Origin: Synechococcus sp. PCC 6312
GTDB taxonomy: Bacteria; Cyanobacteriota; Cyanobacteriia; Thermosynechococcales; Thermosynechococcaceae
Direction of reading: 5' to 3'
Length of the DNA stretch: 64,000 nt
Assembly: GCF_000316685.1 (NCBI RefSeq)
Contig: NC_019680.1
Span: 1,551,501 to 1,615,500, forward strand
The notes beneath the pieces were generated by a model. The model worked only from the letters and a program-made list of their open reading frames with translations, did not search any database and was not told where the DNA came from. The position numbers and the translations under genes are program-made. Position 1 is the stretch's first letter; every line of letters starts with the position of its first letter. This document shows positions 1 to 64,000 of the stretch, piece after piece.

Positions 1-992
1 GGGCCGCGGAGAATCTGCTCAAGAGTGCCGGTTGTCCCGACTCGAATCCGTGTCCCCCTGGGAAGAACTGGACTGGGTGTGGCCATACCCCAATGGTAGC
101 CCCGGCCTGGTGCTTCAGCGGCCCGCGCAAAGGGAGAGCCCATCATCACAGCATCAGCCCCACAGGCAATACATTTACAGACATCGCCACCCGTCACGAG
201 GCCGCCATCGGCAATCACTGGGATGTACTGGCCGGTTTCCTGGTAAAAGTCTTGGCGGGCTGCGGCACAATCCGCAACGGCAGTGGCCTGGGGAATTCCG
301 ACTCCTAAGACCCCGCGGGAGGTACAAGCCGCACCTGGGCCAATCCCAACTAAAATCGCCGCCGCCCCTGCTTTCATCAAACTCAATGCCACATCATAGG
401 TGACACAGTTGCCGAGAACCACCGGAATTGGCATTTCTTGGCAGAATTGAGCTAAGTCTAATGGGGTGACGCTTTCGGGAGACAAATGGGCTGTGGAAAC
501 TACCGTGGCCTGGATGAAAAATAGGTCTGCACCAGCCGCCGCAACCACCTGCCCAAACTTACTGGCTCCAGCTGGGGTGGCACTGACTGCGGCAATTCCC
601 CCTTGGGCCTTGATTTCTTGAATCCGTTGGGTAATCAGTTCTGGTTGAATGGGCTGAGCATAGAGGGATTGCATCAAAGGGACAAACTCAGCAGTGTCCA
701 CCGCCGCAATTTGATCCAAGATGGGATTTGGATCGGGGTAACGGGTTTGAATTCCTTCTAGGTTTAAGACTCCTAAGGCCCCCAGTTGACTGAGCTTAAC
801 CGCCATGGCGACATCCACAACCCCATCCATAGCACTGGCAATAATCGGAATGTCCCGAGTCAATGTCCCGAGTTGCCAAGACGTATTCGCTAATTGTGGA
901 TCTAATGTTCGGCGGCCGGGGACTAGGGCAATTTCATCAATGCCATAGGCTCTGCGGGCTATACGGCCTCGCCCAAGTTCAATGTTCACCAT
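1..992 (-). CDS. guaB3: GuaB3-type IMP dehydrogenase family protein (partial, C-terminus off the left edge)
   Basis: About 330 codons are present; the family is about 387 residues, so roughly the last 55 are beyond base 1. The product starts [20 protein letters not shown], the usual GuaB3 opening. The catalytic loop reads [11 protein letters not shown], with the thioimidate-forming Cys codon at 324-326. The barrel has no CBS insertion, which separates GuaB3 from classical GuaB. Cyanobacterial GuaB3 is reported to act as an IMP dehydrogenase (IMP to XMP, NAD-dependent, GMP synthesis). An AGGA Shine-Dalgarno sequence lies just upstream of the ATG. The gene begins 28 bp after the stop of the upstream same-strand gene, so the two are probably co-transcribed. 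The family call is secure; the exact substrate rests on family knowledge. Confidence 0.93.
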
Positions 993-1020
993 ATTCTTCC
1001 TGATCTTTGTTGTTAAGCTA

Positions 1021-1971
1021 TCACGAACTCGGGTTGCTCGGAGTCCGGCGAATGGGGCGTGGAGGCAGGGAATGCCGCTCGGGAGTGGTTGAAGTCGGGT
1101 GCTCACTCGTGCGTTTGCGGAAGGGAGGCTGGGCTGGCCGGGCTGATTTGGGGGCTTTCCGAGGTGGCAGCACGCCTACGGGGTTGGCTTCTTGAATCAC
1201 TAAGCGGTTTCCTTGGCGTTGGGCATGTAAATCCCAGAAATATCCAGGGGATTTCATTTCCACAACTCCTTCAAGACGCACCTTAAAAGCTTTACCTTTG
1301 TCAGCATTTTTACGGGGTTGCTGTTGAATCTTGACCATGACGAATTTCTTATCTTGAGAGTTGAAAATAACTTCGCCCCGGATTGAAAAATAGCCATCAT
1401 CGGATTCTACAGACGCAGCGACTGACTCTGTGGCAACTGGGCTGTCTTGCTGGAGAATGTCAGGCTCCCATACCCCAACAATTTGTAGATGTAGGATAAT
1501 ATCTTCTGGGCTAGGGGCCTGGGGTTGACTACTTCTACGGGAGTCTTTCCTGATTTCTTTTTTCTTTTCTCTTGCCAAATCTCGAGTGCGGGGATAAACG
1601 ACCCAAAGATGTGCTTCATTGAGATCGAGATATTTCTTGATCAGATTCATAACCTGCCCCAAGAGTACTGTTTCAATTTCCTGACCGTCACTGGTGACGA
1701 GGATGCCACGATTGAACTGCTCTGGGTCGGGCTTATAAATGCCTTTGACCAGGCCAATGGCCCGATACTGAAGCCGTTCACTGACTGCTGGAATTGGGTG
1801 TAGGCGAGTTACAGTGGATTCTGGACCAGGCGGGGGGGGTGGAGTGGGATCGGGAGAAGACGCTGGTGGCGGCGGGGGCGGCGGCGATACCGTTTTTTTA
1901 ATACTGATAATTTCTGGTGCGCCTGAGCTGGACTTCGGCTTTGTCCGTTTTGGAGTAGATTCGGCTGTCAT
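1021..1971 (-). CDS. Conserved cyanobacterial protein with proline-rich N-terminus
   Basis: A 316-residue protein in three parts. Residues about 1-60 are low-complexity, with runs of Pro and Ser. Residues about 65-130 form a folded block (LQYRAIGLVKGIYKPDPEQF, then ILVTSDGQEIETVLLGQV and HLWVVYPRT) that I associate with an uncharacterised cyanobacterial family. The C-terminal tail from about 270 is rich in Pro, Arg and Ser. There is no signal peptide or membrane segment. A second conserved stretch (FSIRGEVIFNSQDKKFVMVK, then RLEGVVEMKSPGYFWDLHAQ) suggests a beta-rich fold. It lies just upstream of guaB3 on the same strand. Function is unknown; a nucleic-acid or protein-binding scaffold is only a guess from the composition. 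Confidence 0.8.
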   Translation of the reverse strand: MTAESTPKRTKPKSSSGAPEIISIKKTVSPPPPPPPASSPDPTPPPPPGPESTVTRLHPIPAVSERLQYRAIGLVKGIYKPDPEQFNRGILVTSDGQEIETVLLGQVMNLIKKYLDLNEAHLWVVYPRTRDLAREKKKEIRKDSRRSSQPQAPSPEDIILHLQIVGVWEPDILQQDSPVATESVAASVESDDGYFSIRGEVIFNSQDKKFVMVKIQQQPRKNADKGKAFKVRLEGVVEMKSPGYFWDLHAQRQGNRLVIQEANPVGVLPPRKAPKSARPAQPPFRKRTSEHPTSTTPERHSLPPRPIRRTPSNPSS

Positions 1972-2137
1972 GAATGGTCTCGCAAATGTCTGGTGCAGAA
2001 AATTGAACTGGATGAGAGTGCCAATTATGCCAATTATATATGTCTCAGGATGAATGAAGGGAACTGACTAAGCGGGGGGCTAAGAACACTACTTAGGGAA
2101 ATAAATACACCTTGGACATTCCCTAGACGACTTCGTT

Positions 2138-3763
2138 TTAGACCCCTGCCGAGGCTACTGTTTGCGGATGCAAGGGCTGTTGCTTCAAACCCCGCGCCAA
2201 ACGATTGAGGGCATTCATGTAGGCCTGGGCCGAAGCCACAATCACATCGGTGTTGGCCGCATGACCGGAATAAATCCGATCTTCATGTTGCAGCCGAATC
2301 GTCACTTCTCCCATGGCATCAATCCCGGCGGTCACTGACTGCACCGAGTATTCAATTAAGCGATTTGGCAGATCAATTACCCGATTAATCGCCCGATAGA
2401 CCGCATCCACTGGCCCTGTTCCAATAGCCGCATCGGTGAGTTCTTCTCCGTCTGGAGTCCGGACAATCACGGTTGCGGTGGGTTTGGCATGATCACCACA
2501 GGCCACTTGGACAAATTCCAAGACATAACCACCGGGATCACTGGCCTGGGTTTCATCGTTGACAATAGCTTCCAAGTCCCAATCCGTAATTTCCCGTTTT
2601 TTGTCGGCGACTTCCTTAAACCGAACAAAGGCCCGATTCAAATCCGACTCTGAGAGTTCAAAGCCCAATTCCCGCAAACGACTGGCAAAGGCATTTCGTC
2701 CCGACAGTTTCCCCAAGACGATCTGGTTTTCCGCCAGGCCAATCAGTTGGGCATCCATGATTTCGTAGGTGAGCTTGTGTTTGAGCACCCCATCCTGATG
2801 AATTCCCGACTCATGGGCAAAGGCGTTGGCCCCGACGATGGCTTTATTGGGCTGAATCAACATCCCGGTCAAGTTGGAGACCAATCGCGAAGTTTTGTAG
2901 ATTTGGCGGGTATCAATGTTGGTTAGGGGGTCTTCGGAATCGATCGCGCGCCCTAAGAACGGGTTGAAGTATTGCCGCCGGACATGGAGGGCCATGACCA
3001 ATTCTTCTAAGGCTGCATTACCGGCCCGCTCACCAATACCGTTGATCGTACATTCCAGTTGCCGGGCCCCGTTTTTCGCCGCTTTCAAGAAGTTCGCCAC
3101 CGCCAGGCCCAGATCGTTATGCCCATGCACCGAAATAATGGCCTGGTCAATGTTGGGGACATTATCTTTAATCCCTTTAATCAACGCGCCAAATTCGGCC
3201 GGAGTCGTATAACCCACCGTGTCGGGAATGTTGATCGTCGTGGCTCCGGCGGCAATGGCAGCTTCGAGGACTTGATAGAGAAATTCCGGATCCGAACGGC
3301 CGGCATCTTCCGGGGAAAACTCGACATCCTCGACAAAGGACTTAGCATAGGCCACCATCTCTGCGGCAATTTTGAGGACTTCGGCCCGGCTCTTTTTCAG
3401 CTTGAATTCTAAATGAATATCCGAGGTGGCAATGAAGGTGTGGATGCGTTTGAAATGGGCTGGAGCCAAGGCCTGGGCGGCGGCTTTAATATCGGCCTGG
3501 GTGGCCCGGGCTAAACCACAAATGACGGGGCCGGTTTCGATGCCAACAATGGCCGCAATTCGTTGAACGGCTTCAAAATCGCCGGGGCTGGCAAAGGGAA
3601 ATCCGGCTTCAATAATATCCACCCCCAATTTGGCCAGTTGTTTAGCGATGACCAGCTTTTCATCCACATTGAGGGACGCGCCGGGAGATTGTTCCCCATC
3701 ACGCAGCGTGGTATCGAAAATTAAAATCCGGTCAATGGCCTGGGGAGGATATTTGATGCTCAT
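2138..3763 (-). CDS. leuA: 2-isopropylmalate synthase
   Basis: This 541-residue enzyme catalyses the first committed step of leucine synthesis: acetyl-CoA plus 2-oxoisovalerate gives 2-isopropylmalate. The N-terminal TIM barrel starts with [16 protein letters not shown], the HMG-CoA-lyase-like signature with the metal-binding Asp and catalytic Arg. The downstream motif [13 protein letters not shown] carries the metal-ligand His pair. [13 protein letters not shown] and HESGIHQDG follow in the expected places. From about residue 400 to the end is the LeuA allosteric domain that binds leucine, so feedback inhibition is expected. Length and motif order are typical of the long bacterial form. The gene is flanked by short gaps and appears to be transcribed alone. 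Confidence 0.98.
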
Positions 3764-3921
3764 GTCATCACCGCTGGATGAGAGATTAATTTAGATAATT
3801 GAACTGGCCCGAAAGGACATTAGGCCAAACTGGAAGCGAGTTTACTGAACCAGACTGCTCCTTTCTAGTCTAGTCCCTGGCCTGGGAATTGCCATATTTT
3901 TCGCCGAGGCAACTCAATGAT

Positions 3922-4182
3922 CTAGGGTTTATTTTCCATTGGGGTTGTGCCGTAGTCCGAAAGCTTGAAGATATACAGGGCGTGGGTGAGTAAACCTAGG
4001 AGCCAAATCCCCGTTAACCAGGCCGGCCAGGGCCAATTTTTATCTAGGAATATGTCAAAAAACCAAATTCCGGAATTGGTGGCCGCAAACAAAGCAACAT
4101 GGACCGCAAAGTTAATCCGGTCTTCGAGACGACGATAGGCTGGATCCTGGGGGTCGGGTTTGCGGGGCCAACGGGGCGGCAT
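3922..4182 (-). CDS. 2TM-domain membrane protein
   Basis: An 86-residue protein with two hydrophobic helices at about residues 27-45 (VALFAATNSGIWFFDIF) and 53-73 (PAWLTGIWLLGLLTHALYIF). The amphipathic approach (YRRLEDRINFAVHVALF) and the short linker match the 2TM domain family (PF13239-like), usually found alone or fused to histidine kinases. No catalytic residues can be recognised. It ends 158 bp upstream of leuA and starts 60 bp after the 260-residue membrane-anchored protein on the same strand. Its role is unknown. Confidence 0.75.
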   Translation of the reverse strand: MPPRWPRKPDPQDPAYRRLEDRINFAVHVALFAATNSGIWFFDIFLDKNWPWPAWLTGIWLLGLLTHALYIFKLSDYGTTPMENKP

Positions 4183-4242
4183 AGAATCAACACTCCAAAC
4201 AAGGCTGGGGGCAAGGGAATTTTACTTGTATCCTAACCTGTT

Positions 4243-5025
4243 CTAGGGTTCGACCTTAACGTTCCCCCCTGGATCAATGGTGACGTTGACCCCTAAGCGG
4301 CGGAGATTTTCAATGGCAGCCTGTTGACCGCGTCCAGTTACAGCATTGCCCAGAACCATCAGCCAAGAGTTAATTTGGGCCTGCTTGCTGTCGGGATTAG
4401 TCCGGAGGAAGTTTGCCATTCGTTGATAAAAGGCGGCTGACTCTTTGGCCTTTGCCGTGTTTTGGAGACTGACCCATTGGGCGGCCATCTCATAAGAGTG
4501 CTGGGCGGCTTTTTGATTCCCAAGATAGAGTAGTTCGTCAATGGCCTTGTAAACCCAAATTAAGTAGGCCTGATCAAATACTTTTGGGTCGAGTTTTTTT
4601 AAGCCTTGAGTCATCAAATCTACGGTGATTTGGGGTTGTCCTGCGAAGAGGGTGGTGGAGGTGGAGAGAAACACGTAGGCCCGGACAAATTTGGGGTCGC
4701 GGGGAACGGTCACTTGAAAAAAGTTAGGAGAAAGATCGTAGCCTGTGACATCGCGGGCCCGCCAATCGCCAAAATATTGCAGAAATTGGAGAAAGCTCCA
4801 GTCCCCCATCACATTATCAAAGCCAAAGCTGGGCATCTTCGCCAAAATTTCCAGTTGCGGCTTCAGTTGGGCCACTTCCCGCTGATAGACCTCTGGAGAT
4901 AGGGACTCCTGGGCCTGGGTTTGGAGGGTTTTTAGGGAGGCTTGTTGCATCCAGGCCACCACCACTAAAGCTCCAGCAGTGAGGATTGCTCCCAAGAGGT
5001 CGTTTTTAGTGAAGGCAAGTTTCAT
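4243..5025 (-). CDS. Membrane-anchored conserved cyanobacterial protein
   Basis: A 260-residue protein with one N-terminal hydrophobic segment (LLGAILTAGALVVVAWM, about residues 10-26) that probably anchors it in the membrane. The rest is helical and Trp/Tyr-rich. It includes MGDWSFLQFLQYFGDWRAR near residue 75, the ordered block FFQVTVPRDPKFVRAYVFLS, and a TPR-like helical stretch around 150-205. This architecture recurs in cyanobacterial proteins with no assigned function. It ends in a short beta-like tail (VNVTIDPGGNVKVEP). It starts 10 bp after the ABC permease stop on the same strand, so the two probably share a transcript. Confidence 0.75.
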   Translation of the reverse strand: MKLAFTKNDLLGAILTAGALVVVAWMQQASLKTLQTQAQESLSPEVYQREVAQLKPQLEILAKMPSFGFDNVMGDWSFLQFLQYFGDWRARDVTGYDLSPNFFQVTVPRDPKFVRAYVFLSTSTTLFAGQPQITVDLMTQGLKKLDPKVFDQAYLIWVYKAIDELLYLGNQKAAQHSYEMAAQWVSLQNTAKAKESAAFYQRMANFLRTNPDSKQAQINSWLMVLGNAVTGRGQQAAIENLRRLGVNVTIDPGGNVKVEP

Positions 5026-5035
5026 CGCGTTAGGC

Positions 5036-5908
5036 TTAGGATTGTTGCCAGGTTCTGAGTTGGATCCAAATTAACACCAAGGTAGCCACGAGTAACACCA
5101 TGGCCGCCGCGGCCGCGTAACCAAAATCAAACATCCCAAAGGCCTGTTGATAGATGTAATAGACCAATAAATTTGTTGAGTTAAGGGGGCCGCCACCCGT
5201 CACCACATAGACCTGTTCAAAGCTGCGAAGGGTGAAAATTGTCGTTGTCACTGCGGTTAAGACAAGGGTGGGTTGCAGGCCTGGGAGGGTGACATAGCGA
5301 AATTGTTGCCAGGCCCCGGCCCCATCCAAACGGGCGGCTTCATAGAGACTGAGGGGAATGGTTTGCAGGCCGGCCAGAAAAACAACCATATTAAACCCCA
5401 GTTGCTTCCAAATACTCAACAGGATTAAGACGGGCATGGCCCAGGTGGTACTCCCCAACCAGGAAATTGCCTCTACCCCGAAGTGTTCCAATAGCCCATT
5501 CACCGGCCCATCAGTTTGAAAGAGCCAGCGAAACCCCAATCCGGCAGCCACAATCGAAGTCACAGAAGGTAAAAAATAGGCGGTTCTTAGGGTTGTCCGG
5601 CCCCAAATTGGCCCATTTAAGCCCACCGCAATTAGGAGGGGAAGAATGAGGCTAGGAATCACCGTGGCGATGGTGAAATAAACGGTGTTGCCTAAAACTT
5701 GCCAGAAGTCGGGACTCAAGAAAAGGCGTTGATAATTCTGCCAACCGACACCATAGACACCGGAACGGGTAAAGCTGCCCCCCGTAAAGCTTAAAACTCC
5801 GAGGTAAAGAATTGGGATAAAGACAAAAATTCCTAGAAAAATCAAAGCCGGAGCTAAAAATCCCCAGGCCATCACGGCCGCCGGTATAGGTTGGGTTGGT
5901 TTATCCAC
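5036..5908 (-). CDS. Sugar-type ABC transporter permease (MalF/UgpA family)
   Basis: A 290-residue inner-membrane protein with six predicted helices. The first is MAWGFLAPALIFLGIFVF. The EAA loop reads EAARLDGAGAWQQFRYVTLP (about residues 190-209) and docks the ATPase; this form is diagnostic of the CUT1 carbohydrate-uptake subfamily. GGGPLNSTNLLVYYIYQQAF is another family hallmark. No substrate-binding protein, second permease or ATPase is visible nearby, so the partners must be elsewhere, as is common in cyanobacteria. The substrate cannot be inferred; glycerol phosphate, oligosaccharides or glucosylglycerol are all possible. It lies immediately upstream of the 260-residue membrane-anchored protein. 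Confidence 0.9.
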   Translation of the reverse strand: MDKPTQPIPAAVMAWGFLAPALIFLGIFVFIPILYLGVLSFTGGSFTRSGVYGVGWQNYQRLFLSPDFWQVLGNTVYFTIATVIPSLILPLLIAVGLNGPIWGRTTLRTAYFLPSVTSIVAAGLGFRWLFQTDGPVNGLLEHFGVEAISWLGSTTWAMPVLILLSIWKQLGFNMVVFLAGLQTIPLSLYEAARLDGAGAWQQFRYVTLPGLQPTLVLTAVTTTIFTLRSFEQVYVVTGGGPLNSTNLLVYYIYQQAFGMFDFGYAAAAAMVLLVATLVLIWIQLRTWQQS

Positions 5909-5968
5909 AGCCAGTTGGCCTCAATTTGGAAGGCAAAGCCTTTTGATCTTAACGGCTCTCCCAGTTCC

Positions 5969-7105
5969 TTAAGTCGGGTTTGCCCATTGTTTTACTAAAC
6001 TCCCAAACTGATTCCAGGCCAGTTCTGCGGGGCGTGTGTGCTGAATCAGGTCGCGGGCGGTGGCTTCCCCGGTCTGGGCAGCTTGAATCACCTCTGGGAT
6101 GCGTTGGCGAAATCGTTGCGCAATCCCGACAATTTGTTGGTTGGCATGGACGCATTGCTCACCCAATTTGTTAATTTCTGTTGTAATAAAATCAAAGGCA
6201 CTGAACTGCCCACCCGCCCGCCCAATAATCAAACTGGCTTGCAAGGCTAAATGCTTGACTTGGCGGCTAATATGTTCAATCTCAATGCTGGCCCCATCGA
6301 TAATTTCCAGTTCTTGATCTAAAACTCCACCTAAGCGCAACACCTGATTAAATTCCCGCATCAAGTTATTGGCAGAGGTTATGGTTCCTTGCATCGCCTG
6401 TTGACTTTCCTGGGAAACCAGTTGCCCCATTCCCAATAGCTGTTGATTCATCCGGCTGATTTCCTTGGCCTGGGCCCGCAATTCCTGATTTTGATGTTCA
6501 AGGATTTCCTGGTGGTGGTGGTTGTCGATCTGGCTTTGGGCCAATTGCTGGGCATAGGTTTCGGCTTGGGCTTGGGCGGCGGTGAGGGCCTGGGTCAATT
6601 GTTGTTTCTCATCCTCTTGCTGGGCCATAAAGCGGTGAATTTGCTGGAGAATCTGGGCCTGGGCTAAGAGAAGAGTATGGCAACTCAAGAGCACATAATC
6701 CCCCGCCGCTTCCAGGATAATCGGGTCATACACAAATTCACTGTTTTGAGATAAAGCTGTCGTAACTGCGGTGATAATTGGGCAACTATCCGGCAAAACC
6801 AGAGGGAATGTCTCTAGCTCACTGCCCTCCAGGAGAATCCGGATTGGACGCTTGAGATAAAGTTCCCGGCCAAAGGGTTGATTCAGGCGGGCATAGAACT
6901 TGGCCTGGGGGATAAGAGCCAGGGGTTTGTCGTTTTCGAGGATGATCACTCCAGGGAGTTCGGGTTGGGCCTGGAACTGCTCCAGAATTGATTGCCCGAT
7001 CACATCACCTGTGAAACAACTGCCATGGGTAGGAAGCACATTCAAGGTGGATTGCGGTGTTAAATGCTGATTCATCCGACTAGTCAGTTCTTGAAGCTGT
7101 GCCAT
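5969..7105 (-). CDS. Soluble coiled-coil protein with MCP-like signalling hairpin
   Basis: A 378-residue protein without membrane segments. Residues about 20-150 resemble the paired CBS-like sensory module found before some GGDEF and kinase domains (ILENDKPLALIPQAKFYARL, LYLKRPI, YDPIILEAAGDYVLL). Residues about 160-240 are a long Gln/Ala/Glu-rich coiled coil. Residues about 250-330 look like a diverged chemoreceptor signalling tip: ISRQVKHLALQASLIIGRAG, then FDFITTEINKLGEQ, in the order of the classic LALNAxIEAARAG ... FaVVAxEI pattern. This suggests a cytoplasmic chemoreceptor-like sensor. The highly conserved tip glutamates are poorly kept, so CheA coupling is doubtful. Confidence 0.65.
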   Translation of the reverse strand: MAQLQELTSRMNQHLTPQSTLNVLPTHGSCFTGDVIGQSILEQFQAQPELPGVIILENDKPLALIPQAKFYARLNQPFGRELYLKRPIRILLEGSELETFPLVLPDSCPIITAVTTALSQNSEFVYDPIILEAAGDYVLLSCHTLLLAQAQILQQIHRFMAQQEDEKQQLTQALTAAQAQAETYAQQLAQSQIDNHHHQEILEHQNQELRAQAKEISRMNQQLLGMGQLVSQESQQAMQGTITSANNLMREFNQVLRLGGVLDQELEIIDGASIEIEHISRQVKHLALQASLIIGRAGGQFSAFDFITTEINKLGEQCVHANQQIVGIAQRFRQRIPEVIQAAQTGEATARDLIQHTRPAELAWNQFGSLVKQWANPT

Positions 7106-7363
7106 TCATCCCCCAGGCCTGCCTCGGCTGTAGAACCGTCTTAATAGCTGTGGAAGCCCACAGGAAATCTAACAATCTGAGGTTAAGGAAAAGCTATAAC
7201 GGGGTTAACAAGTTTGGGGGCATTCCCGACCTGCTCATGCTTGTCCGTGGGAATCCGTCTGCCTGTGAGAGACACTTGCTCCTCAGCCCCGTCAACAATT
7301 CTGATATCGGCCCATAGATTTGGGATAATCTTGAGGCATCCCGTTCACATCCAGCGAAATTCC

Positions 7364-8533
7364 TTGGCTCTTCATATTGCTTGGCTTGGTAAAAAATCTC
7401 CCCCCTGTGGCAATGTCACCTATAGCCGGGAAATTACGAACGCGCTGCAAGATCGCGGGCATCAGGTCAGCTTTCTCCATTTTGTTCAGGACACGGAGAG
7501 TGAAGCCCTAGACCGGCCCCTTCATCCTGGCGATGGGCAAGAAGTCCCCCTCCCCTGCTTATATAAGTCCCAGGTGTATACGATTCCCTCCTTACGGGCC
7601 AGTAAAGTCTTAGCTTCTTCACTGCGGCAATTACAACCCGATATTGTCCATGCCTCCTTGACCCTATCGCCGCTGGATTTTTTATTGCCAGAAATTTGCG
7701 AAGAATTGGGGATTCCCCTGGTAGCCACCTTTCATCCGGCCTATAGCGACAAATATCGGAACCTGTCCTCGGGAACCCAATTGGTGATGTACCAGTTGTA
7801 TGCCCCGTTTTTAGCCCATTATGACCGGATCATTATTTTTTCCCAGCCCCAACGGGAGTTATTGATTCGGTTAGGTGTGCCGCCCCAGCGAGTGGTCGTG
7901 ATTCCCAATGGGGTAGATATTCAAAAATATTCTCCTGGCCCCTCTCGGGCTAAACAAGAGTACAACGCCGAGCGGATTTATATTTACCAAGGGCGCATTG
8001 CGATTGAGAAAAATGTTGAATCCCTATTGCGGGCCTGGTGTAAAGCCAAATTGCCAGCGAATTGCAAATTGTTAATGGTCGGGGGGGGCTCCCTGATGTC
8101 TTCGTTGATTTCAACCTATGGGCCAGAGCAAAATGTGCTGTGGTTGGGAACGATTTTGGATGAACAACGGCGGATTGAACTCCTGCGCGGGGCGGATGTC
8201 TTTATTTTGCCCTCCTTTGTCGAGGGGTTGTCTCTATCGTTGTTGGAGGGGATGGCCTGTGGTCTGGCCTGTTTAGCAACCGATGTGGGCGCGGATGGGG
8301 AGGTCTTAGACGGGGCTGGAATAATTTTGAATCCTCAGTATGTCAAGTCCCAACTGCAAACCCTGCTGCCCCTGTTTCATCAACATCCAGAAATGATTCC
8401 GATGCTGGGGCAAAAGGCGCGTCAACGGGTCGTGGAAAAATATAGCCTTAGTCACAATGTGGATGCCTTAGAAGCCTTCTACCATGAGATGTTGCCGGAT
8501 TATAATTTCAAAGTTTCCCTCCGGGTCAGCTAA
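7364..8533 (+). CDS. GT4-family glycosyltransferase
   Basis: I start this gene at the TTG at 7364 (product MALHIAWLGKKSPPCGNVTY), because the family opens with HIAWLGKKSPxCGNVTYSRE; the ATG at 7214 would add 50 unrelated residues. The 389-residue GT-B enzyme has an N-terminal acceptor domain (FLHF, then VHASLTLSPLDFLLPEICEE, FHPAYSDKYRN). Its C-terminal donor domain has VIPNGVD, YIYQGRIAIEKN and the E-x7-E region SFVEGLSLSLLEGMACG. It transfers an activated sugar in polysaccharide or glycolipid synthesis; the specific acceptor is unknown. The Shine-Dalgarno sequence before the TTG is weak, so the start is the least certain part. Confidence 0.88.
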   Translation: MALHIAWLGKKSPPCGNVTYSREITNALQDRGHQVSFLHFVQDTESEALDRPLHPGDGQEVPLPCLYKSQVYTIPSLRASKVLASSLRQLQPDIVHASLTLSPLDFLLPEICEELGIPLVATFHPAYSDKYRNLSSGTQLVMYQLYAPFLAHYDRIIIFSQPQRELLIRLGVPPQRVVVIPNGVDIQKYSPGPSRAKQEYNAERIYIYQGRIAIEKNVESLLRAWCKAKLPANCKLLMVGGGSLMSSLISTYGPEQNVLWLGTILDEQRRIELLRGADVFILPSFVEGLSLSLLEGMACGLACLATDVGADGEVLDGAGIILNPQYVKSQLQTLLPLFHQHPEMIPMLGQKARQRVVEKYSLSHNVDALEAFYHEMLPDYNFKVSLRVS

Positions 8534-8693
8534 CGTTGGTATCTTAACCAGAAAGAAATCGCCGACACATTCTTGGGTTTGGGGATCGAATTCAACCCGC
8601 ATTTAGAGAACAAATTCCCCAGGCCTGAGTCAAGATTTGCATGACTAGTGACCTCAGTCAGAAAGTTTGATGAGAATGAGAGTCCTGGGTTAA

Positions 8694-9341
8694 GTGGTTA
8701 TGGCCAAGATAGGTGGGTTTCGAGTGCGAGTTAGGCCGTTAAGTTTGGGGCTAATGGTTGTGGGACTGCTCATGCTCATGCTGGTTAAACCAGGGCTGCT
8801 CCTGCCTTCAGTGGCGCAAGATTTAACTGGCCTCGGGTGGGAACTGGGGTCTTTCCCGGTGGAGAATTTTCAAACCTATTCCTCGCCCTTTGGCTATCGG
8901 GCCTCGCCGACTGGAGGGTATGGGACTGAGTTTCACAATGGGCTGGATTTTGCCGCGCCTGAGGGTAGTTACATTCGCAATTGGTGGGCCGGAAAAGTGA
9001 TTGAGGTTTCTGATGATACGGCCTGTGGAACCTTGGTGCGGGTACAATCTGGGGCCTGGCAGCACGTCTATTGCCACATGAAAGGACAGGTAGAAATAGA
9101 ACCACGGGGGCGAGTCATGGTGGATCGGGCTGGGGGTGTAGAAATTTGGCAGGGACAGACCTTAGCGACCGGGATGCGGATTGGGCGGGTAGGCATGACG
9201 GGCCGGACAACGGGGCCACACCTACATTGGACATTACGCCATCAAGGGCAACTGGTGAATCCGGGGGTCGTGCTCCAGGCCATGGCTGAGGCTCAACAAG
9301 CCGTAACCGCTCCTGAATCATCTGTAGCAAATCGAGGTTAG
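8694..9341 (+). CDS. M23-family metallopeptidase (LytM-like), exported
   Basis: About 215 residues from GTG at 8694, or 213 from the ATG at 8700. A basic n-region (FRVRVRPL) and a hydrophobic core (GLMVVGLLMLMLVKPGLLL) form a signal peptide or anchor. The peptidase domain has the metal ligands HNGLDFAAPEG (His-x3-Asp) and HLHW (His-x-His), plus HVYCH between them, as in LytM/lysostaphin-type zinc endopeptidases. It probably cuts peptidoglycan cross-bridges in the periplasm, although a scaffolding role as in EnvC cannot be excluded. The short spacing between the motifs is typical of the stand-alone cyanobacterial form. Confidence 0.9.
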   Translation: MVMAKIGGFRVRVRPLSLGLMVVGLLMLMLVKPGLLLPSVAQDLTGLGWELGSFPVENFQTYSSPFGYRASPTGGYGTEFHNGLDFAAPEGSYIRNWWAGKVIEVSDDTACGTLVRVQSGAWQHVYCHMKGQVEIEPRGRVMVDRAGGVEIWQGQTLATGMRIGRVGMTGRTTGPHLHWTLRHQGQLVNPGVVLQAMAEAQQAVTAPESSVANRG

Positions 9342-9581
9342 AACTATAGCGTTACTCATTTAGGGCACTTATTGGCACAAGTCAGAACATGCTTGATGGG
9401 CAGTCTTTTTAAGATTTCTACTCTCTCGGAACAGTCTGCGTAACGCGATAGAGTCAAAATATTGAAGCCGATTCCAGGCCTGTCTAGGGTATTGAACGGG
9501 GGCTTAACAGTTGGAATAGTCGCTGCATCTCAATTTATCTTGTGATCTCAGGTACAGTGACACCCCAGACCAGCTATGGAT

Positions 9582-10343
9582 TTATTGACGATTTTCCCGT
9601 AGTAACTGCCAGGCCAGGAGGATTAGAAACAGCGGGTTATTGAATAAATATCGTTGCCATAAACGTCGAGGTTCTTGAATTAGGCGAAACAGCCACTCCA
9701 GGCCTCGGCCCATCATCCAGCGGGGAGCCTGTTTGACTTGACCACTGTGAAACGCAAACGCGGCCCCAACTCCCAGAACAATTGCCGGAATCAAAGGGGC
9801 ATAATCCGCCAGCCAATACTCCTGCTTTGGACATCCCAACCCGACAAAAACAATTTTGGCTCCTGAGGCCGCAATTCTTTGACAGTCTTGGATTAAGGCT
9901 AGATCGTTGGCTGGAAATCGGGTTTGGAAGGGCGGGGCATGGCTACCAGCAATGATCAAGGAGGGGAATTGGTGTGATACCTGGGCCTGGAGTTGACTTA
10001 AGCCATTTTCGTCACTGCCATAGAGATAAATCGCTGTTCCATTTTTGGCAGCCCAAGCACAGCCCGCTAACATTAAATCCGGCCCATAGACTCGCTGGGG
10101 ATTTTTGACTCCCAAGGCTTTTAAGGCCCAAACCAAGGGCATTCCATCGGCCGTCACCAGTGCCGCTTGATTCACAACCCTCTGGAAGGCGCGATGCCAA
10201 ACCCCGGACATCACGACATGGACATTAGCCGCCACCACATAGCCCCATTGTTCTTGGGCGATCCAAGTTCCGAATATCTCCCAGGCCTGGTCATAGGTGG
10301 TGACATCTACCCTTGTGCCAAGAATATAACGGGACTCAATCAT
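9582..10343 (-). CDS. WecB/TagA/CpsF-family glycosyltransferase
   Basis: A 253-residue GT26 enzyme that transfers N-acetylmannosamine-type sugars from a UDP donor in cell-surface polysaccharide assembly. The family landmarks are in order: VTADGMPLVWALKALG, RVYGPDLM, YGSDENGL, VFVGLGCPKQEYW, and GVGAAFAFHSGQVKQAPRWM, which leads into GLEWLFRLIQEPRRLWQRYL. The C-terminal hydrophobic amphipathic tail is the usual membrane-association segment. Two bases separate its ATG from the stop of the upstream MBL-fold gene, so the two are co-transcribed. With the GT4 enzyme at 7364 it suggests a loose polysaccharide region. Confidence 0.92.
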   Translation of the reverse strand: MIESRYILGTRVDVTTYDQAWEIFGTWIAQEQWGYVVAANVHVVMSGVWHRAFQRVVNQAALVTADGMPLVWALKALGVKNPQRVYGPDLMLAGCAWAAKNGTAIYLYGSDENGLSQLQAQVSHQFPSLIIAGSHAPPFQTRFPANDLALIQDCQRIAASGAKIVFVGLGCPKQEYWLADYAPLIPAIVLGVGAAFAFHSGQVKQAPRWMMGRGLEWLFRLIQEPRRLWQRYLFNNPLFLILLAWQLLRENRQ

Positions 10344-10345
10344 GC

Positions 10346-11131
10346 CTAGATCAATGCAGGACTTGGCTTTAAGGATATTTCATGACGTTGGCCGGGGCTG
10401 AGGTGCAGAACCTGAGGCGGGTGGGCGAATTGGGCGAGAGCTGTTTCTAAGGTTTCGCTCATGTCCAAGGCATGGAGTAACCTCGCTAGCAGCCCCGTAG
10501 CTTGAATCTCGCCAGGTTGGGCTGTGGGGACAATCACTTGGGGGTTTACCGCAGTCACTAACTCCAAACCATGGCTTTTCCCGGCAATAATTGTTCCCAG
10601 CAGCGGTAGATTGACATCACTAATGGGCGTAATCACCACATCAATAGGAGCAAAGTTGCTTAAAGCCGGATCATGGTAGCCGTGGGGTTCGTAATAGAGA
10701 GAGCAACCGGAGGCCTGGGATTTGAGGACATAGCCATTTTCTTGCCGGAGTGGCCCAATGGGCGAGCCGAGGGTCGCGTGAACGTGAATCTCACCTAAGG
10801 AGTACCTGTCCCCATGATCTAGAACTGTAACCTGTTGAAATCCGAGTTTTTGGACAATTTCTGAGGCACTGGGGGGGCAAAGGAGGGGGATTTGGGGGTC
10901 TAACTGTTGCAAGCTGGGGGCATGGGTGTGATCGGGTAAACCCTGGGAAAGTAAAATTAGGTCTATCCTTTCAGGGCAGGGCCTGGAGGTGAGTCGGGTG
11001 AACTGTAATAACCAGGCCGGTAAGCCAAAGGTCATCGGCCCCACGAGCCAGGGATCAATGAGGATGCGCTGATTGTCCAATTCCACCAGCCAGGAGTTCA
11101 GGTCTAACCAGGTTAAGCAAAGACTCACCAT
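10346..11131 (-). CDS. MBL-fold (metallo-beta-lactamase superfamily) protein with degenerate metal motif
   Basis: A 261-residue protein with the opening strand pattern of UlaG/UPF0173-type MBL proteins (LTWLDLNSWLVELDNQRILI, then DPWLVGPM). At the position of the canonical His-x-His-x-Asp-His it reads LSQGLPDHTH, so the first two metal-ligand histidines are not in register and only the Asp-His pair is kept. Later blocks (VLDHGDRYSLGEIHVHAT, YYEPHGYHD) resemble the rest of the fold. It may be a weak or non-metal member; I cannot give a substrate. It lies two bases upstream of the glycosyltransferase gene on the same strand. Confidence 0.75.
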   Translation of the reverse strand: MVSLCLTWLDLNSWLVELDNQRILIDPWLVGPMTFGLPAWLLQFTRLTSRPCPERIDLILLSQGLPDHTHAPSLQQLDPQIPLLCPPSASEIVQKLGFQQVTVLDHGDRYSLGEIHVHATLGSPIGPLRQENGYVLKSQASGCSLYYEPHGYHDPALSNFAPIDVVITPISDVNLPLLGTIIAGKSHGLELVTAVNPQVIVPTAQPGEIQATGLLARLLHALDMSETLETALAQFAHPPQVLHLSPGQRHEISLKPSPALI

Positions 11132-11363
11132 TTTTTTCCTGCACTTTTAATTAATTAATCTAACGTTGCGGTTGTTTGCCCTTAGCCTAGCCCAGTTGGA
11201 GGATGACAGCCCAGTGCGCCAAAGAGCAAGATAAAACAATTCCCCATTCAGGAATATAAACAAGTCCCCACCTTTTGTAAAGAAGTGTTGCATTTTCTCA
11301 GAATAGCCGTTAAGGTTAAGGGGTAATGTGGCAACCTTAAATAATTCCATTGGCGTTTTAGCG

Positions 11364-11555
11364 ATGCAATCCCCCCGTTGGAAACAACTCATTGAATATC
11401 TGCAAGGAGAAATGGCCCTACCTAGTTCTTCCATCGCCCTTGGTCTGAAGCATTGTGACGAGAAAATTAATTTATTGCCCGTGGTCTTGTGGAAATATGG
11501 CCTGGTTTCCATTGAGCAACTGGATCAAATTTTTGATTGGATGGAGACGAGTTAG
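11364..11555 (+). CDS. DUF2949-family small cyanobacterial protein
   Basis: From the ATG at 11364 the product is 63 residues (MQSPRWKQLIEYLQGEMALP...); an in-frame ATG at 11328 would add 12. It matches the DUF2949 pattern: an N-terminal helix, SSSIALGLKH, then PVVLWKYGLVSIEQLDQIFD. The family is confined to cyanobacteria and has no known function. There is no signal peptide or membrane segment. It is convergent with chlB, whose stop is 90 bp away. A larger reading frame on the opposite strand across the same bases has no recognisable protein character. Confidence 0.8.
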   Translation: MQSPRWKQLIEYLQGEMALPSSSIALGLKHCDEKINLLPVVLWKYGLVSIEQLDQIFDWMETS

Positions 11556-11645
11556 TTCTGCGAAGGTTGACCTCAGTCCATGGCAATCAAGCCAAAGCTG
11601 CCGCCCTGAGGACGATGAAAGACCCTCGCCTTTCCACCCCAATTT

Positions 11646-13172
11646 TTAAGCTCCCACCGCTTCTTTTGCTGCGTAAAGGACTTCCACATTAATGTGGCTA
11701 ATATTCCGCTCACGGGCAAATTTTTCCGTATTACGTTTGACCTTGCTGCGGACAAAGCCCGGAATTTTATTCAGTTCTGCCAGGCCATCGCTGGTCCAAT
11801 TGAGATCCGAATCGGCAGAGATGCCCTTGTGAATCACTTCCTTGGTATCGTGACCGCCAAAGATTTCTAGGAGATGATCTTCCATCCCCAAGGTAAAGGA
11901 GTTGTAGATTAAATCCACAATCTGATTACTGCCTTCATAGCCGAGAAACGGTTTGTAGCCAATCGGGAAGTTTTGAATGTGAATCGGGGCAGCAATCACA
12001 CCACAGGGCGTATCTAAGCGTTTGCCAACATGACGTTCCATCTGAGTGCCAAAAATCGCGGCGGGTTCAACCCTGGCAATTGCATCCCCAATCGCCCCAT
12101 GATCATCGGTAATAATCACCTCATCACAGAAGTCTTTCACCTGCTCCCGGAACCAATCCCCATCGTATTTACAATAGGTTCCGGCCCAGGCCACGTGAAT
12201 GCCCATTTCCCGACTGAGGATTTTCGTAATGGCAGCAGCGTGGGTATTATCCCCAAAGACAACGGCCTTTTTACCCGTTAAATTCTGACAGTCAATGGAG
12301 CGGGAAAACCAGGCGGCCTGGGAAACATGGAGAGTTTGGGACTGGATAAAGTCTTCGTAATTGACAGTGGCTCCCTGTTGGTTGAGGAGGGTTTGAATCT
12401 GGCGAATACAGCGGGCCGTTTCCACCACCCCCATCGGCGTAATGTCCACAAAGGGTTGATTAAATTCCTGTTGTAAATAACGGGCCGTCAAGGGGCCAAT
12501 TTCCCGATAAGGAACTAAATTAAACCAGGCCTGGGGGAGAGTTTTCAGATCATTGACAGAAGCTCCATCCGGGATCACCGCGTTGATTGTAATCCCCAAG
12601 TCAGCCATCAGTTTCCGTAATTCTCGGACATCGTGCTGATTATGAAACCCAAGGGTGGTTGGCCCGAGGATATTCACGGAGGGTTCGGGAGTTTTTGCTG
12701 TAACGAGATCGCCATTTTTGCGGGCTTTGGCAATATAGAACTGAATAATTTGTTCAAGCGTCCGATCCGCTGCCTGGAGTTCATTAACGCGGTAGTGATT
12801 GACATCAGCCAAAATGACATCGGACACCGTAGTTTGGGAGGCCCGCTCGACAAAATTCTCTAAATCTTCTTGGAGGATGCTGGAGGTGCAGGTGGGGGTG
12901 AGGACAATGAGGTCGGGGTGTTCTTCGCTATCTTTACGGGTGATGTTATCCACAACCTTTTCTTGGGAACCGCGAGAGAGGACATGGCGATCCACAACGC
13001 TGGTGGTAACTGGGGTAAAGTTTCGCTCCCGTTCCAGCATCGAGCGCATGACGTTGAAATAATCATCACCAATGGGCGCGTGCATAATTCCGTGAACATT
13101 TTTGAACGAACTGGCAATTCGTAAGGTGCCAATGTGGGCCGGGCCTGCATACATCCAATACGCCAACTTCAT
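11646..13172 (-). CDS. chlB: Light-independent protochlorophyllide reductase subunit B
   Basis: ChlB (508 residues) pairs with ChlN in the catalytic half of dark-operative protochlorophyllide oxidoreductase. The ChlL Fe protein donates electrons, and ring D is reduced to make chlorophyllide without light. The start is the ATG at 13172, because the family begins [20 protein letters not shown]; the open frame extends 29 codons upstream without conservation. Conserved landmarks include [26 protein letters not shown] (the Cys used for cluster or substrate binding) and GGHDTKEV. The C-terminal helical domain ends with [18 protein letters not shown]. Full length, no frameshift. chlL and chlN are not in the window. 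Confidence 0.98.
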
Positions 13173-13473
13173 CGCTGATGTCTCGCTTGCGATTAAACTA
13201 CTTAAAACCATAACTGCTTTCGGGAATCTGACTGCCGATCCTCCCCTGTCGTGCAACAATACTTGATGATTGGCAATATCCCGTTACTTCACCTATTTTT
13301 ACTATGATTCTGGTAATTTTAAATCTGATAAGGCAATAGAATAATACCCGTTTAATTAAACACTTGAAGGTGCAGTTATAATCAGAAAAAAGAGAATATA
13401 TATCAAAACTGAATGTATTTTTAACCCTAGATTTATTTCAATTTTAAGTTCATAAGACAATGACAAATACGCT
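13173..13473. promoter_or_regulatory. Divergent AT-rich intergenic region between chlB and coaX
   Basis: This 301-bp gap must hold the promoters for both divergent genes. It is markedly more AT-rich than its flanks. A TATAAT lies near 13376-13381 on the coaX side, but I see no convincing -35 at the right distance. No RNA gene or small ORF could be supported. Confidence 0.4.
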
Positions 13474-14244
13474 ATGAATCTCAATAATCGATGGTTAGCT
13501 CTCAGCATAGGCAATACCCATCATTATTGGGCAATATTTAGAGGACGCAAACTTATTAAAACGTGGAAAGAAATCAATCAACTCTCCAAAACTTTTCAAC
13601 CGTTATATTCCCAAAATACAGACTATCTTCTTGATCCTCATTCTCACCAATGGCCTGAGTTGTGGTTAGCGAGTGTTGTTCCCCAAGAAACTAAAAAATG
13701 GCTCGATTATCCCCACTTACATTTATTAAACTTAGCTGATGTTCCCTTACAAAATTGTTATCCAACGTTGGGGGTAGATCGGGCTTTAGGGGCCTGGGGA
13801 GCCGGAGTAACCTATGGTTGGCCGGTTTTACTCATTGATGGCGGCACGGCCTTAACCATCACTGGTGTAGATGCCACACAACAATTTCAAGGAGGGCTGA
13901 TTTTACCAGGCCTGGGCTTAATGGCCAAATCCTTAGAAACTCAAACCGCCGCCCTCAGTAGCCTTAATTTTAATTGGGAGACGATACCTCCACTCTGGGG
14001 CAATGATACGCCCTCTGCCATCCAAGCGGGAATTTTTTGGACAGTTTTAAGTGGACTTGACCGATTTATTCAAGATTGGTTACAAGAGTATCCAACAAGT
14101 CAGGTAACTTTTACGGGCGGTGATGGAGAATTCTTAAAAGCGGGGCTATTACAATTTCAACCCAAGTATCTTAGCCTACCCTGTCATCTGGATCCTCATG
14201 TTATCTTTTGGGGAATTGCTGCTCTGGGCCAACAGGATCCATGA
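13474..14244 (+). CDS. coaX: Type III pantothenate kinase
   Basis: A 256-residue ASKHA-fold kinase that phosphorylates pantothenate, the first step of coenzyme A synthesis. The phosphate loop reads LALSIGNTHHYW, where most bacteria have DxGNT; cyanobacterial CoaX commonly lacks this Asp. LGVDRALGAWGAG and LLIDGGTALTITGVD (the catalytic Asp) match the pantothenate-binding and adenosine regions, followed by GGLILPGLGLMAKSLE and VTFTGGDGEFL. Its TGA overlaps the ATG of the next gene (ATGA at 14241-14244), so the two are translationally coupled. Confidence 0.93.
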   Translation: MNLNNRWLALSIGNTHHYWAIFRGRKLIKTWKEINQLSKTFQPLYSQNTDYLLDPHSHQWPELWLASVVPQETKKWLDYPHLHLLNLADVPLQNCYPTLGVDRALGAWGAGVTYGWPVLLIDGGTALTITGVDATQQFQGGLILPGLGLMAKSLETQTAALSSLNFNWETIPPLWGNDTPSAIQAGIFWTVLSGLDRFIQDWLQEYPTSQVTFTGGDGEFLKAGLLQFQPKYLSLPCHLDPHVIFWGIAALGQQDP

Positions 14245-14666
14245 AATTTACCCATACTCAGACTACTGTTGCCCCTCCAGAGAGAATTTGGCACTATTGG
14301 ATAGATATAACAACCTGGCCGGCATGGGATACCGAGTTAATTAAGGTTGAGATCACAGGAGAGTTTAAGTTAGGAACTCAAGGGAGCTTAATCTCCAAGG
14401 TTGGCCCAACGTCAGTTTTTGTGATTACAAAATTTCAACCCCCGAAAAGCTATGAATTGACAGTTCGCTTACCTTTATGTTGGTTATGGATATTTCGATA
14501 CGTTCAAACAAATAGTAATTTAACGACCTTTACGCATCAGATTGAGTTTTCCGAGCTATTATCGGGAGTTTTTGGGTTAATTATCGGCCGCAACTTCAAA
14601 AAAGTTTTACCCACAGTCATGAAACAACTGAGAGACTTGGCTGAAGAGAAACCATCGGCTTTTTGA
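14241..14666 (+). CDS. SRPBCC-superfamily (START-like) protein
   Basis: A 141-residue protein starting at the ATG that overlaps the coaX stop by four bases. It has the polyketide-cyclase/SRPBCC pattern: APPERIWHYWIDITTWPAWD at the N-terminus, a beta-rich centre, and a long C-terminal helix (NFKKVLPTVMKQLRDLAEEK). Such proteins bind hydrophobic ligands in a deep cavity. No ligand can be deduced. Coupling to coaX suggests co-expression but not a shared pathway. Confidence 0.8.
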   Translation: MKFTHTQTTVAPPERIWHYWIDITTWPAWDTELIKVEITGEFKLGTQGSLISKVGPTSVFVITKFQPPKSYELTVRLPLCWLWIFRYVQTNSNLTTFTHQIEFSELLSGVFGLIIGRNFKKVLPTVMKQLRDLAEEKPSAF

Positions 14667-14744
14667 CAGGATCAATATTAGGATGGAAAAAGGGTTTGTC
14701 AATAAACCTATTAATCTTGAGCTAGTTCTTGGTTATTATTTCCC

Positions 14745-16196
14745 ATGGCATTGCAGCTATACAACACGCTCACTCGGCAACTCCAGCCCTTTCACCCCCT
14801 CCAACCCGGCCGGGTAACGATCTATGCCTGTGGAGTCACTGTTTATGATTATTGCCATCTGGGCCATGCCCGCTCTTACCTGGCCTGGGATATTCTCCGG
14901 CGATATTTAGCATTCTTGGGCTATGGCGTGACCTATGTCCAAAACTTTACCGATATTGACGACAAAATTATTAATCGGGCCCAACAGGAAAACATAACGG
15001 TTACGGAGATCGTCCAGCGATACATCCAGGCCTACCACACCGACATGGCCCGCCTCAATATTCGCCCCGCCGATCACTACCCCCAGGCTACTGCGGTCAT
15101 GCCGAGAATTATTGAGTTAATTCAGGAGCTTGTGGCCCAAGGTTATGCCTATCCAGTCCAGGGAGATGTCTATTATGCAGTGGAGAAATTTCCCAGCTAT
15201 GGCAAACTCTCCGGGCGGCATCTAGAACAAATGAGTGCGGGGGCCAGTGGCCGAGTTGTAGAAATGGAGCAAAAAAAGCGTCACCCCTTGGACTTTGCTC
15301 TTTGGAAAGCTGCCAAACCAGAGGAAATGACTGTTTATGAACCGTGGGACTCTCCTTGGGGACTGGGCCGGCCAGGGTGGCATATTGAATGTTCGGCAAT
15401 GGTATCCGAGGCCTTTGGCGGCACAATTGATATTCATGCAGGCGGAATGGACTTAATTTTTCCCCATCATGAAAACGAAATTGCCCAATCGGAAGCCGCA
15501 ACCCAAACGACCTTGGCGAATTACTGGCTCCATAACGGCTTTGTCACGATCAATACCGAGAAAATGTCTAAGTCCTTGGGCAATTTCACGACCATTCGAG
15601 CGTTGCTAGATTCGGGAATTGATCCAATGGCTGTGCGTCTCTTTATTCTCCAGGCCCAATATCGCAAACCCCTCGATTTCACGCCCCTTGCTCTGGATGC
15701 GGCCACTCACGGCTGGCAAACCTTGCAGGAGGGCCTGGAATTTGGCTGGACTCATCAGGATTTGTTTACAGATTTAGACCCTTTGCCCATCGAGCCTGAA
15801 TTAAAAACCGCGTTCCAGGCCAGTATGGATGATGACCTGAACACTCCGGCAGCCCTGGCAGTTTTATTTGACCTAGCTAAAAATCTCCAACGTCAGCATA
15901 ATCAAATTCGCCACACTGGCTCTAGCGATCAACCCCGCGATCATCTTTGGCAACAATGGCACAGCCTAGTGAAATTAGCCGCAATCCTGGGCCTGGAGGT
16001 AACACCCAACAGTGCCGAACCTGAACCAGAGCCAATAATCACTGATGCCGAAATTGAAACCCTGATTCACCAACGCCAACAGGCCAAACAAGCCAAGAAC
16101 TTTGCTGAGTCGGATCGGATTCGGGACTATCTTGGTACCTTGGGAATTAAATTGATTGATCAAAAAGGCGGGGAAACCCGTTGGCTCCGTTCATAG
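14745..16196 (+). CDS. cysS: Cysteinyl-tRNA synthetase
   Basis: A 483-residue class I synthetase that charges tRNA-Cys. The Rossmann domain opens with YACGVTVYDYCHLGHARSYL, which contains the zinc-ligand Cys and the HIGH-type HLGH. WHIECSAM carries another zinc Cys, and HHENEIAQSEA the remaining ligands. The KMSKS loop reads EKMSKSLGN. The C-terminal helical anticodon-binding part ends with RDYLGTLGIKLIDQKGGETR, as in bacterial enzymes. Full length and isolated from its neighbours. Confidence 0.98.
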   Translation: MALQLYNTLTRQLQPFHPLQPGRVTIYACGVTVYDYCHLGHARSYLAWDILRRYLAFLGYGVTYVQNFTDIDDKIINRAQQENITVTEIVQRYIQAYHTDMARLNIRPADHYPQATAVMPRIIELIQELVAQGYAYPVQGDVYYAVEKFPSYGKLSGRHLEQMSAGASGRVVEMEQKKRHPLDFALWKAAKPEEMTVYEPWDSPWGLGRPGWHIECSAMVSEAFGGTIDIHAGGMDLIFPHHENEIAQSEAATQTTLANYWLHNGFVTINTEKMSKSLGNFTTIRALLDSGIDPMAVRLFILQAQYRKPLDFTPLALDAATHGWQTLQEGLEFGWTHQDLFTDLDPLPIEPELKTAFQASMDDDLNTPAALAVLFDLAKNLQRQHNQIRHTGSSDQPRDHLWQQWHSLVKLAAILGLEVTPNSAEPEPEPIITDAEIETLIHQRQQAKQAKNFAESDRIRDYLGTLGIKLIDQKGGETRWLRS

Positions 16197-16301
16197 TTGG
16201 GGTGGGTTTTAGGGGCATTGGGAATAAACGTTAGGATGAATAGGTAGAGTCTCCTGCCTAATCGAGAATATTGCTATTTATCACCCTGCTCGAAATCTAC
16301 C

Positions 16302-16946
16302 TTGAAAAAGCTTGCTCAACCCGCTGCCATTTATACCGATAATGCCTTTGATCGGCTGGCCCTTGGTTTAATTAACCGTAAAATTGCCCAGGCCTTAGAT
16401 CTCACTCCACCCTCCCCGACCTATGCCAATTTTGTCTGGCTATCCCAACAAGTGATGCAGGGACGGACGGCCCAAGAACAACAAGCTCTGATTGCCGAAG
16501 TCTTGGCCTCTGTCATTCCCCGTTGGGTTCTTTGGGGGATTCGGAACTTTTTTTCGCCTGCCCCTTTAGTCTGTGAACTCAATGCCTGGTTTGCGACCCG
16601 TCTCTTTCAATGGCTGGTTGGCCCCTGTGAATGGCAATCTACCCTTGTGGCCGGGCCGGATCAGGCTTTCCGTTGGCAAAGAAGCCGGGTACAAATTAAG
16701 AAATGTCGCTATCTCGAAGAAAGTGGCTGTGTTGGGATGTGTGTGAATCTGTGTAAATTGCCGACCCAAAAATTTTTTACAGAACAGTTTGGGATTCCCC
16801 TGACGATGACCCCAGATTTTCAGGATTTAAGTTGTGCCATGGTCTTTGGTCAGATGCCACTCCCCTTTACAGAGGAAGAAGCTGCCCAGCAACCCTGTCT
16901 TCACAGTGATCCCAAGCAAGCTCCGTCACCCTGTCCAAAGTTATAA
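16302..16946 (+). CDS. Beta-carotene isomerase D27-like protein (DUF4033)
   Basis: A 214-residue protein read from the TTG at 16302; no ATG lies in frame nearby and the Shine-Dalgarno sequence is weak, so the first residues are uncertain. The C-terminal half has the cysteine-rich D27 signature: IKKCRYLEESGCVGMCVNLC, then KLPTQKFFTEQFGIPLTMTP and DLSCAMVFGQ. In plants, D27 is a plastid iron-binding isomerase of all-trans to 9-cis beta-carotene, at the start of strigolactone synthesis. Cyanobacterial relatives are less studied but probably act on carotenoids. It is convergent with ndhH. Confidence 0.85.
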   Translation: MKKLAQPAAIYTDNAFDRLALGLINRKIAQALDLTPPSPTYANFVWLSQQVMQGRTAQEQQALIAEVLASVIPRWVLWGIRNFFSPAPLVCELNAWFATRLFQWLVGPCEWQSTLVAGPDQAFRWQRSRVQIKKCRYLEESGCVGMCVNLCKLPTQKFFTEQFGIPLTMTPDFQDLSCAMVFGQMPLPFTEEEAAQQPCLHSDPKQAPSPCPKL

Positions 16947-16988
16947 ATTGTTCGATTTAGCAAATGCTCTTGCTGCTTAAATGTAGAG

Positions 16989-18173
16989 CTAACGATCCAC
17001 AGACCCCATAATCACGTCAATACTGCCCAAAATAGCGACAATATCAGCGACTTTAGTGCCTTTAACCAGTTGGGGCAAAACCTGCAAATTATTGAAATCC
17101 GGTGGACGAATCTTCCAACGCCACGGGAAGATATTATCATCGCCAATTAGGTAAATCCCTAACTCCCCTTTGCCCGATTCAACCCGGACATAATGCTCAC
17201 CTTTGGGGATTTTGAAGGTAGGAGCCAGCTTCTTGCCCATGTATTGATAGTCAAAGCCATTCCATTCCGATTTTGCTCCTTCCACCATCCGTTTGGCTTC
17301 TAGGTTTTCGTAGGGGCCGCCAGGCAGTCCTTTTAGGGCCTGGAGAATAATTTTGGTGGATTCCCGCATTTCCCGAATTCGGACAAGATAGCGAGCAATA
17401 CAATCCCCATCCGGTTCGGTGATAACTTCCCAATCAAAGTCGTCATAGCATTCATAGTGATCAACACGGCGAAGATCCCAGTTCACCCCAGACCCCCGCA
17501 ACATCGGCCCCGACAAGCCCCAGTTAATGGCTTCTTCACGGGTAATGGTTCCCATGCCTTGGAGGCGGCGGATAAAGATCGGGTTGTTGGTAATCAGACG
17601 CTCGTATTCATCAACTTTGGGGAGGAAATAGTCACAGAAGTCTTGGCATTTGGTTACCCAACCATAGGTTAGGTCGGCTGCCACACCCCCCATGCGGAAG
17701 TAGTTGTTATTGATGAATCGCATTCCGGTTGCGGCTTCAAACAGGTCGTAAATGAGTTCCCGTTCCCGAAAAATATAGAAGAAAGGAGTTTGCGCGCCCA
17801 CATCCGCTAAGAATGGCCCCAGCCAGAGGAGGTGATTGGCAATCCGGTTTAGTTCCAGCATGATCACCCGGATATAACTGGCCCGCTTGGGGACGGCAAT
17901 ATTAGCCAATTTTTCCGGGGCATTAACGGTAATGGCTTCGTTGAACATCCCGGCCGCATAGTCCCAGCGACTGACGTAGGGAATAAACATGATATTGGTG
18001 CGGTTTTCGGCAATTTTTTCCATGCCCCGATGGAGATAGCCAATCACCGGCTCGCAGTCCACCACATTTTCCCCATCCAAGGTCACCATTAGTCGCAACA
18101 CCCCGTGCATTGAAGGGTGATGGGGGCCCATGTTAATGAGCATTGGTTCTGTGCGGGTCTCAAGGGTAGGCAT
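16989..18173 (-). CDS. ndhH: NAD(P)H-quinone oxidoreductase subunit H
   Basis: A 394-residue peripheral subunit of the thylakoid NDH-1 complex, homologous to the 49-kDa/NuoD subunit at the quinone-binding interface. It serves respiratory and cyclic photosystem I electron flow. The N-terminus [17 protein letters not shown] is diagnostic, followed by [18 protein letters not shown] and [12 protein letters not shown]. The C-terminus ends with [20 protein letters not shown] and GSVDR. Full length and alone on its strand; the other ndh genes are elsewhere, as is usual for ndhH in cyanobacteria. Confidence 0.98.
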
Positions 18174-18310
18174 AGGAACGCGCGACCAAGAAAGTTAATT
18201 TACACCTCTACATAGTACAGCCAGGCCTGGAGATTAGGCCTTTTCAGCGCATCGTGAACCTTTCAAAATTTTGATTTGAATGATTGGCTAACCCTATGGA
18301 AAGAAGACCA

Positions 18311-18817
18311 CTAGCCAAGGGGGTCATCCACAGTCTCTGTTTGGCTCAGCCGATTCCGGGCCGTTGCCTTAAATCCCGTTACAGGACGATGGGCGGTTGC
18401 CTTGGCCAGGCCAAAAATCGGCATATTCACATAAATTGCTTCGGCTTGCTCCGGTTGGATGCAATAGGTTTCATGCCAAATGCCCACACTGCCATCACTA
18501 CCAATGTTGCGATTAAAATCCTGCCAGGCCTGGAGGTGCGGATCATCCCTATTGCGGGCAAACTGCTCCAGATGCTCAAAGGAACGCCAATAGGAAATTA
18601 AAACAATTTCTGGGGGGAACAGCCGAAAAAATGACTCCTGACCTAAAAAGCCTTTTTCGGGAAATTCATATAACACCTTCAACATCGGCCCCATTGCCCT
18701 GGCCGTCGGAATCCACTTGGAAAAGGCCCAAAACCGATTCACCCGCATCCCAATTAGGAAAACGACAACGCCCTGCTGGGTATCCGCTGTAAATCGGCCT
18801 GGAATGACTGCTGCCAT
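18311..18817 (-). CDS. DUF4188 family protein
   Basis: I choose the ATG at 18817 (product MAAVIPGRFTADTQQGVVVF, 168 residues), because the DUF4188 pattern begins there and the start lies two bases after the stop of the dihydroorotase-like gene. Upstream in-frame codons run inside that gene. The body has MRVNRFWAFSKWIPTARAMG, then LISYWRSFEHLEQFARN and VGIWHETYCI, resembling dimeric alpha-beta barrel monooxygenases such as the phenylacetaldoxime-dehydratase-like group. The biochemical role is unknown. Tight spacing implies co-transcription with the upstream gene. Confidence 0.8.
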   Translation of the reverse strand: MAAVIPGRFTADTQQGVVVFLIGMRVNRFWAFSKWIPTARAMGPMLKVLYEFPEKGFLGQESFFRLFPPEIVLISYWRSFEHLEQFARNRDDPHLQAWQDFNRNIGSDGSVGIWHETYCIQPEQAEAIYVNMPIFGLAKATAHRPVTGFKATARNRLSQTETVDDPLG

Positions 18818-18819
18818 GA

Positions 18820-20076
18820 CTACAATTCCCCAACGATCCGGCCGGAAATGGTTTGCCCAAGATAGGAGGTGTTGTGAGATTGGGAACAAAGATTTTCGGG
18901 GTTAACGCTCCAGGCCTGGTTTGGATCAAATAATATCCACTCCTGACTCCCAGATCCCAAGGTGGGTGGTGATTGCTGCAAAATTTCGGCCGGTTTTTGA
19001 CTCAGGGCGCGCCATAGTTCTAAGGCGGTTAACTTCTCAGTCACGACTAATTCTTGCCATAAAATCGGTAACGCCAACTCCAGGCCAATGGCTCCCGGTA
19101 ACGCCTCAGCAAAGGAAATCATTTTTTCTTCATAGGTACGCGGGCGATGATCCACGGCAATGGCAGTAATTACTCCTGATTTAATCCCAGCAATCAGCGC
19201 ATCTTGATCCGCGGGTGTGCCTAAAGGTGGTTCAAGTCTCAGATTGGGGTCGTAGGTGGCTAAGTCGGTTGTATTCTTGAGCAAATGTAACCAGGACACG
19301 CTGGCAGTAATGGGATTTTTCTGGGCCTGGGCTAAGAGTTCAACACTGCGACCTGTGGAAATTCGCATCAGATGGATCGGCACAGGAATTTCAGGACTGA
19401 GTTCTAAAACGCTGGCCAGGCCTGTGGTTTCAGCACTGATTGGTTGTTCCGTTAATCCCAACGCCAGAGCTTCCACACTTTCTCGCGCCACCCCCTGACC
19501 GGCTAAATCCAGATTTTGGGGCCAGAGCATGATGGGTAATTCTGTGGCCTGGAGATAATCTAAACTACGGCGCAATAATCCCAAATTTTGTAAGGGCCGA
19601 CCATCACTAAAGCCAATCACCCCGGCCTGGGCAAGTTCGTAGAGTTCTGTGAGTTTTTCGCCCTTTGCCGCTTGGGTAATCGCGCCCCAAAAATGCAGTT
19701 GAACGGGTGAGTTAGTGGGTAGCTTGGCCTGGATTTGCTTGAGAACAGATGGATGATCCAACACCGGATTGGTCAGCGGTAACAGAGCCACCCGACAAAA
19801 TCCCCCGGCCTGGGCTGCTTGGATGAACGACTCTAAGGTTTCCCGTTGTTCATACCCCGGCTCACCACTTTGACTGTATAAATCCACCAGGCCTGGGGCA
19901 ATCAGCAAACCCTCCCCCGGCACTCTCGGAATCTCAGCCGCAACCCCACTTAATTCTCGTTCAATTGTCCGAATTTGACCCTGTTCAATCCACACATCGC
20001 CGCAAAAATCCCACTGCTGAGTTGGATCAATAATCCGTACCCCTTGCAGCACATAGGATTCAGGTAAGTCTCTCAT
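18820..20076 (-). CDS. Dihydroorotase homologue lacking the metal-binding residues
   Basis: A 418-residue amidohydrolase-fold protein aligned end to end with class I dihydroorotase, the enzyme that cyclises carbamoyl aspartate in pyrimidine synthesis. The key sites are changed. Where active enzymes have DLHxHxREPG this reads DLYSQSGEPG, so both metal histidines are missing; the HxED site reads MLWPQN. The later block TASVSWLHLL keeps one His, and IAVDHRPR keeps the catalytic-site Asp. It is therefore probably not a catalytic dihydroorotase. It may be a structural or regulatory partner, like the inactive pyrC-prime proteins that support ATCase. It follows the histidine phosphatase gene directly on the same strand. 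Confidence 0.85.
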   Translation of the reverse strand: MRDLPESYVLQGVRIIDPTQQWDFCGDVWIEQGQIRTIERELSGVAAEIPRVPGEGLLIAPGLVDLYSQSGEPGYEQRETLESFIQAAQAGGFCRVALLPLTNPVLDHPSVLKQIQAKLPTNSPVQLHFWGAITQAAKGEKLTELYELAQAGVIGFSDGRPLQNLGLLRRSLDYLQATELPIMLWPQNLDLAGQGVARESVEALALGLTEQPISAETTGLASVLELSPEIPVPIHLMRISTGRSVELLAQAQKNPITASVSWLHLLKNTTDLATYDPNLRLEPPLGTPADQDALIAGIKSGVITAIAVDHRPRTYEEKMISFAEALPGAIGLELALPILWQELVVTEKLTALELWRALSQKPAEILQQSPPTLGSGSQEWILFDPNQAWSVNPENLCSQSHNTSYLGQTISGRIVGEL

Positions 20077-21441
20077 CTACAATGCTCCGGCCGCGGTTCG
20101 ATCCAATACGCCTCCCAAGTGGGTCGTAATATTCATCGCCTGTAGCCGCGGTGTTCCCCCCTCAAGCGGATAGTCAATCACACTCACCGCCCCATTCCCC
20201 TGCTTGAACTGCCAAAACTCCTCCGGCCCCAGGCCGGCCACATGACAGAGAATCACCTTATTAATCGCATCATGGGCCACGACTAACCCGACAATGGGCT
20301 GACTGTAATCCGAATTATTTTTAGCAGTTTCGATAATCTTGTCCCAGGCCTGGATCGCCCGATCCCAGACTTGTTGGAGATTTTCACCCGCGGGCATTTG
20401 GACTTGATGGGGAACCGTCCGCCAGCGTTCAATTTCACCGGGATATTCCGCTTCGACTTCTGGCTCTAACTTTCCTTCCCAGGCCCCGTGGCTAATTTCG
20501 GCCAGTTCTGGTTCTAAGCCCAATTCAATCTGGGGATGAAACTGTAAAATTGCTTCGGCCGTGGCTTTGGGACGCAAGAGCGGGCTGGTAATCGCAAATT
20601 GGAATGGAACATCTTGGAGAAATTGAGCCACTTGTTGACCTTGTTCTTGGCCCGTCGCATTGAGCGGCACATCAATTTGCCCTTGAAACCGGCCCTGACG
20701 ATTCCAATCGGTTTCTCCATGCCGCACCAGCAAGAGGCGTAAGGTTTTCTCTTTAAAGCGCGGGGTCGGAAACGGATCGCCGAGATGACTGGTGATATTA
20801 AAACTTTCCAGTTGGGCGGCTTCACCCCTGGCCCCAGGGAAATTCAAGACATTAATCGCACAGTTGGCCTGTTGCAGGCGGATATAGCCTTCTAAGCCCA
20901 TGCCCAAGGCAGTACAAATTAAAGCGCGGTTAATGCCACTGTGACCCACTAATAAAATCGTTTGCTCTGGGTGTTTCTCTAAGATAAATTGCCAAAAGGC
21001 CTGGGCCTTGACAAATAAATCCCGCAATGGATAAACCGTTTTAGTACCCTCGGCGGTTTCGTACTCCATCTGCAAATCTTGGGGACTGCTATGCCAATGC
21101 TGATAGGCTTCCGGGTATTTTTCCTTGACTTCCTCGAACTTCAGCGTTTCCCAGGCCGGCAAGAAAATCTCTTTGAGTAAATCAGTCTTTTCCGGGGCTT
21201 TCACGTCTAATTGATCGGAAATTTCTAATTGATCGGAAATTTCTAAGGCGGTTTCATAGGCCCGGCGCAAGGGACTGCTATAGAAGTGGTCAAATTCAAT
21301 TCCGATCAAGGCCTGGCCCACCTGCTTGGCTCCAGCAATCCCGCGCTCCGTCAACGTGGACGCGTCTCCATGCCCTTGTACCCGGCCTTGGACATTAAAT
21401 GTACTTTCGCCGTGCCGAACAATGATTACTTTTGTTGCCAA
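20077..21441 (-). CDS. Two-domain histidine phosphatase (phosphoglycerate-mutase-like)
   Basis: Two tandem histidine-phosphatase domains. The first has VIIVRHGESTFN at the N-terminus and GHSGINRAL; the second has LLLVRHGETDWNRQGRFQGQ from about residue 227 and VVAHDAINKVIL. Both catalytic Arg-His-Gly triads are intact. I start it at TTG 21441 (product MATKVIIVRHGEST, 454 residues), because GGGAGG lies eight bases upstream; the ATG at 21483 would add 14 unconserved residues. Substrates may be sugar phosphates or cobalamin intermediates and cannot be told from sequence. A perfect 18-bp tandem duplication adds LEISDQ twice in domain 1. The dihydroorotase-like gene follows with no gap. Confidence 0.88.
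   Translation of the reverse strand: MATKVIIVRHGESTFNVQGRVQGHGDASTLTERGIAGAKQVGQALIGIEFDHFYSSPLRRAYETALEISDQLEISDQLDVKAPEKTDLLKEIFLPAWETLKFEEVKEKYPEAYQHWHSSPQDLQMEYETAEGTKTVYPLRDLFVKAQAFWQFILEKHPEQTILLVGHSGINRALICTALGMGLEGYIRLQQANCAINVLNFPGARGEAAQLESFNITSHLGDPFPTPRFKEKTLRLLLVRHGETDWNRQGRFQGQIDVPLNATGQEQGQQVAQFLQDVPFQFAITSPLLRPKATAEAILQFHPQIELGLEPELAEISHGAWEGKLEPEVEAEYPGEIERWRTVPHQVQMPAGENLQQVWDRAIQAWDKIIETAKNNSDYSQPIVGLVVAHDAINKVILCHVAGLGPEEFWQFKQGNGAVSVIDYPLEGGTPRLQAMNITTHLGGVLDRTAAGAL
21206..21241. repeat. Perfect 18-bp tandem duplication inside the histidine phosphatase gene
   Basis: Two identical 18-bp copies (21206-21223 and 21224-21241) encode LEISDQ-LEISDQ in frame. The insertion is in a helix-rich region away from the catalytic motifs and should be tolerated. 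Confidence 0.9.
21272..21319 (-). repeat. Parent copy of a 48-nt segment repeated at 22240-22287
   Basis: This segment lies inside the phosphatase gene (QALIGIEFDHFYSSP). A second copy at 22240-22287 matches at roughly 80 percent of positions, in the same orientation. Confidence 0.85.
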
Positions 21442-21601
21442 GCCACTAACCTCCCAAATCAGAACCCTGGAGCCACAATCCAAACCCCCGCAATTTTACC
21501 GTGATTCCTTAGACTTGGCGCAAAATCCCCATTTCACCGTAGTCTCATCTATCGTTGAAATAAGCCATATTGCATCGGACAAAATTCATCGGGGATGGCT
21601 C

Positions 21602-21898
21602 ATGGGCAAATTTGAGGTTCTCACTCCCCTAAACTTTACAGTTCGGACTTCTGCACAGTATTGGGAAAAGCTGATTGTCAAACATCCTGACATTGCTGAT
21701 TTTGAACTAGAAATTCAACAAGCACTGGCCAGACCTGATCAAATTCGATGCAGTAGTAGCGATCCCAATGTGCTGTTATTTTACCTTGTCCTCAAAGAAA
21801 GACGCTGGGTTGTTGCAGTTGCCCGCCGCTTAAATGGTGATGGATTTCTAATTACGGCTTACCAAACGGATGCAATCAAAGAAGGAGAAATTTTGTGA
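21602..21898 (+). CDS. Small putative BECR/RelE-like nuclease, toxin-like partner of a DUF2283 protein
   Basis: A 98-residue protein from ATG 21602 (product MGKFEVLTPLNFTVRTSAQY), with a GGGGATGG Shine-Dalgarno-like stretch upstream; the frame is open further upstream but overlaps the phosphatase gene. The C-terminal half (VLLFYLVLKERRWVVAVARR, then GFLITAYQTDAIKEGE) follows the strand pattern of small BECR-fold/DUF4258-type nucleases, which commonly pair with DUF2283 proteins. No catalytic residue can be assigned with confidence. Its stop overlaps the next start (GTGA at 21895), so the two genes are coupled. The pair looks like a toxin-antitoxin-type module; this is inferred from arrangement and pattern only. 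Confidence 0.55.
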   Translation: MGKFEVLTPLNFTVRTSAQYWEKLIVKHPDIADFELEIQQALARPDQIRCSSSDPNVLLFYLVLKERRWVVAVARRLNGDGFLITAYQTDAIKEGEIL

Positions 21899-22194
21899 CA
21901 CGAGTAAAAATTTATTATGAACCCGAAATGGAATTACTCACTGTTTTTTGGCAACCACCCTCTAAAAATCAAATTGCCACAGAACTCGGGGATGGTGTGA
22001 TTTTAATCAAGGATCAAACGACTGGGGAACCGATTGGCATAGAACTTTTATCCTACCGACCTAGTGATGATCGCTTCGGTGCTGTCAGTGTTGAGTTGCC
22101 CACGGGATGGGAGATAAGCCCCAACTCCAGCAATACCCCATCCTATCCGTCTGACTCACAAACAAAAGATGAAGATACAACTCCAAGACGGTAA
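21895..22194 (+). CDS. DUF2283 domain protein
   Basis: A 99-residue protein from GTG 21895 with GAAGGAGAAA just upstream. It opens TRVKIYYEPEMELLTVFW, then ELGDGVILIKDQTTGEPIGI and ELLSYRP, the compact beta pattern of DUF2283. The C-terminal 25 residues are Ser/Pro/Thr-rich and probably disordered. DUF2283 proteins usually sit next to a small nuclease-like partner, as here, and are suspected antitoxins. The four-base overlap with the upstream gene ensures joint translation. Confidence 0.75.
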   Translation: MTRVKIYYEPEMELLTVFWQPPSKNQIATELGDGVILIKDQTTGEPIGIELLSYRPSDDRFGAVSVELPTGWEISPNSSNTPSYPSDSQTKDEDTTPRR

Positions 22195-22239
22195 TAGGAG
22201 CCAGGATGAAGGTTGAATTTTTCCTTAGCTCAGCTAAGA

Positions 22240-22287
22240 GGACTGCTGTAAAACTGGTCAAACTCAGTCCCGATTAAGGCTTGGCCC
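22240..22287 (-). pseudogene. Fragment of a second histidine phosphatase gene
   Basis: Read on the minus strand this encodes GQALIGTEFDQFYSSPL and then a stop, matching GQALIGIEFDHFYSSPLRR of the intact gene at 21319-21272. About nine of 48 bases differ, and most of the differences are synonymous. The rest of the 22195-22405 gap shows nothing else. Confidence 0.75.
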
Positions 22288-22405
22288 TGGAAAATTCTGA
22301 CTGGAGACCTCCCCAAGGCCTTGCCAAATTCTCAGCGAATAGATTTGTTACTTTTCTTAGGAATTGCTAGATTAAAATTATAAAACTTTAGGATTCTTAA
22401 TACTT

Positions 22406-22939
22406 ATGAATATTTCGCAACAAATTGGCCGTTGGTCAGTCGCACTCCTGCAAACCCGGTTTACCCCCAGCTACGGTTCCCAGGCCGGTTGGACTATTTT
22501 ACGGATCGTGGCGGGCCTGGTGATGATTCACAATGGCCTGGATAAGCTGGCCGATATTGACAGTTTTTCAGCCGCCTATGTCGAGGTGATTGGTTTACCC
22601 TTTCCAATTTTCTTTAGCTATGTTGCCGCCTTTACAGAACTGCTTGCTGCTCCATTATTAGCCCTGGGATTTTTAGCCCGACCAGCGGCCCTGGGATTAT
22701 TCAGCACAATGCTGGTGGCCATGTATCACCATGTCCTAGTGGCTGGCTTCAGTATTCCCTACCTGGAACTTTCCATGCTCTACGCGGCTGTGTTCCTTTT
22801 CTTCCTGCTCAATGGGGCCGGTTTGTTTTCTGTTGACGCGTTTTTGGCTGGGAAGTTCAGTAGCTTTATGGCCGGACAATCCCAGGATGTGCCTCAATCC
22901 GAACCTGTGGCCTTAGTCGAACAAAGCCGGACGATGTAA
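22406..22939 (+). CDS. DoxX-family membrane protein
   Basis: A 177-residue protein with four hydrophobic helices. The DoxX signature spans the first helix (ILRIVAGLVMIHNGLDKLAD) and the second (FSYVAAFTELLAAPLLALGF), with ARPAALGLFSTMLVAMYHH after. DoxX proteins are small membrane proteins linked to quinone- or redox-related processes; the biochemical role of the cyanobacterial members is not settled. The last 30 residues are soluble and variable. It appears to be a single-gene unit. Confidence 0.88.
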   Translation: MNISQQIGRWSVALLQTRFTPSYGSQAGWTILRIVAGLVMIHNGLDKLADIDSFSAAYVEVIGLPFPIFFSYVAAFTELLAAPLLALGFLARPAALGLFSTMLVAMYHHVLVAGFSIPYLELSMLYAAVFLFFLLNGAGLFSVDAFLAGKFSSFMAGQSQDVPQSEPVALVEQSRTM

Positions 22940-23101
22940 CCCATCTGGGGTATTAAGCACAAAGCTGCTCCCATATCCCACCATAAAATCAAAACCGATC
23001 CCAGGCCTGGGGTTTTTAGCCCTTTCCCAACGTTCTGAATCGGATTCATGACCTAGGGTTAACGCAGCCAGGCCGGCTCCCGTTTCAATATTGATGAGTG
23101 G
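22913..23101 (-). pseudogene. Uncharacterised gene fragment without start codon
   Basis: A 62-codon open stretch on the minus strand reads like protein (NIETGAGLAALTLGHESDSE, then RPGIGFDFMVGYGSSFVLNT) but has no usable start and is preceded by a stop. The GxGFD turn after a basic stretch is reminiscent of DUF3883-like nuclease-fold domains; this is a weak match. It overlaps the DoxX 3' end. The remainder of the 22940-23271 gap shows no gene. Confidence 0.35.
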
Positions 23102-23271
23102 TTAGTGGGTATTCATGGAGAAATTTCAGCAGTCTTCATCATGGCCCATTCGCCAATGCCTAACTTAGGTTTGTTTGAACAACTGTGCATAATCCTCCCA
23201 TTGGGGTTAGGAAGCATCAGGAATGTACGCTCTGTCTATAACTTTGACCACCCATAAACTAAATCCGGATT

Positions 23272-24039
23272 TTAGTGAAATAACTTAAACGGTGCTAGAG
23301 CTTTTAATAAGAGAGGCGTTAGGGACTCGGCCAGTTCAGCACTATCCGCAAACGAAAGGCGTTGACTACTGGGTAAATCCACCGGAAACTGGCCTGGCCA
23401 CTGGGGGCGTTCCATCTGCGCTAGGAGAATTTGTTCTTGGTGTTTACAGTGCAAGGCATACCCCACTTCTACGGAGACTTTGGGACTGGGAATTAGAACT
23501 GGGGGTTGAGTATCTAAATAACTAATCGGGCTAACATCGGCAATAAAAACCAGACTGCGGCGGAGTTTCCCAGCCAATGTACTTTGTAACCGGATTGGGC
23601 CATCACTGAGCCGATGGGATTCAACTAAGGTTAGTTCTAAGCGTGATTTGGGGTTAAATTCCGTTAACCAGGCCTGGATTGCCCAGCGTAATTGATCGCT
23701 AGAATCACTCAATTCAGTTTGGGAACAAAAGAAAATCGTTGGCTCCAAGTGGGCGAGGGTGTCCTGTTTAACAAAGTAGATTTCATGACTAATCAGGTCA
23801 ATGTTGGCAATTAAATAGCTACCACTCCCTTCAATATAAAATTCCACAGGTTCCCCTTGCAGGTAGCGTTGAAACCAGAGGGATTCCTTAACCGCCGCCG
23901 CATCATCCAGGAAATCTGCCCGCAATGCCGTCTTTAAAAGGCTATTTTTACTCAGGCGTAAATCATGGGGGCGTTGTTCAATGGTTTCTAAGGGTTCATA
24001 TTCCGCTAAATACCAGGCCCGTAGAGCAATAATTGCCAT
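23272..24039 (-). CDS. Conserved cyanobacterial protein with TIR-like nucleotide-binding-type C-terminus
   Basis: From ATG 24039 the product is 255 residues (MAIIALRAWYLAEYEPLETI); an ATG five codons upstream is also possible. The N-terminal half holds RPHDLRLSKNSLLKTALRAD and VEFYIEGSGSYLIANIDLIS. The second half contains EPTIFFCSQTE, then SLVFIADVSPI, and finally PSPKVSVEVGYAL with EQILLAQMERP. The last two blocks resemble the DIS ... NPNVMYELGYA ... KP core of TIR-like/STING-effector-type nucleotide-binding folds. Function is unknown; a sensor or NAD-related role is a guess. Confidence 0.65.
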   Translation of the reverse strand: MAIIALRAWYLAEYEPLETIEQRPHDLRLSKNSLLKTALRADFLDDAAAVKESLWFQRYLQGEPVEFYIEGSGSYLIANIDLISHEIYFVKQDTLAHLEPTIFFCSQTELSDSSDQLRWAIQAWLTEFNPKSRLELTLVESHRLSDGPIRLQSTLAGKLRRSLVFIADVSPISYLDTQPPVLIPSPKVSVEVGYALHCKHQEQILLAQMERPQWPGQFPVDLPSSQRLSFADSAELAESLTPLLLKALAPFKLFH

Positions 24040-24184
24040 CCCACCTATCCCCAAAACTTGCCCCTAGGGTAGCACTTGCCACACCAGCTGGGTTAAGTGA
24101 ACTCAGAAATTTCCCCAGCCCAAGATTGCTCCTGACCGATGACCTCAAAATTCCAGGCCTGGGGCTATGGTTTACTTGGTCAAT

Positions 24185-27100
24185 TTAGAAATTACGATTG
24201 TCAAGCTGCGCTTCTGTTTCCGCAATACTGAGCAGAGTTTTCAGGACAGAATCCGGGTTCAAGCTAATCGAGTCAATCCCTTGTTCGACTAAGAATTGAG
24301 CAAACTCAGGATAGTCACTTGGGGCCTGGCCACAGATACCAATTTTGCGCTGATGTTTCTTAGCGGTTTGAATGGCCTGGGCCACCATCCGCAGCACGGC
24401 ATCATTGCGCTCATCAAAGAGGTGAGCAACTAACCCAGAATCCCGATCCAGGCCCAGCGTTAGCTGAGTCAAATCGTTAGAGCCAATGGAGAAGCCATCA
24501 AAGACTTGCGAGAACTGATCTGCCAAGACAACATTACTGGGTAACTCGCACATGACATAGACTTCCAGGCCATTTTCACCCCGGTTTAAGCCATGTTTTG
24601 CCATCTCCTCTAAAACCCGTTGCCCCTCGGCGGGTGTCCGACAGAAGGGAATCATCAGGATGACGTTGGTTAGACCCATTTCGTCCCGTACCCGTTTCAT
24701 GGCCTGGCATTCGAGGGCAAAACCCGCCGCGTATAGAGGGTCATAATAGCGAGACGCACCCCGCCAGCCAATCATCGGGTTTTCCTCTTGCGGTTCAAAC
24801 TGTCGCCCACCAAGCAAGTTGGCATATTCGTTGCTCTTGAAGTCGGACATCCGCACCACCACAGGTTTGGGGTAAAAGGCCGCCGCAATCGTGCCAATGC
24901 CGTGAGCTAGCTTATCCACAAAGAAGTCCGGTTTATGGGGATACTGGGCCGTCAATGCGGCAATTTCGGCTTTTACCTGGTAGTCTTCCAACTGTTCAAA
25001 ATGCAATAGGGCTAAGGGATGGGCCTGGATGTGATTGGCAATAATAAACTCTAACCGGGCTAAACCCACGCCATCATTGGGAATGGCAGCCAAACCAAAG
25101 GCTTCTTCCGGATTACCGACATTCATCAAAATTTGAGTCCGGGTTCGGGGCAGATTTTTTAGGGCCACCTCATCAATTAAGAAGTTGAGGAGTCCTGCAT
25201 AGACTTTGCCCATTTCCCCTTCCGCACAGGAGATCGTCACCGCTTGTCCGGTTTGTAATTTAGTCGTTGCATCCCCACAGCCGACAATGGCCGGAATTCC
25301 CATTTCCCGAGCAATGATCGCAGCATGGCAGTTACAAACCAGTACCGGAGTGTATTTCTCGGTAAAGACAACGTAATTGTGATGATCTGCGACTGTAATG
25401 TTAAACACTTCGGCCGGTTGTAAATTCTCCACTTGCACAACCCGTTGCATCCGAATATCACCTTGCCGCAGAGACTCAAATTCGTCCATCTGTTCTAGGA
25501 GTTGCTCGGAAATTAAATAGTTCTGATCCCGGCGCAATTTAACTTGGCCCATAGCTGTTTCATCAAACAGTTGACGAGCTGCAAAAAAGCGAGTTTGAAT
25601 CGTGCGGGCAGTTACTTCTCCTTTGACCCGTTGGGTATAGCTGAGAATTTCCGGCAGCTTTTCAACAATCTGGACATTATAAATTTGGCGATTCTGGGTG
25701 ACTTGAGGAACAGTATTAATCTTCATGCAGGCAACTATGATCGCTTGGAGAAGATTTTCCTCAGAGGCATAGATATTGATCCGATTATTGGCATAACAGC
25801 CGTCACCGTCAATCACACCGGCCAAAAACTGATAGGCCACCTCTGGAGAACTCTGGAGCAGCATCGGAACAATATTTTCTTCCAGTTCTTTTACCTGATA
25901 GGCAATGGATTTGGAATACAGACGATAAGCCGTGGCCTGGCCCGTGACTGTTTCGCCCCGAATCATGCCGGTGGATGCTTTTTTCTCATAGGGCGTGAAA
26001 GACTTCCCAAAGAGTTTCTCGGCTTTAGCTTGCATCGTGGTAATAAACGCAGCTTTTTCGGGAACATCTTTCTGGATGAATTGAACTTCCCCGTGAGTCC
26101 GAGTGGTATAGATTGAACCATCCGTAATAATGCCGCCTAGGAAGTAGGCTAAATCCGCCGCTTGCTCAGAGTGTTCGGCTAACTGGGGAATCGTCTGGGC
26201 CACCACCACCATTTCTTGATTGGCCAGCATTTCTTGGATTTCGGTCTTAACGAATTCACCATTGCGTAGGTTGATCATTTTGTGATCTGGAGTCAACCGC
26301 AAGGTATTGTGGGTCATTTTGCCAGTTTGCGAGACACTCACCCCGATCACCTGGTTTGGCCGCTTCATGGTGTCAATAATCGGCTTCCACTCGATCCCTT
26401 GGGTTTGCGGATTAAAGGAGAGTGTTAAGAGTCCATCACTGCCCCGGTCATAGACTTGGCTGAGGCTCATAAACCCTTGATTGGTTAAAATCTTGGTGTC
26501 GCCTGTAAAGCATGTCCGGCCCCCCTGATTAGTAACAATCGCGCTGGCTTTTTTCATGATTGGTTCCCAGTCTGGATCCGTGCGGTTGGTGACTAACACT
26601 TCCCCGGCCTGGAACTCATTGATCTGGCGGACATCCATAATCACCCGCGCTTGACCTTGGCCAATCATTTCCCCCACAGCCCGCCCGTGGACTAAGACTT
26701 CTCCGGTTTCTTGGAGTTTGTAGGAGCGCAAGACATTGGTGGCTTTTTGGGATTGGACGGTTTCGGGCCGGGCCTGGACAATAAAAAGTTCGCCTGTATT
26801 GCCATCCTTCGCCCATTCAATGTCCATGGGAGTATAGCTGCCCCGGAGTTGGGAATAGTGATCCTCAATCGCACAGGCCCAGTGACCGAGTTGGAGAATT
26901 TCATCATCACTCAGAGCAAATCGGGCCCGGTCTTCAGGGCAAACTGAGACATTTTTGGTTAACTTGGAGCCACCCAGGTCATAGACCATTTTGATTTCTT
27001 TACTGCCGAGGCGTTTTTCCAAGATCGGTCGATAGCCTGTTTTGAGGGTGGGTTTGAAGACCAAATATTCATCGGGGTTGACGGCCCCTTGGACGACATT

Positions 27101-27820
27101 TTCACCCAGGCCATAGGCTGCCGTAATCAAGGCTGCATCCTTAAAGCCCGTTTCCGTGTCAATGGAAAACATTACCCCTGAGGAAGCTAAATCGGAGCGC
27201 ACCATTTTTTGCACACCCACAGACAAGGCCACATCAAGGTGATCAAAGCCTTTAATTTGCCGATAGGAAATGGCTCGATCCGTAAAAATGGAAGCAAAGC
27301 AACTGTGACAGGCCTTGAGAACTCCGGTGAGACCATGGACATTTAAGTAGGTTTCCTGTTGTCCGGCAAAGCTGGCATCGGGTAAATCTTCGGCGGTGGC
27401 ACTCGATCGCACAGCAACATCTGTATCTGGCCCATAGCGTTGACACATTTCGCCATAGGCCTGGGTAATCGCGGTGTGCAGAGATGTTGGGAAAGGTGTT
27501 TCGAGAATTAAGGATCGGAGTTCTTGGCCAATTTGTCGCAGTTGGGGGACATTTTCTACATCTAAAGCGGACAAAAGGGCGCGCAGTTTCGGCTCCAGGC
27601 CTCCCTCCAGAATAAAAGTACGATAAGCATAAGCAGTAGTTGCAAAGCCATCGGGAACATTAATCCCCTGTGGGGTGAGTTGTTGGAGCATTTCCCCTAA
27701 GGAGGCATTTTTTCCACCCACTAAAGGCAAGTCTGATAAACAAAGACGGTTAAGGGGCAAGACCAAGGCCTGGGATGGATCACTGAGAAACTTTTGTGCT
27801 TGGGCAGGAGTAGCAAACAT
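24185..27820 (-). CDS. ppsA: Phosphoenolpyruvate synthase precursor with in-frame intein
   Basis: A 1211-residue precursor; removing the intein (residues 437-830) leaves 817, the normal size for PpsA. The enzyme makes phosphoenolpyruvate from pyruvate and ATP through a phosphohistidine. The N-terminal ATP-grasp domain includes LVGGKNASLGEML, AVRSSATAEDLPDASFAGQQ and the later IEWAKDG. The swivelling domain reads TNQGGRT-[intein]-CHAAIIAREMGIPAIVG, with the catalytic His directly after the splice junction. The C-terminal barrel ends with FSIGSNDLTQLTLGLDRDSG and GICGQAPSDYPEF. Activity therefore depends on splicing. An AT-rich upstream gap of more than 240 bp probably holds its promoter. Confidence 0.96.
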   Translation of the reverse strand: MFATPAQAQKFLSDPSQALVLPLNRLCLSDLPLVGGKNASLGEMLQQLTPQGINVPDGFATTAYAYRTFILEGGLEPKLRALLSALDVENVPQLRQIGQELRSLILETPFPTSLHTAITQAYGEMCQRYGPDTDVAVRSSATAEDLPDASFAGQQETYLNVHGLTGVLKACHSCFASIFTDRAISYRQIKGFDHLDVALSVGVQKMVRSDLASSGVMFSIDTETGFKDAALITAAYGLGENVVQGAVNPDEYLVFKPTLKTGYRPILEKRLGSKEIKMVYDLGGSKLTKNVSVCPEDRARFALSDDEILQLGHWACAIEDHYSQLRGSYTPMDIEWAKDGNTGELFIVQARPETVQSQKATNVLRSYKLQETGEVLVHGRAVGEMIGQGQARVIMDVRQINEFQAGEVLVTNRTDPDWEPIMKKASAIVTNQGGRTCFTGDTKILTNQGFMSLSQVYDRGSDGLLTLSFNPQTQGIEWKPIIDTMKRPNQVIGVSVSQTGKMTHNTLRLTPDHKMINLRNGEFVKTEIQEMLANQEMVVVAQTIPQLAEHSEQAADLAYFLGGIITDGSIYTTRTHGEVQFIQKDVPEKAAFITTMQAKAEKLFGKSFTPYEKKASTGMIRGETVTGQATAYRLYSKSIAYQVKELEENIVPMLLQSSPEVAYQFLAGVIDGDGCYANNRINIYASEENLLQAIIVACMKINTVPQVTQNRQIYNVQIVEKLPEILSYTQRVKGEVTARTIQTRFFAARQLFDETAMGQVKLRRDQNYLISEQLLEQMDEFESLRQGDIRMQRVVQVENLQPAEVFNITVADHHNYVVFTEKYTPVLVCNCHAAIIAREMGIPAIVGCGDATTKLQTGQAVTISCAEGEMGKVYAGLLNFLIDEVALKNLPRTRTQILMNVGNPEEAFGLAAIPNDGVGLARLEFIIANHIQAHPLALLHFEQLEDYQVKAEIAALTAQYPHKPDFFVDKLAHGIGTIAAAFYPKPVVVRMSDFKSNEYANLLGGRQFEPQEENPMIGWRGASRYYDPLYAAGFALECQAMKRVRDEMGLTNVILMIPFCRTPAEGQRVLEEMAKHGLNRGENGLEVYVMCELPSNVVLADQFSQVFDGFSIGSNDLTQLTLGLDRDSGLVAHLFDERNDAVLRMVAQAIQTAKKHQRKIGICGQAPSDYPEFAQFLVEQGIDSISLNPDSVLKTLLSIAETEAQLDNRNF
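25331..26512 (-). mobile_element. PpsA intein with LAGLIDADG homing endonuclease
   Basis: A 394-residue intein. The N-terminal junction is T|CFTGDTKILT (Cys1, codon 26510-26512). Block B has LRLTPDHKM, with the Thr-x-x-His that activates the first peptide bond. The two LAGLIDADG dodecapeptides are LAYFLGGIITDGS and YQFLAGVIDGDGC, so an intact endonuclease is likely. Block F reads VFNITVADHHNYVVF. The C-terminal junction is TPVLVCN|CHAA. The terminal Asn and the +1 Cys are normal, but the penultimate residue is Cys where most inteins have His. The insertion is one residue before the catalytic phosphohistidine of PpsA. Confidence 0.95.
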
Positions 27821-28064
27821 ATTTCTCTCCTAGTGTCGCGATTCAATAAGGGGGCCGGAGTAAGGCTATATCTATACCTATCTTCCACTTGGCATACTGA
27901 CTTAATCGAGATTTTTCTTAACTCTTTATCTTTGGATTAGCAAAACGTCATAAAATAATGGCAGTCCTGACCTAAACGGTGCTGTTTTTCTGTGAACTGG
28001 CCTGGATATTGTTGAGTAGGACGGCTGTTGTTAAGAATTTATGAATACTCTCATTCACAGAAGT
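27821..28064. promoter_or_regulatory. AT-rich gap upstream of ppsA
   Basis: This gap must hold the ppsA promoter (transcribed leftward). I could not assign -35 and -10 elements with confidence. No gene is seen; the right edge meets the decayed insertion sequence. Confidence 0.35.
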
Positions 28065-29187
28065 GTTGAAAGTTAGCTTGAAGTGCAAAAAAAAGGGCAG
28101 AAATGAAGTATTCTCCCCTTATAGAAACAAAAAAATAGTGAGTGTATCATGGCATCATTTTCAAGCATTGTCAAATCAATTCTGAAGCAACTCAGCGATC
28201 ACGATTACCCAGTTATTAACTCGTAACTGCTTTTCAAAATCTGGTTAACCTACGTCTTAGACCAAGGTATAACCAGCATGAGATCCTTATTTTATCGCTT
28301 AAATCAATCAGGAATTGAGATTGATATATCCATCTTTTCAAAAGCAAATAAAACTCGTGAAAATGGCTTATTTCGGTGATTTTATGTTCAACTGATGCAG
28401 CAAGTCAAACGGAAAAATACCACCTCTAAGCTGATGCTATTTCCCATTGATTCAACAGTCATTACCTTAACTAGTAAGCTCTTTTGGTCGCAAGGATATC
28501 ATCAAGTGAAGCTGATTAATGGATTTAATCTGACTCAGAATGTTACAAGTGAATGCATGATTAACTTTGGTCAAGAAAATGATGCCAAATCTACCGAGGA
28601 AATTCTGACAATGATCCCGAAAAATGCAGCTGCTTTAATGGATAGAGGGTTTGCTGACTGGAAATTTATCGATGAATTGAGCCAATTACAACACCTATTT
28701 TTAGTGCGAATTAAAAAAAATATGAAGACAGAACTAGACCACGACCGCTATCGAATGATTCGACTTTGTGATATTAACAGTGGTGTAGAGTTTCCTTTGG
28801 TAACTAATCTTTAAGATATGAGTGATGAAGAGATTAGTGAACTGTATTGATATCGTTGAGCGATTGAAAATTTATGGAAATTTTTATAGAGCAAAGCTAC
28901 ACCTCCGACAGGCTAACGCCAACGTTCGCAGAAGATGCACTTATCTTTAGAACGATTAATCACGAAGAGTTTGAACGGTGTAACTACACAAATTTATATG
29001 ATTCTGATTGCATATTTAATCTTAGAGTTGATAGAGCTTCCTATTTACTATGGTCGTACATTATTAGATAAATTGCGCTATTTACAACTTGAACTAAGTC
29101 GGCATTGCTCGGTTATCCACTGGAGCTTTGATTGGCAGCCGAAGCTACTTGTCTCTTGAAATGTAAAGTTTTATTGCGGCTTTCAAC
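28065..29187 (+). mobile_element. Decayed IS4-type insertion sequence
   Basis: An element of about 1.1 kb bounded by short inverted repeats GTTGAAAG (28065-28072) and CTTTCAAC (29180-29187), containing one dead transposase frame. The ends are short and the exact boundaries are uncertain; I saw no clear target-site duplication. Confidence 0.6.
28149..29159 (+). pseudogene. IS4-family transposase pseudogene
   Basis: A single reading frame from ATG 28149 to TGA 29159 encodes an IS4-like DDE transposase but carries seven in-frame stops (28224, 28377, 28812, 28848, 28857, 28887, 28914) and no frameshift. The DDE residues can be placed: the first Asp in FPIDSTVITLTSKLFW, the second in ALMDRGFADWKF, and the Glu in the Y-x2-R-x3-E block around 28845-28885, where two stops replace the usual Arg and Trp. 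The C-terminal helix KLRYLQLELSRHCSVIHWSF is intact. A 45-nt in-frame insert (28887-28931) interrupts the sequence after KFL. The copy cannot make a transposase. Confidence 0.88.
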
Positions 29188-29604
29188 GTTTCTGGTAAAT
29201 ATCCAATCCTCTCTTATCCAAGCCAATGACATTTGTGGGTGACTTTGGAGGTAGCTCATTGGTCAGGCTCAATGAGGATCTTTATTTATTAACGCTCATA
29301 GGCTTGAGTTGGATGGAAGCCTCGACCCATAGCTAAATTAATTTATAAAATCATTGGCAGACCATATCCCTTACGGCTTAAAAGCTATGAGAACAGCTAT
29401 TGAATCTGGAGCCTGAAATTACCCATACTCGAGCCAATACCCATCAAACCCATCAAGTCAACCACTTCGGGTAAGGCAGGAGCAAGATTATCCGGATGGG
29501 GTTGTGAATAGACTAGAGCGCGGGGCCTAGGCCAGCTTAAACTGGACGTGGGCTGAATTAATCAAAACCATTAGTCGGCTCGACACAAATCACGGGAGAC
29601 TGCA
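29188..29604. other. Gene-free gap upstream of glgC
   Basis: This 417-bp gap lies between the insertion-sequence relic and glgC and presumably holds the glgC promoter. I see no ORF with protein character and no RNA gene. A CACGGGAGA stretch before the glgC ATG is its likely ribosome-binding region. Confidence 0.4.
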
Positions 29605-30894
29605 ATGAAGAGAGTCTTGGCGATTATTCTCGGTGGTGGAGCAGGCACACGCTTATATCCCCTGACAAAACGGCGGGCCAAACCAGCAGTGCCTTTAGCC
29701 GGTAAATATCGCCTCATTGATATTCCAGTCAGTAATTGCATCAATTCAGAATTGACGAGCATCTATGTCCTAACTCAGTTTAATTCCGCCTCCTTAAATC
29801 GCCACATCGCCCGCACCTACACGTTTCCCAGTCTTACGGGTGGTTTCGTTGAAGTTTTAGCGGCCCAACAAACTCCAGAAAATCCGAATTGGTTCCAAGG
29901 CACAGCCGATGCAGTCCGGCAATACCTGTGGCTCCTCTCAGATTGGGATGTGGATCAATATTTGATTCTCTCAGGGGATCATCTTTATCGGATGGATTAT
30001 CGTCAGTTTGTCCAACGTCATATTGATACCAATGCCGATATTACTCTCTCAGTTTTACCTGTGGATGAGCAGGCGGCCCAAGGGTTTGGCTTAATTAAGG
30101 TCAAGGAATCTGGGCAGGTCATTGATTTTACCGAAAAACCTAAGGGGGATGTCCTAAAGTCCATGGCGGTGGATACGACCCGGTTTGGCTTAAGCCCGGA
30201 TGTGGCCCAGCGCAAGCCCTATATGGCCTCCATGGGGATTTATGTCTTTAATCGGCAGGTCTTGGTTGATGTCCTCAAAGAAATGCCCGATGCTACAGAC
30301 TTTGGGAAGGAAATTATTCCAGCGGCGGCCCGGCATCGGAATGTACAAACCTATCTCTTTGATGGTTACTGGGAAGATATTGGGACAATTGAATCTTTCT
30401 ATGATGCTAATTTGGCCCTGACTCGTCAGCCCCAGCCCCCGTTTAGTTTTTATGACGAAAATGCCCCGATCTACACTCGGCCTCGTTATTTACCCCCCTC
30501 GAAACTCCTCTCCTGCAACATTACTGAATCCATCATCAGTGAGGGCTGCATCCTCAAAGAATGTCAAGTCCATCACTCGGTTTTAGGGGTACGCTCTCGG
30601 GTGGAGTCCGGTTGTGTGATTGACCATGCCTTGATTATGGGATCGGACTTTTATCAACCCCTATCAGAGCGAAACGTCAGCTATGACCAAAATAAAGTTC
30701 CGATTGGGATTGGGGCTAATAGTATTATCCGGCGAGCCATTGTGGATAAAAACGCCTGTATTGGCCGGAATGTCAAAATTATCAATAAGGATCGGGTTGA
30801 AGAGTCGAATCGGGAAGAAGTGGGGTTTTATATTCGCAGTGGGATCGTAGTAGTTCTTAAAAATGCGGTAATCCCTGACGATACGGTGATTTAG
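29605..30894 (+). CDS. glgC: Glucose-1-phosphate adenylyltransferase
   Basis: A 429-residue enzyme that makes ADP-glucose from glucose-1-phosphate and ATP, the committed step of glycogen synthesis. The N-terminal nucleotidyltransferase motif is [20 protein letters not shown], followed by [29 protein letters not shown] and [13 protein letters not shown] form the catalytic centre, with the Asp in the latter. The Lys in DFTEKPKGD binds substrate. The C-terminal left-handed beta-helix ends with [19 protein letters not shown], typical of the 3-phosphoglycerate-activated cyanobacterial form. Full length. Confidence 0.98.
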
Positions 30895-31024
30895 GGGCAC
30901 TTGGGTTGAGATATTGAATTGAGCTTTTTCTCCCCTATGACAGTGGATTTTGTGGTCGCGGTCTAAGGCTGGGGATGTCAATGCTAGAGTATCCATAATC
31001 TGAGTTAAGAACCCATAGACTGCC

Positions 31025-34000
31025 GTGTACGTCAAGCAACTGGAACTCACTAATTTCAAATCCTTTGGGGGGACAACGGCAATCCCTTTACTGCCTGGTT
31101 TTACGGTGGTTTCAGGCCCCAATGGATCGGGGAAATCCAATTTACTCGATGCTTTATTATTTGCCCTGGGCCTGGCGGGTTCCAAGGGAATGCGGGCCGA
31201 ACGATTACCGGATCTGGTCAATCACAGTCAAACCCGGCGCAATCAAAGCGTGGTCGAAACCAGAGTCGTCGTCACCTTTGCCCTAGAACCCCACGAAATT
31301 CCCCAGGCCACGCTCTCCACGGAAGATAGTCCCGCACCACCCACCGAATCATCCGCACACCCGCAAACCTTGGAATGGCAGGTTACCCGAAAATTGCGCG
31401 TCACGAAACAGGGGACTTATACCTCGACTTATTTACTCAATGACCAGGCCTGTACCCTGAATGAACTCCACAATCAACTCCAACAACTGCGAATTTACCC
31501 CCAGGGCTATAACGTCGTGCTGCAAGGGGATGTCACCGGCATTATTTCGATGAATAGTAAGCAACGGCGGGAAATTATTGATGAGTTGGCGGGAGTGGCG
31601 GATTTTGACCGGAAAATTAACCAGGCCAAGGAAAAGCTCGACACGGTAAAAGAACGGGAAGAACGGTTTCGGATTGTCGAGCAAGAGTTAATTCAACAAC
31701 GAGATCGGCTGCAACGGGATCGGGTTCAGGCGGAAAAATATAAAGTCTTACGGCAAGAGTTAGAAACCAAACAGGAATGGAGTCGAGTCTTGGCCTGGGC
31801 AACGGTACAGCGGCAAATCAAACAACTGCAAACCCAAATTAAGGAGGGCGAAAAATCCCAGACCCAGCTACAAACCCAACTGGAGCAATTAACAACTCAA
31901 ATTAACACCGATACAAAGACCCTAGAAACCCTGAATCGGCAAGTCAAAGCTCTCGGGGAAGATGAACTGATTAAACTCCAAACCCAACTGGCTCAAAAAC
32001 AAGCGGAACAACGGCAATTAGAACGGCAACAAACGGAACTCAAACAAACTCAACTGCACCAGGCCGAGGAACTGCGGAACTTACAAATTACCTTGGCAAC
32101 AGAACAAACTCAACTCGAAACTCTCAAAAAACAGCAACAACAGTTAGAAACTGAACAAATTCAACCCCAACACCAGGCCTGTCAAATTGCCCTGCAAGAA
32201 CTCGAAGCCAGTCGCAACCAAGCCAAAACCCTGAATGCTGCCGCCCAGGCCTGGATGCAAGAACATACCCAAATCCGCCAGGAAATCAACCAACTTGCAA
32301 CCCAATTAGAACCTCAACGCCTCGAACAATCCCGGCTCCAAGAACGCCAAAGCCAACTGGAACGGCAAATTTCCGAGCAAACCCAGGCCCTAGCAGAAAT
32401 TGAATCTGAACTGGCGATTGTGGAAGATGAAATGGCCACCGCCGACACTCTTCTAGCCCCGGAACAGGCCGAAATTCAACGCCTGGCCCAACAGATTGCC
32501 CAACTCCAAGAACAACTGCACCTGAATCAACAAACCCGCGACCGTCTGCACCGGGAACAACGGGACAAACAACGGCAACTGGACAAACTAGAAGCCCAAC
32601 AACTGGCGATCCAAGAAACCCAAGGGACTCAGGCCACGCGCTTAATTCTGCAAGCTCAACTGCCTGGAGTAATTGGGACTGTGGCACAACTGGGGCGGGT
32701 CGAAACGGCCTATCAACTGGCCTTAGAAATTGCAGCGGGTGGGCGCTTAGGGCAAATTGTCGTGGAGGATGATTCTGTGGCGGCGGCGGGGATTGAAATT
32801 CTCAAACGGGAACGGGGCGGTCGGGCGACATTTTTACCCCTGACTAAAATGCAATCCCCCCGGAATTTACCCAATTTAAACCTGCCAGGCCTGGTGGATT
32901 ATGCCCTGAATTTAATTGAGTTTGAACGCCGCCTCTTGCCAATTTTTGCCTATGTGTTTGGTCAGACCTTGGTGTTTGAAGATTTAGCCACTGCCCGCAG
33001 ATATATTGGTCAACATCGAATCGTCACCTTGGATGGAGAACTGTTAGAAACCAGTGGGGCCATGTCGGGGGGAAGCAGATCGCAACAATCGAGTTTGCAT
33101 TTTGGCAAAAGTGAAGCCCAAGAATCCAATGAGGTGCGGGAATTACGGCATCGTCTAGCGGAAATTGATCGTCTTTTGGGACGGATTGAAACCGACATTA
33201 GTAGTCAACAGGTAAAACTACAAAAAAAAATCCAAGACCTGACAGAAAAACGAGAACAACTGCGGGATTTAGATCAACAACAAAATCAACTGAAAACCTC
33301 TGCCCAGGCCCTGACCCGGCAACAGCAACAAATTCAAACCCAACTCAGTCAAAATCAATCAGAACTCAGCGTAACTTTAGCAAAATTCCACCAACTCACC
33401 ACCGATTTACCCCAACAAGAAACCCGTTTAAGCCAACTCCGCGAAACCTTAGCCAAACTGGAAGAATCCCAAACCCATAATGAATGGCAAACCCTGCAAG
33501 ACCAAGTCCAACAAAAAGAACAGGCCTGGCAAACTCAAGATGCAACCTTACGGGGCCTGGAGCGCCAAAAGCAGGATTTAATTTATCACTATCAACGCCA
33601 AGAAACCCAAATTCAGCAACATCAAACCCGGATTGCCACGCTCCAACAGCAACAAACCCAGGCCCTGCAACAAGCGACTCAATCTGAAACTGAAATCAGT
33701 CAAGTTTTGGCTCAAGTGAATGAGTTAGAAAAACAGATCCGGGGCCTGGAAACCCAAATGGGCGAAATTAAACAACAACGAGACCAACAGGAATATCAAC
33801 TCCGCCAGGCCCAGACGCAGCAACAATCCCTTCAATGGCAACTGCAAAACTTGACGGAAACCCAGGCCCAAAAACAGACTGAACTCAAATCTTTAACCGA
33901 GCAAACCCCACCAGAACTGCCCCCCGAACTCCCCGAAATTCCCGCCGATCTGACTCTGCCCCAACTGCAAGAGCAAATTTTAAATCTAGAAAAACGCCTA

Positions 34001-34600
34001 CGAGCGATGGAGCCGGTCAATATGCGGGCGATTGAAGAATACGAGCATACCCAAACCCGCCTCGATGAACTTAGTCAAAAACTTGGGGTTTTAGATTCGG
34101 AACGCACGGAAGTATTATTGCGAATTGAGAACTTTACCACCCTCCGCCACCAGGCCTTTCAAGAAGCATTTGATGCCGTTAATATCAACTTCCAGGCCAT
34201 TTTTGCTACCCTCTCTGATGGGGATGGTTACTTACAACTGGAAAATGCCCAGGATCCCTTTGCTGGAGGCCTAAATCTTGTCGCGCATCCCAAAGGCAAA
34301 CCCGTCCAACGGCTGGCATCTATGTCTGGGGGAGAAAAATCCTTAACCGCCCTGAGTTTTATCTTTGCCCTGCAACGGTATCGCCCCTCGCCCTTCTATG
34401 CCTTTGATGAAGTGGATATGTTTTTGGATGGAGCCAATGTCGAACGCCTTTCCAGAATGATTCAGCAGCAAGCCCAACAGGCCCAGTTTATTGTTGTTAG
34501 TTTGCGTCGCCCGATGATTGAAGCTTCTCAACGCACCATCGGAGTCACCCAGGCCAGGGGTCAACATACCCAAGTCATCGGGATTAAACTACAGGATTAG
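31025..34600 (+). CDS. smc: Chromosome segregation protein SMC
   Basis: A 1191-residue SMC ATPase read from GTG 31025 (product MYVKQLELTNFKSFGG). The Walker A motif is GPNGSGKSNLLDALLF. The arms are two very Gln/Glu-rich coiled coils (about 170-500 and 670-1000) around a hinge domain at about 510-660 (LPGVIGTVAQLGRVETAYQL, then GGRLGQIVVEDD). The C-terminal head has the signature LASMSGGEKSLTALSF and Walker B FYAFDEVDMFLDGANV. With ScpA/ScpB it compacts and segregates chromosomes. Its last 56 nt are repeated at 35589-35644, beyond the adjoining rpn gene. Confidence 0.97.
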   Translation: MYVKQLELTNFKSFGGTTAIPLLPGFTVVSGPNGSGKSNLLDALLFALGLAGSKGMRAERLPDLVNHSQTRRNQSVVETRVVVTFALEPHEIPQATLSTEDSPAPPTESSAHPQTLEWQVTRKLRVTKQGTYTSTYLLNDQACTLNELHNQLQQLRIYPQGYNVVLQGDVTGIISMNSKQRREIIDELAGVADFDRKINQAKEKLDTVKEREERFRIVEQELIQQRDRLQRDRVQAEKYKVLRQELETKQEWSRVLAWATVQRQIKQLQTQIKEGEKSQTQLQTQLEQLTTQINTDTKTLETLNRQVKALGEDELIKLQTQLAQKQAEQRQLERQQTELKQTQLHQAEELRNLQITLATEQTQLETLKKQQQQLETEQIQPQHQACQIALQELEASRNQAKTLNAAAQAWMQEHTQIRQEINQLATQLEPQRLEQSRLQERQSQLERQISEQTQALAEIESELAIVEDEMATADTLLAPEQAEIQRLAQQIAQLQEQLHLNQQTRDRLHREQRDKQRQLDKLEAQQLAIQETQGTQATRLILQAQLPGVIGTVAQLGRVETAYQLALEIAAGGRLGQIVVEDDSVAAAGIEILKRERGGRATFLPLTKMQSPRNLPNLNLPGLVDYALNLIEFERRLLPIFAYVFGQTLVFEDLATARRYIGQHRIVTLDGELLETSGAMSGGSRSQQSSLHFGKSEAQESNEVRELRHRLAEIDRLLGRIETDISSQQVKLQKKIQDLTEKREQLRDLDQQQNQLKTSAQALTRQQQQIQTQLSQNQSELSVTLAKFHQLTTDLPQQETRLSQLRETLAKLEESQTHNEWQTLQDQVQQKEQAWQTQDATLRGLERQKQDLIYHYQRQETQIQQHQTRIATLQQQQTQALQQATQSETEISQVLAQVNELEKQIRGLETQMGEIKQQRDQQEYQLRQAQTQQQSLQWQLQNLTETQAQKQTELKSLTEQTPPELPPELPEIPADLTLPQLQEQILNLEKRLRAMEPVNMRAIEEYEHTQTRLDELSQKLGVLDSERTEVLLRIENFTTLRHQAFQEAFDAVNINFQAIFATLSDGDGYLQLENAQDPFAGGLNLVAHPKGKPVQRLASMSGGEKSLTALSFIFALQRYRPSPFYAFDEVDMFLDGANVERLSRMIQQQAQQAQFIVVSLRRPMIEASQRTIGVTQARGQHTQVIGIKLQD
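34545..34600 (+). repeat. smc 3' end, parent copy of a 56-nt direct repeat
   Basis: Encodes VTQARGQHTQVIGIKLQD and the stop. The second copy at 35589-35644 differs at five of 56 positions; four of the five differences are synonymous. Confidence 0.93.
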
Positions 34601-34657
34601 TTGCTTCAGGTCTGATCCAAAACTCAAGCGGTTAGAGTCAATAATCACCCTCCAGAT

Positions 34658-34951
34658 TCAGTGACGCTGCAACCAGGCCCCAATATCATCCATTTTTTGA
34701 AATTCAAAAATTGCTAGGGCTAATTCCTCTAAATCATCCAAGGATAAGGATTTAATCTCAGCCTCCAGGCCTGGGGGAAGTGCGCCAAACCGTTGAGATA
34801 ATAGCCGCAAAACTAAAAGTTGTTCTCCTTCTTGCCGCCCCCGCTGCTGGCCAATCAGTTCCCCTTCTTCTCGTCCTTGCTCTAGAGCTTCAGCCGTGAT
34901 CTCCTGATAAAAGCGGCTGTTTTTGAGTTCACTGGTTGTAAATCCGAGCAT
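34658..34951 (-). CDS. Candidate internally initiated C-terminal product of rpn (RpnS-like antitoxin)
   Basis: Codon 200 of the rpn gene is an ATG (34949-34951) with a perfect AGGAGG at 34960-34965, leaving eight bases between them, which is ideal spacing. Initiation here would give a 97-residue protein starting MLGFTTSELKNSRFYQEI that lacks the nuclease core. Intragenic small proteins of this kind neutralise the full-length toxin in E. coli rpn genes. That the site is used here is inferred from the Shine-Dalgarno match alone. Confidence 0.45.
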   Translation of the reverse strand: MLGFTTSELKNSRFYQEITAEALEQGREEGELIGQQRGRQEGEQLLVLRLLSQRFGALPPGLEAEIKSLSLDDLEELALAIFEFQKMDDIGAWLQRH

Positions 34952-35548
34952 CTCTTCCACCTCCTGCCGAGTCAGATGGGTAAATTTATACGCAATGATG
35001 GTTGTCGCTAGGTCTATTATGGCTTGTTGTGTTTCCGGTGGCTCTGCTTTCGCTTGTCTGACAATACTTTGAGCTAATTCTTTTGCCTCTGTGGACTGAA
35101 TCACCGTGAGTTGAATTAGTTGAACAGGGAGAGAAGTGGTTTCACTTGATTCAAGTTCATCTAAATAAATTCGATGGATTTGAGGGCTATTGAGGAGAAG
35201 TGCGTAGAGGGTGCAGTTTGTTTGCTCCGTTTGACGATTGGGATAAATGACAACAGCTTGCCAATTAGCCAAGGTTTGACGAAAACGGTAAAGGTAAATA
35301 AAAATTTCACTAAAAAATCGTTCGTAAAATTGTTCGTCTTTTTGAAACTGCACCTCACAAAAGTAAACAACTCTTGGATTCCCTGACTCTGGTGGCAGAA
35401 AGACCCCATCCAGTTGAAAAGCCGTTTCTTTGACGGTGATGGATTCAAAATGATAATCCGAGGCCTGGGGGGGAGCCGTGGGCAGCAAGTCAAAGAGGCT
35501 AGAGGGAAATTGTTGAAAGAGTTGATAAAAGATGGAGTCGCGTCTCAT
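34658..35548 (-). CDS. Rpn-family recombination-promoting nuclease (DUF2887, PD-(D/E)xK)
   Basis: A 296-residue protein starting MRRDSIFYQLFQQFPSSLFD, the DUF2887 opening. The nuclease core is FQLDGVFLPPE (Asp), then VVYFCEVQFQKDEQFYERFF (the ExQ pair), the PD-(D/E)xK pattern of the Rpn/COG5464 group. The C-terminal part has QEITAEALEQGREEGELIGQ, then a helical tail. E. coli Rpn proteins stimulate RecA-independent recombination and act as toxic antiphage nucleases held in check by a small protein translated from their own 3' end. The gene sits antisense between two copies of the smc 3' end, so it is an accessory insertion. The catalytic residues look intact. Confidence 0.88.
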   Translation of the reverse strand: MRRDSIFYQLFQQFPSSLFDLLPTAPPQASDYHFESITVKETAFQLDGVFLPPESGNPRVVYFCEVQFQKDEQFYERFFSEIFIYLYRFRQTLANWQAVVIYPNRQTEQTNCTLYALLLNSPQIHRIYLDELESSETTSLPVQLIQLTVIQSTEAKELAQSIVRQAKAEPPETQQAIIDLATTIIAYKFTHLTRQEVEEMLGFTTSELKNSRFYQEITAEALEQGREEGELIGQQRGRQEGEQLLVLRLLSQRFGALPPGLEAEIKSLSLDDLEELALAIFEFQKMDDIGAWLQRH

Positions 35549-35588
35549 AAAGTCATTTTAGGAGTTGGACTAAATAACCGCACCCATA

Positions 35589-35644
35589 TCACCCAGGCCA
35601 GAGGCCAACATACCCAAGTCATCGGGATTAAACTGCAAGGTTAG
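35589..35644 (+). pseudogene. Second copy of the smc 3' end
   Basis: Encodes ITQARGQHTQVIGIKLQG and a stop, followed 19 bp later by the phosphoesterase gene. There is no start codon or body, so it is a gene-end fragment. It matches the real smc end at 51 of 56 bases, and the changes are nearly all synonymous. Confidence 0.9.
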
Positions 35645-35662
35645 ACCTGTACCGAGATATTC

Positions 35663-36535
35663 ATGCAATTAAAACGTCGCGATTTTTTAGCCTTTGGAGT
35701 CGGATTAGCCTTGGGGCCGACCTGGGCCTGGATGCAAAAACAAAGAGCCGTAGTCGCCAATAGTCCTCAAGTTCCCCTGTTGCGGTTTGTCGCTGTGGCC
35801 GATACGGGGACGGGGGCCGAGGGGCAATATGCTGTGGCCAATGCGATGCAGGCCTGGTACAAACGTCATCCCTTTTCTTTGGTTGCTCTAGCCGGAGATA
35901 ACATTTACAACGATGGGGAAATTGAAAAAATTGGCGCGGTCTTTGAAAAACCCTATCAAGGTCTGTTGGAGTCCGGGGTCAAGTTCTACGCCTGTCTAGG
36001 AAATCACGACATTCGCACCCACAATGGCGAAGACCAAATTCACTATCCTGGCTTTAATATGAGCGGGCGTTACTATACCTTCACCCAAGGCCCCGTCCAG
36101 TTTTTTGCCTTAGATACCAATGGCGGAAATCACTGGGATGCCCAATTGGCCTGGCTAAAAGAGCAACTCAGCAAGAGCACCGCGGCCTGGAAAGTGGTCT
36201 TCGGTCATCATCCCATCTACTCCTCAGGCATTTATGGCACCAATCCAGCCATGGTTGAGCAATTCACACCTCTTTTTGAAAAATATCGAGTCCAGCTTTA
36301 TATCAACGGCCATGAGCATAACTATGAACGGAGTAACCCGATTAAAGGCACAACCTATCTAACTGTGGGGGCCGGGGCCGGAATTCGTCCCGTGGATCGA
36401 TCTGGGTGGACAGCATATAGTGCCAGCCGCCTCAGTTTTGCCAGCCTAGATGTGTGGGCCAATCAACTCATCATTCGTACCGTTGGCACAGACGGGCAAG
36501 TATTTGATCAAGGTGTGATTGAGCGGGTCAGTTAG
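35663..36535 (+). CDS. Tat-exported calcineurin-like metallophosphoesterase
   Basis: A 290-residue protein with a twin-arginine signal (MQLKRRDFLAFGVGLALGP), so it is exported folded. The dinuclear metallophosphoesterase motifs are in order: VAVADTGTG (Asp), ALAGDNIYNDG (Gly-Asp-x-x-Tyr), LGNHDIR (Gly-Asn-His-Asp), VFGHHPIYSSG and NGHEHNYERS (Gly-His-x-His). The Tyr after GD and the final block resemble purple acid phosphatases. It probably releases phosphate from periplasmic phosphomonoesters; the substrate is not determined. It follows the smc-end fragment closely. Confidence 0.93.
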   Translation: MQLKRRDFLAFGVGLALGPTWAWMQKQRAVVANSPQVPLLRFVAVADTGTGAEGQYAVANAMQAWYKRHPFSLVALAGDNIYNDGEIEKIGAVFEKPYQGLLESGVKFYACLGNHDIRTHNGEDQIHYPGFNMSGRYYTFTQGPVQFFALDTNGGNHWDAQLAWLKEQLSKSTAAWKVVFGHHPIYSSGIYGTNPAMVEQFTPLFEKYRVQLYINGHEHNYERSNPIKGTTYLTVGAGAGIRPVDRSGWTAYSASRLSFASLDVWANQLIIRTVGTDGQVFDQGVIERVS

Positions 36536-36550
36536 GTCTGTCCTGAAACA

Positions 36551-38011
36551 TTAAAGAGTGGGCTGTTGTTTGTGCCAATCAGTGGCTTGCTCATAGGCAG
36601 AGGCGACTTGAAAAATCTGATCTTCTCGTAAAACATTGCCAATTAACTGCAAACCAATGGGGCGACCTTTTTGATCAAACCCACAGGGTAAGCTTAATCC
36701 TGGCAATCCGGCTAAGTTAACAGGAATGGTCATTAAGTCAGATAAGTACATACTCAGGGGATCGGCAGTTTTCTCCCCGGCCTGGAAGGCAGTTGTCGGC
36801 GCAGTCGGTGAAATGAGCACATCAACCGCCGCAAAGGCATTGGCAAAATCTTCTTTAATGAGGGTGCGGACTTTTTGAGCTTTCAAATAATAGGCATCAT
36901 AGTAGCCAGCCGAGAGGGCATAGGTGCCAATCATAATCCGCCGTTTGACTTCACTGCCAAAACCTTCCGCCCGCGTCTTGGTGTACATCTCCAATAAACT
37001 TTCTGCATCAGCCCGGTAGCCAAAATTCACCCCATCATAGCGGGCTAAATTGGCCGAGGCTTCTGATGGGGCAATGATGTAATAGGTTGGTAAGCCATAG
37101 GCAAAACGTGGGCAGGAAATTTCTTGAACTGTGGCCCCCAGGCCCTCCAAAACGTTTACTGCTGCTGCAATCGCTGTCGAAACTTCCGGCTGCAATCCGG
37201 CCCCCATTGTTTCCGAAATTAGCCCAATTCGTTTGCCTTTCAGGGGTTTCTTCTTGTTACCGTGATCCACAAACTGACCATAATCAGGCACCTCGACCCG
37301 CAAACTGGTGGCATCCTGGGCATCATAACCGGCAATCGCAGTCAACAGAATAGCAGCATCTGCCACGGTTAGAGCCAAGGGGCCAATTTGATCCAAGGAG
37401 GAGGCATAGGCCACTAATCCAAAGCGAGACACCCGCCCATAGGTTGGTTTTAGGCCGACAATCCCACAAAAAGAGGCTGGTTGACGAATGGAACCCCCGG
37501 TATCGGAACCCAAGGCCGCCACACATTCCTGAGCCGCCACGGCCGCTGCCGATCCCCCCGATGATCCCCCCGGTACACAGGCCAGATCCCAGGGATTTGC
37601 CGTGACTTGAAAGGCCGAATTTTCCGTAGAACTGCCCATGGCAAACTCATCCAGGTTGGTTTTTCCGAGCAGGATCGCTCCGGCCTGGTTTAATTTCTGG
37701 GTCACAGTTGATTCGTAGGGAGGGATAAAATTAGCCAGAATCTTAGAGGCACAGGTTGTTCTCACCCCTTGGGTACAGAGATTATCTTTAATACCCAAAG
37801 GAATACCGGCCAACAGACTAATGTCTTCTCCCGCGGCAATTTTCGTGTCTATCGCTTTAGCTTGGGCGAGGGCCTGGTCAGCCGTAATGGTCAAGTAACT
37901 GTGGATTTTGGGTTCAAGTTCGCTGATCCGGTTGAGGTAATCTTGGGTAATTTCAGTGGCGGAGCGTTCTTTCTGGATAAGTTGGCGATGTAGCTCCCGA
38001 ATCACTGACAT
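36551..38011 (-). CDS. gatA: Aspartyl/glutamyl-tRNA amidotransferase subunit A
   Basis: The 486-residue amidase subunit of GatCAB, which converts Glu-tRNA-Gln (and Asp-tRNA-Asn) to the amidated form using ammonia from glutamine. The Ser-cisSer-Lys triad is visible: Lys in [12 protein letters not shown], the serines in [15 protein letters not shown] and [10 protein letters not shown]. The C-terminus has [20 protein letters not shown]. Full length. The upstream side is a 435-bp gap dominated by a 21-bp minisatellite. gatB and gatC are not nearby, as is usual in cyanobacteria. Confidence 0.98.
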
Positions 38012-38145
38012 GAATTCATTCCTAACTCTCAGCTTCCCTAGTATAGCCAGGCCAGGTTCACCCGCTCACCCCCAGCCACCTCAAGCTACTGGTCAACGAT
38101 GAGTGCAATCCCCCTGTTCTCCGAGCGAGTCTCACCTTCTAGCCC

Positions 38146-38397
38146 AAAGCTCCACGATTCAAGTTCAAAGCTCCACGATTCAAGTTCAAAGCTCCACGAT
38201 TCAAGTTCAAAGCTCCACGATTCAAGTTCAAAGCTCCACGATTCAAGTTCAAAGCTCCACGATTCAAGTTCAAAGCTCCACGATTCAAGTTCAAAGCTCC
38301 ACGATTCAAGTTCAAAGCTCCACCATTCGAGTTCAAAGCTCCATCATTCAAGTTCAAAGCTCCATCATTCAAGTTCAAAGCTCTATCATTCAGGCCC
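38146..38397. repeat. Minisatellite of 12 exact-length 21-bp units
   Basis: Twelve units of 21 bp (252 bp). The first eight (38146-38313) are identical: AAAGCTCCACGATTCAAGTT plus C. Units 9 to 12 drift, the last most strongly. Because 21 is a multiple of three, several frames on both strands stay open and yield heptapeptide repeats such as SKLHDSS, but none has a convincing gene context. The array lies between gatA and the PP2C gene, about 135 bp upstream of the gatA ATG. The rest of this gap holds no gene. Confidence 0.97.
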
Positions 38398-38446
38398 AAA
38401 GGCAGCCCAGGGCAGCAGAAGAAAATACCTTGGCCTTAGGGATGGG

Positions 38447-40384
38447 TTAATAGCCGGAATTGGTGGTCGGGGGGGATGAGGGGTCAGACTGATGAGGAGA
38501 AAATAGCCAGTAGCCTTGGTACCAGGCCCAGCCTCCCACCGCCAGCATCGTAATCACCAATACCATCACGGCCACCCTCAACCAAGATAGGCGGAGATTT
38601 TCTGGGGCCGGGGGCAGGGAATCTGGAAGAATTTGTTCTGGTTCAAAGTTCTCCTCTAACAGCAAGACATCACTGCCTAACTCTTCTGGTGAGGGATAGA
38701 AAATCTGCACATAGTTGGGTTCTGGTGGGGTGTGTTCAGGGGGTTGCACTCGGAAACGGATTAGGGCAACGGTGACATTATCGTGGCCATTGCGGCTATT
38801 GGCTAGCTCGACTAAAGCTTGACAGGCCTGGCGTAAATCGGTTGGGCTGTTGGCATCTGTTAAAAGGGGCAATAATAACGTTGGCCAATACTGCTCAACC
38901 CGGTCTAAATCGCTCAGGCCATCGGAGCAAAGCAACAATAGGCTATCTTCATCCACAATCAGGGGGCTAATGGTCGGCCGTAAGTGGGCGGAGGGAGCTA
39001 CCCCCAAGGCCTGGATTAAAGAGCCTGCATAGGGGTGATTCAGGGCGACTCGATAGGGACTCAAACCTAAGCGCACTTCGCGAGAGGCAACATCGTCATC
39101 CAGGGTGACTTGATAGCAGCCATAGCGAGTAATCCAATAGGCCCGACTATCCCCCACATGGGCTAAATACAGTTGCGCTTGCTGGGCCAGGGCCGCGACA
39201 AGGGTTGTTCCCATCCGTTGCCGGTCTTGGCGTTCTTCAGCATCATTTTGGACGGCAATTAAATCATTGGCACGGTGAATCACAGTCTCTAGGGTGGTCT
39301 GGATATCGCCACCGCTGATGAGAGTATGCCTCAATTCTGGGAGGGCTGCGGTGAAAGCTTGAATTCCCAGGCCCGAAGCCACATCACCCCCCGCATGGCC
39401 ACCGACACCATCACAAACCAGAGTGAGAACTTCGGACTCAGCCACCAAAAATGTCTCCGATGGCGGGTAACAATTATCTTCATTGCGCTTGCGGCGGGGG
39501 CCTTTGTCCGTTTGGGTGGCTAAATCAAAGGTAAAGGTATAATCCTCAGCCACTTCTGTGATCCAGGCCTGGATCTGCGTTTGGAAATAGGTCGAGGCCA
39601 GGTCAGCCGCTTGGGGTAAATTTTCCCGCAGAGTTGTCCATCTTGCTTGGGTCGCCACCGCCTGAACGGGAAACCACTCCGACCAGGCCTGGAGGAGTTG
39701 CCCGAGTTCTGGGGCTGTTTCTGAACTTGGATTTAACGTTAACTGGACAAGCCGCAGAATGGCCCCTTCAACCCGTAAATACTCCGGCTCAAATAAAGTA
39801 GCACTGACTCCGGCCTGGGTTAAGACTGGCCACAATTGCCCCAGCTGCCAGAGCCAATTTAACTGCCGGAATAATCCTGCTTTTGTCCAGGCCTGGCGGA
39901 GGGGGACAGCACTAGTGAGTCCGGTCAGGGTTTGGGGCAGTTGCAAAATGGGCAGGTCAGCCGTAATGTCCACTTTTCCCCAGGGGCCGAGTTCCAGGAG
40001 TAACACCGGTTCCGGCTGCGTTAATAGCCCAAACACTTGAGGGATATGCAGTCGCCAAGCAAACAGTTTCAGATAGGGTTCGATCAGAGCCAGGTGACTG
40101 TCTGTATAGGGGGGCGGGTCTCCAGGTTGGGTATCGAGGACTAAATCCGGCCCGCGCACTAGAAATCGCCCTGCCAAATAACTACCCGGTTCTAAGGGGG
40201 CACGATCGTCTGGCCAAATCACCCGTAAATATCGCTTTGGCAGGGGAGTCTGACAAGCATGGCAATGGGCAAAGGCCTCCAGATTTTCCCGATTACAGGT
40301 CGGGCAATACAGTGTGGCCAGGGATAATGGCCCAGAGACTCCTTGGCTTTGCGGCTGACTCACCCCACCTGCGCTCCTATCCAA
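38447..40384 (-). CDS. Zinc-ribbon PP2C-type protein phosphatase with C-terminal membrane anchor
   Basis: A 645-residue protein. Residues about 25-50 form a zinc ribbon (LYCPTCNRENLEAFAHCHAC). A middle segment (about 60-270) is like a degenerate protein-kinase or adaptor region with no catalytic motifs. Residues about 285-545 are the PP2C phosphatase with metal-binding blocks KRNEDNCYPP, VCDGVGGHAGGDVAS, GTTLVAALAQQ, AHVGDSRAYWI, LLCSDGLSDLD and GHDNVTVALIRF. A hydrophobic helix (VAVMVLVITMLAVGGWAWY) near the C-terminus anchors it. It removes phosphate from Ser/Thr and probably opposes the kinase encoded just upstream on the same strand. Confidence 0.93.
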   Translation of the reverse strand: MDRSAGGVSQPQSQGVSGPLSLATLYCPTCNRENLEAFAHCHACQTPLPKRYLRVIWPDDRAPLEPGSYLAGRFLVRGPDLVLDTQPGDPPPYTDSHLALIEPYLKLFAWRLHIPQVFGLLTQPEPVLLLELGPWGKVDITADLPILQLPQTLTGLTSAVPLRQAWTKAGLFRQLNWLWQLGQLWPVLTQAGVSATLFEPEYLRVEGAILRLVQLTLNPSSETAPELGQLLQAWSEWFPVQAVATQARWTTLRENLPQAADLASTYFQTQIQAWITEVAEDYTFTFDLATQTDKGPRRKRNEDNCYPPSETFLVAESEVLTLVCDGVGGHAGGDVASGLGIQAFTAALPELRHTLISGGDIQTTLETVIHRANDLIAVQNDAEERQDRQRMGTTLVAALAQQAQLYLAHVGDSRAYWITRYGCYQVTLDDDVASREVRLGLSPYRVALNHPYAGSLIQALGVAPSAHLRPTISPLIVDEDSLLLLCSDGLSDLDRVEQYWPTLLLPLLTDANSPTDLRQACQALVELANSRNGHDNVTVALIRFRVQPPEHTPPEPNYVQIFYPSPEELGSDVLLLEENFEPEQILPDSLPPAPENLRLSWLRVAVMVLVITMLAVGGWAWYQGYWLFSPHQSDPSSPPTTNSGY

Positions 40385-40604
40385 CTGACATCCCTGCTCT
40401 CACCTTTTTGAACAAACCCAGGCCCGCGCTAAGGTGGATGATTGACCAGCCAGCCGGGGAGTCTTGGGGTTAATTTCTTTCCCACAATCTTATCCTATCC
40501 AAACCTCGGCCCCGCTCCCTGGTTTAACCAATATTATCTTTGTCCATCTCTCCCAATGCGAATGTGAGCAGCATCCAGGGCCGAGAACTTCATCTGGGCC
40601 TGGA

Positions 40605-41819
40605 TTAAGCGTTCTCCTGGCAACCTTTCAAGGCCCGCGCCAATTCAATCGCACTTTGATAGCGGTTACTCACTTGGGGTTCGGTGGCCCGTTGGATCAC
40701 GAGCTTTAGATTTTCGGGCACTGAGGGTTGATCCAAAATATTCAGGCGATAAACTCCCATCTCATGGCGATAAAACCGAATGGGACTGTCCCCCAGTAGC
40801 AAAAAGGCCAGAGTTGCCCCAACCGCATATAAATCCGACTGAACAACTGGATGCCCCAGCATTTGTTCGGGAGCCGAATACCCCTCCACCGCAATTCGTG
40901 TCCCTGGGGAATGACCAACTTCCTTAACTGCCCCAAAGTCAATCAACACCACTTGATTATCACTGGAGCGCACGAGTAAATTACTGGGTTTGAGATCCCG
41001 GTGAATCACCTGGGGATCTTGGTTGTGGAGATAATCTAGAACGCCACAGGTTTGTAACATCCATTGAATGGCCTGGGCGGGTTCTACGGGGCCATTGCGA
41101 ATCACCCAACGGTCTAAATCCAGGCCATGAATGAGTTCCATGACTAAATATTTTTTACCATCCTCAATGAAATAATCATGAAACTTAGGAATTCCGGCAT
41201 GACAAAGTCCCTGGAGGATACGAGCTTCCCGTTCAAAAAGCTCCTGAACTTTGTCTTCTGCCTCAACATCCGAGCGCAATTCTTTGAGAACCCAAACCTG
41301 CGGCAGTTGATTGGGGCGATAGTCCGTTTCTTGGCAGACCAGATAAGTGGTTCCCATTCCCCCATGGCCCAAGAGGCGAAGAACCTGATAATTGCGGATC
41401 GTCCGCTGGACATTTAGGGGCTGCCCGCAGTGGATACAAAAAAGATTTCCTGGCATATTCCCGATGTGCTGACAGGTGGCCAAGGTAGAAGGAGCATTGC
41501 GGCGACTGAGGACTTCAAATTGCAGGATCGGGCCAGTTGGGCCAAGTTGTAGGAGGCTACCATTGCCCAGGGGGCCATCACTGACTAATTTGCCGTCTAG
41601 AAATGTCCCAGTGGGGCCGACATTTTTGACATACCACCGCCCCAAGTTTTCTGGATCCGTATAGCAAGCCACCTCCGCATGGTAACGGGCAATCAAAATA
41701 TCATTCAAAATAATGTCATTATCAGCCGCTCGGCCGATGCGGATAGTTGGTTTAGCGGGAAATCGCCAACGTTTGACAGGGGTGCGCTTCCAGGGATCAA
41801 GCAAACTCAGTGTAACCAC
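40605..41819 (-). CDS. FHA-domain and zinc-ribbon serine/threonine protein kinase
   Basis: A 404-residue protein of three domains. Residues about 20-100 are an FHA phosphothreonine-binding domain (IRIGRAADNDIILNDILIAR, then VKNVGPTGTFLDG). Residues about 117-135 are a zinc ribbon (CQHIGNMPGNLFCIHCGQPL). From 145 to the end is a Hanks-type kinase with LLGHGGMGTTYL, the ATP Lys in WVLKEL, the loop VIHRDLKPSNLLV, the DFG in LIDFGAVKE, and APEQMLGHP. All catalytic residues are present. It lies between two PP2C phosphatase genes on one strand (gaps of 108 and 220 bp), so it is probably the kinase of a reversible phosphorylation unit. Confidence 0.95.
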   Translation of the reverse strand: MVTLSLLDPWKRTPVKRWRFPAKPTIRIGRAADNDIILNDILIARYHAEVACYTDPENLGRWYVKNVGPTGTFLDGKLVSDGPLGNGSLLQLGPTGPILQFEVLSRRNAPSTLATCQHIGNMPGNLFCIHCGQPLNVQRTIRNYQVLRLLGHGGMGTTYLVCQETDYRPNQLPQVWVLKELRSDVEAEDKVQELFEREARILQGLCHAGIPKFHDYFIEDGKKYLVMELIHGLDLDRWVIRNGPVEPAQAIQWMLQTCGVLDYLHNQDPQVIHRDLKPSNLLVRSSDNQVVLIDFGAVKEVGHSPGTRIAVEGYSAPEQMLGHPVVQSDLYAVGATLAFLLLGDSPIRFYRHEMGVYRLNILDQPSVPENLKLVIQRATEPQVSNRYQSAIELARALKGCQENA

Positions 41820-41927
41820 AGTTTTTCATCACAATTTAGGAGAACAAGAAGCTGAAATGTTTGATGATGCACCAACCCAGCATCAGACTTCAGAACTGGT
41901 CGGAACATCAATGTGCGCCGGAGTTCC

Positions 41928-44174
41928 TTAAAAAATCTGATCTAATTCTGAACGCAACTTCATCCGAATCGCAATCACTGTTAAGTTATCGTGACCATTA
42001 TGCTCATTACCCAAATTGATTAACGTCCGAACCCCTTTGCTTAAGCTGCTATCAAAACTCAAGAGCGGAGCAACATGGCTTTCAATGTGAGACTCAAGAC
42101 AGTCGTTATCGGTTAAGCCATCGGAGCAGAGGAGAAACACCGTATCATCCGTAACCTCTAGGGTCAAAATGTCGGGGTTGAGATAGTCATTGCCACGGGG
42201 GCCCAAGGCCTGGGTGAGTTGGTAGGCATCGGGACGGGCATAGGCAATTTCCGGTTCCACACCGCGCTTGATGTCCCGCTGACCCACTTCATGATCGACC
42301 GATAGCTGTTCCAGGCCATGCCGCCGGGTAAACCGATAGGCCCGACTATCCCCCACATGGGCTAAACAAACCGCCTGATTATGAACCAACGCAAGGACGA
42401 GGGTGGTGCCCATTCGCCCACTCCCAATGGTGCGCTGATCCTCGTTGTGATTGAAAATAGCTTGATTAGCGGCAAAAATGGCCTGGCGAATCACCTCATC
42501 TTCTGGGAGTGGCTCACCCTCTAGCCAATGCTCTTGGAAAAAATTAAATACTGTGCTGGCGGCTAAGGAACTGGCAACTTCCCCTTGGGCATGGCCACCC
42601 ATCCCATCACAGAGGACATAAAGCCCACGGGCCTGGAGTTTTTGCCCAATGGATGTCCCGCAATAGTGTTGCCGATGATCAATCAGGAAAAAGTCTTCAT
42701 TGTGATGTCGTTGCCGCCCGGTATCCGTCAAACCAACGGTATCTAACTGGACTAATTGCTTGGGTAAGACCGCAGTTGGGGAATCCTCTGTAATTGCTTG
42801 GGCTGGGGTTGAGTTGAGATCCTGTTGCCAATGGGCATCTAGGCTGGCGACAACGTTTTTCAAGTCAAAGTCTTGGCTATTACCGAGGTTGATCAGATCC
42901 GATTGGAGTGTTTCCCACAGTTGCTCAATTAAGGCCTGGATGTCAGCCAATGTTTGCTGAGGCTGGGTTTGGAGCATGACAAAAAGAGGTTGAAAGGCCT
43001 GTTGACGGCTGGCAGGGGCCTGGGATAGTAAAGACTGCCAAAGCGCGATCAGGCCTTGCGGCGATGGATCAGGGAGGGGGGAAAAGTCGAGATACCGGAC
43101 GGCTAAAATCCCTTCACCGTAAATACAAAGGTTATCTTCATCTAAAAGACTGGCCGCACAGCCCCAGGCCTCCAGATTGGGCCAGAGGTCAATCATTTCC
43201 TCCATCCAGGCCAGAAGTTGCCCGTTATCCAATTCTGGATCCTGCCAGGCCTGCCATAAACTGGGACATTGACTCCGATCCTGCAAAACCACGAATTGAC
43301 GCGGCTCATGGATCCCCGGCTGGCCTGTCCCATAACCAACCCAAGCATCCTGGAGGCGGGGGACAAACTCAGAGAATAACAACCGTAAACTCAGGTAGCT
43401 GATCACGATAGGGGTGGGGGCATCGGGGCGGGCCTGGAGTTGAGTCAACATCTCCTGAGGCTGAGTTAAATCAAACTGATCAGCCTGTTGAATTAAGGTT
43501 TGGCTGAACTCCAAAACTCTAGTTGGGCGGCTGGGTTGAGTATCTTCCACACGGCCAGAGGTTGTATCTAGGCTAAAAGACGTGAGGCAACGGTAGCGGT
43601 TCTCCTCGTCTAAAAAGATGGCCCCTTCTTGGCGTTCGGTATCTTGCTCTAGCACTGGGGGCAAATCAGGCCTCCTCTCACAGGCCAACCAGGGAGAGTC
43701 AGAATCACAGGGATAGACGACTACGGCAGAAATTGGCTCAGACTGGCTGCCAAAATTCGTGAGTAGGTCTCGGCTGATCTCCTGGATGTCAATGGCATCG
43801 GGAATGAGGGTCAGTTCATCATCACCGGGATAGGCTTCAGCAACAGGTAATGAGACAGGGGTTTCAGTCTGGGGAGAGTCCGCTTCAGTCGGGTTGGGTG
43901 GCAGATTAGCGGGAGAGGGTGGCTGATCTCCAGGCCTGGAATTGGCAGCGGTTAATAAATCTGGAGTCCAAGTCATTTCTCCGAGTTCTGACCAGGCCAG
44001 TTCGGCAGTACCTTTGGCTCCGAGTTGCTGAGAACTTGATTTTGCCGCAGATTCAGAAGTCGGTGAGCTTAATTCATTCTCGACAGGGGCGGGGGGAACA
44101 AGGGGAGTGCCACAGTATAAGCAGAACTTGTTTGTCTCGGCATTAAACTGGTGGCAGTGAGGGCAGACAAGCAT
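41928..44174 (-). CDS. Zinc-ribbon PP2C-type protein phosphatase
   Basis: A 748-residue protein that opens with a zinc ribbon (LVCPHCHQFNAETNKFCLYC). A long acidic, Pro/Ser-rich linker (about 30-200) follows, then a helical region without recognisable catalytic motifs (about 225-460). The C-terminal PP2C domain has RHHNEDFFLID, LCDGMGGHAQGEVASS, GTTLVLALV, AHVGDSRAYRF, LLCSDGLTDND and GHDNLTVIAIRM, so the metal site is complete. It is the first gene of the phosphatase-kinase-phosphatase cluster. There is no membrane segment, unlike the second phosphatase, suggesting the two act in different compartments. Confidence 0.94.
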   Translation of the reverse strand: MLVCPHCHQFNAETNKFCLYCGTPLVPPAPVENELSSPTSESAAKSSSQQLGAKGTAELAWSELGEMTWTPDLLTAANSRPGDQPPSPANLPPNPTEADSPQTETPVSLPVAEAYPGDDELTLIPDAIDIQEISRDLLTNFGSQSEPISAVVVYPCDSDSPWLACERRPDLPPVLEQDTERQEGAIFLDEENRYRCLTSFSLDTTSGRVEDTQPSRPTRVLEFSQTLIQQADQFDLTQPQEMLTQLQARPDAPTPIVISYLSLRLLFSEFVPRLQDAWVGYGTGQPGIHEPRQFVVLQDRSQCPSLWQAWQDPELDNGQLLAWMEEMIDLWPNLEAWGCAASLLDEDNLCIYGEGILAVRYLDFSPLPDPSPQGLIALWQSLLSQAPASRQQAFQPLFVMLQTQPQQTLADIQALIEQLWETLQSDLINLGNSQDFDLKNVVASLDAHWQQDLNSTPAQAITEDSPTAVLPKQLVQLDTVGLTDTGRQRHHNEDFFLIDHRQHYCGTSIGQKLQARGLYVLCDGMGGHAQGEVASSLAASTVFNFFQEHWLEGEPLPEDEVIRQAIFAANQAIFNHNEDQRTIGSGRMGTTLVLALVHNQAVCLAHVGDSRAYRFTRRHGLEQLSVDHEVGQRDIKRGVEPEIAYARPDAYQLTQALGPRGNDYLNPDILTLEVTDDTVFLLCSDGLTDNDCLESHIESHVAPLLSFDSSLSKGVRTLINLGNEHNGHDNLTVIAIRMKLRSELDQIF

Positions 44175-44483
44175 GAATAGCAGCCCATTGTAATTTGCAA
44201 TTCCTATATTTTAGTCATCTCTTCCCGGAGTTTTACAAGCTCAGGTGACATTTTCGCAAGTTTTTAGAATTCAAAGAGATATAGGCCAAGCCTTCAGACA
44301 ATCGTCAATTTTCTCAGCAAAGTCTTTCTTGATCAAGGTGGCGGAATTGGGAGTTGGGCCGTCACTAGGGATTAAATCTTTGAGAAATCCTGATATTTTT
44401 GCGAACATATCTTTGTAGGGCGGTCGCGGTTTGCCTTGAGGCAAGATTCATCTGCGGCGACGGAAACTCACCAGGAGCACAAA
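44175..44483. promoter_or_regulatory. Divergent promoter region between the PP2C cluster and feoAB
   Basis: This 309-bp gap must carry the promoters of both units. I looked for a Fur-type palindrome upstream of feoA and did not find a convincing one. AGGAG at 44473-44477 sets the feoA start. Confidence 0.4.
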
Positions 44484-44732
44484 ATGCCACTGTCGGAATT
44501 ACCTATCGGGGAAATTGCCACCATCAGCCATACCGAAGCCACTGTGTTTGGGCCCGGTTTCACAGATCGTTTAGCCGCCTTGGGGATCATGCACGGGCGC
44601 AAAGTGGAAGTTTTACGCAAAGCCGCCCTAGGTGGCCCCCTCCATATTCGAGTCGGTTTAACCACAGAAGTCGCGATTCGCCGCCATGAAGCAGCCTTGA
44701 TTATCTTGAATGCTCCCTCGGTTCCCCGATGA
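44484..44732 (+). CDS. feoA: FeoA-family protein
   Basis: 82 residues from ATG 44484, chosen because AGGAG lies six bases upstream; an in-frame start 48 bp earlier lacks one. The SH3-like fold shows LPIGEIATISHTE, then RLAALGIMHGRKVEVLRKAA, GGPLHIRV and EVAIRRHEAALIIL. FeoA is a small cytoplasmic partner of the FeoB ferrous-iron transporter. Its TGA overlaps the feoB ATG (ATGA at 44729-44732), so translation is coupled. Confidence 0.95.
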   Translation: MPLSELPIGEIATISHTEATVFGPGFTDRLAALGIMHGRKVEVLRKAALGGPLHIRVGLTTEVAIRRHEAALIILNAPSVPR

Positions 44733-46570
44733 GTACCTGTCACTCTGGCGCAGTTGCGGTTCCAACCCACCAGGCCGCGAAACGAATCGCCCTACTCGGA
44801 ATGCCCAATACAGGAAAGTCAACTCTGTTTAACCGCATGACCGGGGCAAGGGCCTTTGTGGGGAATTGGCCAGGGATTACCGTTGATCTTCTCCAAGCCG
44901 TGATCCCATTGGGGGAGGAAATGGTCGAGTTTGTCGATCTCCCCGGTATCTATGATCTGAATGGCTTTAGTGAGGATGAGGCCGTCGTTCAGCGATTTCT
45001 GGCAGAATTTCCGCTTAATTTGATTCTGATTATCCTGAATGCGGCCCAAATTGATCGGCAGGTGCGGCTGGCTCTCCAAGTTAAGGCTCTCGGTTTACCG
45101 GCCATAGTCCTGTTAAATTTATCCGATGAAGCCAAACGATTTGGGATTGAGATTCATGGCCCCACCTTGGCTCGAAATCTGGGGCTGCCCGTTTGTCTCC
45201 TGAGTGCCAAATATGGTCAAGGATACGCCCAGGCCCTGGCTGAAATAACCTGCACCCTCAGAGAACAAGAAACCGCCTATCAAGTGGCCAACCTCCAGGA
45301 CTGTTTGACAAACAACGGCAGCCTCAACCAGGACATGACGACCGTTTTAGCCGAGGCCGTCGTTTTACCCAGTCAACTCAGACGAACGGTTACCGCCAGC
45401 CTTGATCGACTCTTCCTGCATCCAGTTTTGGGTATTCCCCTCTTTTTTACGGTCATGTTTGGCTTGTTCATGGTCATTTGGCAAGTGGGACTCCCCTCCC
45501 AAGATCTGATGGGCCTGGTCACGGACTGGTTGAATCAAACCCTGCTGCAACCCCTGATTCATCCGCTCCCCCAAGTGATCCAAGACTTGATTACCAATGG
45601 CCTCTGGAATGGCTTGGCCACAGTGGCTTCATTCTTGCCCTTGGTCGTGATTTTCTTTTTTGTCATGGCGGCTATCGAGGATAGTGGCTATTTATCGCGA
45701 GCAGCCTACCTGATGGATGCCTTTATGGGCCGGTTGGGCCTGGATGGACGGGGCTTTGTGATGCAGATGTTGGGGTTTGGCTGTAACGTGCCGGCCTTGA
45801 TGGGCACAAGGGTGATGCGCTCCCAGGCCCTGCGGTGGTTGACGATGCTAATTATTCCCTTTTCCCTCTGCTCGGCCCGGCTACAGGTGTTTGTGTTTAT
45901 CTTGGCGGCTGTGTTACCGGGAACGAAGGGAGCCATTGCCCTGTTTGGCTTGTATGTCCTGAGTTTTGTCGCGGCATTTTTGGCAGCAGCAATTTTTAGC
46001 CAGTCCCAACAATTAAAAAACCACGAACCCTTTATTTTGGAACTGCCCCCCTACAGATTGCCCACCTTAAAGCACGTCCTCTTGCGGGGCTGGGGTGAAG
46101 TTCGAGAATTTCTCTATCGGGCCTCGGGGTTTATTACCCTTGGTTGTTTGGGCGTGTGGACGATTACGAATTTACCGCCAGGGGCAACGGGCCTGGATAC
46201 GATTGGGGGGCAAATTGGCAAATTACTGGTTCCGATCATGGCTCCGGTGGGTATTGATCCCCAACTCACGTTGGCTCTAATTTTTGGGTTTGTGGCCAAG
46301 GAAATTGTCGTGGGTTCCCTTGCGGTGATTTATGCCATGAATGCTAGTGGTGTCAGCCAGGCCATTGCCGCATCTGTGACGGTTCCCCAGGCCTTGAGTT
46401 TTTGCATTTTCTGTTTACTCTATACCCCCTGTTTAACGACCGTTGCTGTTCTGAAAAGTGAATCCAAATCCTGGGGCCTGACCCTTTTTTCCCTCGTCTT
46501 TTCCCTGGGGTATGCTTGGCTGATGAGTTTCATTTTCTATCAAGTTACTCTGGGTCTCCATTGGGCTTAG
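44729..46570 (+). CDS. feoB: Ferrous iron transporter FeoB
   Basis: A 613-residue inner-membrane Fe2+ transporter with an N-terminal GTPase domain: G1 in GMPNTGKSTLFNRMTGA, the switch GNWPGITVD, G3 in DLPGIYDL, and a G4 written LLNLSDEAKR. From about residue 220 there are multiple helices, including the gate motif region GFGCNVPALMGTR with its Cys. The protein is shorter than many FeoB (about 700-770) because the C-terminal cytoplasmic tail is absent, as in other cyanobacteria. It ends 26 bp inside the convergent rsmD gene. Confidence 0.97.
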   Translation: MSTCHSGAVAVPTHQAAKRIALLGMPNTGKSTLFNRMTGARAFVGNWPGITVDLLQAVIPLGEEMVEFVDLPGIYDLNGFSEDEAVVQRFLAEFPLNLILIILNAAQIDRQVRLALQVKALGLPAIVLLNLSDEAKRFGIEIHGPTLARNLGLPVCLLSAKYGQGYAQALAEITCTLREQETAYQVANLQDCLTNNGSLNQDMTTVLAEAVVLPSQLRRTVTASLDRLFLHPVLGIPLFFTVMFGLFMVIWQVGLPSQDLMGLVTDWLNQTLLQPLIHPLPQVIQDLITNGLWNGLATVASFLPLVVIFFFVMAAIEDSGYLSRAAYLMDAFMGRLGLDGRGFVMQMLGFGCNVPALMGTRVMRSQALRWLTMLIIPFSLCSARLQVFVFILAAVLPGTKGAIALFGLYVLSFVAAFLAAAIFSQSQQLKNHEPFILELPPYRLPTLKHVLLRGWGEVREFLYRASGFITLGCLGVWTITNLPPGATGLDTIGGQIGKLLVPIMAPVGIDPQLTLALIFGFVAKEIVVGSLAVIYAMNASGVSQAIAASVTVPQALSFCIFCLLYTPCLTTVAVLKSESKSWGLTLFSLVFSLGYAWLMSFIFYQVTLGLHWA

Positions 46571-47120
46571 GTTCTATTTCGCCATTAAAACTAGAAACAA
46601 TAATCAACGTCGTGCTGCCATAGACTTTTTGCCGATACGGGCCCAGGCCAGTTAACTCCGGCAGTTGATGAGTCCGACATTCCACCGCCATTGCTCCGGT
46701 CGGGGCGAGCAGGTTTAATGCAGCAATCAGTTTTAGGACCGGTTGATAGAGATTGCTGTCGTAGGGAGGATCAAAGTAGATATGGTCAAAGGGGGCAGTC
46801 TGGAGTTGGGGCAAGGCCTGGATCACATCGGCGCGGATGACTTGGAATTGCTGCTCGGCCTGGGCTAGGGATTGCCAATTGTGCTGAATGAGCCGATAAG
46901 CTTGGGGATTTTGCTCGATCCCCACCACGACACTGGCTCCCCGGACTAAGGCCTCAGCCCCCATCGCCCCACTGCCTGCACACAGATCCAACCAGCGACA
47001 GCCTGAGACTGAATTTTGCCAGATGTTAAACAGGGCTTGGCGAACTTTGGCCGTAGTCGGGCGGGTCTGATTGCCGGGTGGGGTGGCTAATTTCCGTTGT
47101 CCCTGAATCCGAATCGCCAT
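46545..47120 (-). CDS. rsmD: 16S rRNA (guanine(966)-N2)-methyltransferase
   Basis: A 191-residue SAM-dependent methyltransferase. The N-terminus MAIRIQGQRKLATPPGNQTR followed by PTTAKVRQALFNIW is the RsmD signature. Motif I is LDLCAGSGAMGAEALVRGA, and the catalytic motif IV is YFDPPYDSNLY. It methylates G966 of 16S rRNA during 30S assembly. Its 3' end overlaps the feoB 3' end tail to tail. It starts 20 bp after the next methyltransferase gene on the same strand, so the two are probably co-transcribed. Confidence 0.94.
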   Translation of the reverse strand: MAIRIQGQRKLATPPGNQTRPTTAKVRQALFNIWQNSVSGCRWLDLCAGSGAMGAEALVRGASVVVGIEQNPQAYRLIQHNWQSLAQAEQQFQVIRADVIQALPQLQTAPFDHIYFDPPYDSNLYQPVLKLIAALNLLAPTGAMAVECRTHQLPELTGLGPYRQKVYGSTTLIIVSSFNGEIEPKPNGDPE

Positions 47121-47140
47121 TGTGGAGTTCCCATCCGAAA

Positions 47141-47785
47141 TTAAGCGGTTGGCTTTTGGGCCTGAATCACTTGTAAACTCCCGCCAGTATAAGTCTGGTA
47201 TTTCTGAATTTCAAAACCCAGGCCCCGCAGTTGTTGACTTAAATCTTCACCCATAAATCTCCAGGCCGTGTCGGTTTCAAAGAGATAGAAAAAGAGGCCC
47301 AGGCCTGGCCACAGTAACGGCAACTTCGGCGGGTGAAAATCAACCAAAGCAAAGATTCCCCCTGGCTGCAACACCCGATAAACCTCGGTCAAGATTTCCC
47401 CTAAGGTGGCTGCCGTCATTTCATGGAGGGCCAAACTGGTCTGGACTAAGCCAAATTGATGGTCTGCAAAGGGCATTTTCTGGGCAAAACTTTCCACAAA
47501 CTGGGCCTGAGGAACCGCAAGTTGGGCCCGGGCAATGGCCTGGGGAGAGGCATCAAGACCCGTCACATTTTCAAATCTTTGACAGAGCAATTTTGTCACC
47601 GGCCCGTGGGCGCAACATAAATCTAAAACTGGGCTGGTTGCGAGTAAGTCTAAATCCTGCCAGGCCAGTTGCCGTAAGCGCGTTTCTCCCCCCACCGCCA
47701 CAGAGGCCAAACGGGAAACTGTGTCATAAAACCAGGGATAGCGGTAACTCCAATCGCGCAGAATAGTGGCCATAGGTTCACTCAA
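47141..47785 (-). CDS. Class I SAM-dependent methyltransferase
   Basis: A 214-residue Methyltransf_11-type protein. Motif I reads VLDLCCAHGPVTKLLCQRFE, with VTGLDASPQAIARA after. The post-motif stretch AQKMPFADHQFGLVQTSLAL, then LTEVYRVLQPGGIFALVDFH, follows the usual order. A hydrophobic patch (LLWPGLGLFFYLFE) suggests contact with a membrane or lipid substrate. The methyl acceptor is unknown; quinone or tocopherol pathways are possible but not shown. Co-directional with rsmD. Confidence 0.85.
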   Translation of the reverse strand: MSEPMATILRDWSYRYPWFYDTVSRLASVAVGGETRLRQLAWQDLDLLATSPVLDLCCAHGPVTKLLCQRFENVTGLDASPQAIARAQLAVPQAQFVESFAQKMPFADHQFGLVQTSLALHEMTAATLGEILTEVYRVLQPGGIFALVDFHPPKLPLLWPGLGLFFYLFETDTAWRFMGEDLSQQLRGLGFEIQKYQTYTGGSLQVIQAQKPTA

Positions 47786-48050
47786 GCACCGGAATTAAAG
47801 CCCACAAGGGTATATGTTACGTTGAAATTAAAGAATGCGCGCAGATTTATAGATTCTCCTATGAAGCATTCTGTTACCCAATCAAATCATGGGTCGAGGC
47901 TTATGTCCGGTCAAGACGGTCTGATTTCCAAAACTAAAAACTTTGGCGAAGGCCGCCACCCAGGGGGGCTTTTGTTGGCTTTTAATCCAGAAACAGAGAG
48001 AATTTCGCCTTAGACTGGACTCATACCCCTGATCAGAGCGGACACAGGCC

Positions 48051-49163
48051 ATGCCGTTTTCCTTTTTACGTCCCGAACTTGACCAACTCCAGGCCTACAC
48101 CCCCCACGCTGATAGTGATCATCTCCCGCCAGAGCCACTGGATATTCTCGACACTAATGAATTTCCTGCCGACTTGCCCCCGGATATAAAGCAGAAATTT
48201 GTTGATAATTTATGGAAATCCATCCCGGCTAACCGTTACCCCGATGGCAGTCATGTCCGCCTCAAAACAGCCATTACCCACTATGTCAACAGTCAGATCA
48301 CACCCCCAGGCCAGCCCATAACTCCTGATCAAGTTTCTCTAGGTTGTGGTTCCGATGAGTTAATCCGGGCCATTCTCTTAGCTACTTGCGGCCCAGGCCA
48401 GGGAAAAATCTTGGTCGCCGAACCCACCTTTTCGATGTACGGCATTTTGGCCCGGGGCCTGGGGATTGGTGTGACCTCCATTGGCCGCAATCCCGATCAC
48501 TTTGAGATGGATTTAGCCGCCGCCGATCAAGCCCTCAAAGAATCATCTATCCAAGTTATCTTTGTTGTTCACCCCAACTCACCCACAGGTAATGCCTTAA
48601 CAGGGGCCGAGCAGGCCTGGCTGAGAACCATTCCCGATTCGGTGTTGGTGGTCATTGATGAAGCCTACTTTGAATTTAGTGGCCTGACCTTGGCGGCAGA
48701 ACTGGCGTATCATCCCAACTGGCTCGTTTTACGGACGTTTTCTAAGGCTTGGCGGTTGGCCGCATTTCGGGTGGGGTATGGCCTGGGGCATCCAGAGGTG
48801 ATTTTAGCCCTTGAAAAATTGCGCTTACCCTATAACCTGACGGCCCCTTCTCTGGCAGCGGCCCAGTTAGTTCTTTCAGAGCAGGACGCTTTGTTAGGGG
48901 AAGTCCCCGGCCTGTTAAGACAACGAGAGTACCTGTTCCAAGCCTTACAAGCCATTGCCCAATTACGGGTTTGGCCCAGTGAGGGGAATTTTATTTATTT
49001 CCAGGCCCAGGATCGGACGACCACCCAACAATTAGCCCAGATACTGCGCCAGGCCGGGAGCTTGGTTCGGTTTACCTGTGATGGGATTCGCTTAACCATT
49101 GGCACAGCCGCCGAAAATGAGCGGGTATTAAGTCGGATCCAGGCCTGGGCAAAAAACCCATAA
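48051..49163 (+). CDS. hisC: Histidinol-phosphate aminotransferase
   Basis: A 370-residue PLP enzyme of histidine synthesis (imidazole-acetol phosphate to histidinol phosphate). The N-terminus has LDTNEFP and RYPDGSHVRLKTAI. The cofactor-binding residues include LGCGSDELIRAILLATCGPG and HPNSPTGN, then VVIDEAYFEF. The Schiff-base Lys is in RTFSKAWRLAAFRVGYG. Length and motif spacing are normal. Subfamily-I aminotransferases overlap in specificity, so other acceptors cannot be excluded. Confidence 0.92.
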   Translation: MPFSFLRPELDQLQAYTPHADSDHLPPEPLDILDTNEFPADLPPDIKQKFVDNLWKSIPANRYPDGSHVRLKTAITHYVNSQITPPGQPITPDQVSLGCGSDELIRAILLATCGPGQGKILVAEPTFSMYGILARGLGIGVTSIGRNPDHFEMDLAAADQALKESSIQVIFVVHPNSPTGNALTGAEQAWLRTIPDSVLVVIDEAYFEFSGLTLAAELAYHPNWLVLRTFSKAWRLAAFRVGYGLGHPEVILALEKLRLPYNLTAPSLAAAQLVLSEQDALLGEVPGLLRQREYLFQALQAIAQLRVWPSEGNFIYFQAQDRTTTQQLAQILRQAGSLVRFTCDGIRLTIGTAAENERVLSRIQAWAKNP

Positions 49164-49220
49164 ACCAACTCTTCTAGACTGTAACTAAGGTATTCTCATC
49201 GTGAACCGAGAGGGACTGTT

Positions 49221-49658
49221 GTGGTTGTCTCGATGTTTTGGTTGTGGGTTGGCCTGGGGTTAATCCTCTGCTTCTTAGAAGTCCTGATTCCCACGGCCTT
49301 TGTCGAAATGATGCTGGGGGTGAGTGCTTTACTGATGGCCGTTGTCTCCCTCCTCATTCCCAATCCGGCGGTGCAAATTGTCCTCTGGTTGCTGGTGTCC
49401 GTCCTTTTGATCTACCTGATCCGGCGATTTTTTCCCCACCGTAAAGCCCTGAGCTTAGAAGAAGCCATGGAAGCCCAAACCTTGACTGTCATTAACCCTG
49501 GGAAAACCGGCCGGGTCTTGTATGAGGGGAATTCCTGGCAGGCCCGTTGTGAAGATCACCATTTGGAAATTGCCGAAAATGAAGCGGTTTATGTGGTGCG
49601 CCGGGAAGGGACAACCTTAATTGTGATTCCCCAAAAACAATTGGATCAATATACCTAA
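49221..49658 (+). CDS. NfeD-family membrane protein (short form)
   Basis: A 145-residue protein; GTG 49221 or ATG 49233 (product MFWLWVGLGLILCF) can serve as start. Two or three hydrophobic helices (LGLILCFLEVLIPTAFVEMM, then VQIVLWLLVSVLLIYL) precede a C-terminal OB-like domain (GKTGRVLYEGNSWQARC, then VYVVRREGTTLIVIP). This is the short NfeD form without the ClpP-like protease. Such proteins partner stomatin-type SPFH proteins in membrane microdomains; none is in the window. Confidence 0.88.
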   Translation: MVVSMFWLWVGLGLILCFLEVLIPTAFVEMMLGVSALLMAVVSLLIPNPAVQIVLWLLVSVLLIYLIRRFFPHRKALSLEEAMEAQTLTVINPGKTGRVLYEGNSWQARCEDHHLEIAENEAVYVVRREGTTLIVIPQKQLDQYT

Positions 49659-49681
49659 TCTCCCCTATTCATTAATTCAAT

Positions 49682-51496
49682 ATGCCCCTATCCCCCTCTG
49701 AATATGTCCTCGAAGTTGCTGGTTTACGGGTTGAATTTCCCGCCCCGGCCCGACCCGTCGTCAATGGCATCAACTTGAGTTTGAAGCGAGGGCAAACCTT
49801 GGGCCTGGTGGGGGAGTCGGGTTCCGGTAAGTCGGTGACTTGTTTAGCCTTAATGCAGTTATTGTTACCACCTGGAAAAATTACCGCTGGCCAGGCCTGG
49901 TTTCATCCCCAAGGGGGCCAATCCGTCAACCTCTTACAACTCATACCGAGGGAACTAACCACCTACCGCGGCCAGGCCTTGGGGATGGTCTTTCAAGAGC
50001 CGATGAGTTCCTTAAATCCGGTCTTTAGCTGTGGGTTTCAACTCCAAGAAGTCCTTAGACAGCACAAAAAACTTAGTCCCGCCGCCGCCAAGCGCACCAG
50101 CATCGCCCTCCTGCAAGAAGTGCAATTAATTCCCACAGATCAAGAGCTTGCGGCCCAGTTTGTCGGAGAATCGCCTGCCCAAATTCAAGCCGCCATTCAG
50201 GCCCAGAAACAAACTTTTTTAGACCGCTATCCGCACCAATTGTCGGGGGGGCAAATTCAACGGGTCATGATTGCGATGGCATTAGCCGCTAACCCAGAAA
50301 TTCTCATTGCCGATGAACCCACCACTGCCCTGGATGTCACCATTCAAGCCGCAATTCTCAAGCTTCTCAAAGACCTCAGTCACCAACGGCAGATGTCAAT
50401 GATTTTTGTCAGCCATGATTTGGGGATTGTCGCCGATTTAGCCGATGAAATTGCCGTCATGTATCAAGGGGAAATTGTCGAAACTGGCCCCACGGAGGAG
50501 ATATTCGCCCGCCCTCAGCATCCCTATACCCAGGGCCTGTTAGCCTGTCGCCCCCGTTTAGATATTCGCCTGGCCACCTTACCAACCATTGCTGATTTTC
50601 TATCCCCAGATCCTGCCAACTCTTCCCGTCTCTGTGATCTCAACAATCCAGCAACCATCATCAGTGAAGCAAGCCAACTGGAACGAGTCCAAGCCCTCCA
50701 GACCCAACCTCCCTTATTAGAAGTGGCCAATTTACGGGTCTTTTTTCCCATGCCGGCTCTCCTGGGGCAACCCAAACGCTATTGCCAGGCCGTGAATGAT
50801 GTTTCTTTTCAACTCTATCCAGGAGAAACCCTTGGCCTGGTCGGGGAATCGGGCTGTGGTAAGACAACTTTGGCGCGCACCTTATTGGGGTTGGTGAATC
50901 CGAGTACCGGCAAGATTATGTTTCGGGGGCAGGATGTCACCCATTGGCGGGGGCAACAACGGCGGCAACGGCTGCAAATTATTTTTCAAGATCCCTACAG
51001 TGCCCTAGATCCCCGCTTAACCATTGGGGCCAGCATTGCCGAACCCCTGTATATTCAGCAAAAATCTTCTGCGAGATCGACAAGACCGTTCCGTCAGAGT
51101 CGTGTAGCTTACCTATTAGAACGGGTGGGCCTGGAACCAACGATGGCCAATCGCTATCCCCATGAGTTTTCTGGCGGTCAGCGGCAACGCATCTGTATTG
51201 CGCGGGCCTTGGCGTTACAACCAGAGTTAGTTATCTGTGATGAGTCGGTTTCGGCGTTGGATGTCTCGGTGCAGGCCCAGGTCTTAAATTTGCTCAAGGA
51301 ACTCCAGGCCGAGTTTAATCTGACCTATATTTTCATTTCCCATGACTTGAGTGTGGTGAAGTTCATGAGCGACCGAATTATGGTGATGTATCGTGGCCAG
51401 GTGGAAGAAATTGCCCCAGCCGTTAGCCTCTATGAGCAACCCCAAAGTGACTATACTCGCCAGTTAATTGCGGCTATTCCAGGGATTAAGGGGTGA
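49682..51496 (+). CDS. Fused two-domain peptide/nickel-type ABC transporter ATPase
   Basis: A 604-residue protein with two complete nucleotide-binding domains (DppD-DppF arrangement). Domain 1 has Walker A GESGSGKSVTCL, signature LSGGQIQRV and Walker B ILIADEPTTALDV. Domain 2, from about 345, has GESGCGKTTLAR, FSGGQRQRICIARAL and LVICDESVSALDVS, with switch His in both (FVSHDLGI and FISHDLSV). It energises uptake of oligopeptides or similar solutes. Permeases and the binding protein are not in the window. Full length. Confidence 0.94.
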   Translation: MPLSPSEYVLEVAGLRVEFPAPARPVVNGINLSLKRGQTLGLVGESGSGKSVTCLALMQLLLPPGKITAGQAWFHPQGGQSVNLLQLIPRELTTYRGQALGMVFQEPMSSLNPVFSCGFQLQEVLRQHKKLSPAAAKRTSIALLQEVQLIPTDQELAAQFVGESPAQIQAAIQAQKQTFLDRYPHQLSGGQIQRVMIAMALAANPEILIADEPTTALDVTIQAAILKLLKDLSHQRQMSMIFVSHDLGIVADLADEIAVMYQGEIVETGPTEEIFARPQHPYTQGLLACRPRLDIRLATLPTIADFLSPDPANSSRLCDLNNPATIISEASQLERVQALQTQPPLLEVANLRVFFPMPALLGQPKRYCQAVNDVSFQLYPGETLGLVGESGCGKTTLARTLLGLVNPSTGKIMFRGQDVTHWRGQQRRQRLQIIFQDPYSALDPRLTIGASIAEPLYIQQKSSARSTRPFRQSRVAYLLERVGLEPTMANRYPHEFSGGQRQRICIARALALQPELVICDESVSALDVSVQAQVLNLLKELQAEFNLTYIFISHDLSVVKFMSDRIMVMYRGQVEEIAPAVSLYEQPQSDYTRQLIAAIPGIKG

Positions 51497-51519
51497 ATTT
51501 AAGTTGAGAGGTTTAGGTT

Positions 51520-52692
51520 CTATTGAATTTGCGACAAGCTGGCACCTGGATAGTAATTGCCCAGAATTTGTAAATAGGAATAGCCTTGTTTCCCCAGTTC
51601 ATAGGCTCCCGTTTGGCTCATGCCCCGCCCCCCAAAAACATCTCGGACAATATCATCGGTAGCGGCGTACATTGAAACCATGACTCGGCCACTGTGGGTT
51701 AGAACGATCCCGCGGGTATTTTGGACAGCGGCCTGGGTGGTATTCCATTCATCTTTGATGCCTCGATACACTTGCCAGCGTTCAGTATTCCCTAAATCAA
51801 AATAACGACTGGCAGGGCGGAACATTTGGGCCAGGGCATAGGAACGAGCGGCAATGGCCTGGGCTTTGAGAGTGTGGACTGGCCAACTGGGATAGACTTC
51901 TGCCCCGACAACGGCGACTAAATACTGTTCTAATTCCAATTGATTGATCGCGGTAATAGTGCCATTGAGGTTAATGATCCGCATTTTGCCCCGATACCAG
52001 TACCCATCCACATAGACCAGGCCCTGCCCCCCTGGGGTTAACCAAATGGAAGTTGGCAATGGTTTTTCCCACCCCGTTAATCCCTGTCCCCCGGCCTGGA
52101 GTGTCACGGCTTGATTAGCGGCTAATGTCCCTAAGGCTTGCCCCCGGTCATCGGTAATTTGGACATTGGCCGAAACCCCAATTCTCACCTGCCCCTGCTT
52201 ATCCACCACTGCCACCCGGACCTCAGGCGACCGACTTTGACTAGGGGGGACCGGATTTAAGGCCTTGGGTGGAGTTACCGGTGCAAAAGACGTGGTTTTA
52301 TTGGCTACGGGTGGATTAACGATTGTGGCTGGAGTTTGAGGAGTCAAGGCGGGGGTTGGCCGGGCCGAGAGGAGATCTTGCGAGGGGAAGAAGAGACTGG
52401 AACTACCCGTTGGCGTAGATTTCCCCAGAAAAGGAGTGGGAACGTGCTGAGGAGAATTTTTTAAGGGAGTGGGGGCAGCAACGGAACCTAAGGTGTCAGG
52501 ACTCAAATAATTTTGACTTAGGTAAAGAGGAGGAGTTAATGCAGGCTGGGCACGCCAGAGGGGAAGAAGAACAACAACACCTAAAATGGGCAAACCCAGG
52601 CCCGCTCCCACTAAACCATACCGAACTTGCCACCAGGCCGGGAGTTGGGGGATTTTCAGAGGAAAGTTGCTGGGCAGAAAGCGTAGGTGCAT
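51520..52692 (-). CDS. SpoIID/LytB-domain protein
   Basis: A 390-residue protein with one N-terminal hydrophobic anchor (GLVGAGLGLPILGVVVLLPL), a long Pro/Ser/Thr linker (about 60-165), then the SpoIID domain. The domain has LEQYLVAVVGAEVYPSWPVH, then TLKAQAIAARSYALAQM, and ends DVFGGRGMSQTGAYELGKQG. SpoIID-type enzymes are lytic transglycosylases that act on denuded glycan strands; the catalytic Glu of the family fits the VVGAEVYP block. It is presumably periplasmic and acts in cell-wall remodelling. It is convergent with the ABC ATPase gene. Confidence 0.9.
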   Translation of the reverse strand: MHLRFLPSNFPLKIPQLPAWWQVRYGLVGAGLGLPILGVVVLLPLWRAQPALTPPLYLSQNYLSPDTLGSVAAPTPLKNSPQHVPTPFLGKSTPTGSSSLFFPSQDLLSARPTPALTPQTPATIVNPPVANKTTSFAPVTPPKALNPVPPSQSRSPEVRVAVVDKQGQVRIGVSANVQITDDRGQALGTLAANQAVTLQAGGQGLTGWEKPLPTSIWLTPGGQGLVYVDGYWYRGKMRIINLNGTITAINQLELEQYLVAVVGAEVYPSWPVHTLKAQAIAARSYALAQMFRPASRYFDLGNTERWQVYRGIKDEWNTTQAAVQNTRGIVLTHSGRVMVSMYAATDDIVRDVFGGRGMSQTGAYELGKQGYSYLQILGNYYPGASLSQIQ

Positions 52693-52866
52693 AAAGCTCT
52701 AGTATTCAATGTGACCGAAACCCAACCTTGAGACTAACACCCCCGACCCGTTGGAACAACAAAAGCAGCCATCGGGATTCCCAGGCCTAGGCAGGGGGTC
52801 GAACAAGCAGGCTAAAATTTAGCGAGCATTCCCTAGGTGATTTGGCCTAACTTCCCCCATTCATTC

Positions 52867-53727
52867 ATGAACCAGCCCCAACCCCGCCGTTCAAAATTTG
52901 ATCCCAGTCGCGTCAAACAATGGTTGCAGGGGCATGAGGTACTGATTGATCTCTCCATCACCGGCCTGGTCTTGTGTTCAATTGCCATTTTTGTGATTCA
53001 AACCTATCCGATTCCCGCGGAACTACGCGTCGTTTTGGATCGGGTTAACGTTGGGATTCTGATTACCTTTGCCGTTGAATATCTCCTCCGACTTTGGGCT
53101 GCGGAACGGAAATGGAAATATTTCTTCAGTGTTTATTCTCTGATTGATTTACTCACGATTGTTCCCTTTTTTATTGGCCTGGTTGATATTAGTTTTATTC
53201 GCGTCTTTCGCTGGTTTCGGATTTTACGGCTGTTTCGCTTTTTTGAGAATCGCGCTTGGTTTGGCCGCTTTACCACCAATGACACGGTCATTTTTGCCCG
53301 GATTTTGCTGACCCTCTTGGCCATTTTATTTGTCTATTCCGGCTTAATTTACCAGGCCGAGCACGATTTAAACTCCGAGAATTTCCAAACCTTCTTGGAT
53401 GCGTTCTACTATGCAGTTGTGACCATGACCACGGTCGGATTTGGGGATATTACGCCAATTTCGGAAGTGGGCCGCCTGTTAACCGTCTTGATGATTTTTA
53501 CGGGCATTGCTTTAATTCCCTGGCAAGTGGGAGATTTCATTCGGCAACTGATCAAAAGTGCTAATCAACGGATGGTGGTTTGTTCTACCTGTGGGTTGGC
53601 CGCCCATGATCTCGATGCCCGTTGCTGTAAACATTGTGGTGCACCCTTGCCCATCCCCTTAGCTAAAACCGAGCCTGGCCTGGGGACAAACCCAGAAAAC
53701 ACAAATGCTCACCATAGATTAGAGTAA
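52867..53727 (+). CDS. Voltage-gated-like K+ channel with C-terminal zinc ribbon
   Basis: From ATG 52867, 286 residues (product MNQPQPRRSKFDPSRVKQWL); a GTG ten codons upstream is possible. Six-helix ion-channel layout: the S4-like segment RVFRWFRILRLFRFFENR has regularly spaced arginines, and the selectivity filter reads MTTVGFGDITP, a K+ filter. After S6 comes a short cytoplasmic part with CSTCGLAAHDLDARCCKHCG, a four-Cys zinc ribbon not usual in Kv channels. The ribbon may couple gating to metal, redox or a partner protein; that is inference. Confidence 0.88.
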   Translation: MNQPQPRRSKFDPSRVKQWLQGHEVLIDLSITGLVLCSIAIFVIQTYPIPAELRVVLDRVNVGILITFAVEYLLRLWAAERKWKYFFSVYSLIDLLTIVPFFIGLVDISFIRVFRWFRILRLFRFFENRAWFGRFTTNDTVIFARILLTLLAILFVYSGLIYQAEHDLNSENFQTFLDAFYYAVVTMTTVGFGDITPISEVGRLLTVLMIFTGIALIPWQVGDFIRQLIKSANQRMVVCSTCGLAAHDLDARCCKHCGAPLPIPLAKTEPGLGTNPENTNAHHRLE

Positions 53728-53866
53728 AGCAGAAAGGATCGGATGTTCCCCATGTAGGATTGGAGAGGAGCTAGGCAATAAAGGGTTCATAGGCCATAGA
53801 TTTGATTTTGACACCGATTCAACATTGTTTTTCTAAAACAACCATGCCTGATGGGAGCAGAAACCT

Positions 53867-54472
53867 GTGATGGCTGCCCGCAATTGGCCCTATGTTACAC
53901 CGGGGATTCCAGATGCTTATTTTGAACGCTTGCCGGGAATTCCCTTGACCCATCGGGAAACGCGGTTGTTGGTGCTGGCCCATTTACGACTCCAGGCCAA
54001 TTCGGTGCTTTGGGATATTGGGGCGGGGACAGGAACCATTCCAGTCGAGGCGGGGTTGTTATCTCCTCAAGGGCAAATTGTCGCAGTCGAGCGAGATGAA
54101 GAAGTGGCTGGGTTAATTCGCCGCAATTGTGATCAGTTTGATTTGCAGAATGTCGAAATTGTTGTGGATGAAGCCCCGGCCTGCCTCGCCTCCTTAAGCC
54201 CCACTCCAGATCGGGTTTGTTTGGAAGGGGGACGGCCGATGAAGATTATTTTGGAACAGGCCTGGGAATTTTTAGCCCCTGGTGGTCGAATTGTCGCCAC
54301 TGCCAGCAGTCTCGAAAATTTATATGCCCTCTCAGAAGCCCTTGCCACCGTCCAAGCCCGGAGCATTGAAGTTGTCCAGTCGGTGATTAATCGTCTCGAA
54401 ACCCGCGGTGGGCATCAGATTTTTGCAGCAGTAGAACCGATTTTTATCCTGAGTGGCGAAAAGTTAAGCTAA
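53867..54472 (+). CDS. cbiT: Cobalt-precorrin-6B C15-methyltransferase (decarboxylating)
   Basis: 201 residues, read from GTG 53867 or the ATG one codon later. It is the CbiT half of the cobalamin-pathway enzyme that methylates C15 and decarboxylates the acetate side chain of the corrin ring. The opening YVTPGIPDAYFERLPGIPLT and HRETRLLVLAHLRL are family-specific. SAM motif I reads LWDIGAGTGTIPVEAGLLSP, then VAVERDEEVAGLIRRNCDQF. No other cob genes are adjacent. A generic methyltransferase assignment is unlikely given the N-terminus. Confidence 0.9.
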   Translation: MMAARNWPYVTPGIPDAYFERLPGIPLTHRETRLLVLAHLRLQANSVLWDIGAGTGTIPVEAGLLSPQGQIVAVERDEEVAGLIRRNCDQFDLQNVEIVVDEAPACLASLSPTPDRVCLEGGRPMKIILEQAWEFLAPGGRIVATASSLENLYALSEALATVQARSIEVVQSVINRLETRGGHQIFAAVEPIFILSGEKLS

Positions 54473-54679
54473 GCCCATAACCCTGCTAATTTTGCTTGGG
54501 ATTGATGACGGTTTGATACCCGCAAACTCTCTAAAACTATTCAGCGTCTTCAATTCACCGAAGGTAAAATATTCGCAAATAATCTTGGTGTAATTCAAAA
54601 CCAGGCCATAGTTTAAATCTTCTGGAATACCCGGAATATGATGATGCCAGCGAAACTCGTCAATGGTTAACCAGGCCAT
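54464..54679 (-). CDS. Uncharacterised small ORF, or 3' remnant of a gene
   Basis: A 71-residue ORF that overlaps the cbiT 3' end by nine bases. It contains EDLNYGLVLNYTKIICEY, a stretch repeated in a gene fragment at 55723-55671 (EDLNYGLVLNYPNLICEY). The shared text shows that both derive from one family, but I do not recognise it. No signal peptide, no motif. It could be a short gene or the end of a longer one. Confidence 0.4.
   Translation of the reverse strand: MAWLTIDEFRWHHHIPGIPEDLNYGLVLNYTKIICEYFTFGELKTLNSFREFAGIKPSSIPSKISRVMGLA
54570..54622 (-). repeat. Left copy of a 53-nt direct repeat flanking mazEF
   Basis: Same orientation as the right copy at 55671-55723; seven of 53 positions differ. 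Both lie in the same reading frame of related protein fragments (DLNYGLVLNY). Confidence 0.9.
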
Positions 54680-54780
54680 GAATCCCCAAAAAAGATTGCC
54701 CGCTGGGTAGTTTTCTCAGCCGTTAAAGGATCAAACCTACTTACCAAGTGCTTCAGGATACCATCATGGACAATCCAATA

Positions 54781-54811
54781 TAGGATTAGCTAGTATGAGA
54801 ATATAATCCTA
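54781..54811. promoter_or_regulatory. mazEF promoter with inverted-repeat operator
   Basis: A perfect 8-bp inverted repeat, TAGGATTA (54781-54788) and TAATCCTA (54804-54811), has its right arm on a TATAAT (54802-54807). The left arm overlaps the expected -35 position. Antitoxins of this class usually bind such repeats and repress their own operon. Confidence 0.55.
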
Positions 54812-54838
54812 CCAATTTATGCGCAGGTGGTTTCAGCT

Positions 54839-55063
54839 ATGAGCAAAAAAGTAAGCATAACATTGGATGATGAAGTTCTGGAGTTTGTTGATCATTTAGC
54901 CAGCAATCGGAGTAGCTTTATCAATCATGTTCTTTTGCAAGAGAAGAAAAAGATTTTCATGAAGGAGTTAGAAGAGGCTTATAAGGATCAGTCCGGTAAC
55001 CTAGAGTTCCAAGAAGAAATTTTTGTTTGGGATAGTGCGGTGGGTGACGGTTTAAATGCCTAA
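54839..55063 (+). CDS. MazE-type antitoxin (ribbon-helix-helix-like)
   Basis: 74 residues from ATG 54839 (product MSKKVSITLDDEVLEFVDHL). The N-terminal KVSITLDDEVLEFVDHLASN, then RSSFINHVLL, is the ribbon-helix-helix DNA-binding pattern. The C-terminal half is acidic (EELEEAYKDQ, VWDSAVGDG) and would wrap the toxin. It overlaps the toxin gene by eight bases, so the two are co-translated. A palindrome over its promoter supports autoregulation. Confidence 0.8.
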   Translation: MSKKVSITLDDEVLEFVDHLASNRSSFINHVLLQEKKKIFMKELEEAYKDQSGNLEFQEEIFVWDSAVGDGLNA

Positions 55064-55430
55064 CGGAATCCTAACTTACAAGCGAGGAGAGATTTGGTGG
55101 GTTGATCTGAAGCCCGTTGTGGGTCATAAAACGGATAAAGAGTGGCCTTGTCTGATTTTGCAAAATGATGTTGGTAACCAAAGTGGGACTACGACTATAG
55201 TTGCTCCCTTATTGCCCGGAAAAAAGACTTATCCTTTTGTTGTGAATATTACACCAACTGCTCAGAATGGCCTGGACAGAGATCGACACGTCAACTTAAG
55301 TCAAATGAGGGCTGTGGATGCTCAGAGAATTAAGAGGAGACAGGGGGTTTTAGAAGATATCTACTGGGATGAAATTGAGAAAGCAGTCTGCATTGAACTT
55401 GGCTTTAGCTCAGCATTCAAGAGCGTATAG
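55056..55430 (+). CDS. MazF/PemK-family endoribonuclease toxin with altered catalytic position
   Basis: A 124-residue protein of the MazF fold: YKRGEIWWVDLKPVVGHKTD, then CLILQNDVGNQSG and TTTIVAPLLPGK, ending with VNLSQMRAVDAQRIKRRQG. MazF enzymes cut mRNA using an Arg in the K/VRPxxI block and a Thr in the following strand. Here the Arg position reads KEWPCLI (Trp30, codon TGG at 55143-55145), which one C-to-T change from CGG would explain. The Thr is kept. The toxin may be inactive or weak. Confidence 0.85.
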   Translation: MPNGILTYKRGEIWWVDLKPVVGHKTDKEWPCLILQNDVGNQSGTTTIVAPLLPGKKTYPFVVNITPTAQNGLDRDRHVNLSQMRAVDAQRIKRRQGVLEDIYWDEIEKAVCIELGFSSAFKSV

Positions 55431-55740
55431 CTCTAAATCCAGGCCAGGCCTTCACACTGTTTAAATATTGATCTTGGTAATTTACTTAAAATTCGAGCAC
55501 GATTAAGCCCAGCCATAAAGGTCGAATATTGGAGTTAAAATGGCCTCGAATTAACACGATCAAGTGTTCTTCTGACACCCACCCAGGCCAGGTGTTCACA
55601 CTGTTTAATTATTGACTTTGGCACTTCACTTAAAATTTGAGCACGATTAAGTCCTGTCATGAAATCAGAATACTCACAAATAAGATTGGGGTAGTTCAAA
55701 ACCAGGCCGTAGTTTAAATCTTCAGTTTTTACATTTATAT
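55431..55740 (-). pseudogene. Tandem gene fragments of an unknown family, including the right mazEF repeat
   Basis: Read leftward, one open stretch gives EDLNYGLVLNYPNLICEY, then MTGLNRAQILSEVPKSI and a stop at 55535. A second stretch, 55528-55451, encodes MAGLNRARILSKLPRSIFKQ. The two 78-nt units (55451-55528 and 55595-55672) share most bases and differ like coding sequence. No start codon exists for either, so both are fragments. The left relative is at 54679-54464. The rest of the gap to 55978 shows nothing I can name. Confidence 0.6.
55671..55723 (-). repeat. Right copy of the 53-nt direct repeat flanking mazEF
   Basis: Matches 54570-54622 at 46 of 53 positions, same orientation. Several of the differences are silent in the shared reading frame. 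Confidence 0.9.
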
Positions 55741-55978
55741 TCCTATATGGTAATTAGATAAAGACCTAAGATTCAGTCTAGACACCTTGATATAGCAATC
55801 CTTATGGACTTTGGAAATTGGGATGTTAATTTTACTGGAGTTAAGGCCTTGAATCATTCTTGACTCAAGTATGATTGCTATAGTTATTTTAGACGGAGAC
55901 TTTTAGCCTAATACATAGTTTTTAGGGCGTAGTGTGAATTAATAGGTAGGTAGTCAAGATTTCATTAGTTTTTGCCAT

Positions 55979-56386
55979 CTATAACGATTGTGAATATCGC
56001 TCTAGACGCTCTTCAAGTGTTCCAGTGTGGAGTTCAAAAAGATGATTGTCGTAATCGTAGAAGTAGAGAGATTGACCTTCTCCTTCTACACGAGAGCGAT
56101 CGCTACGGACTTCTACCCCAAGACTCCTTATTCGTTCAGCATATTGCTCGAAGTCTTTTTCCCTAATCTTGAAAGCAACATGATTGTAACTTCTACTGGG
56201 AAGCGGCTCACCTTCCATAATTGCAATCCATAAATGATTGATAAGGAAGAACTTTTCCCGTGACAAAGAGAATGTTTTGTCGCCACTTGCGTAAATTTCC
56301 TTCGCATCAAAAATGTGCGTTAGAAATGTTGCCATCTGTTCAAGATCACGGACGATAAAGGTGATGTGGCTAATTCCTTCAATCAT
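55979..56386 (-). CDS. FosX-like VOC-superfamily protein in an arsenic operon
   Basis: 135 residues from ATG 56386, chosen because AGGAGG lies six bases upstream. It matches the FosX fosfomycin-hydrolase group: MIEGISHITFIVRDLEQMAT, KTFSLSREKFFLI, LWIAIMEGEPLP, SYNHVAFKI and NHLFELHTGTLEERL. The metal ligands are visible (His in GISHITF, His in YNHVAF, Glu in LFELH). FosX opens the epoxide of fosfomycin with water, using Mn2+. Being last in an arsR-arsH operon, it may instead act on an arsenical or arsenate-related compound. The gene carries HIP1 (GCGATCGC) at 56096-56103. Confidence 0.82.
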   Translation of the reverse strand: MIEGISHITFIVRDLEQMATFLTHIFDAKEIYASGDKTFSLSREKFFLINHLWIAIMEGEPLPSRSYNHVAFKIREKDFEQYAERIRSLGVEVRSDRSRVEGEGQSLYFYDYDNHLFELHTGTLEERLERYSQSL

Positions 56387-56416
56387 GAGAGCCTCCTGTA
56401 CTTTCAAGTAAGTTCA

Positions 56417-57073
56417 TTAGCTAGATGATGAACCAATGGATTGACTAACAATTTCTCTTGCTTGTTTTTCAGCTTCTTCTTTACGTTCACTATATCGATC
56501 AGTTAGGTAATTAACTTTGTTGCGTAACAGCAGAGTGAACTTGTAAAGTTCTTCCATCACATCGACGACGCGATCGCGGTATAGTGAGTCTTTCATCGTC
56601 CCATCTTCATTGAATTCTTGATAGGCTTTTGGCACAGAAGACTGATTTGGAATCGTGAACATTCGCATCCATCGCCCTAACACTCGTAGCGTATTGACGG
56701 TGTTGTAGGATTGTGAGCCGCCACACACTTGCATCACTGCTAAGGTTTTCCCTTGCGTAGGTCGCACTGCGCCAATACTGAGTGGAATCCAATCAATTTG
56801 ATGTTTGAGTAATCCACTAACATTTCCGTGCATCTCTGGGCTTGACCAGACCTGTCCTTCCGACCAATTAACGAGTTCTCTTAGTTCCTGAACTTTAGGA
56901 TGAGTATCTGGAACACTTGCATGTAGGGGCAAATCATGTGGATGAAAAAAACGGACTTCCGCACCGAATTCTTCAATAATTCTGGCAGCTTCCTCAGCCA
57001 ATAACCGACTGTAGGAGCGTTCTCGTAAAGAACCATAGAGAACAAGAATTCTAGGTTTGTGATCAAAGCTCAT
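56417..57073 (-). CDS. arsH: ArsH-type NADPH-dependent FMN reductase
   Basis: A 218-residue flavodoxin-like protein. The FMN phosphate loop is [40 protein letters not shown] and [20 protein letters not shown] are typical of ArsH, which oxidises trivalent organoarsenicals to the less toxic pentavalent form. The C-terminal tail ([16 protein letters not shown]) is helical. It overlaps the arsR stop by 11 bases and precedes the FosX-like gene by 30 bases, so the three form one operon. The gene carries HIP1 at 56570-56577 and none of the resident CCAGGCC motif. Confidence 0.93.
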
Positions 57074-57422
57074 TGATTTCTCCTATGTTCTGTTCATTTA
57101 TGCAGTCTTTAGATTTATCACTACACCAAACTAATGGATCTGCCTTACAGCAATCCTCAGTTAGAAATCTTAGAAGATGACTCGTCCCATCCCAGTTGAT
57201 CGCATAGAATACTTGCCGTTGAATACGCCAAGAGCGGATTAGATTAGCTCGTTCTAGCTGTGCAAGATGCCGAGACATAGTAGAAGGGTTTACACTCAAA
57301 GCCGAAGCAATTTCTCCCGCAGGTAGCCCCGAAGGACCCGCACGGACAAGCAAACGGTAAGTAGAAAGCCGTGTTTCTTGAGCAAGAGCTAAAAGTGCTT
57401 CAATAATGGTTTCTGATTGCAT
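57063..57422 (-). CDS. arsR: ArsR-family metalloid-responsive repressor
   Basis: 119 residues with a winged-helix core ([20 protein letters not shown], then [20 protein letters not shown]). The C-terminal cysteines ([14 protein letters not shown]) are the As(III)-binding type known from ArsR proteins with TENCC near the end. It should repress its own operon until arsenite binds. The ATG sits about 6 bases from the -10 element, so the mRNA may have no leader. arsH overlaps its 3' end. Confidence 0.92.
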
Positions 57423-57425
57423 AAC

Positions 57426-57456
57426 TGCATAATATCACAATTGCAAAATTATGCAA
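57426..57456 (-). promoter_or_regulatory. arsR promoter overlapped by an inverted-repeat operator
   Basis: A perfect inverted repeat TGCATAAT (57426-57433) and ATTATGCA (57448-57455) covers a minus-strand promoter: -35 TTGCAT (57456-57451), 16-bp spacer, -10 TATTAT (57434-57429). ArsR bound here would block transcription. The start codon at 57422 lies about where transcription would begin. Confidence 0.65.
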
Positions 57457-57582
57457 GTAAATCGCTCAAAATAAAGTACTGATAGCCTTTGCGTGGATCA
57501 GGAGCATAGCGTTGGAAGAACTAACTTTGAACCGGCTCAATTGAACGGTAACATTCTCATTTATAGTCGTTAGTCAAGGCCC

Positions 57583-59787
57583 CTAACCCAAAAGTGAGAC
57601 TGCCCGACTCGAAATCTTCTCAGCCGTTAAGCCATTGAACCCTAAAAGCTCCCCAGCACTTGCTGTGGTTTCTCCCCGTTGCCAGGCCAGGATATCTCGA
57701 TTCAACTTTGACCGCAGTAATAAAGGTTCTAACATCGCCCCAGGCCCGCCGGTAATTCCAATCAAGGCATCGCCACCGAAAAGTTCGTTAAAGACAGCAT
57801 CGGAAGCAAAACCGCCATCGGGTTCAGAACAAGTTTCCCAGGCCACGTCTGAAGGCCGATACAACCGCCGGGGATTGATCACCGAAACCACTCGCACCCG
57901 ATAGCCTTGGGATTCTAACTGTTGGGCCGCTTCTAGGACGGGAATAAGAATGAGATCGCCCAATGCGGCCAGGACAATTGTTTTGCCCGAGCCAGAGTCC
58001 TGTAACGTCACCGCGCCATGGTCTAAGGCGTATTCCGTTTGCTCAAACGTGGTGCGGATCGGTAACGGGGTTTTGCTGGCAATAATCGAAATCCCTTTAT
58101 TGAAGGTTCCCAAGGCCCAGCGATAACAGACTTGAACACTATTGGCATCGGGGGGAAACAGCGGAAACACATTGCCATTTCGCATCATCGCCGCATAATA
58201 GGCTTCAATTTCCGGGCGTTGATGTGTCCAGCCATTGCGGCCCTGTTCTAAGGCTCCGGCGGTATACAGCGTAATTGTCGAAGGTGTCGGGCGGCGCAGC
58301 TCGGCCATGGCCTGGGTGACAGTCTGCCAAATCGGTAAACCATTGATCGCAAAGGATTCATAGGAACACCACAAACTGCGGCTGCCCATCAACGCTAATC
58401 CGGCGGCCAATCCAGCACAGGCATCTTCGCTCAGGGGTTCATAGACTTGACCATCCGGGGCCTGGTTGTAGAGATCATCAGTCGTGGGATGGATAATTTT
58501 CAGGGCCTGGTTAATATTGGCAATCCCAGAGGCTTCATTCCCATCGGCATTGGTGACAAGGTAACGGCGATCCTTTTGTCCGACATCCGCAACTAACCGA
58601 CCCATGGCAGTCGTAGCAACTTTGGCTTCACCCAGGCCATAGGCTTCTAAGGGTAATTTTCCCAAGTCAGGTAAATCTAATATGGATTCTGTCACCGCAA
58701 CCTTAGCCGCCGGCCCACCCCCAGCCCGTTCACAATTTGTCCGCACTAATTCCCAGGCCCCCGGTGATAAGGCCCGTTTTTCCAGAGCCGCAATAATATC
58801 AGGATTTTCCAGGGTGTGATGGCCATAGAGGTTATGGGATTTGGCCCCTTTGGCATGAACTCCGGCCCCTTTGAGTTGCTTAATAATAAAGACCGTTAAT
58901 TCCCCACTGAGAGCAGATTTCGCCGCTTGATCCACACCCTGAAGCACCGCTTGGCTGAAGGCTAACCGTTGTTTGAAGGAAAAAATTGTACTGTCCACAT
59001 AAGCCCCGGCCTGGGCCTGGTCATCAAAGTCCTTAGCATCCACGAGAACAACATTTTTGAAGCCATTCCCCTGCCAATAGGCAATCATCTCCTGGTTGGA
59101 TTTGAGGGAGACCATACTGTGATGTTCTTGACTAAACCCGTTCCAAACCAAGACCGGCAAGAAGTTCGTCACCGTGGGAAAGGCCGTATTAAAGTGGGCA
59201 ATGCTACTCATGACATAGGGTTCACCCAGGCCACCGTCACCGACCGTGAAGGGAAAGAGCGTATCCCGATGTAACCAGGCCGCTGACATGGCAAAGTGCT
59301 GTCCTTGACCGAGGGGGCCGGCTGGAGCCAAAATTCCCGGAATATAGCCGGATAAATGCCCTAACAGGCCGTGTTTTTCCCGAAAACGGCCCCGTAAATC
59401 CTCAACCGTGTTAATCCCCATCGCTTCCAGAGACCGATCCAGAAACATGGCCGAGTAAAATCCAGGAGCGTGATGCCCCACTTCCGTAATGATATTTTTG
59501 TGACCGAGCATCACCAACGCGGCATAGGCCTCGGCCTGGCTGGCAAATCCACCGGGGTGTCCAGAAGCTTTACTGGCCGTCATTTGCAGCATCAGATAGC
59601 GCAGGGCCTCGGCATAGAGCAGGGTTTGATAGGCGGCGGTGGGATCCTGAGGATCAAGAATATATTGAGAATCCGCAGAGATGATCGGGGTCGTGCCGTG
59701 AGTTTCCCAGTCTGGCCAATCCTGACCAAAATATTGAACCCCTTGGCAAAAGTCTGGTGGAGTTGGGGAAGATAAAACAGCAGCCAT
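57583..59787 (-). CDS. Transketolase-like ThDP-dependent enzyme
   Basis: 734 residues from ATG 59787, set by GAGGGG upstream. The N-terminal half has transketolase features: TASKASGHPGGFASQAEAYA, VGHHAPGFYSAMF, then GPLGQGQHFAMSAAWLHRD. The ThDP motif is FTVGDGGLGEPYVMSS. The middle Pyr-binding domain has VTNADGNEASGIANI and LSEDACAGLAAGLALMGSRS. The C-terminal third follows transketolase C. It is longer than a standard transketolase (about 660) and shorter than phosphoketolase (about 800), and lacks the phosphoketolase DGEAETGP block. The reaction is uncertain: a divergent transketolase or a related C2-transfer enzyme. Confidence 0.72.
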   Translation of the reverse strand: MAAVLSSPTPPDFCQGVQYFGQDWPDWETHGTTPIISADSQYILDPQDPTAAYQTLLYAEALRYLMLQMTASKASGHPGGFASQAEAYAALVMLGHKNIITEVGHHAPGFYSAMFLDRSLEAMGINTVEDLRGRFREKHGLLGHLSGYIPGILAPAGPLGQGQHFAMSAAWLHRDTLFPFTVGDGGLGEPYVMSSIAHFNTAFPTVTNFLPVLVWNGFSQEHHSMVSLKSNQEMIAYWQGNGFKNVVLVDAKDFDDQAQAGAYVDSTIFSFKQRLAFSQAVLQGVDQAAKSALSGELTVFIIKQLKGAGVHAKGAKSHNLYGHHTLENPDIIAALEKRALSPGAWELVRTNCERAGGGPAAKVAVTESILDLPDLGKLPLEAYGLGEAKVATTAMGRLVADVGQKDRRYLVTNADGNEASGIANINQALKIIHPTTDDLYNQAPDGQVYEPLSEDACAGLAAGLALMGSRSLWCSYESFAINGLPIWQTVTQAMAELRRPTPSTITLYTAGALEQGRNGWTHQRPEIEAYYAAMMRNGNVFPLFPPDANSVQVCYRWALGTFNKGISIIASKTPLPIRTTFEQTEYALDHGAVTLQDSGSGKTIVLAALGDLILIPVLEAAQQLESQGYRVRVVSVINPRRLYRPSDVAWETCSEPDGGFASDAVFNELFGGDALIGITGGPGAMLEPLLLRSKLNRDILAWQRGETTASAGELLGFNGLTAEKISSRAVSLLG

Positions 59788-60889
59788 GAAACCCCTCGGC
59801 AGAAGCAATTAACACTAACCTTAGATCCTACACGGTTTAGTTACATTGCCCACGTTATCTAAGATAGAACTTTTATCTGATTGCTATAGAGTCGAGGTCT
59901 TACTTTTTGTTATTCATAACCAAGAATGTAATGCAACACCCAGTTAAAATTAGGCCTAAGTTAGTATTAACTTGTTAGCTTTAGTTTTAGCCACCGCAGA
60001 AGTTTTATTTTGACAGACTTTACTACATTTGTAAATGGATATCACTCAGCAAACCTCATTTTATTAGGATATTATCTTAATTTTGACTTCCTGATCTTGC
60101 CAGCAAAACTAACAAAGCATCGAAATTGATTCAATTGTGATAAATTTCGCAATACAATTTAACCTATTGATGTAATTCATATCTAGTTGTTATATCAGGG
60201 GCAAATATAAGCAGATAATCTCCCGTTCAGTCAGTGTAATACCTATCCCTTTATTTCTTGAAGTCTTTCATAATCTGTCTATTCGGATTTGGCTTTTATT
60301 TGAAGATCTGATTGGGGGAAACTGGAATCCCTAGTTATTGTGTTATGCAGACTATTTTGACTCATAAAAATCTTGTAAATCTGGCCCGTTAGACGCGTTT
60401 GAACTTGCTTCTATCTAGTCATAATTGGGTAACCCTATATTTCAAGCCGAGTTTCTCTATCTAGCAATTCCCCGCTTTCTCCAGTCCCTCGACTCATTCA
60501 ACCAAAATTTGATTAAGTTTTGTGTTTTTTGGGATAAATCTTGGATTTGTTATTGTCCAGTTTAATTGGGACATATTCAACACGAAGTCAACCATAATAG
60601 ACGACTGCTTATACATAAATAAAATTGACTTGAAAGAAGATAAGAAAAAATCCTAATTTATTCAAAGTAGTGAATACACTGAGTATCTTAAATCCGATTA
60701 TGATATAGATATCGAGAGCGAAATCGCCGTAAACTTCAGCTAAAAGAAGCTATTAGTCGCCCTTTCCTGAATTGTGAATAGACACAAATCACAACAAAGA
60801 TTTGCCACATTTTCGATTAAAGATTAGGGTTGATAACATTTTTAGCTAATTCAAAAAACTAGATTTACTCGCTAAAAATGGAGATTTAG
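59788..60889. other. Long AT-rich gene-free region
   Basis: This 1.1-kb gap is the longest in the window and much more AT-rich than its flanks. It contains several A/T runs and short palindromes but no ORF with protein character, no tRNA-like cloverleaf and no recognised RNA gene. It is the likely promoter and leader region of the SLH-domain protein gene. Very few CCAGGCC motifs occur in it, unlike ordinary sequence here. Confidence 0.5.
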
Positions 60890-62317
60890 ATGAATAGTTA
60901 CTCACCCTGGAAACAGACTCTTAGAACATTTATTGGCCTGGGAATTCCCAGTCTCAGCTTGAGCATTCCTTTTCTGTTCCCAATTCAGGCTCAGGCTCAA
61001 TCCTCATTTAGCGATATTCAGGGAATCTGGGGACAAACCTGTATTGAGTCCCTTGTCCGGCGCAACATTATTAGTGGTTATCCTGATGGGACATTTCGCC
61101 CCAATGCTGCTGTCACTCGGGCGGAGTTTGCTGCCATGTTAAGCAAAGCCTTTCCTACCGCGCCCATAGATCGGTCTGCCAGTCAGTTTAGTGATGTTCA
61201 GTCAAACTTTTGGGCCTATCAAGGTATTCAAAATTCTTCACGAACCGGTTTCCTCAGCGGCTACCCTGGAAACTACTTCCGTCCAAATGAAAATATTCCC
61301 CGTGTCCAGGCCTTGGTGGCTTTAGCCAGTGGCTTAAACTATATTCCAACGAGTAGTGTGGATGTTACGCTCGAAAACTTTAATGATGCAAATGTTATTC
61401 CCGAATATGCTCGTTCGGCAATTGCAGCGGCAACGGAGCGGCAGTTGGTGGTTAATTACCCGAATGTGCGGAACTTGCAACCGACTCAACTGGCCAGTCG
61501 AGTGGATATTGCTAACTTCCTTTGTCAGGCGACAAAAACAGGAACGCAAGCGTTTGTTCCCACTCAGTATGTAGCTTTAGCTCCCCCCCAGGCCCCTACG
61601 CCAACGCCTGTTCCGGCCCCTGTCCGCCCCTCCTTGTCTCAAGCACCGGCAAATGTTGCTGTCGGCACTCAGATTCCAGTTCGTTATCTAGACGCTCCCC
61701 TGATTCTCCTAGCTCCTAATGAAACGGTAGAGATTAATCTAGCTACTACAGCAAATATTAATGATTCGTGGGGGCGGGTCGCGATCCCTCGGGGTAGTCT
61801 GATTCACGGACAAATCCAGCCTGTGCAGGGCGGTTCTCGCTTTGTTGCAGATGGCTTGCTCTTAAAAAATGACCAACGGATTCCGCTTTCAGCGACATCG
61901 TCAGTGGTGGGGAAAACTCTCAGCCTGCGTGATCCAAATATCATCAATGTGCTGCGGAACTCTGCGATTGGCTCAACGGTTGCCGCTGCTGTGAATAATC
62001 TTGCTGGAAATCAAACCATTGCCGTGATGAAGATTTTGCCAGGCACCGTTCCCAACTATGTCAACACTAACAAGGGGAACAATCCGACTCTAGCGGTGTC
62101 TCGCAATGACCTAATCAATGCCGCGATTACCATGGGAGTCTCTGCCATTACCGGGGGAAATTACAACCCCGAGCGGTTGATCTTAGGGCCTGGATCAACA
62201 GATAATTCCAACCTCAACGGTATAGTCAAACCTGTGTCAGATGATGTGGTGGCGATTGATGCTCAGCGGGATCTAACCCTGACATTGCATTCTGGTTTAC
62301 TGGTTAGGGAGGACTAG
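60890..62317 (+). CDS. SLH-domain outer-membrane-associated protein
   Basis: A 475-residue exported protein with a signal peptide ending near PIQAQAQ. Three S-layer-homology repeats follow: SDIQGIWGQTCIESLVRRNI with YPDGTFRPNAAVTRAEFAAM, then FSDVQSNFWAYQGIQ with YPGNYFRPNENIPRVQALVA, and a weaker third around 155-210. After a Pro-rich linker (about 225-250) is a beta-rich domain (TVEINLATTANINDSWGRVA). SLH repeats bind pyruvylated cell-wall glycan and tether the outer membrane. It is too short for the usual SLH-OprB porin. The long AT-rich gap upstream suggests special regulation. Confidence 0.88.
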   Translation: MNSYSPWKQTLRTFIGLGIPSLSLSIPFLFPIQAQAQSSFSDIQGIWGQTCIESLVRRNIISGYPDGTFRPNAAVTRAEFAAMLSKAFPTAPIDRSASQFSDVQSNFWAYQGIQNSSRTGFLSGYPGNYFRPNENIPRVQALVALASGLNYIPTSSVDVTLENFNDANVIPEYARSAIAAATERQLVVNYPNVRNLQPTQLASRVDIANFLCQATKTGTQAFVPTQYVALAPPQAPTPTPVPAPVRPSLSQAPANVAVGTQIPVRYLDAPLILLAPNETVEINLATTANINDSWGRVAIPRGSLIHGQIQPVQGGSRFVADGLLLKNDQRIPLSATSSVVGKTLSLRDPNIINVLRNSAIGSTVAAAVNNLAGNQTIAVMKILPGTVPNYVNTNKGNNPTLAVSRNDLINAAITMGVSAITGGNYNPERLILGPGSTDNSNLNGIVKPVSDDVVAIDAQRDLTLTLHSGLLVRED

Positions 62318-62526
62318 AGCCGAGATCAACATATCCTGCCAGTGGTTCTGATATTTCTGGATGAGGTATTCAGGTTCACCTGTTTATCCAGTAACAATCA
62401 AGATTTTGTATTTTTGCCTACTCTTAGATATTCCAGGAGGAGGCATTTTGCGTGATTACATTAAGGCGAAATTAAGTAGCAACGAATCCCCTATCATACT
62501 CTCGAAAACTCTTTGATTCAGTCACC

Positions 62527-63354
62527 ATGGCATCTCTCAAAAGCCAAGCCCAGGCCACTGCTGATTTTATTCAGGCCCAGGGTTCGTTTGCACCAGATTT
62601 AGTGGTAGTTTTAGGGTCAGGTTGGGGAGGCTTAGTCGAATGTGTCACTATCGAAAGGATGTTTCCCTATAGGAGCATTCCCCACTTTCCCCAGGCCACC
62701 GTTCCCGGTCATGGTAATCAGTTGATTTTAGCCAAGCACGAAAATAAATCCCTAATGATCCTCTCAGGAAGATTTCATTTTTACGAGGGTTATTCTCTTG
62801 CCGAAACAATCTTTCCCCTGCGGGTGGCCCATCTTCTTGGCGCGAAGGGCTTAATTACCACCAATGCCGCTGGAGGCGTTCAAACCCATTTTCGGCCGGG
62901 AGACTTGATGATTATTACCGATCATCTCAATTTGTTGGTGGATAATCCGTTGCGGGGCATGAGTGGAGGGGAATTTGGCTCCCGGTTTGTGGACTTGGTG
63001 CGGGCCTATGATGGCCAATGGCAGGATTTAGCGCAGGTCACGGCTCAAGCTCTGGGCTTAACTTGTCATCGAGGAGTATATGCGGCTTTACCCGGGCCGA
63101 ATTATGAAACACCTGCAGAAATTCGGATGCTTCGGGGCCTGGGGGCAGATGCAGTGGGAATGTCAACGGTTCCAGAAGTGATTGTGGCGCGGCAAATGGG
63201 AATGCGAGTTCTTGCCCTCTCCTGCATTACAAACTTAGGTGCAGGTATCGCCAATCACCCTCTGAATCATGAAGAAGTTCTAACGGTTGGCCAAACGATG
63301 CAGCAATCTTTTAGTCTGTTTTTAGGGACAGTTCTGGCAAAGATGGCAACCTAA
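62527..63354 (+). CDS. punA: Purine nucleoside phosphorylase (trimeric PNP)
   Basis: A 275-residue enzyme that splits inosine and guanosine with phosphate in purine salvage. The phosphate loop is VVLGSGWGGL. GRFHFYEGYSL, ITTNAAGGVQTHFRPGDL, AALPGPNYETPAEIRMLRGL, GMSTVPE (Ser/Met active-site segment) and SCITNLGAGI (the purine-recognising Asn) follow in order. This matches the mammalian-like homotrimeric class, not hexameric DeoD. MTA phosphorylases share the fold, but the NLGAG context favours PNP. Single-gene unit. Confidence 0.93.
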   Translation: MASLKSQAQATADFIQAQGSFAPDLVVVLGSGWGGLVECVTIERMFPYRSIPHFPQATVPGHGNQLILAKHENKSLMILSGRFHFYEGYSLAETIFPLRVAHLLGAKGLITTNAAGGVQTHFRPGDLMIITDHLNLLVDNPLRGMSGGEFGSRFVDLVRAYDGQWQDLAQVTAQALGLTCHRGVYAALPGPNYETPAEIRMLRGLGADAVGMSTVPEVIVARQMGMRVLALSCITNLGAGIANHPLNHEEVLTVGQTMQQSFSLFLGTVLAKMAT

Positions 63355-63396
63355 CTTTTCTTAGGTTGAATGACTCCCTTGGCCAGCGTGGGCATA

Positions 63397-64000
63397 ATGC
63401 ATAACCTTTCGCTTCGCAGACAGATGTCACGATGGGGACGAATCTTAGGCCTGGGTAGTTTGGTCTTAGGGGGTATGGGTGCTGATTACGCCCAAAGTTT
63501 GGCTGCGGAAAGGTTTTCCATTCCCTTCAGTGGTGTGCGTTTTAACCTGACGATTAAGGATTTAGAAGTCTATGCCCAATCGGGAAAACTCCAAGGGGAA
63601 TTAGCCAGCTACGCCCAACGGGCCACTCCCGCACAAATGGCTGAGTTACGGCAAATTCTCCAGGCCCGGATCAATGTTCCTGCCTTTGCCGTCTCCCAAT
63701 TTCTCTACTCTAAGCTGGGGGAAACAGTCCTGAAATCAGTAGGGGAAGATTTACGCAGTGGGGCGAATCAAAACGGGTTTTATGGGTTGCGCTCGGCCTT
63801 TATCTTAGCGGCTCAGGATCCGGAGGGGTTAAGCATTCTCAATATTCTTAGACTTGTGCCTGGCTGTTGTATCAACGTTAATTCTGAGCGTGTTTTGGCC
63901 CAGTTCCGTTTGTTTGGGCATTTGATGGAAACCACCACCACCGCTATGACTGGCCTGGAAGCTCGAGCAGCGGCGGAAATTAAAGCCATTGGCCCCATAG
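63397..64000 (+). CDS. DUF1400 alpha/beta-hydrolase-type protein (partial, runs off the right edge)
   Basis: About 200 codons are in the window; the frame is still open at base 64000. ATG 63397 (product MHNLSLRRQMSRWGRILGLG) gives a basic n-region and hydrophobic core, so it is probably exported; ATG 63424 is an alternative start. The DUF1400 pattern is visible: ERFSIPFSGVRFNLTIKDLE, then SYAQRATPAQMAELRQILQA, GFYGLRSAFILAAQDPEGL and LSILNILRLVPG. In full-length cyanobacterial proteins this domain precedes an alpha/beta hydrolase (lipase-like) domain, which would lie beyond the edge. Confidence 0.85.
   Translation, partial: MHNLSLRRQMSRWGRILGLGSLVLGGMGADYAQSLAAERFSIPFSGVRFNLTIKDLEVYAQSGKLQGELASYAQRATPAQMAELRQILQARINVPAFAVSQFLYSKLGETVLKSVGEDLRSGANQNGFYGLRSAFILAAQDPEGLSILNILRLVPGCCINVNSERVLAQFRLFGHLMETTTTAMTGLEARAAAEIKAIGPI

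Follow-up and report, generated by a model that had tools for sequence, protein, structure and literature searches.

A pair of small overlapping genes, encoding a DUF4258-like and a DUF2283-like protein, probably constitutes a minimal mobile toxin-antitoxin (TA) cassette in Synechococcus sp. PCC 6312, and the phosphatase fragment lying beyond the pair would be the surviving arm of a long duplication that arose with its acquisition. The window, i.e., the whole stretch of 64,000 nucleotides analyzed here, comes from a genome of 3.72 Mb (G000). The cassette would be ~0.5 kb long and carry no recombinase of its own. Its arrival upstream of a two-domain histidine phosphatase gene would have duplicated a long stretch of the phosphatase 5' region in direct orientation on either side of the pair, with one copy (arm A) within the intact gene and a truncated copy (arm B) past the pair; most of arm B would later have been deleted, so that 50-68 nt remain. 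Recombination via homology with the neighboring gene on at least one side would be the likely route, for instance integration of a circular donor piece (a phosphatase allele segment plus the pair) by a single crossover, or an insertion accompanied by a long target duplication of the kind reported for restriction-modification (R-M) genes. Once present, such arms could recombine with each other and thereby excise or swap the pair. The arms in the window probably represent two alleles, at least one of them from a close relative.

The phosphatase repeat and its surroundings

The cores of the two arms (Table 1) align in codon register without gaps, with 40 of 51 nt identical (78%). Translated from the minus strand, they read GQALIGIEFDHFYSSPL in arm A and GQALIGTEFDQFYSSPL in arm B; 15 of the 17 residues are the same, and nine of the 11 nucleotide differences fall at third codon positions. 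A sequence-only reading had reported a 48-nt repeat of the phosphatase gene in the same orientation, at about 80% identity and with mostly silent differences; both points hold, while its start at position 21272 trims a few nucleotides from the match. Chance as the origin of the repeat is ruled out by 1000 dinucleotide shuffles (mean score 11.1, maximum 17), against a best alignment score of 34 for the arms. The best ungapped extension spans 68 columns (approximately the full arms of Table 1) at 75% identity, and 12 of 17 differences in this longer comparison are at third codon positions. Toward the end of this alignment an in-frame stop interrupts the fragment (SPLS*AKE vs. SPLRRAYE), and arm B is therefore not a working gene. 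An exact 18-nt tandem duplication, EISDQLEISDQL, is also present inside the phosphatase gene close to arm A (21206-21241, minus strand).

Arm B lies 25-40 nt past the stop of the DUF2283-like gene; its start, at +25 nt from that stop, gives a spacing comparable to that at most positive loci elsewhere (see below). Arm A ends 282 nt from the gene pair, a distance exceeded at almost no other positive locus. If the duplication once reached the pair, ~280 nt of arm B would have been lost in a second event, a deletion. Both the missing ~280 nt and the need to assume this event count against the cassette explanation. The spacer between arm B and the DoxX gene gave a best score of only 10 against the phosphatase 5' end and upstream region, equaled in 63 of 300 shuffles.

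Table 1. Features of the locus, numbered from the first letter of the window.
Feature	Position	Strand	Remarks
Two-domain histidine phosphatase gene P	20077-21441	-	Source of the repeat; PF00300, two domains, E 5.9e-104
Arm A	21252-21319	-	Repeated segment inside the intact phosphatase gene; best core 21268-21318
Conserved cassette extent	21591-22098 (end approximate)	+	From DNA alignments to L128, L130-L135
DUF4258-like protein, 98 aa	21602-21898	+	Putative toxin; weak PF14076 match
DUF2283-like protein, 99 aa	21895-22194	+	Putative antitoxin; weak PF10049 match
Arm B	22221-22288	-	Diverged fragment, probably from another phosphatase allele; best core 22236-22286
Spacer, arm B to DoxX	22289-22405		No residual phosphatase similarity
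DoxX-family membrane protein gene	22406-22939	+	Far neighbor; PF07681, E 8.3e-17

Read from the sequence, the phosphatase gene likely starts at the TTG at 21441, behind a GGAGG; the reading frame is open to 21483. Orthologues occur in nearly all of the 29 family genomes, and a pyrC-like gene adjoins the phosphatase in nearly all orthologue-bearing family genomes examined. The gene pair stands beside the phosphatase in this genome only, among the family loci examined, and no other case of a DoxX gene beside it was found among the family genomes examined. The stop of the putative toxin gene and the start of the putative antitoxin gene overlap in GTGA. The conserved part of the putative antitoxin ends near residue 69, and residues 70-99 have no counterpart in relatives. 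Alignments to the DNA of L128 and L130-L135 reveal no conserved ends outside the two genes; the shared DNA stops at the genes. Further along the window, a phosphoenolpyruvate synthase-like gene (24185-27820, minus strand, 1211 aa) contains, within its reading frame, an insert bearing an intein splicing domain, which matches PF14890 just below the cut-off and is located at the PEP-utilizing mobile domain.

Family and spread of the gene pair

As a correction to the sequence-only reading, the two proteins in the window match their DUF families only weakly and stay below the family cut-offs. The DUF4258-like protein matches PF14076 with E 0.17 and 12.6 bits (gathering score 25), and the DUF2283-like protein matches PF10049 with E 0.07 and 13.7 bits (gathering score 23). 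PF14076 is matched by 16 of 34 aligned relatives of the putative toxin (E ≤ 0.1, best 1.9e-4) and PF10049 by 16 of 25 aligned relatives of the putative antitoxin (best 2.3e-10). DUF4258 is counted among the RelE/ParE (BECR-fold) toxins, with an unknown target (PMC11980606), and by family assignment the first protein is a putative toxin of the RelE/BECR superfamily. What links the first gene to these DUF4258 toxins is that PF14076 matches are seen in part of its relatives; the protein in the window differs in falling below the family cut-off and in having a DUF2283-like partner, placed after the toxin gene. Searches of the PHROGs and PADLOC libraries and a PDB profile search with the two proteins returned nothing convincing, and no mention of DUF2283 was found in the part of the literature covered.

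As in type II TA systems, the two genes are small, overlapping, kept together, and horizontally mobile, and the proteins would act as toxin and antitoxin. Both genes are adjacent in most genomes carrying them. Among 116 genomes of relatives, 37 carry a homologue of the putative toxin; when the threshold was tightened, homologues were counted in 83 of the class's 390 genomes. The nearest homologue (83% identical) belongs to another family (f25), and members of PCC 6312's own family reach 79% and lower. The pair spreads horizontally: the toxin tree ignores host taxonomy, with 15 host-family changes required compared with 15.6 for shuffled labels. A plasmid search located the pair only on Synechocystis plasmids, from which the phosphatase arm is absent; on the Synechocystis plasmid examined, the pair is found beside a DNA methyltransferase.

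Direct repeats, empty sites, and the origin of the fragment

The bracketing of the pair by direct repeats recurs in other cyanobacteria. In a census of 61 oriented loci with flanks, where a locus counted as positive if direct repeats scoring 20 or more lay no farther than 600 nt from the pair, 26 loci were positive, compared with 21 of 560 control intervals from the same loci. Inverted repeats surround the pair at one of the 61 loci, and the conserved phosphatase and DoxX genes gave no such bracketing at 35 loci. The 26 positives are not all independent, as several share one R-M gene, and they amount to ~18 independent sites. About half of the pair loci show no repeat; these, together with the partly non-independent targets, count against the cassette explanation. 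The repeated piece belongs to the local neighbor gene and differs from site to site: Eco57I-type R-M enzymes (L205, L210), a DNA methylase (L261), ATP synthase gamma (atpG; L220), an ABC permease (L226), a subunit of NADH:quinone oxidoreductase type (L163), and a NACHT-GUN4 protein (L239), among others. The arms at L163 are only 29 nt long and uninformative on an empty site. L212 is doubtful as a clean positive, its repeat consisting of two 61%-identical ORFs that are probably ordinary paralogues.

At L210, L260, L225, and L226, identical stretches alternate with diverged ones in mosaic arms of the kind that recombination between alleles would leave. The lack of a recombinase and of conserved ends, the very unequal arm lengths, and these mosaic arms together suggest recombination that uses the sequence of the neighbor. 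At some R-M sites (e.g., L129, L168) the duplicated tail contains a GGAGGTGAT-like sequence just ahead of an ATG, so that a start signal could be retained both for the pair and for the gene that follows. In the more distant toxin clade (L261, L144, L259), the pair is preceded by a DNA methylase gene copy cut down to its 5' part and followed by a longer copy, an order that is the reverse of that at the R-M tail sites.

Relatives also provide empty sites. The pair lies behind atpG in G147. In G110, a genome of the same genus, this site has no pair and the atpG DNA is uninterrupted; positions 1419-1587 (168 bp) of that DNA are found both before and after the 613-bp insert of G147. Pairwise differences among the two atpG arms and the empty site are nearly equal in number (22, 20, and 23). 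The far arm (arm B of this site) has accumulated unconstrained changes, several of them nonsynonymous, and the copy adjoining the gene is intact; the site looks like an old insertion whose second arm is decaying. In G182 the tail of the ABC permease gene is repeated over 66 nt, and relatives have no pair at this position. There, the sequence of G206 runs through the repeat into the DNA downstream of the G182 arm B, bar a small deletion, and the erosion of that arm is proposed to be of the same kind as that proposed for the window. Taken by itself, the window locus would be an eroded member of this pattern.

The substitutions separating the window arms point to import. In simulations with one constrained and one neutral copy, at least nine of 11 changes fell at third positions with P ~0.002-0.005, vs. 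P ~0.2-0.5 for two constrained alleles; over the longer stretch P was 0.005 for a local neutral copy and 0.45 for two constrained alleles, each figure reflecting 17 to 22 codons picked by similarity. Because a purely local, neutrally decaying copy fits this pattern badly, the arms would be two separately evolved coding alleles, and import is favored, though not proven. The initial proposal that the fragment was imported with the module survives in part. The fragment is tied to the pair, given that repeats recur around the pair in many unrelated genomes, and both copies have diverged as if coding. The imported piece need not be the fragment, however: arm B could have come from elsewhere, but so could today's 5' half of the phosphatase gene, and the substitution pattern does not say which. 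The phosphatases of the relatives covered, family genomes of other genera, all match arm B worse than the local gene does, and a DNA search of relatives with 22200-22405 yielded chance-level matches only.

The second arms at the atpG and ABC permease sites look like target duplications that later decayed, and a local duplication is therefore a real alternative in principle. At the phosphatase, ~350 bp of the resident 5' region would have been copied, and copy B would have decayed neutrally and undergone deletion, with no foreign phosphatase DNA involved. The atpG case, with its unconstrained arm B and intact gene-side copy, looks like such an event, and for R-M units, insertion can be accompanied by target duplications that vary in length around the order of 100 bp (PMC3874152). 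The excess of third-position differences reported above (9/11, or 12/17 in the longer stretch) speaks against it at the P values given, but from a stretch too short and too much selected for similarity to be conclusive; on balance a purely local insertion is rather unlikely. The coding-type divergence could also be explained if an old tandem duplicate or paralogue of the phosphatase gene had left the fragment behind independently of the pair's arrival, and other histidine phosphatases, very distant ones, do occur in the genome. However, no family genome has a second copy close enough in sequence, and the fragment sits directly behind the pair, where neighbor repeats recur at other loci, which makes this origin improbable. 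It is still harder to believe that the fragment is a selected antisense element, whereby read-through RNA from the pair, complementary to phosphatase codons 56-76, would regulate the phosphatase. No terminator-like site separates the pair from the fragment, and the predicted duplex for read-through over 22195-22290 (plus strand) reaches -97 kcal/mol, compared with -54 ± 6 for shuffles. However, strong pairing follows from the similarity alone, there is no Rfam match, and the arms of many unrelated genes at other loci obviate any regulatory purpose.

Related systems and other TA pairs

The proposed cassette acquisition most resembles the insertion of R-M genes with long target duplication (Nobusato et al., 2000, as cited in PMC3874152 and PMC3031569). 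Both involve a small addiction-type unit without a transposase, empty sites in relatives (here at atpG and, in substance, at the ABC permease), and direct target repeats of variable length, of the order of 100 bp. Long direct target repeats, the hallmark of such duplication, flank the pair here as well (51-68 nt in the window, and at the 26 positive loci of the census). The cassette differs in being a two-gene TA-like pair of ~0.5 kb that often has R-M genes as neighbors but is also found next to core genes (atpG), and the window differs further in that one arm is eroded and the arms resemble two alleles. A second precedent adjoins the orthocaspase gene MaOC1 of Microcystis aeruginosa PCC 7806, where two 152-bp direct repeats enclose a TA pair (PMC7935541). 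This is likewise a type II pair between identical direct repeats beside an unrelated neighbor gene in a cyanobacterium, but it is of RelE/ParE type, concerns a single locus, and has an internal inverted repeat within the repeats. Like integron and transposon cassettes, the pair is a small unit between repeats, in places within tandem arrays with one common repeat, as in the genus g34 (see below); unlike them, it has no integrase or transposase and no conserved ends, and its repeats are pieces of the local target. Nor does the insert have the makeup of a transposon or insertion sequence, as it holds only two small genes and no terminal inverted repeats.

Long target duplications for R-M genes and one repeat-fenced TA pair were thus already known; their union across cyanobacterial TA pairs was not found in the part of the literature covered. 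The observations bear on the question of how TA pairs move from genome to genome outside recognizable mobile elements. With one small pair, duplicated target DNA at many unrelated sites, and empty sites, the insertion route becomes directly testable, and direct repeats of a neighbor offer a simple signature for spotting such cassettes.

A tentative extension, somewhat short of an even bet, is that, in cyanobacteria, TA pairs from several families with no relation to one another belong to a single class of ~0.5-kb cassettes that lack a recombinase and move by recombination through duplicated pieces of neighbor genes, with the duplication keeping both neighbors working and different TA pairs being exchanged at the same target (NACHT-GUN4, g34). 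In a RelE-like family, repeats were seen at 12 of 30 loci, a count with no matched control of its own. The site before the NACHT-GUN4 gene is occupied by the present pair in G129 (L239) and G078 (L229), and by a RelE-like pair in G100 (L296). In genus g34, a ~60-bp repeat with a GCGATCGC site lies between consecutive small TA cassettes, ~500-690 bp apart (L299, L300, L308, L311, L312); the cassettes comprise this pair, RelE-like pairs, and DUF5615/DUF433-like pairs, the latter two named by the appearance of their sequences.
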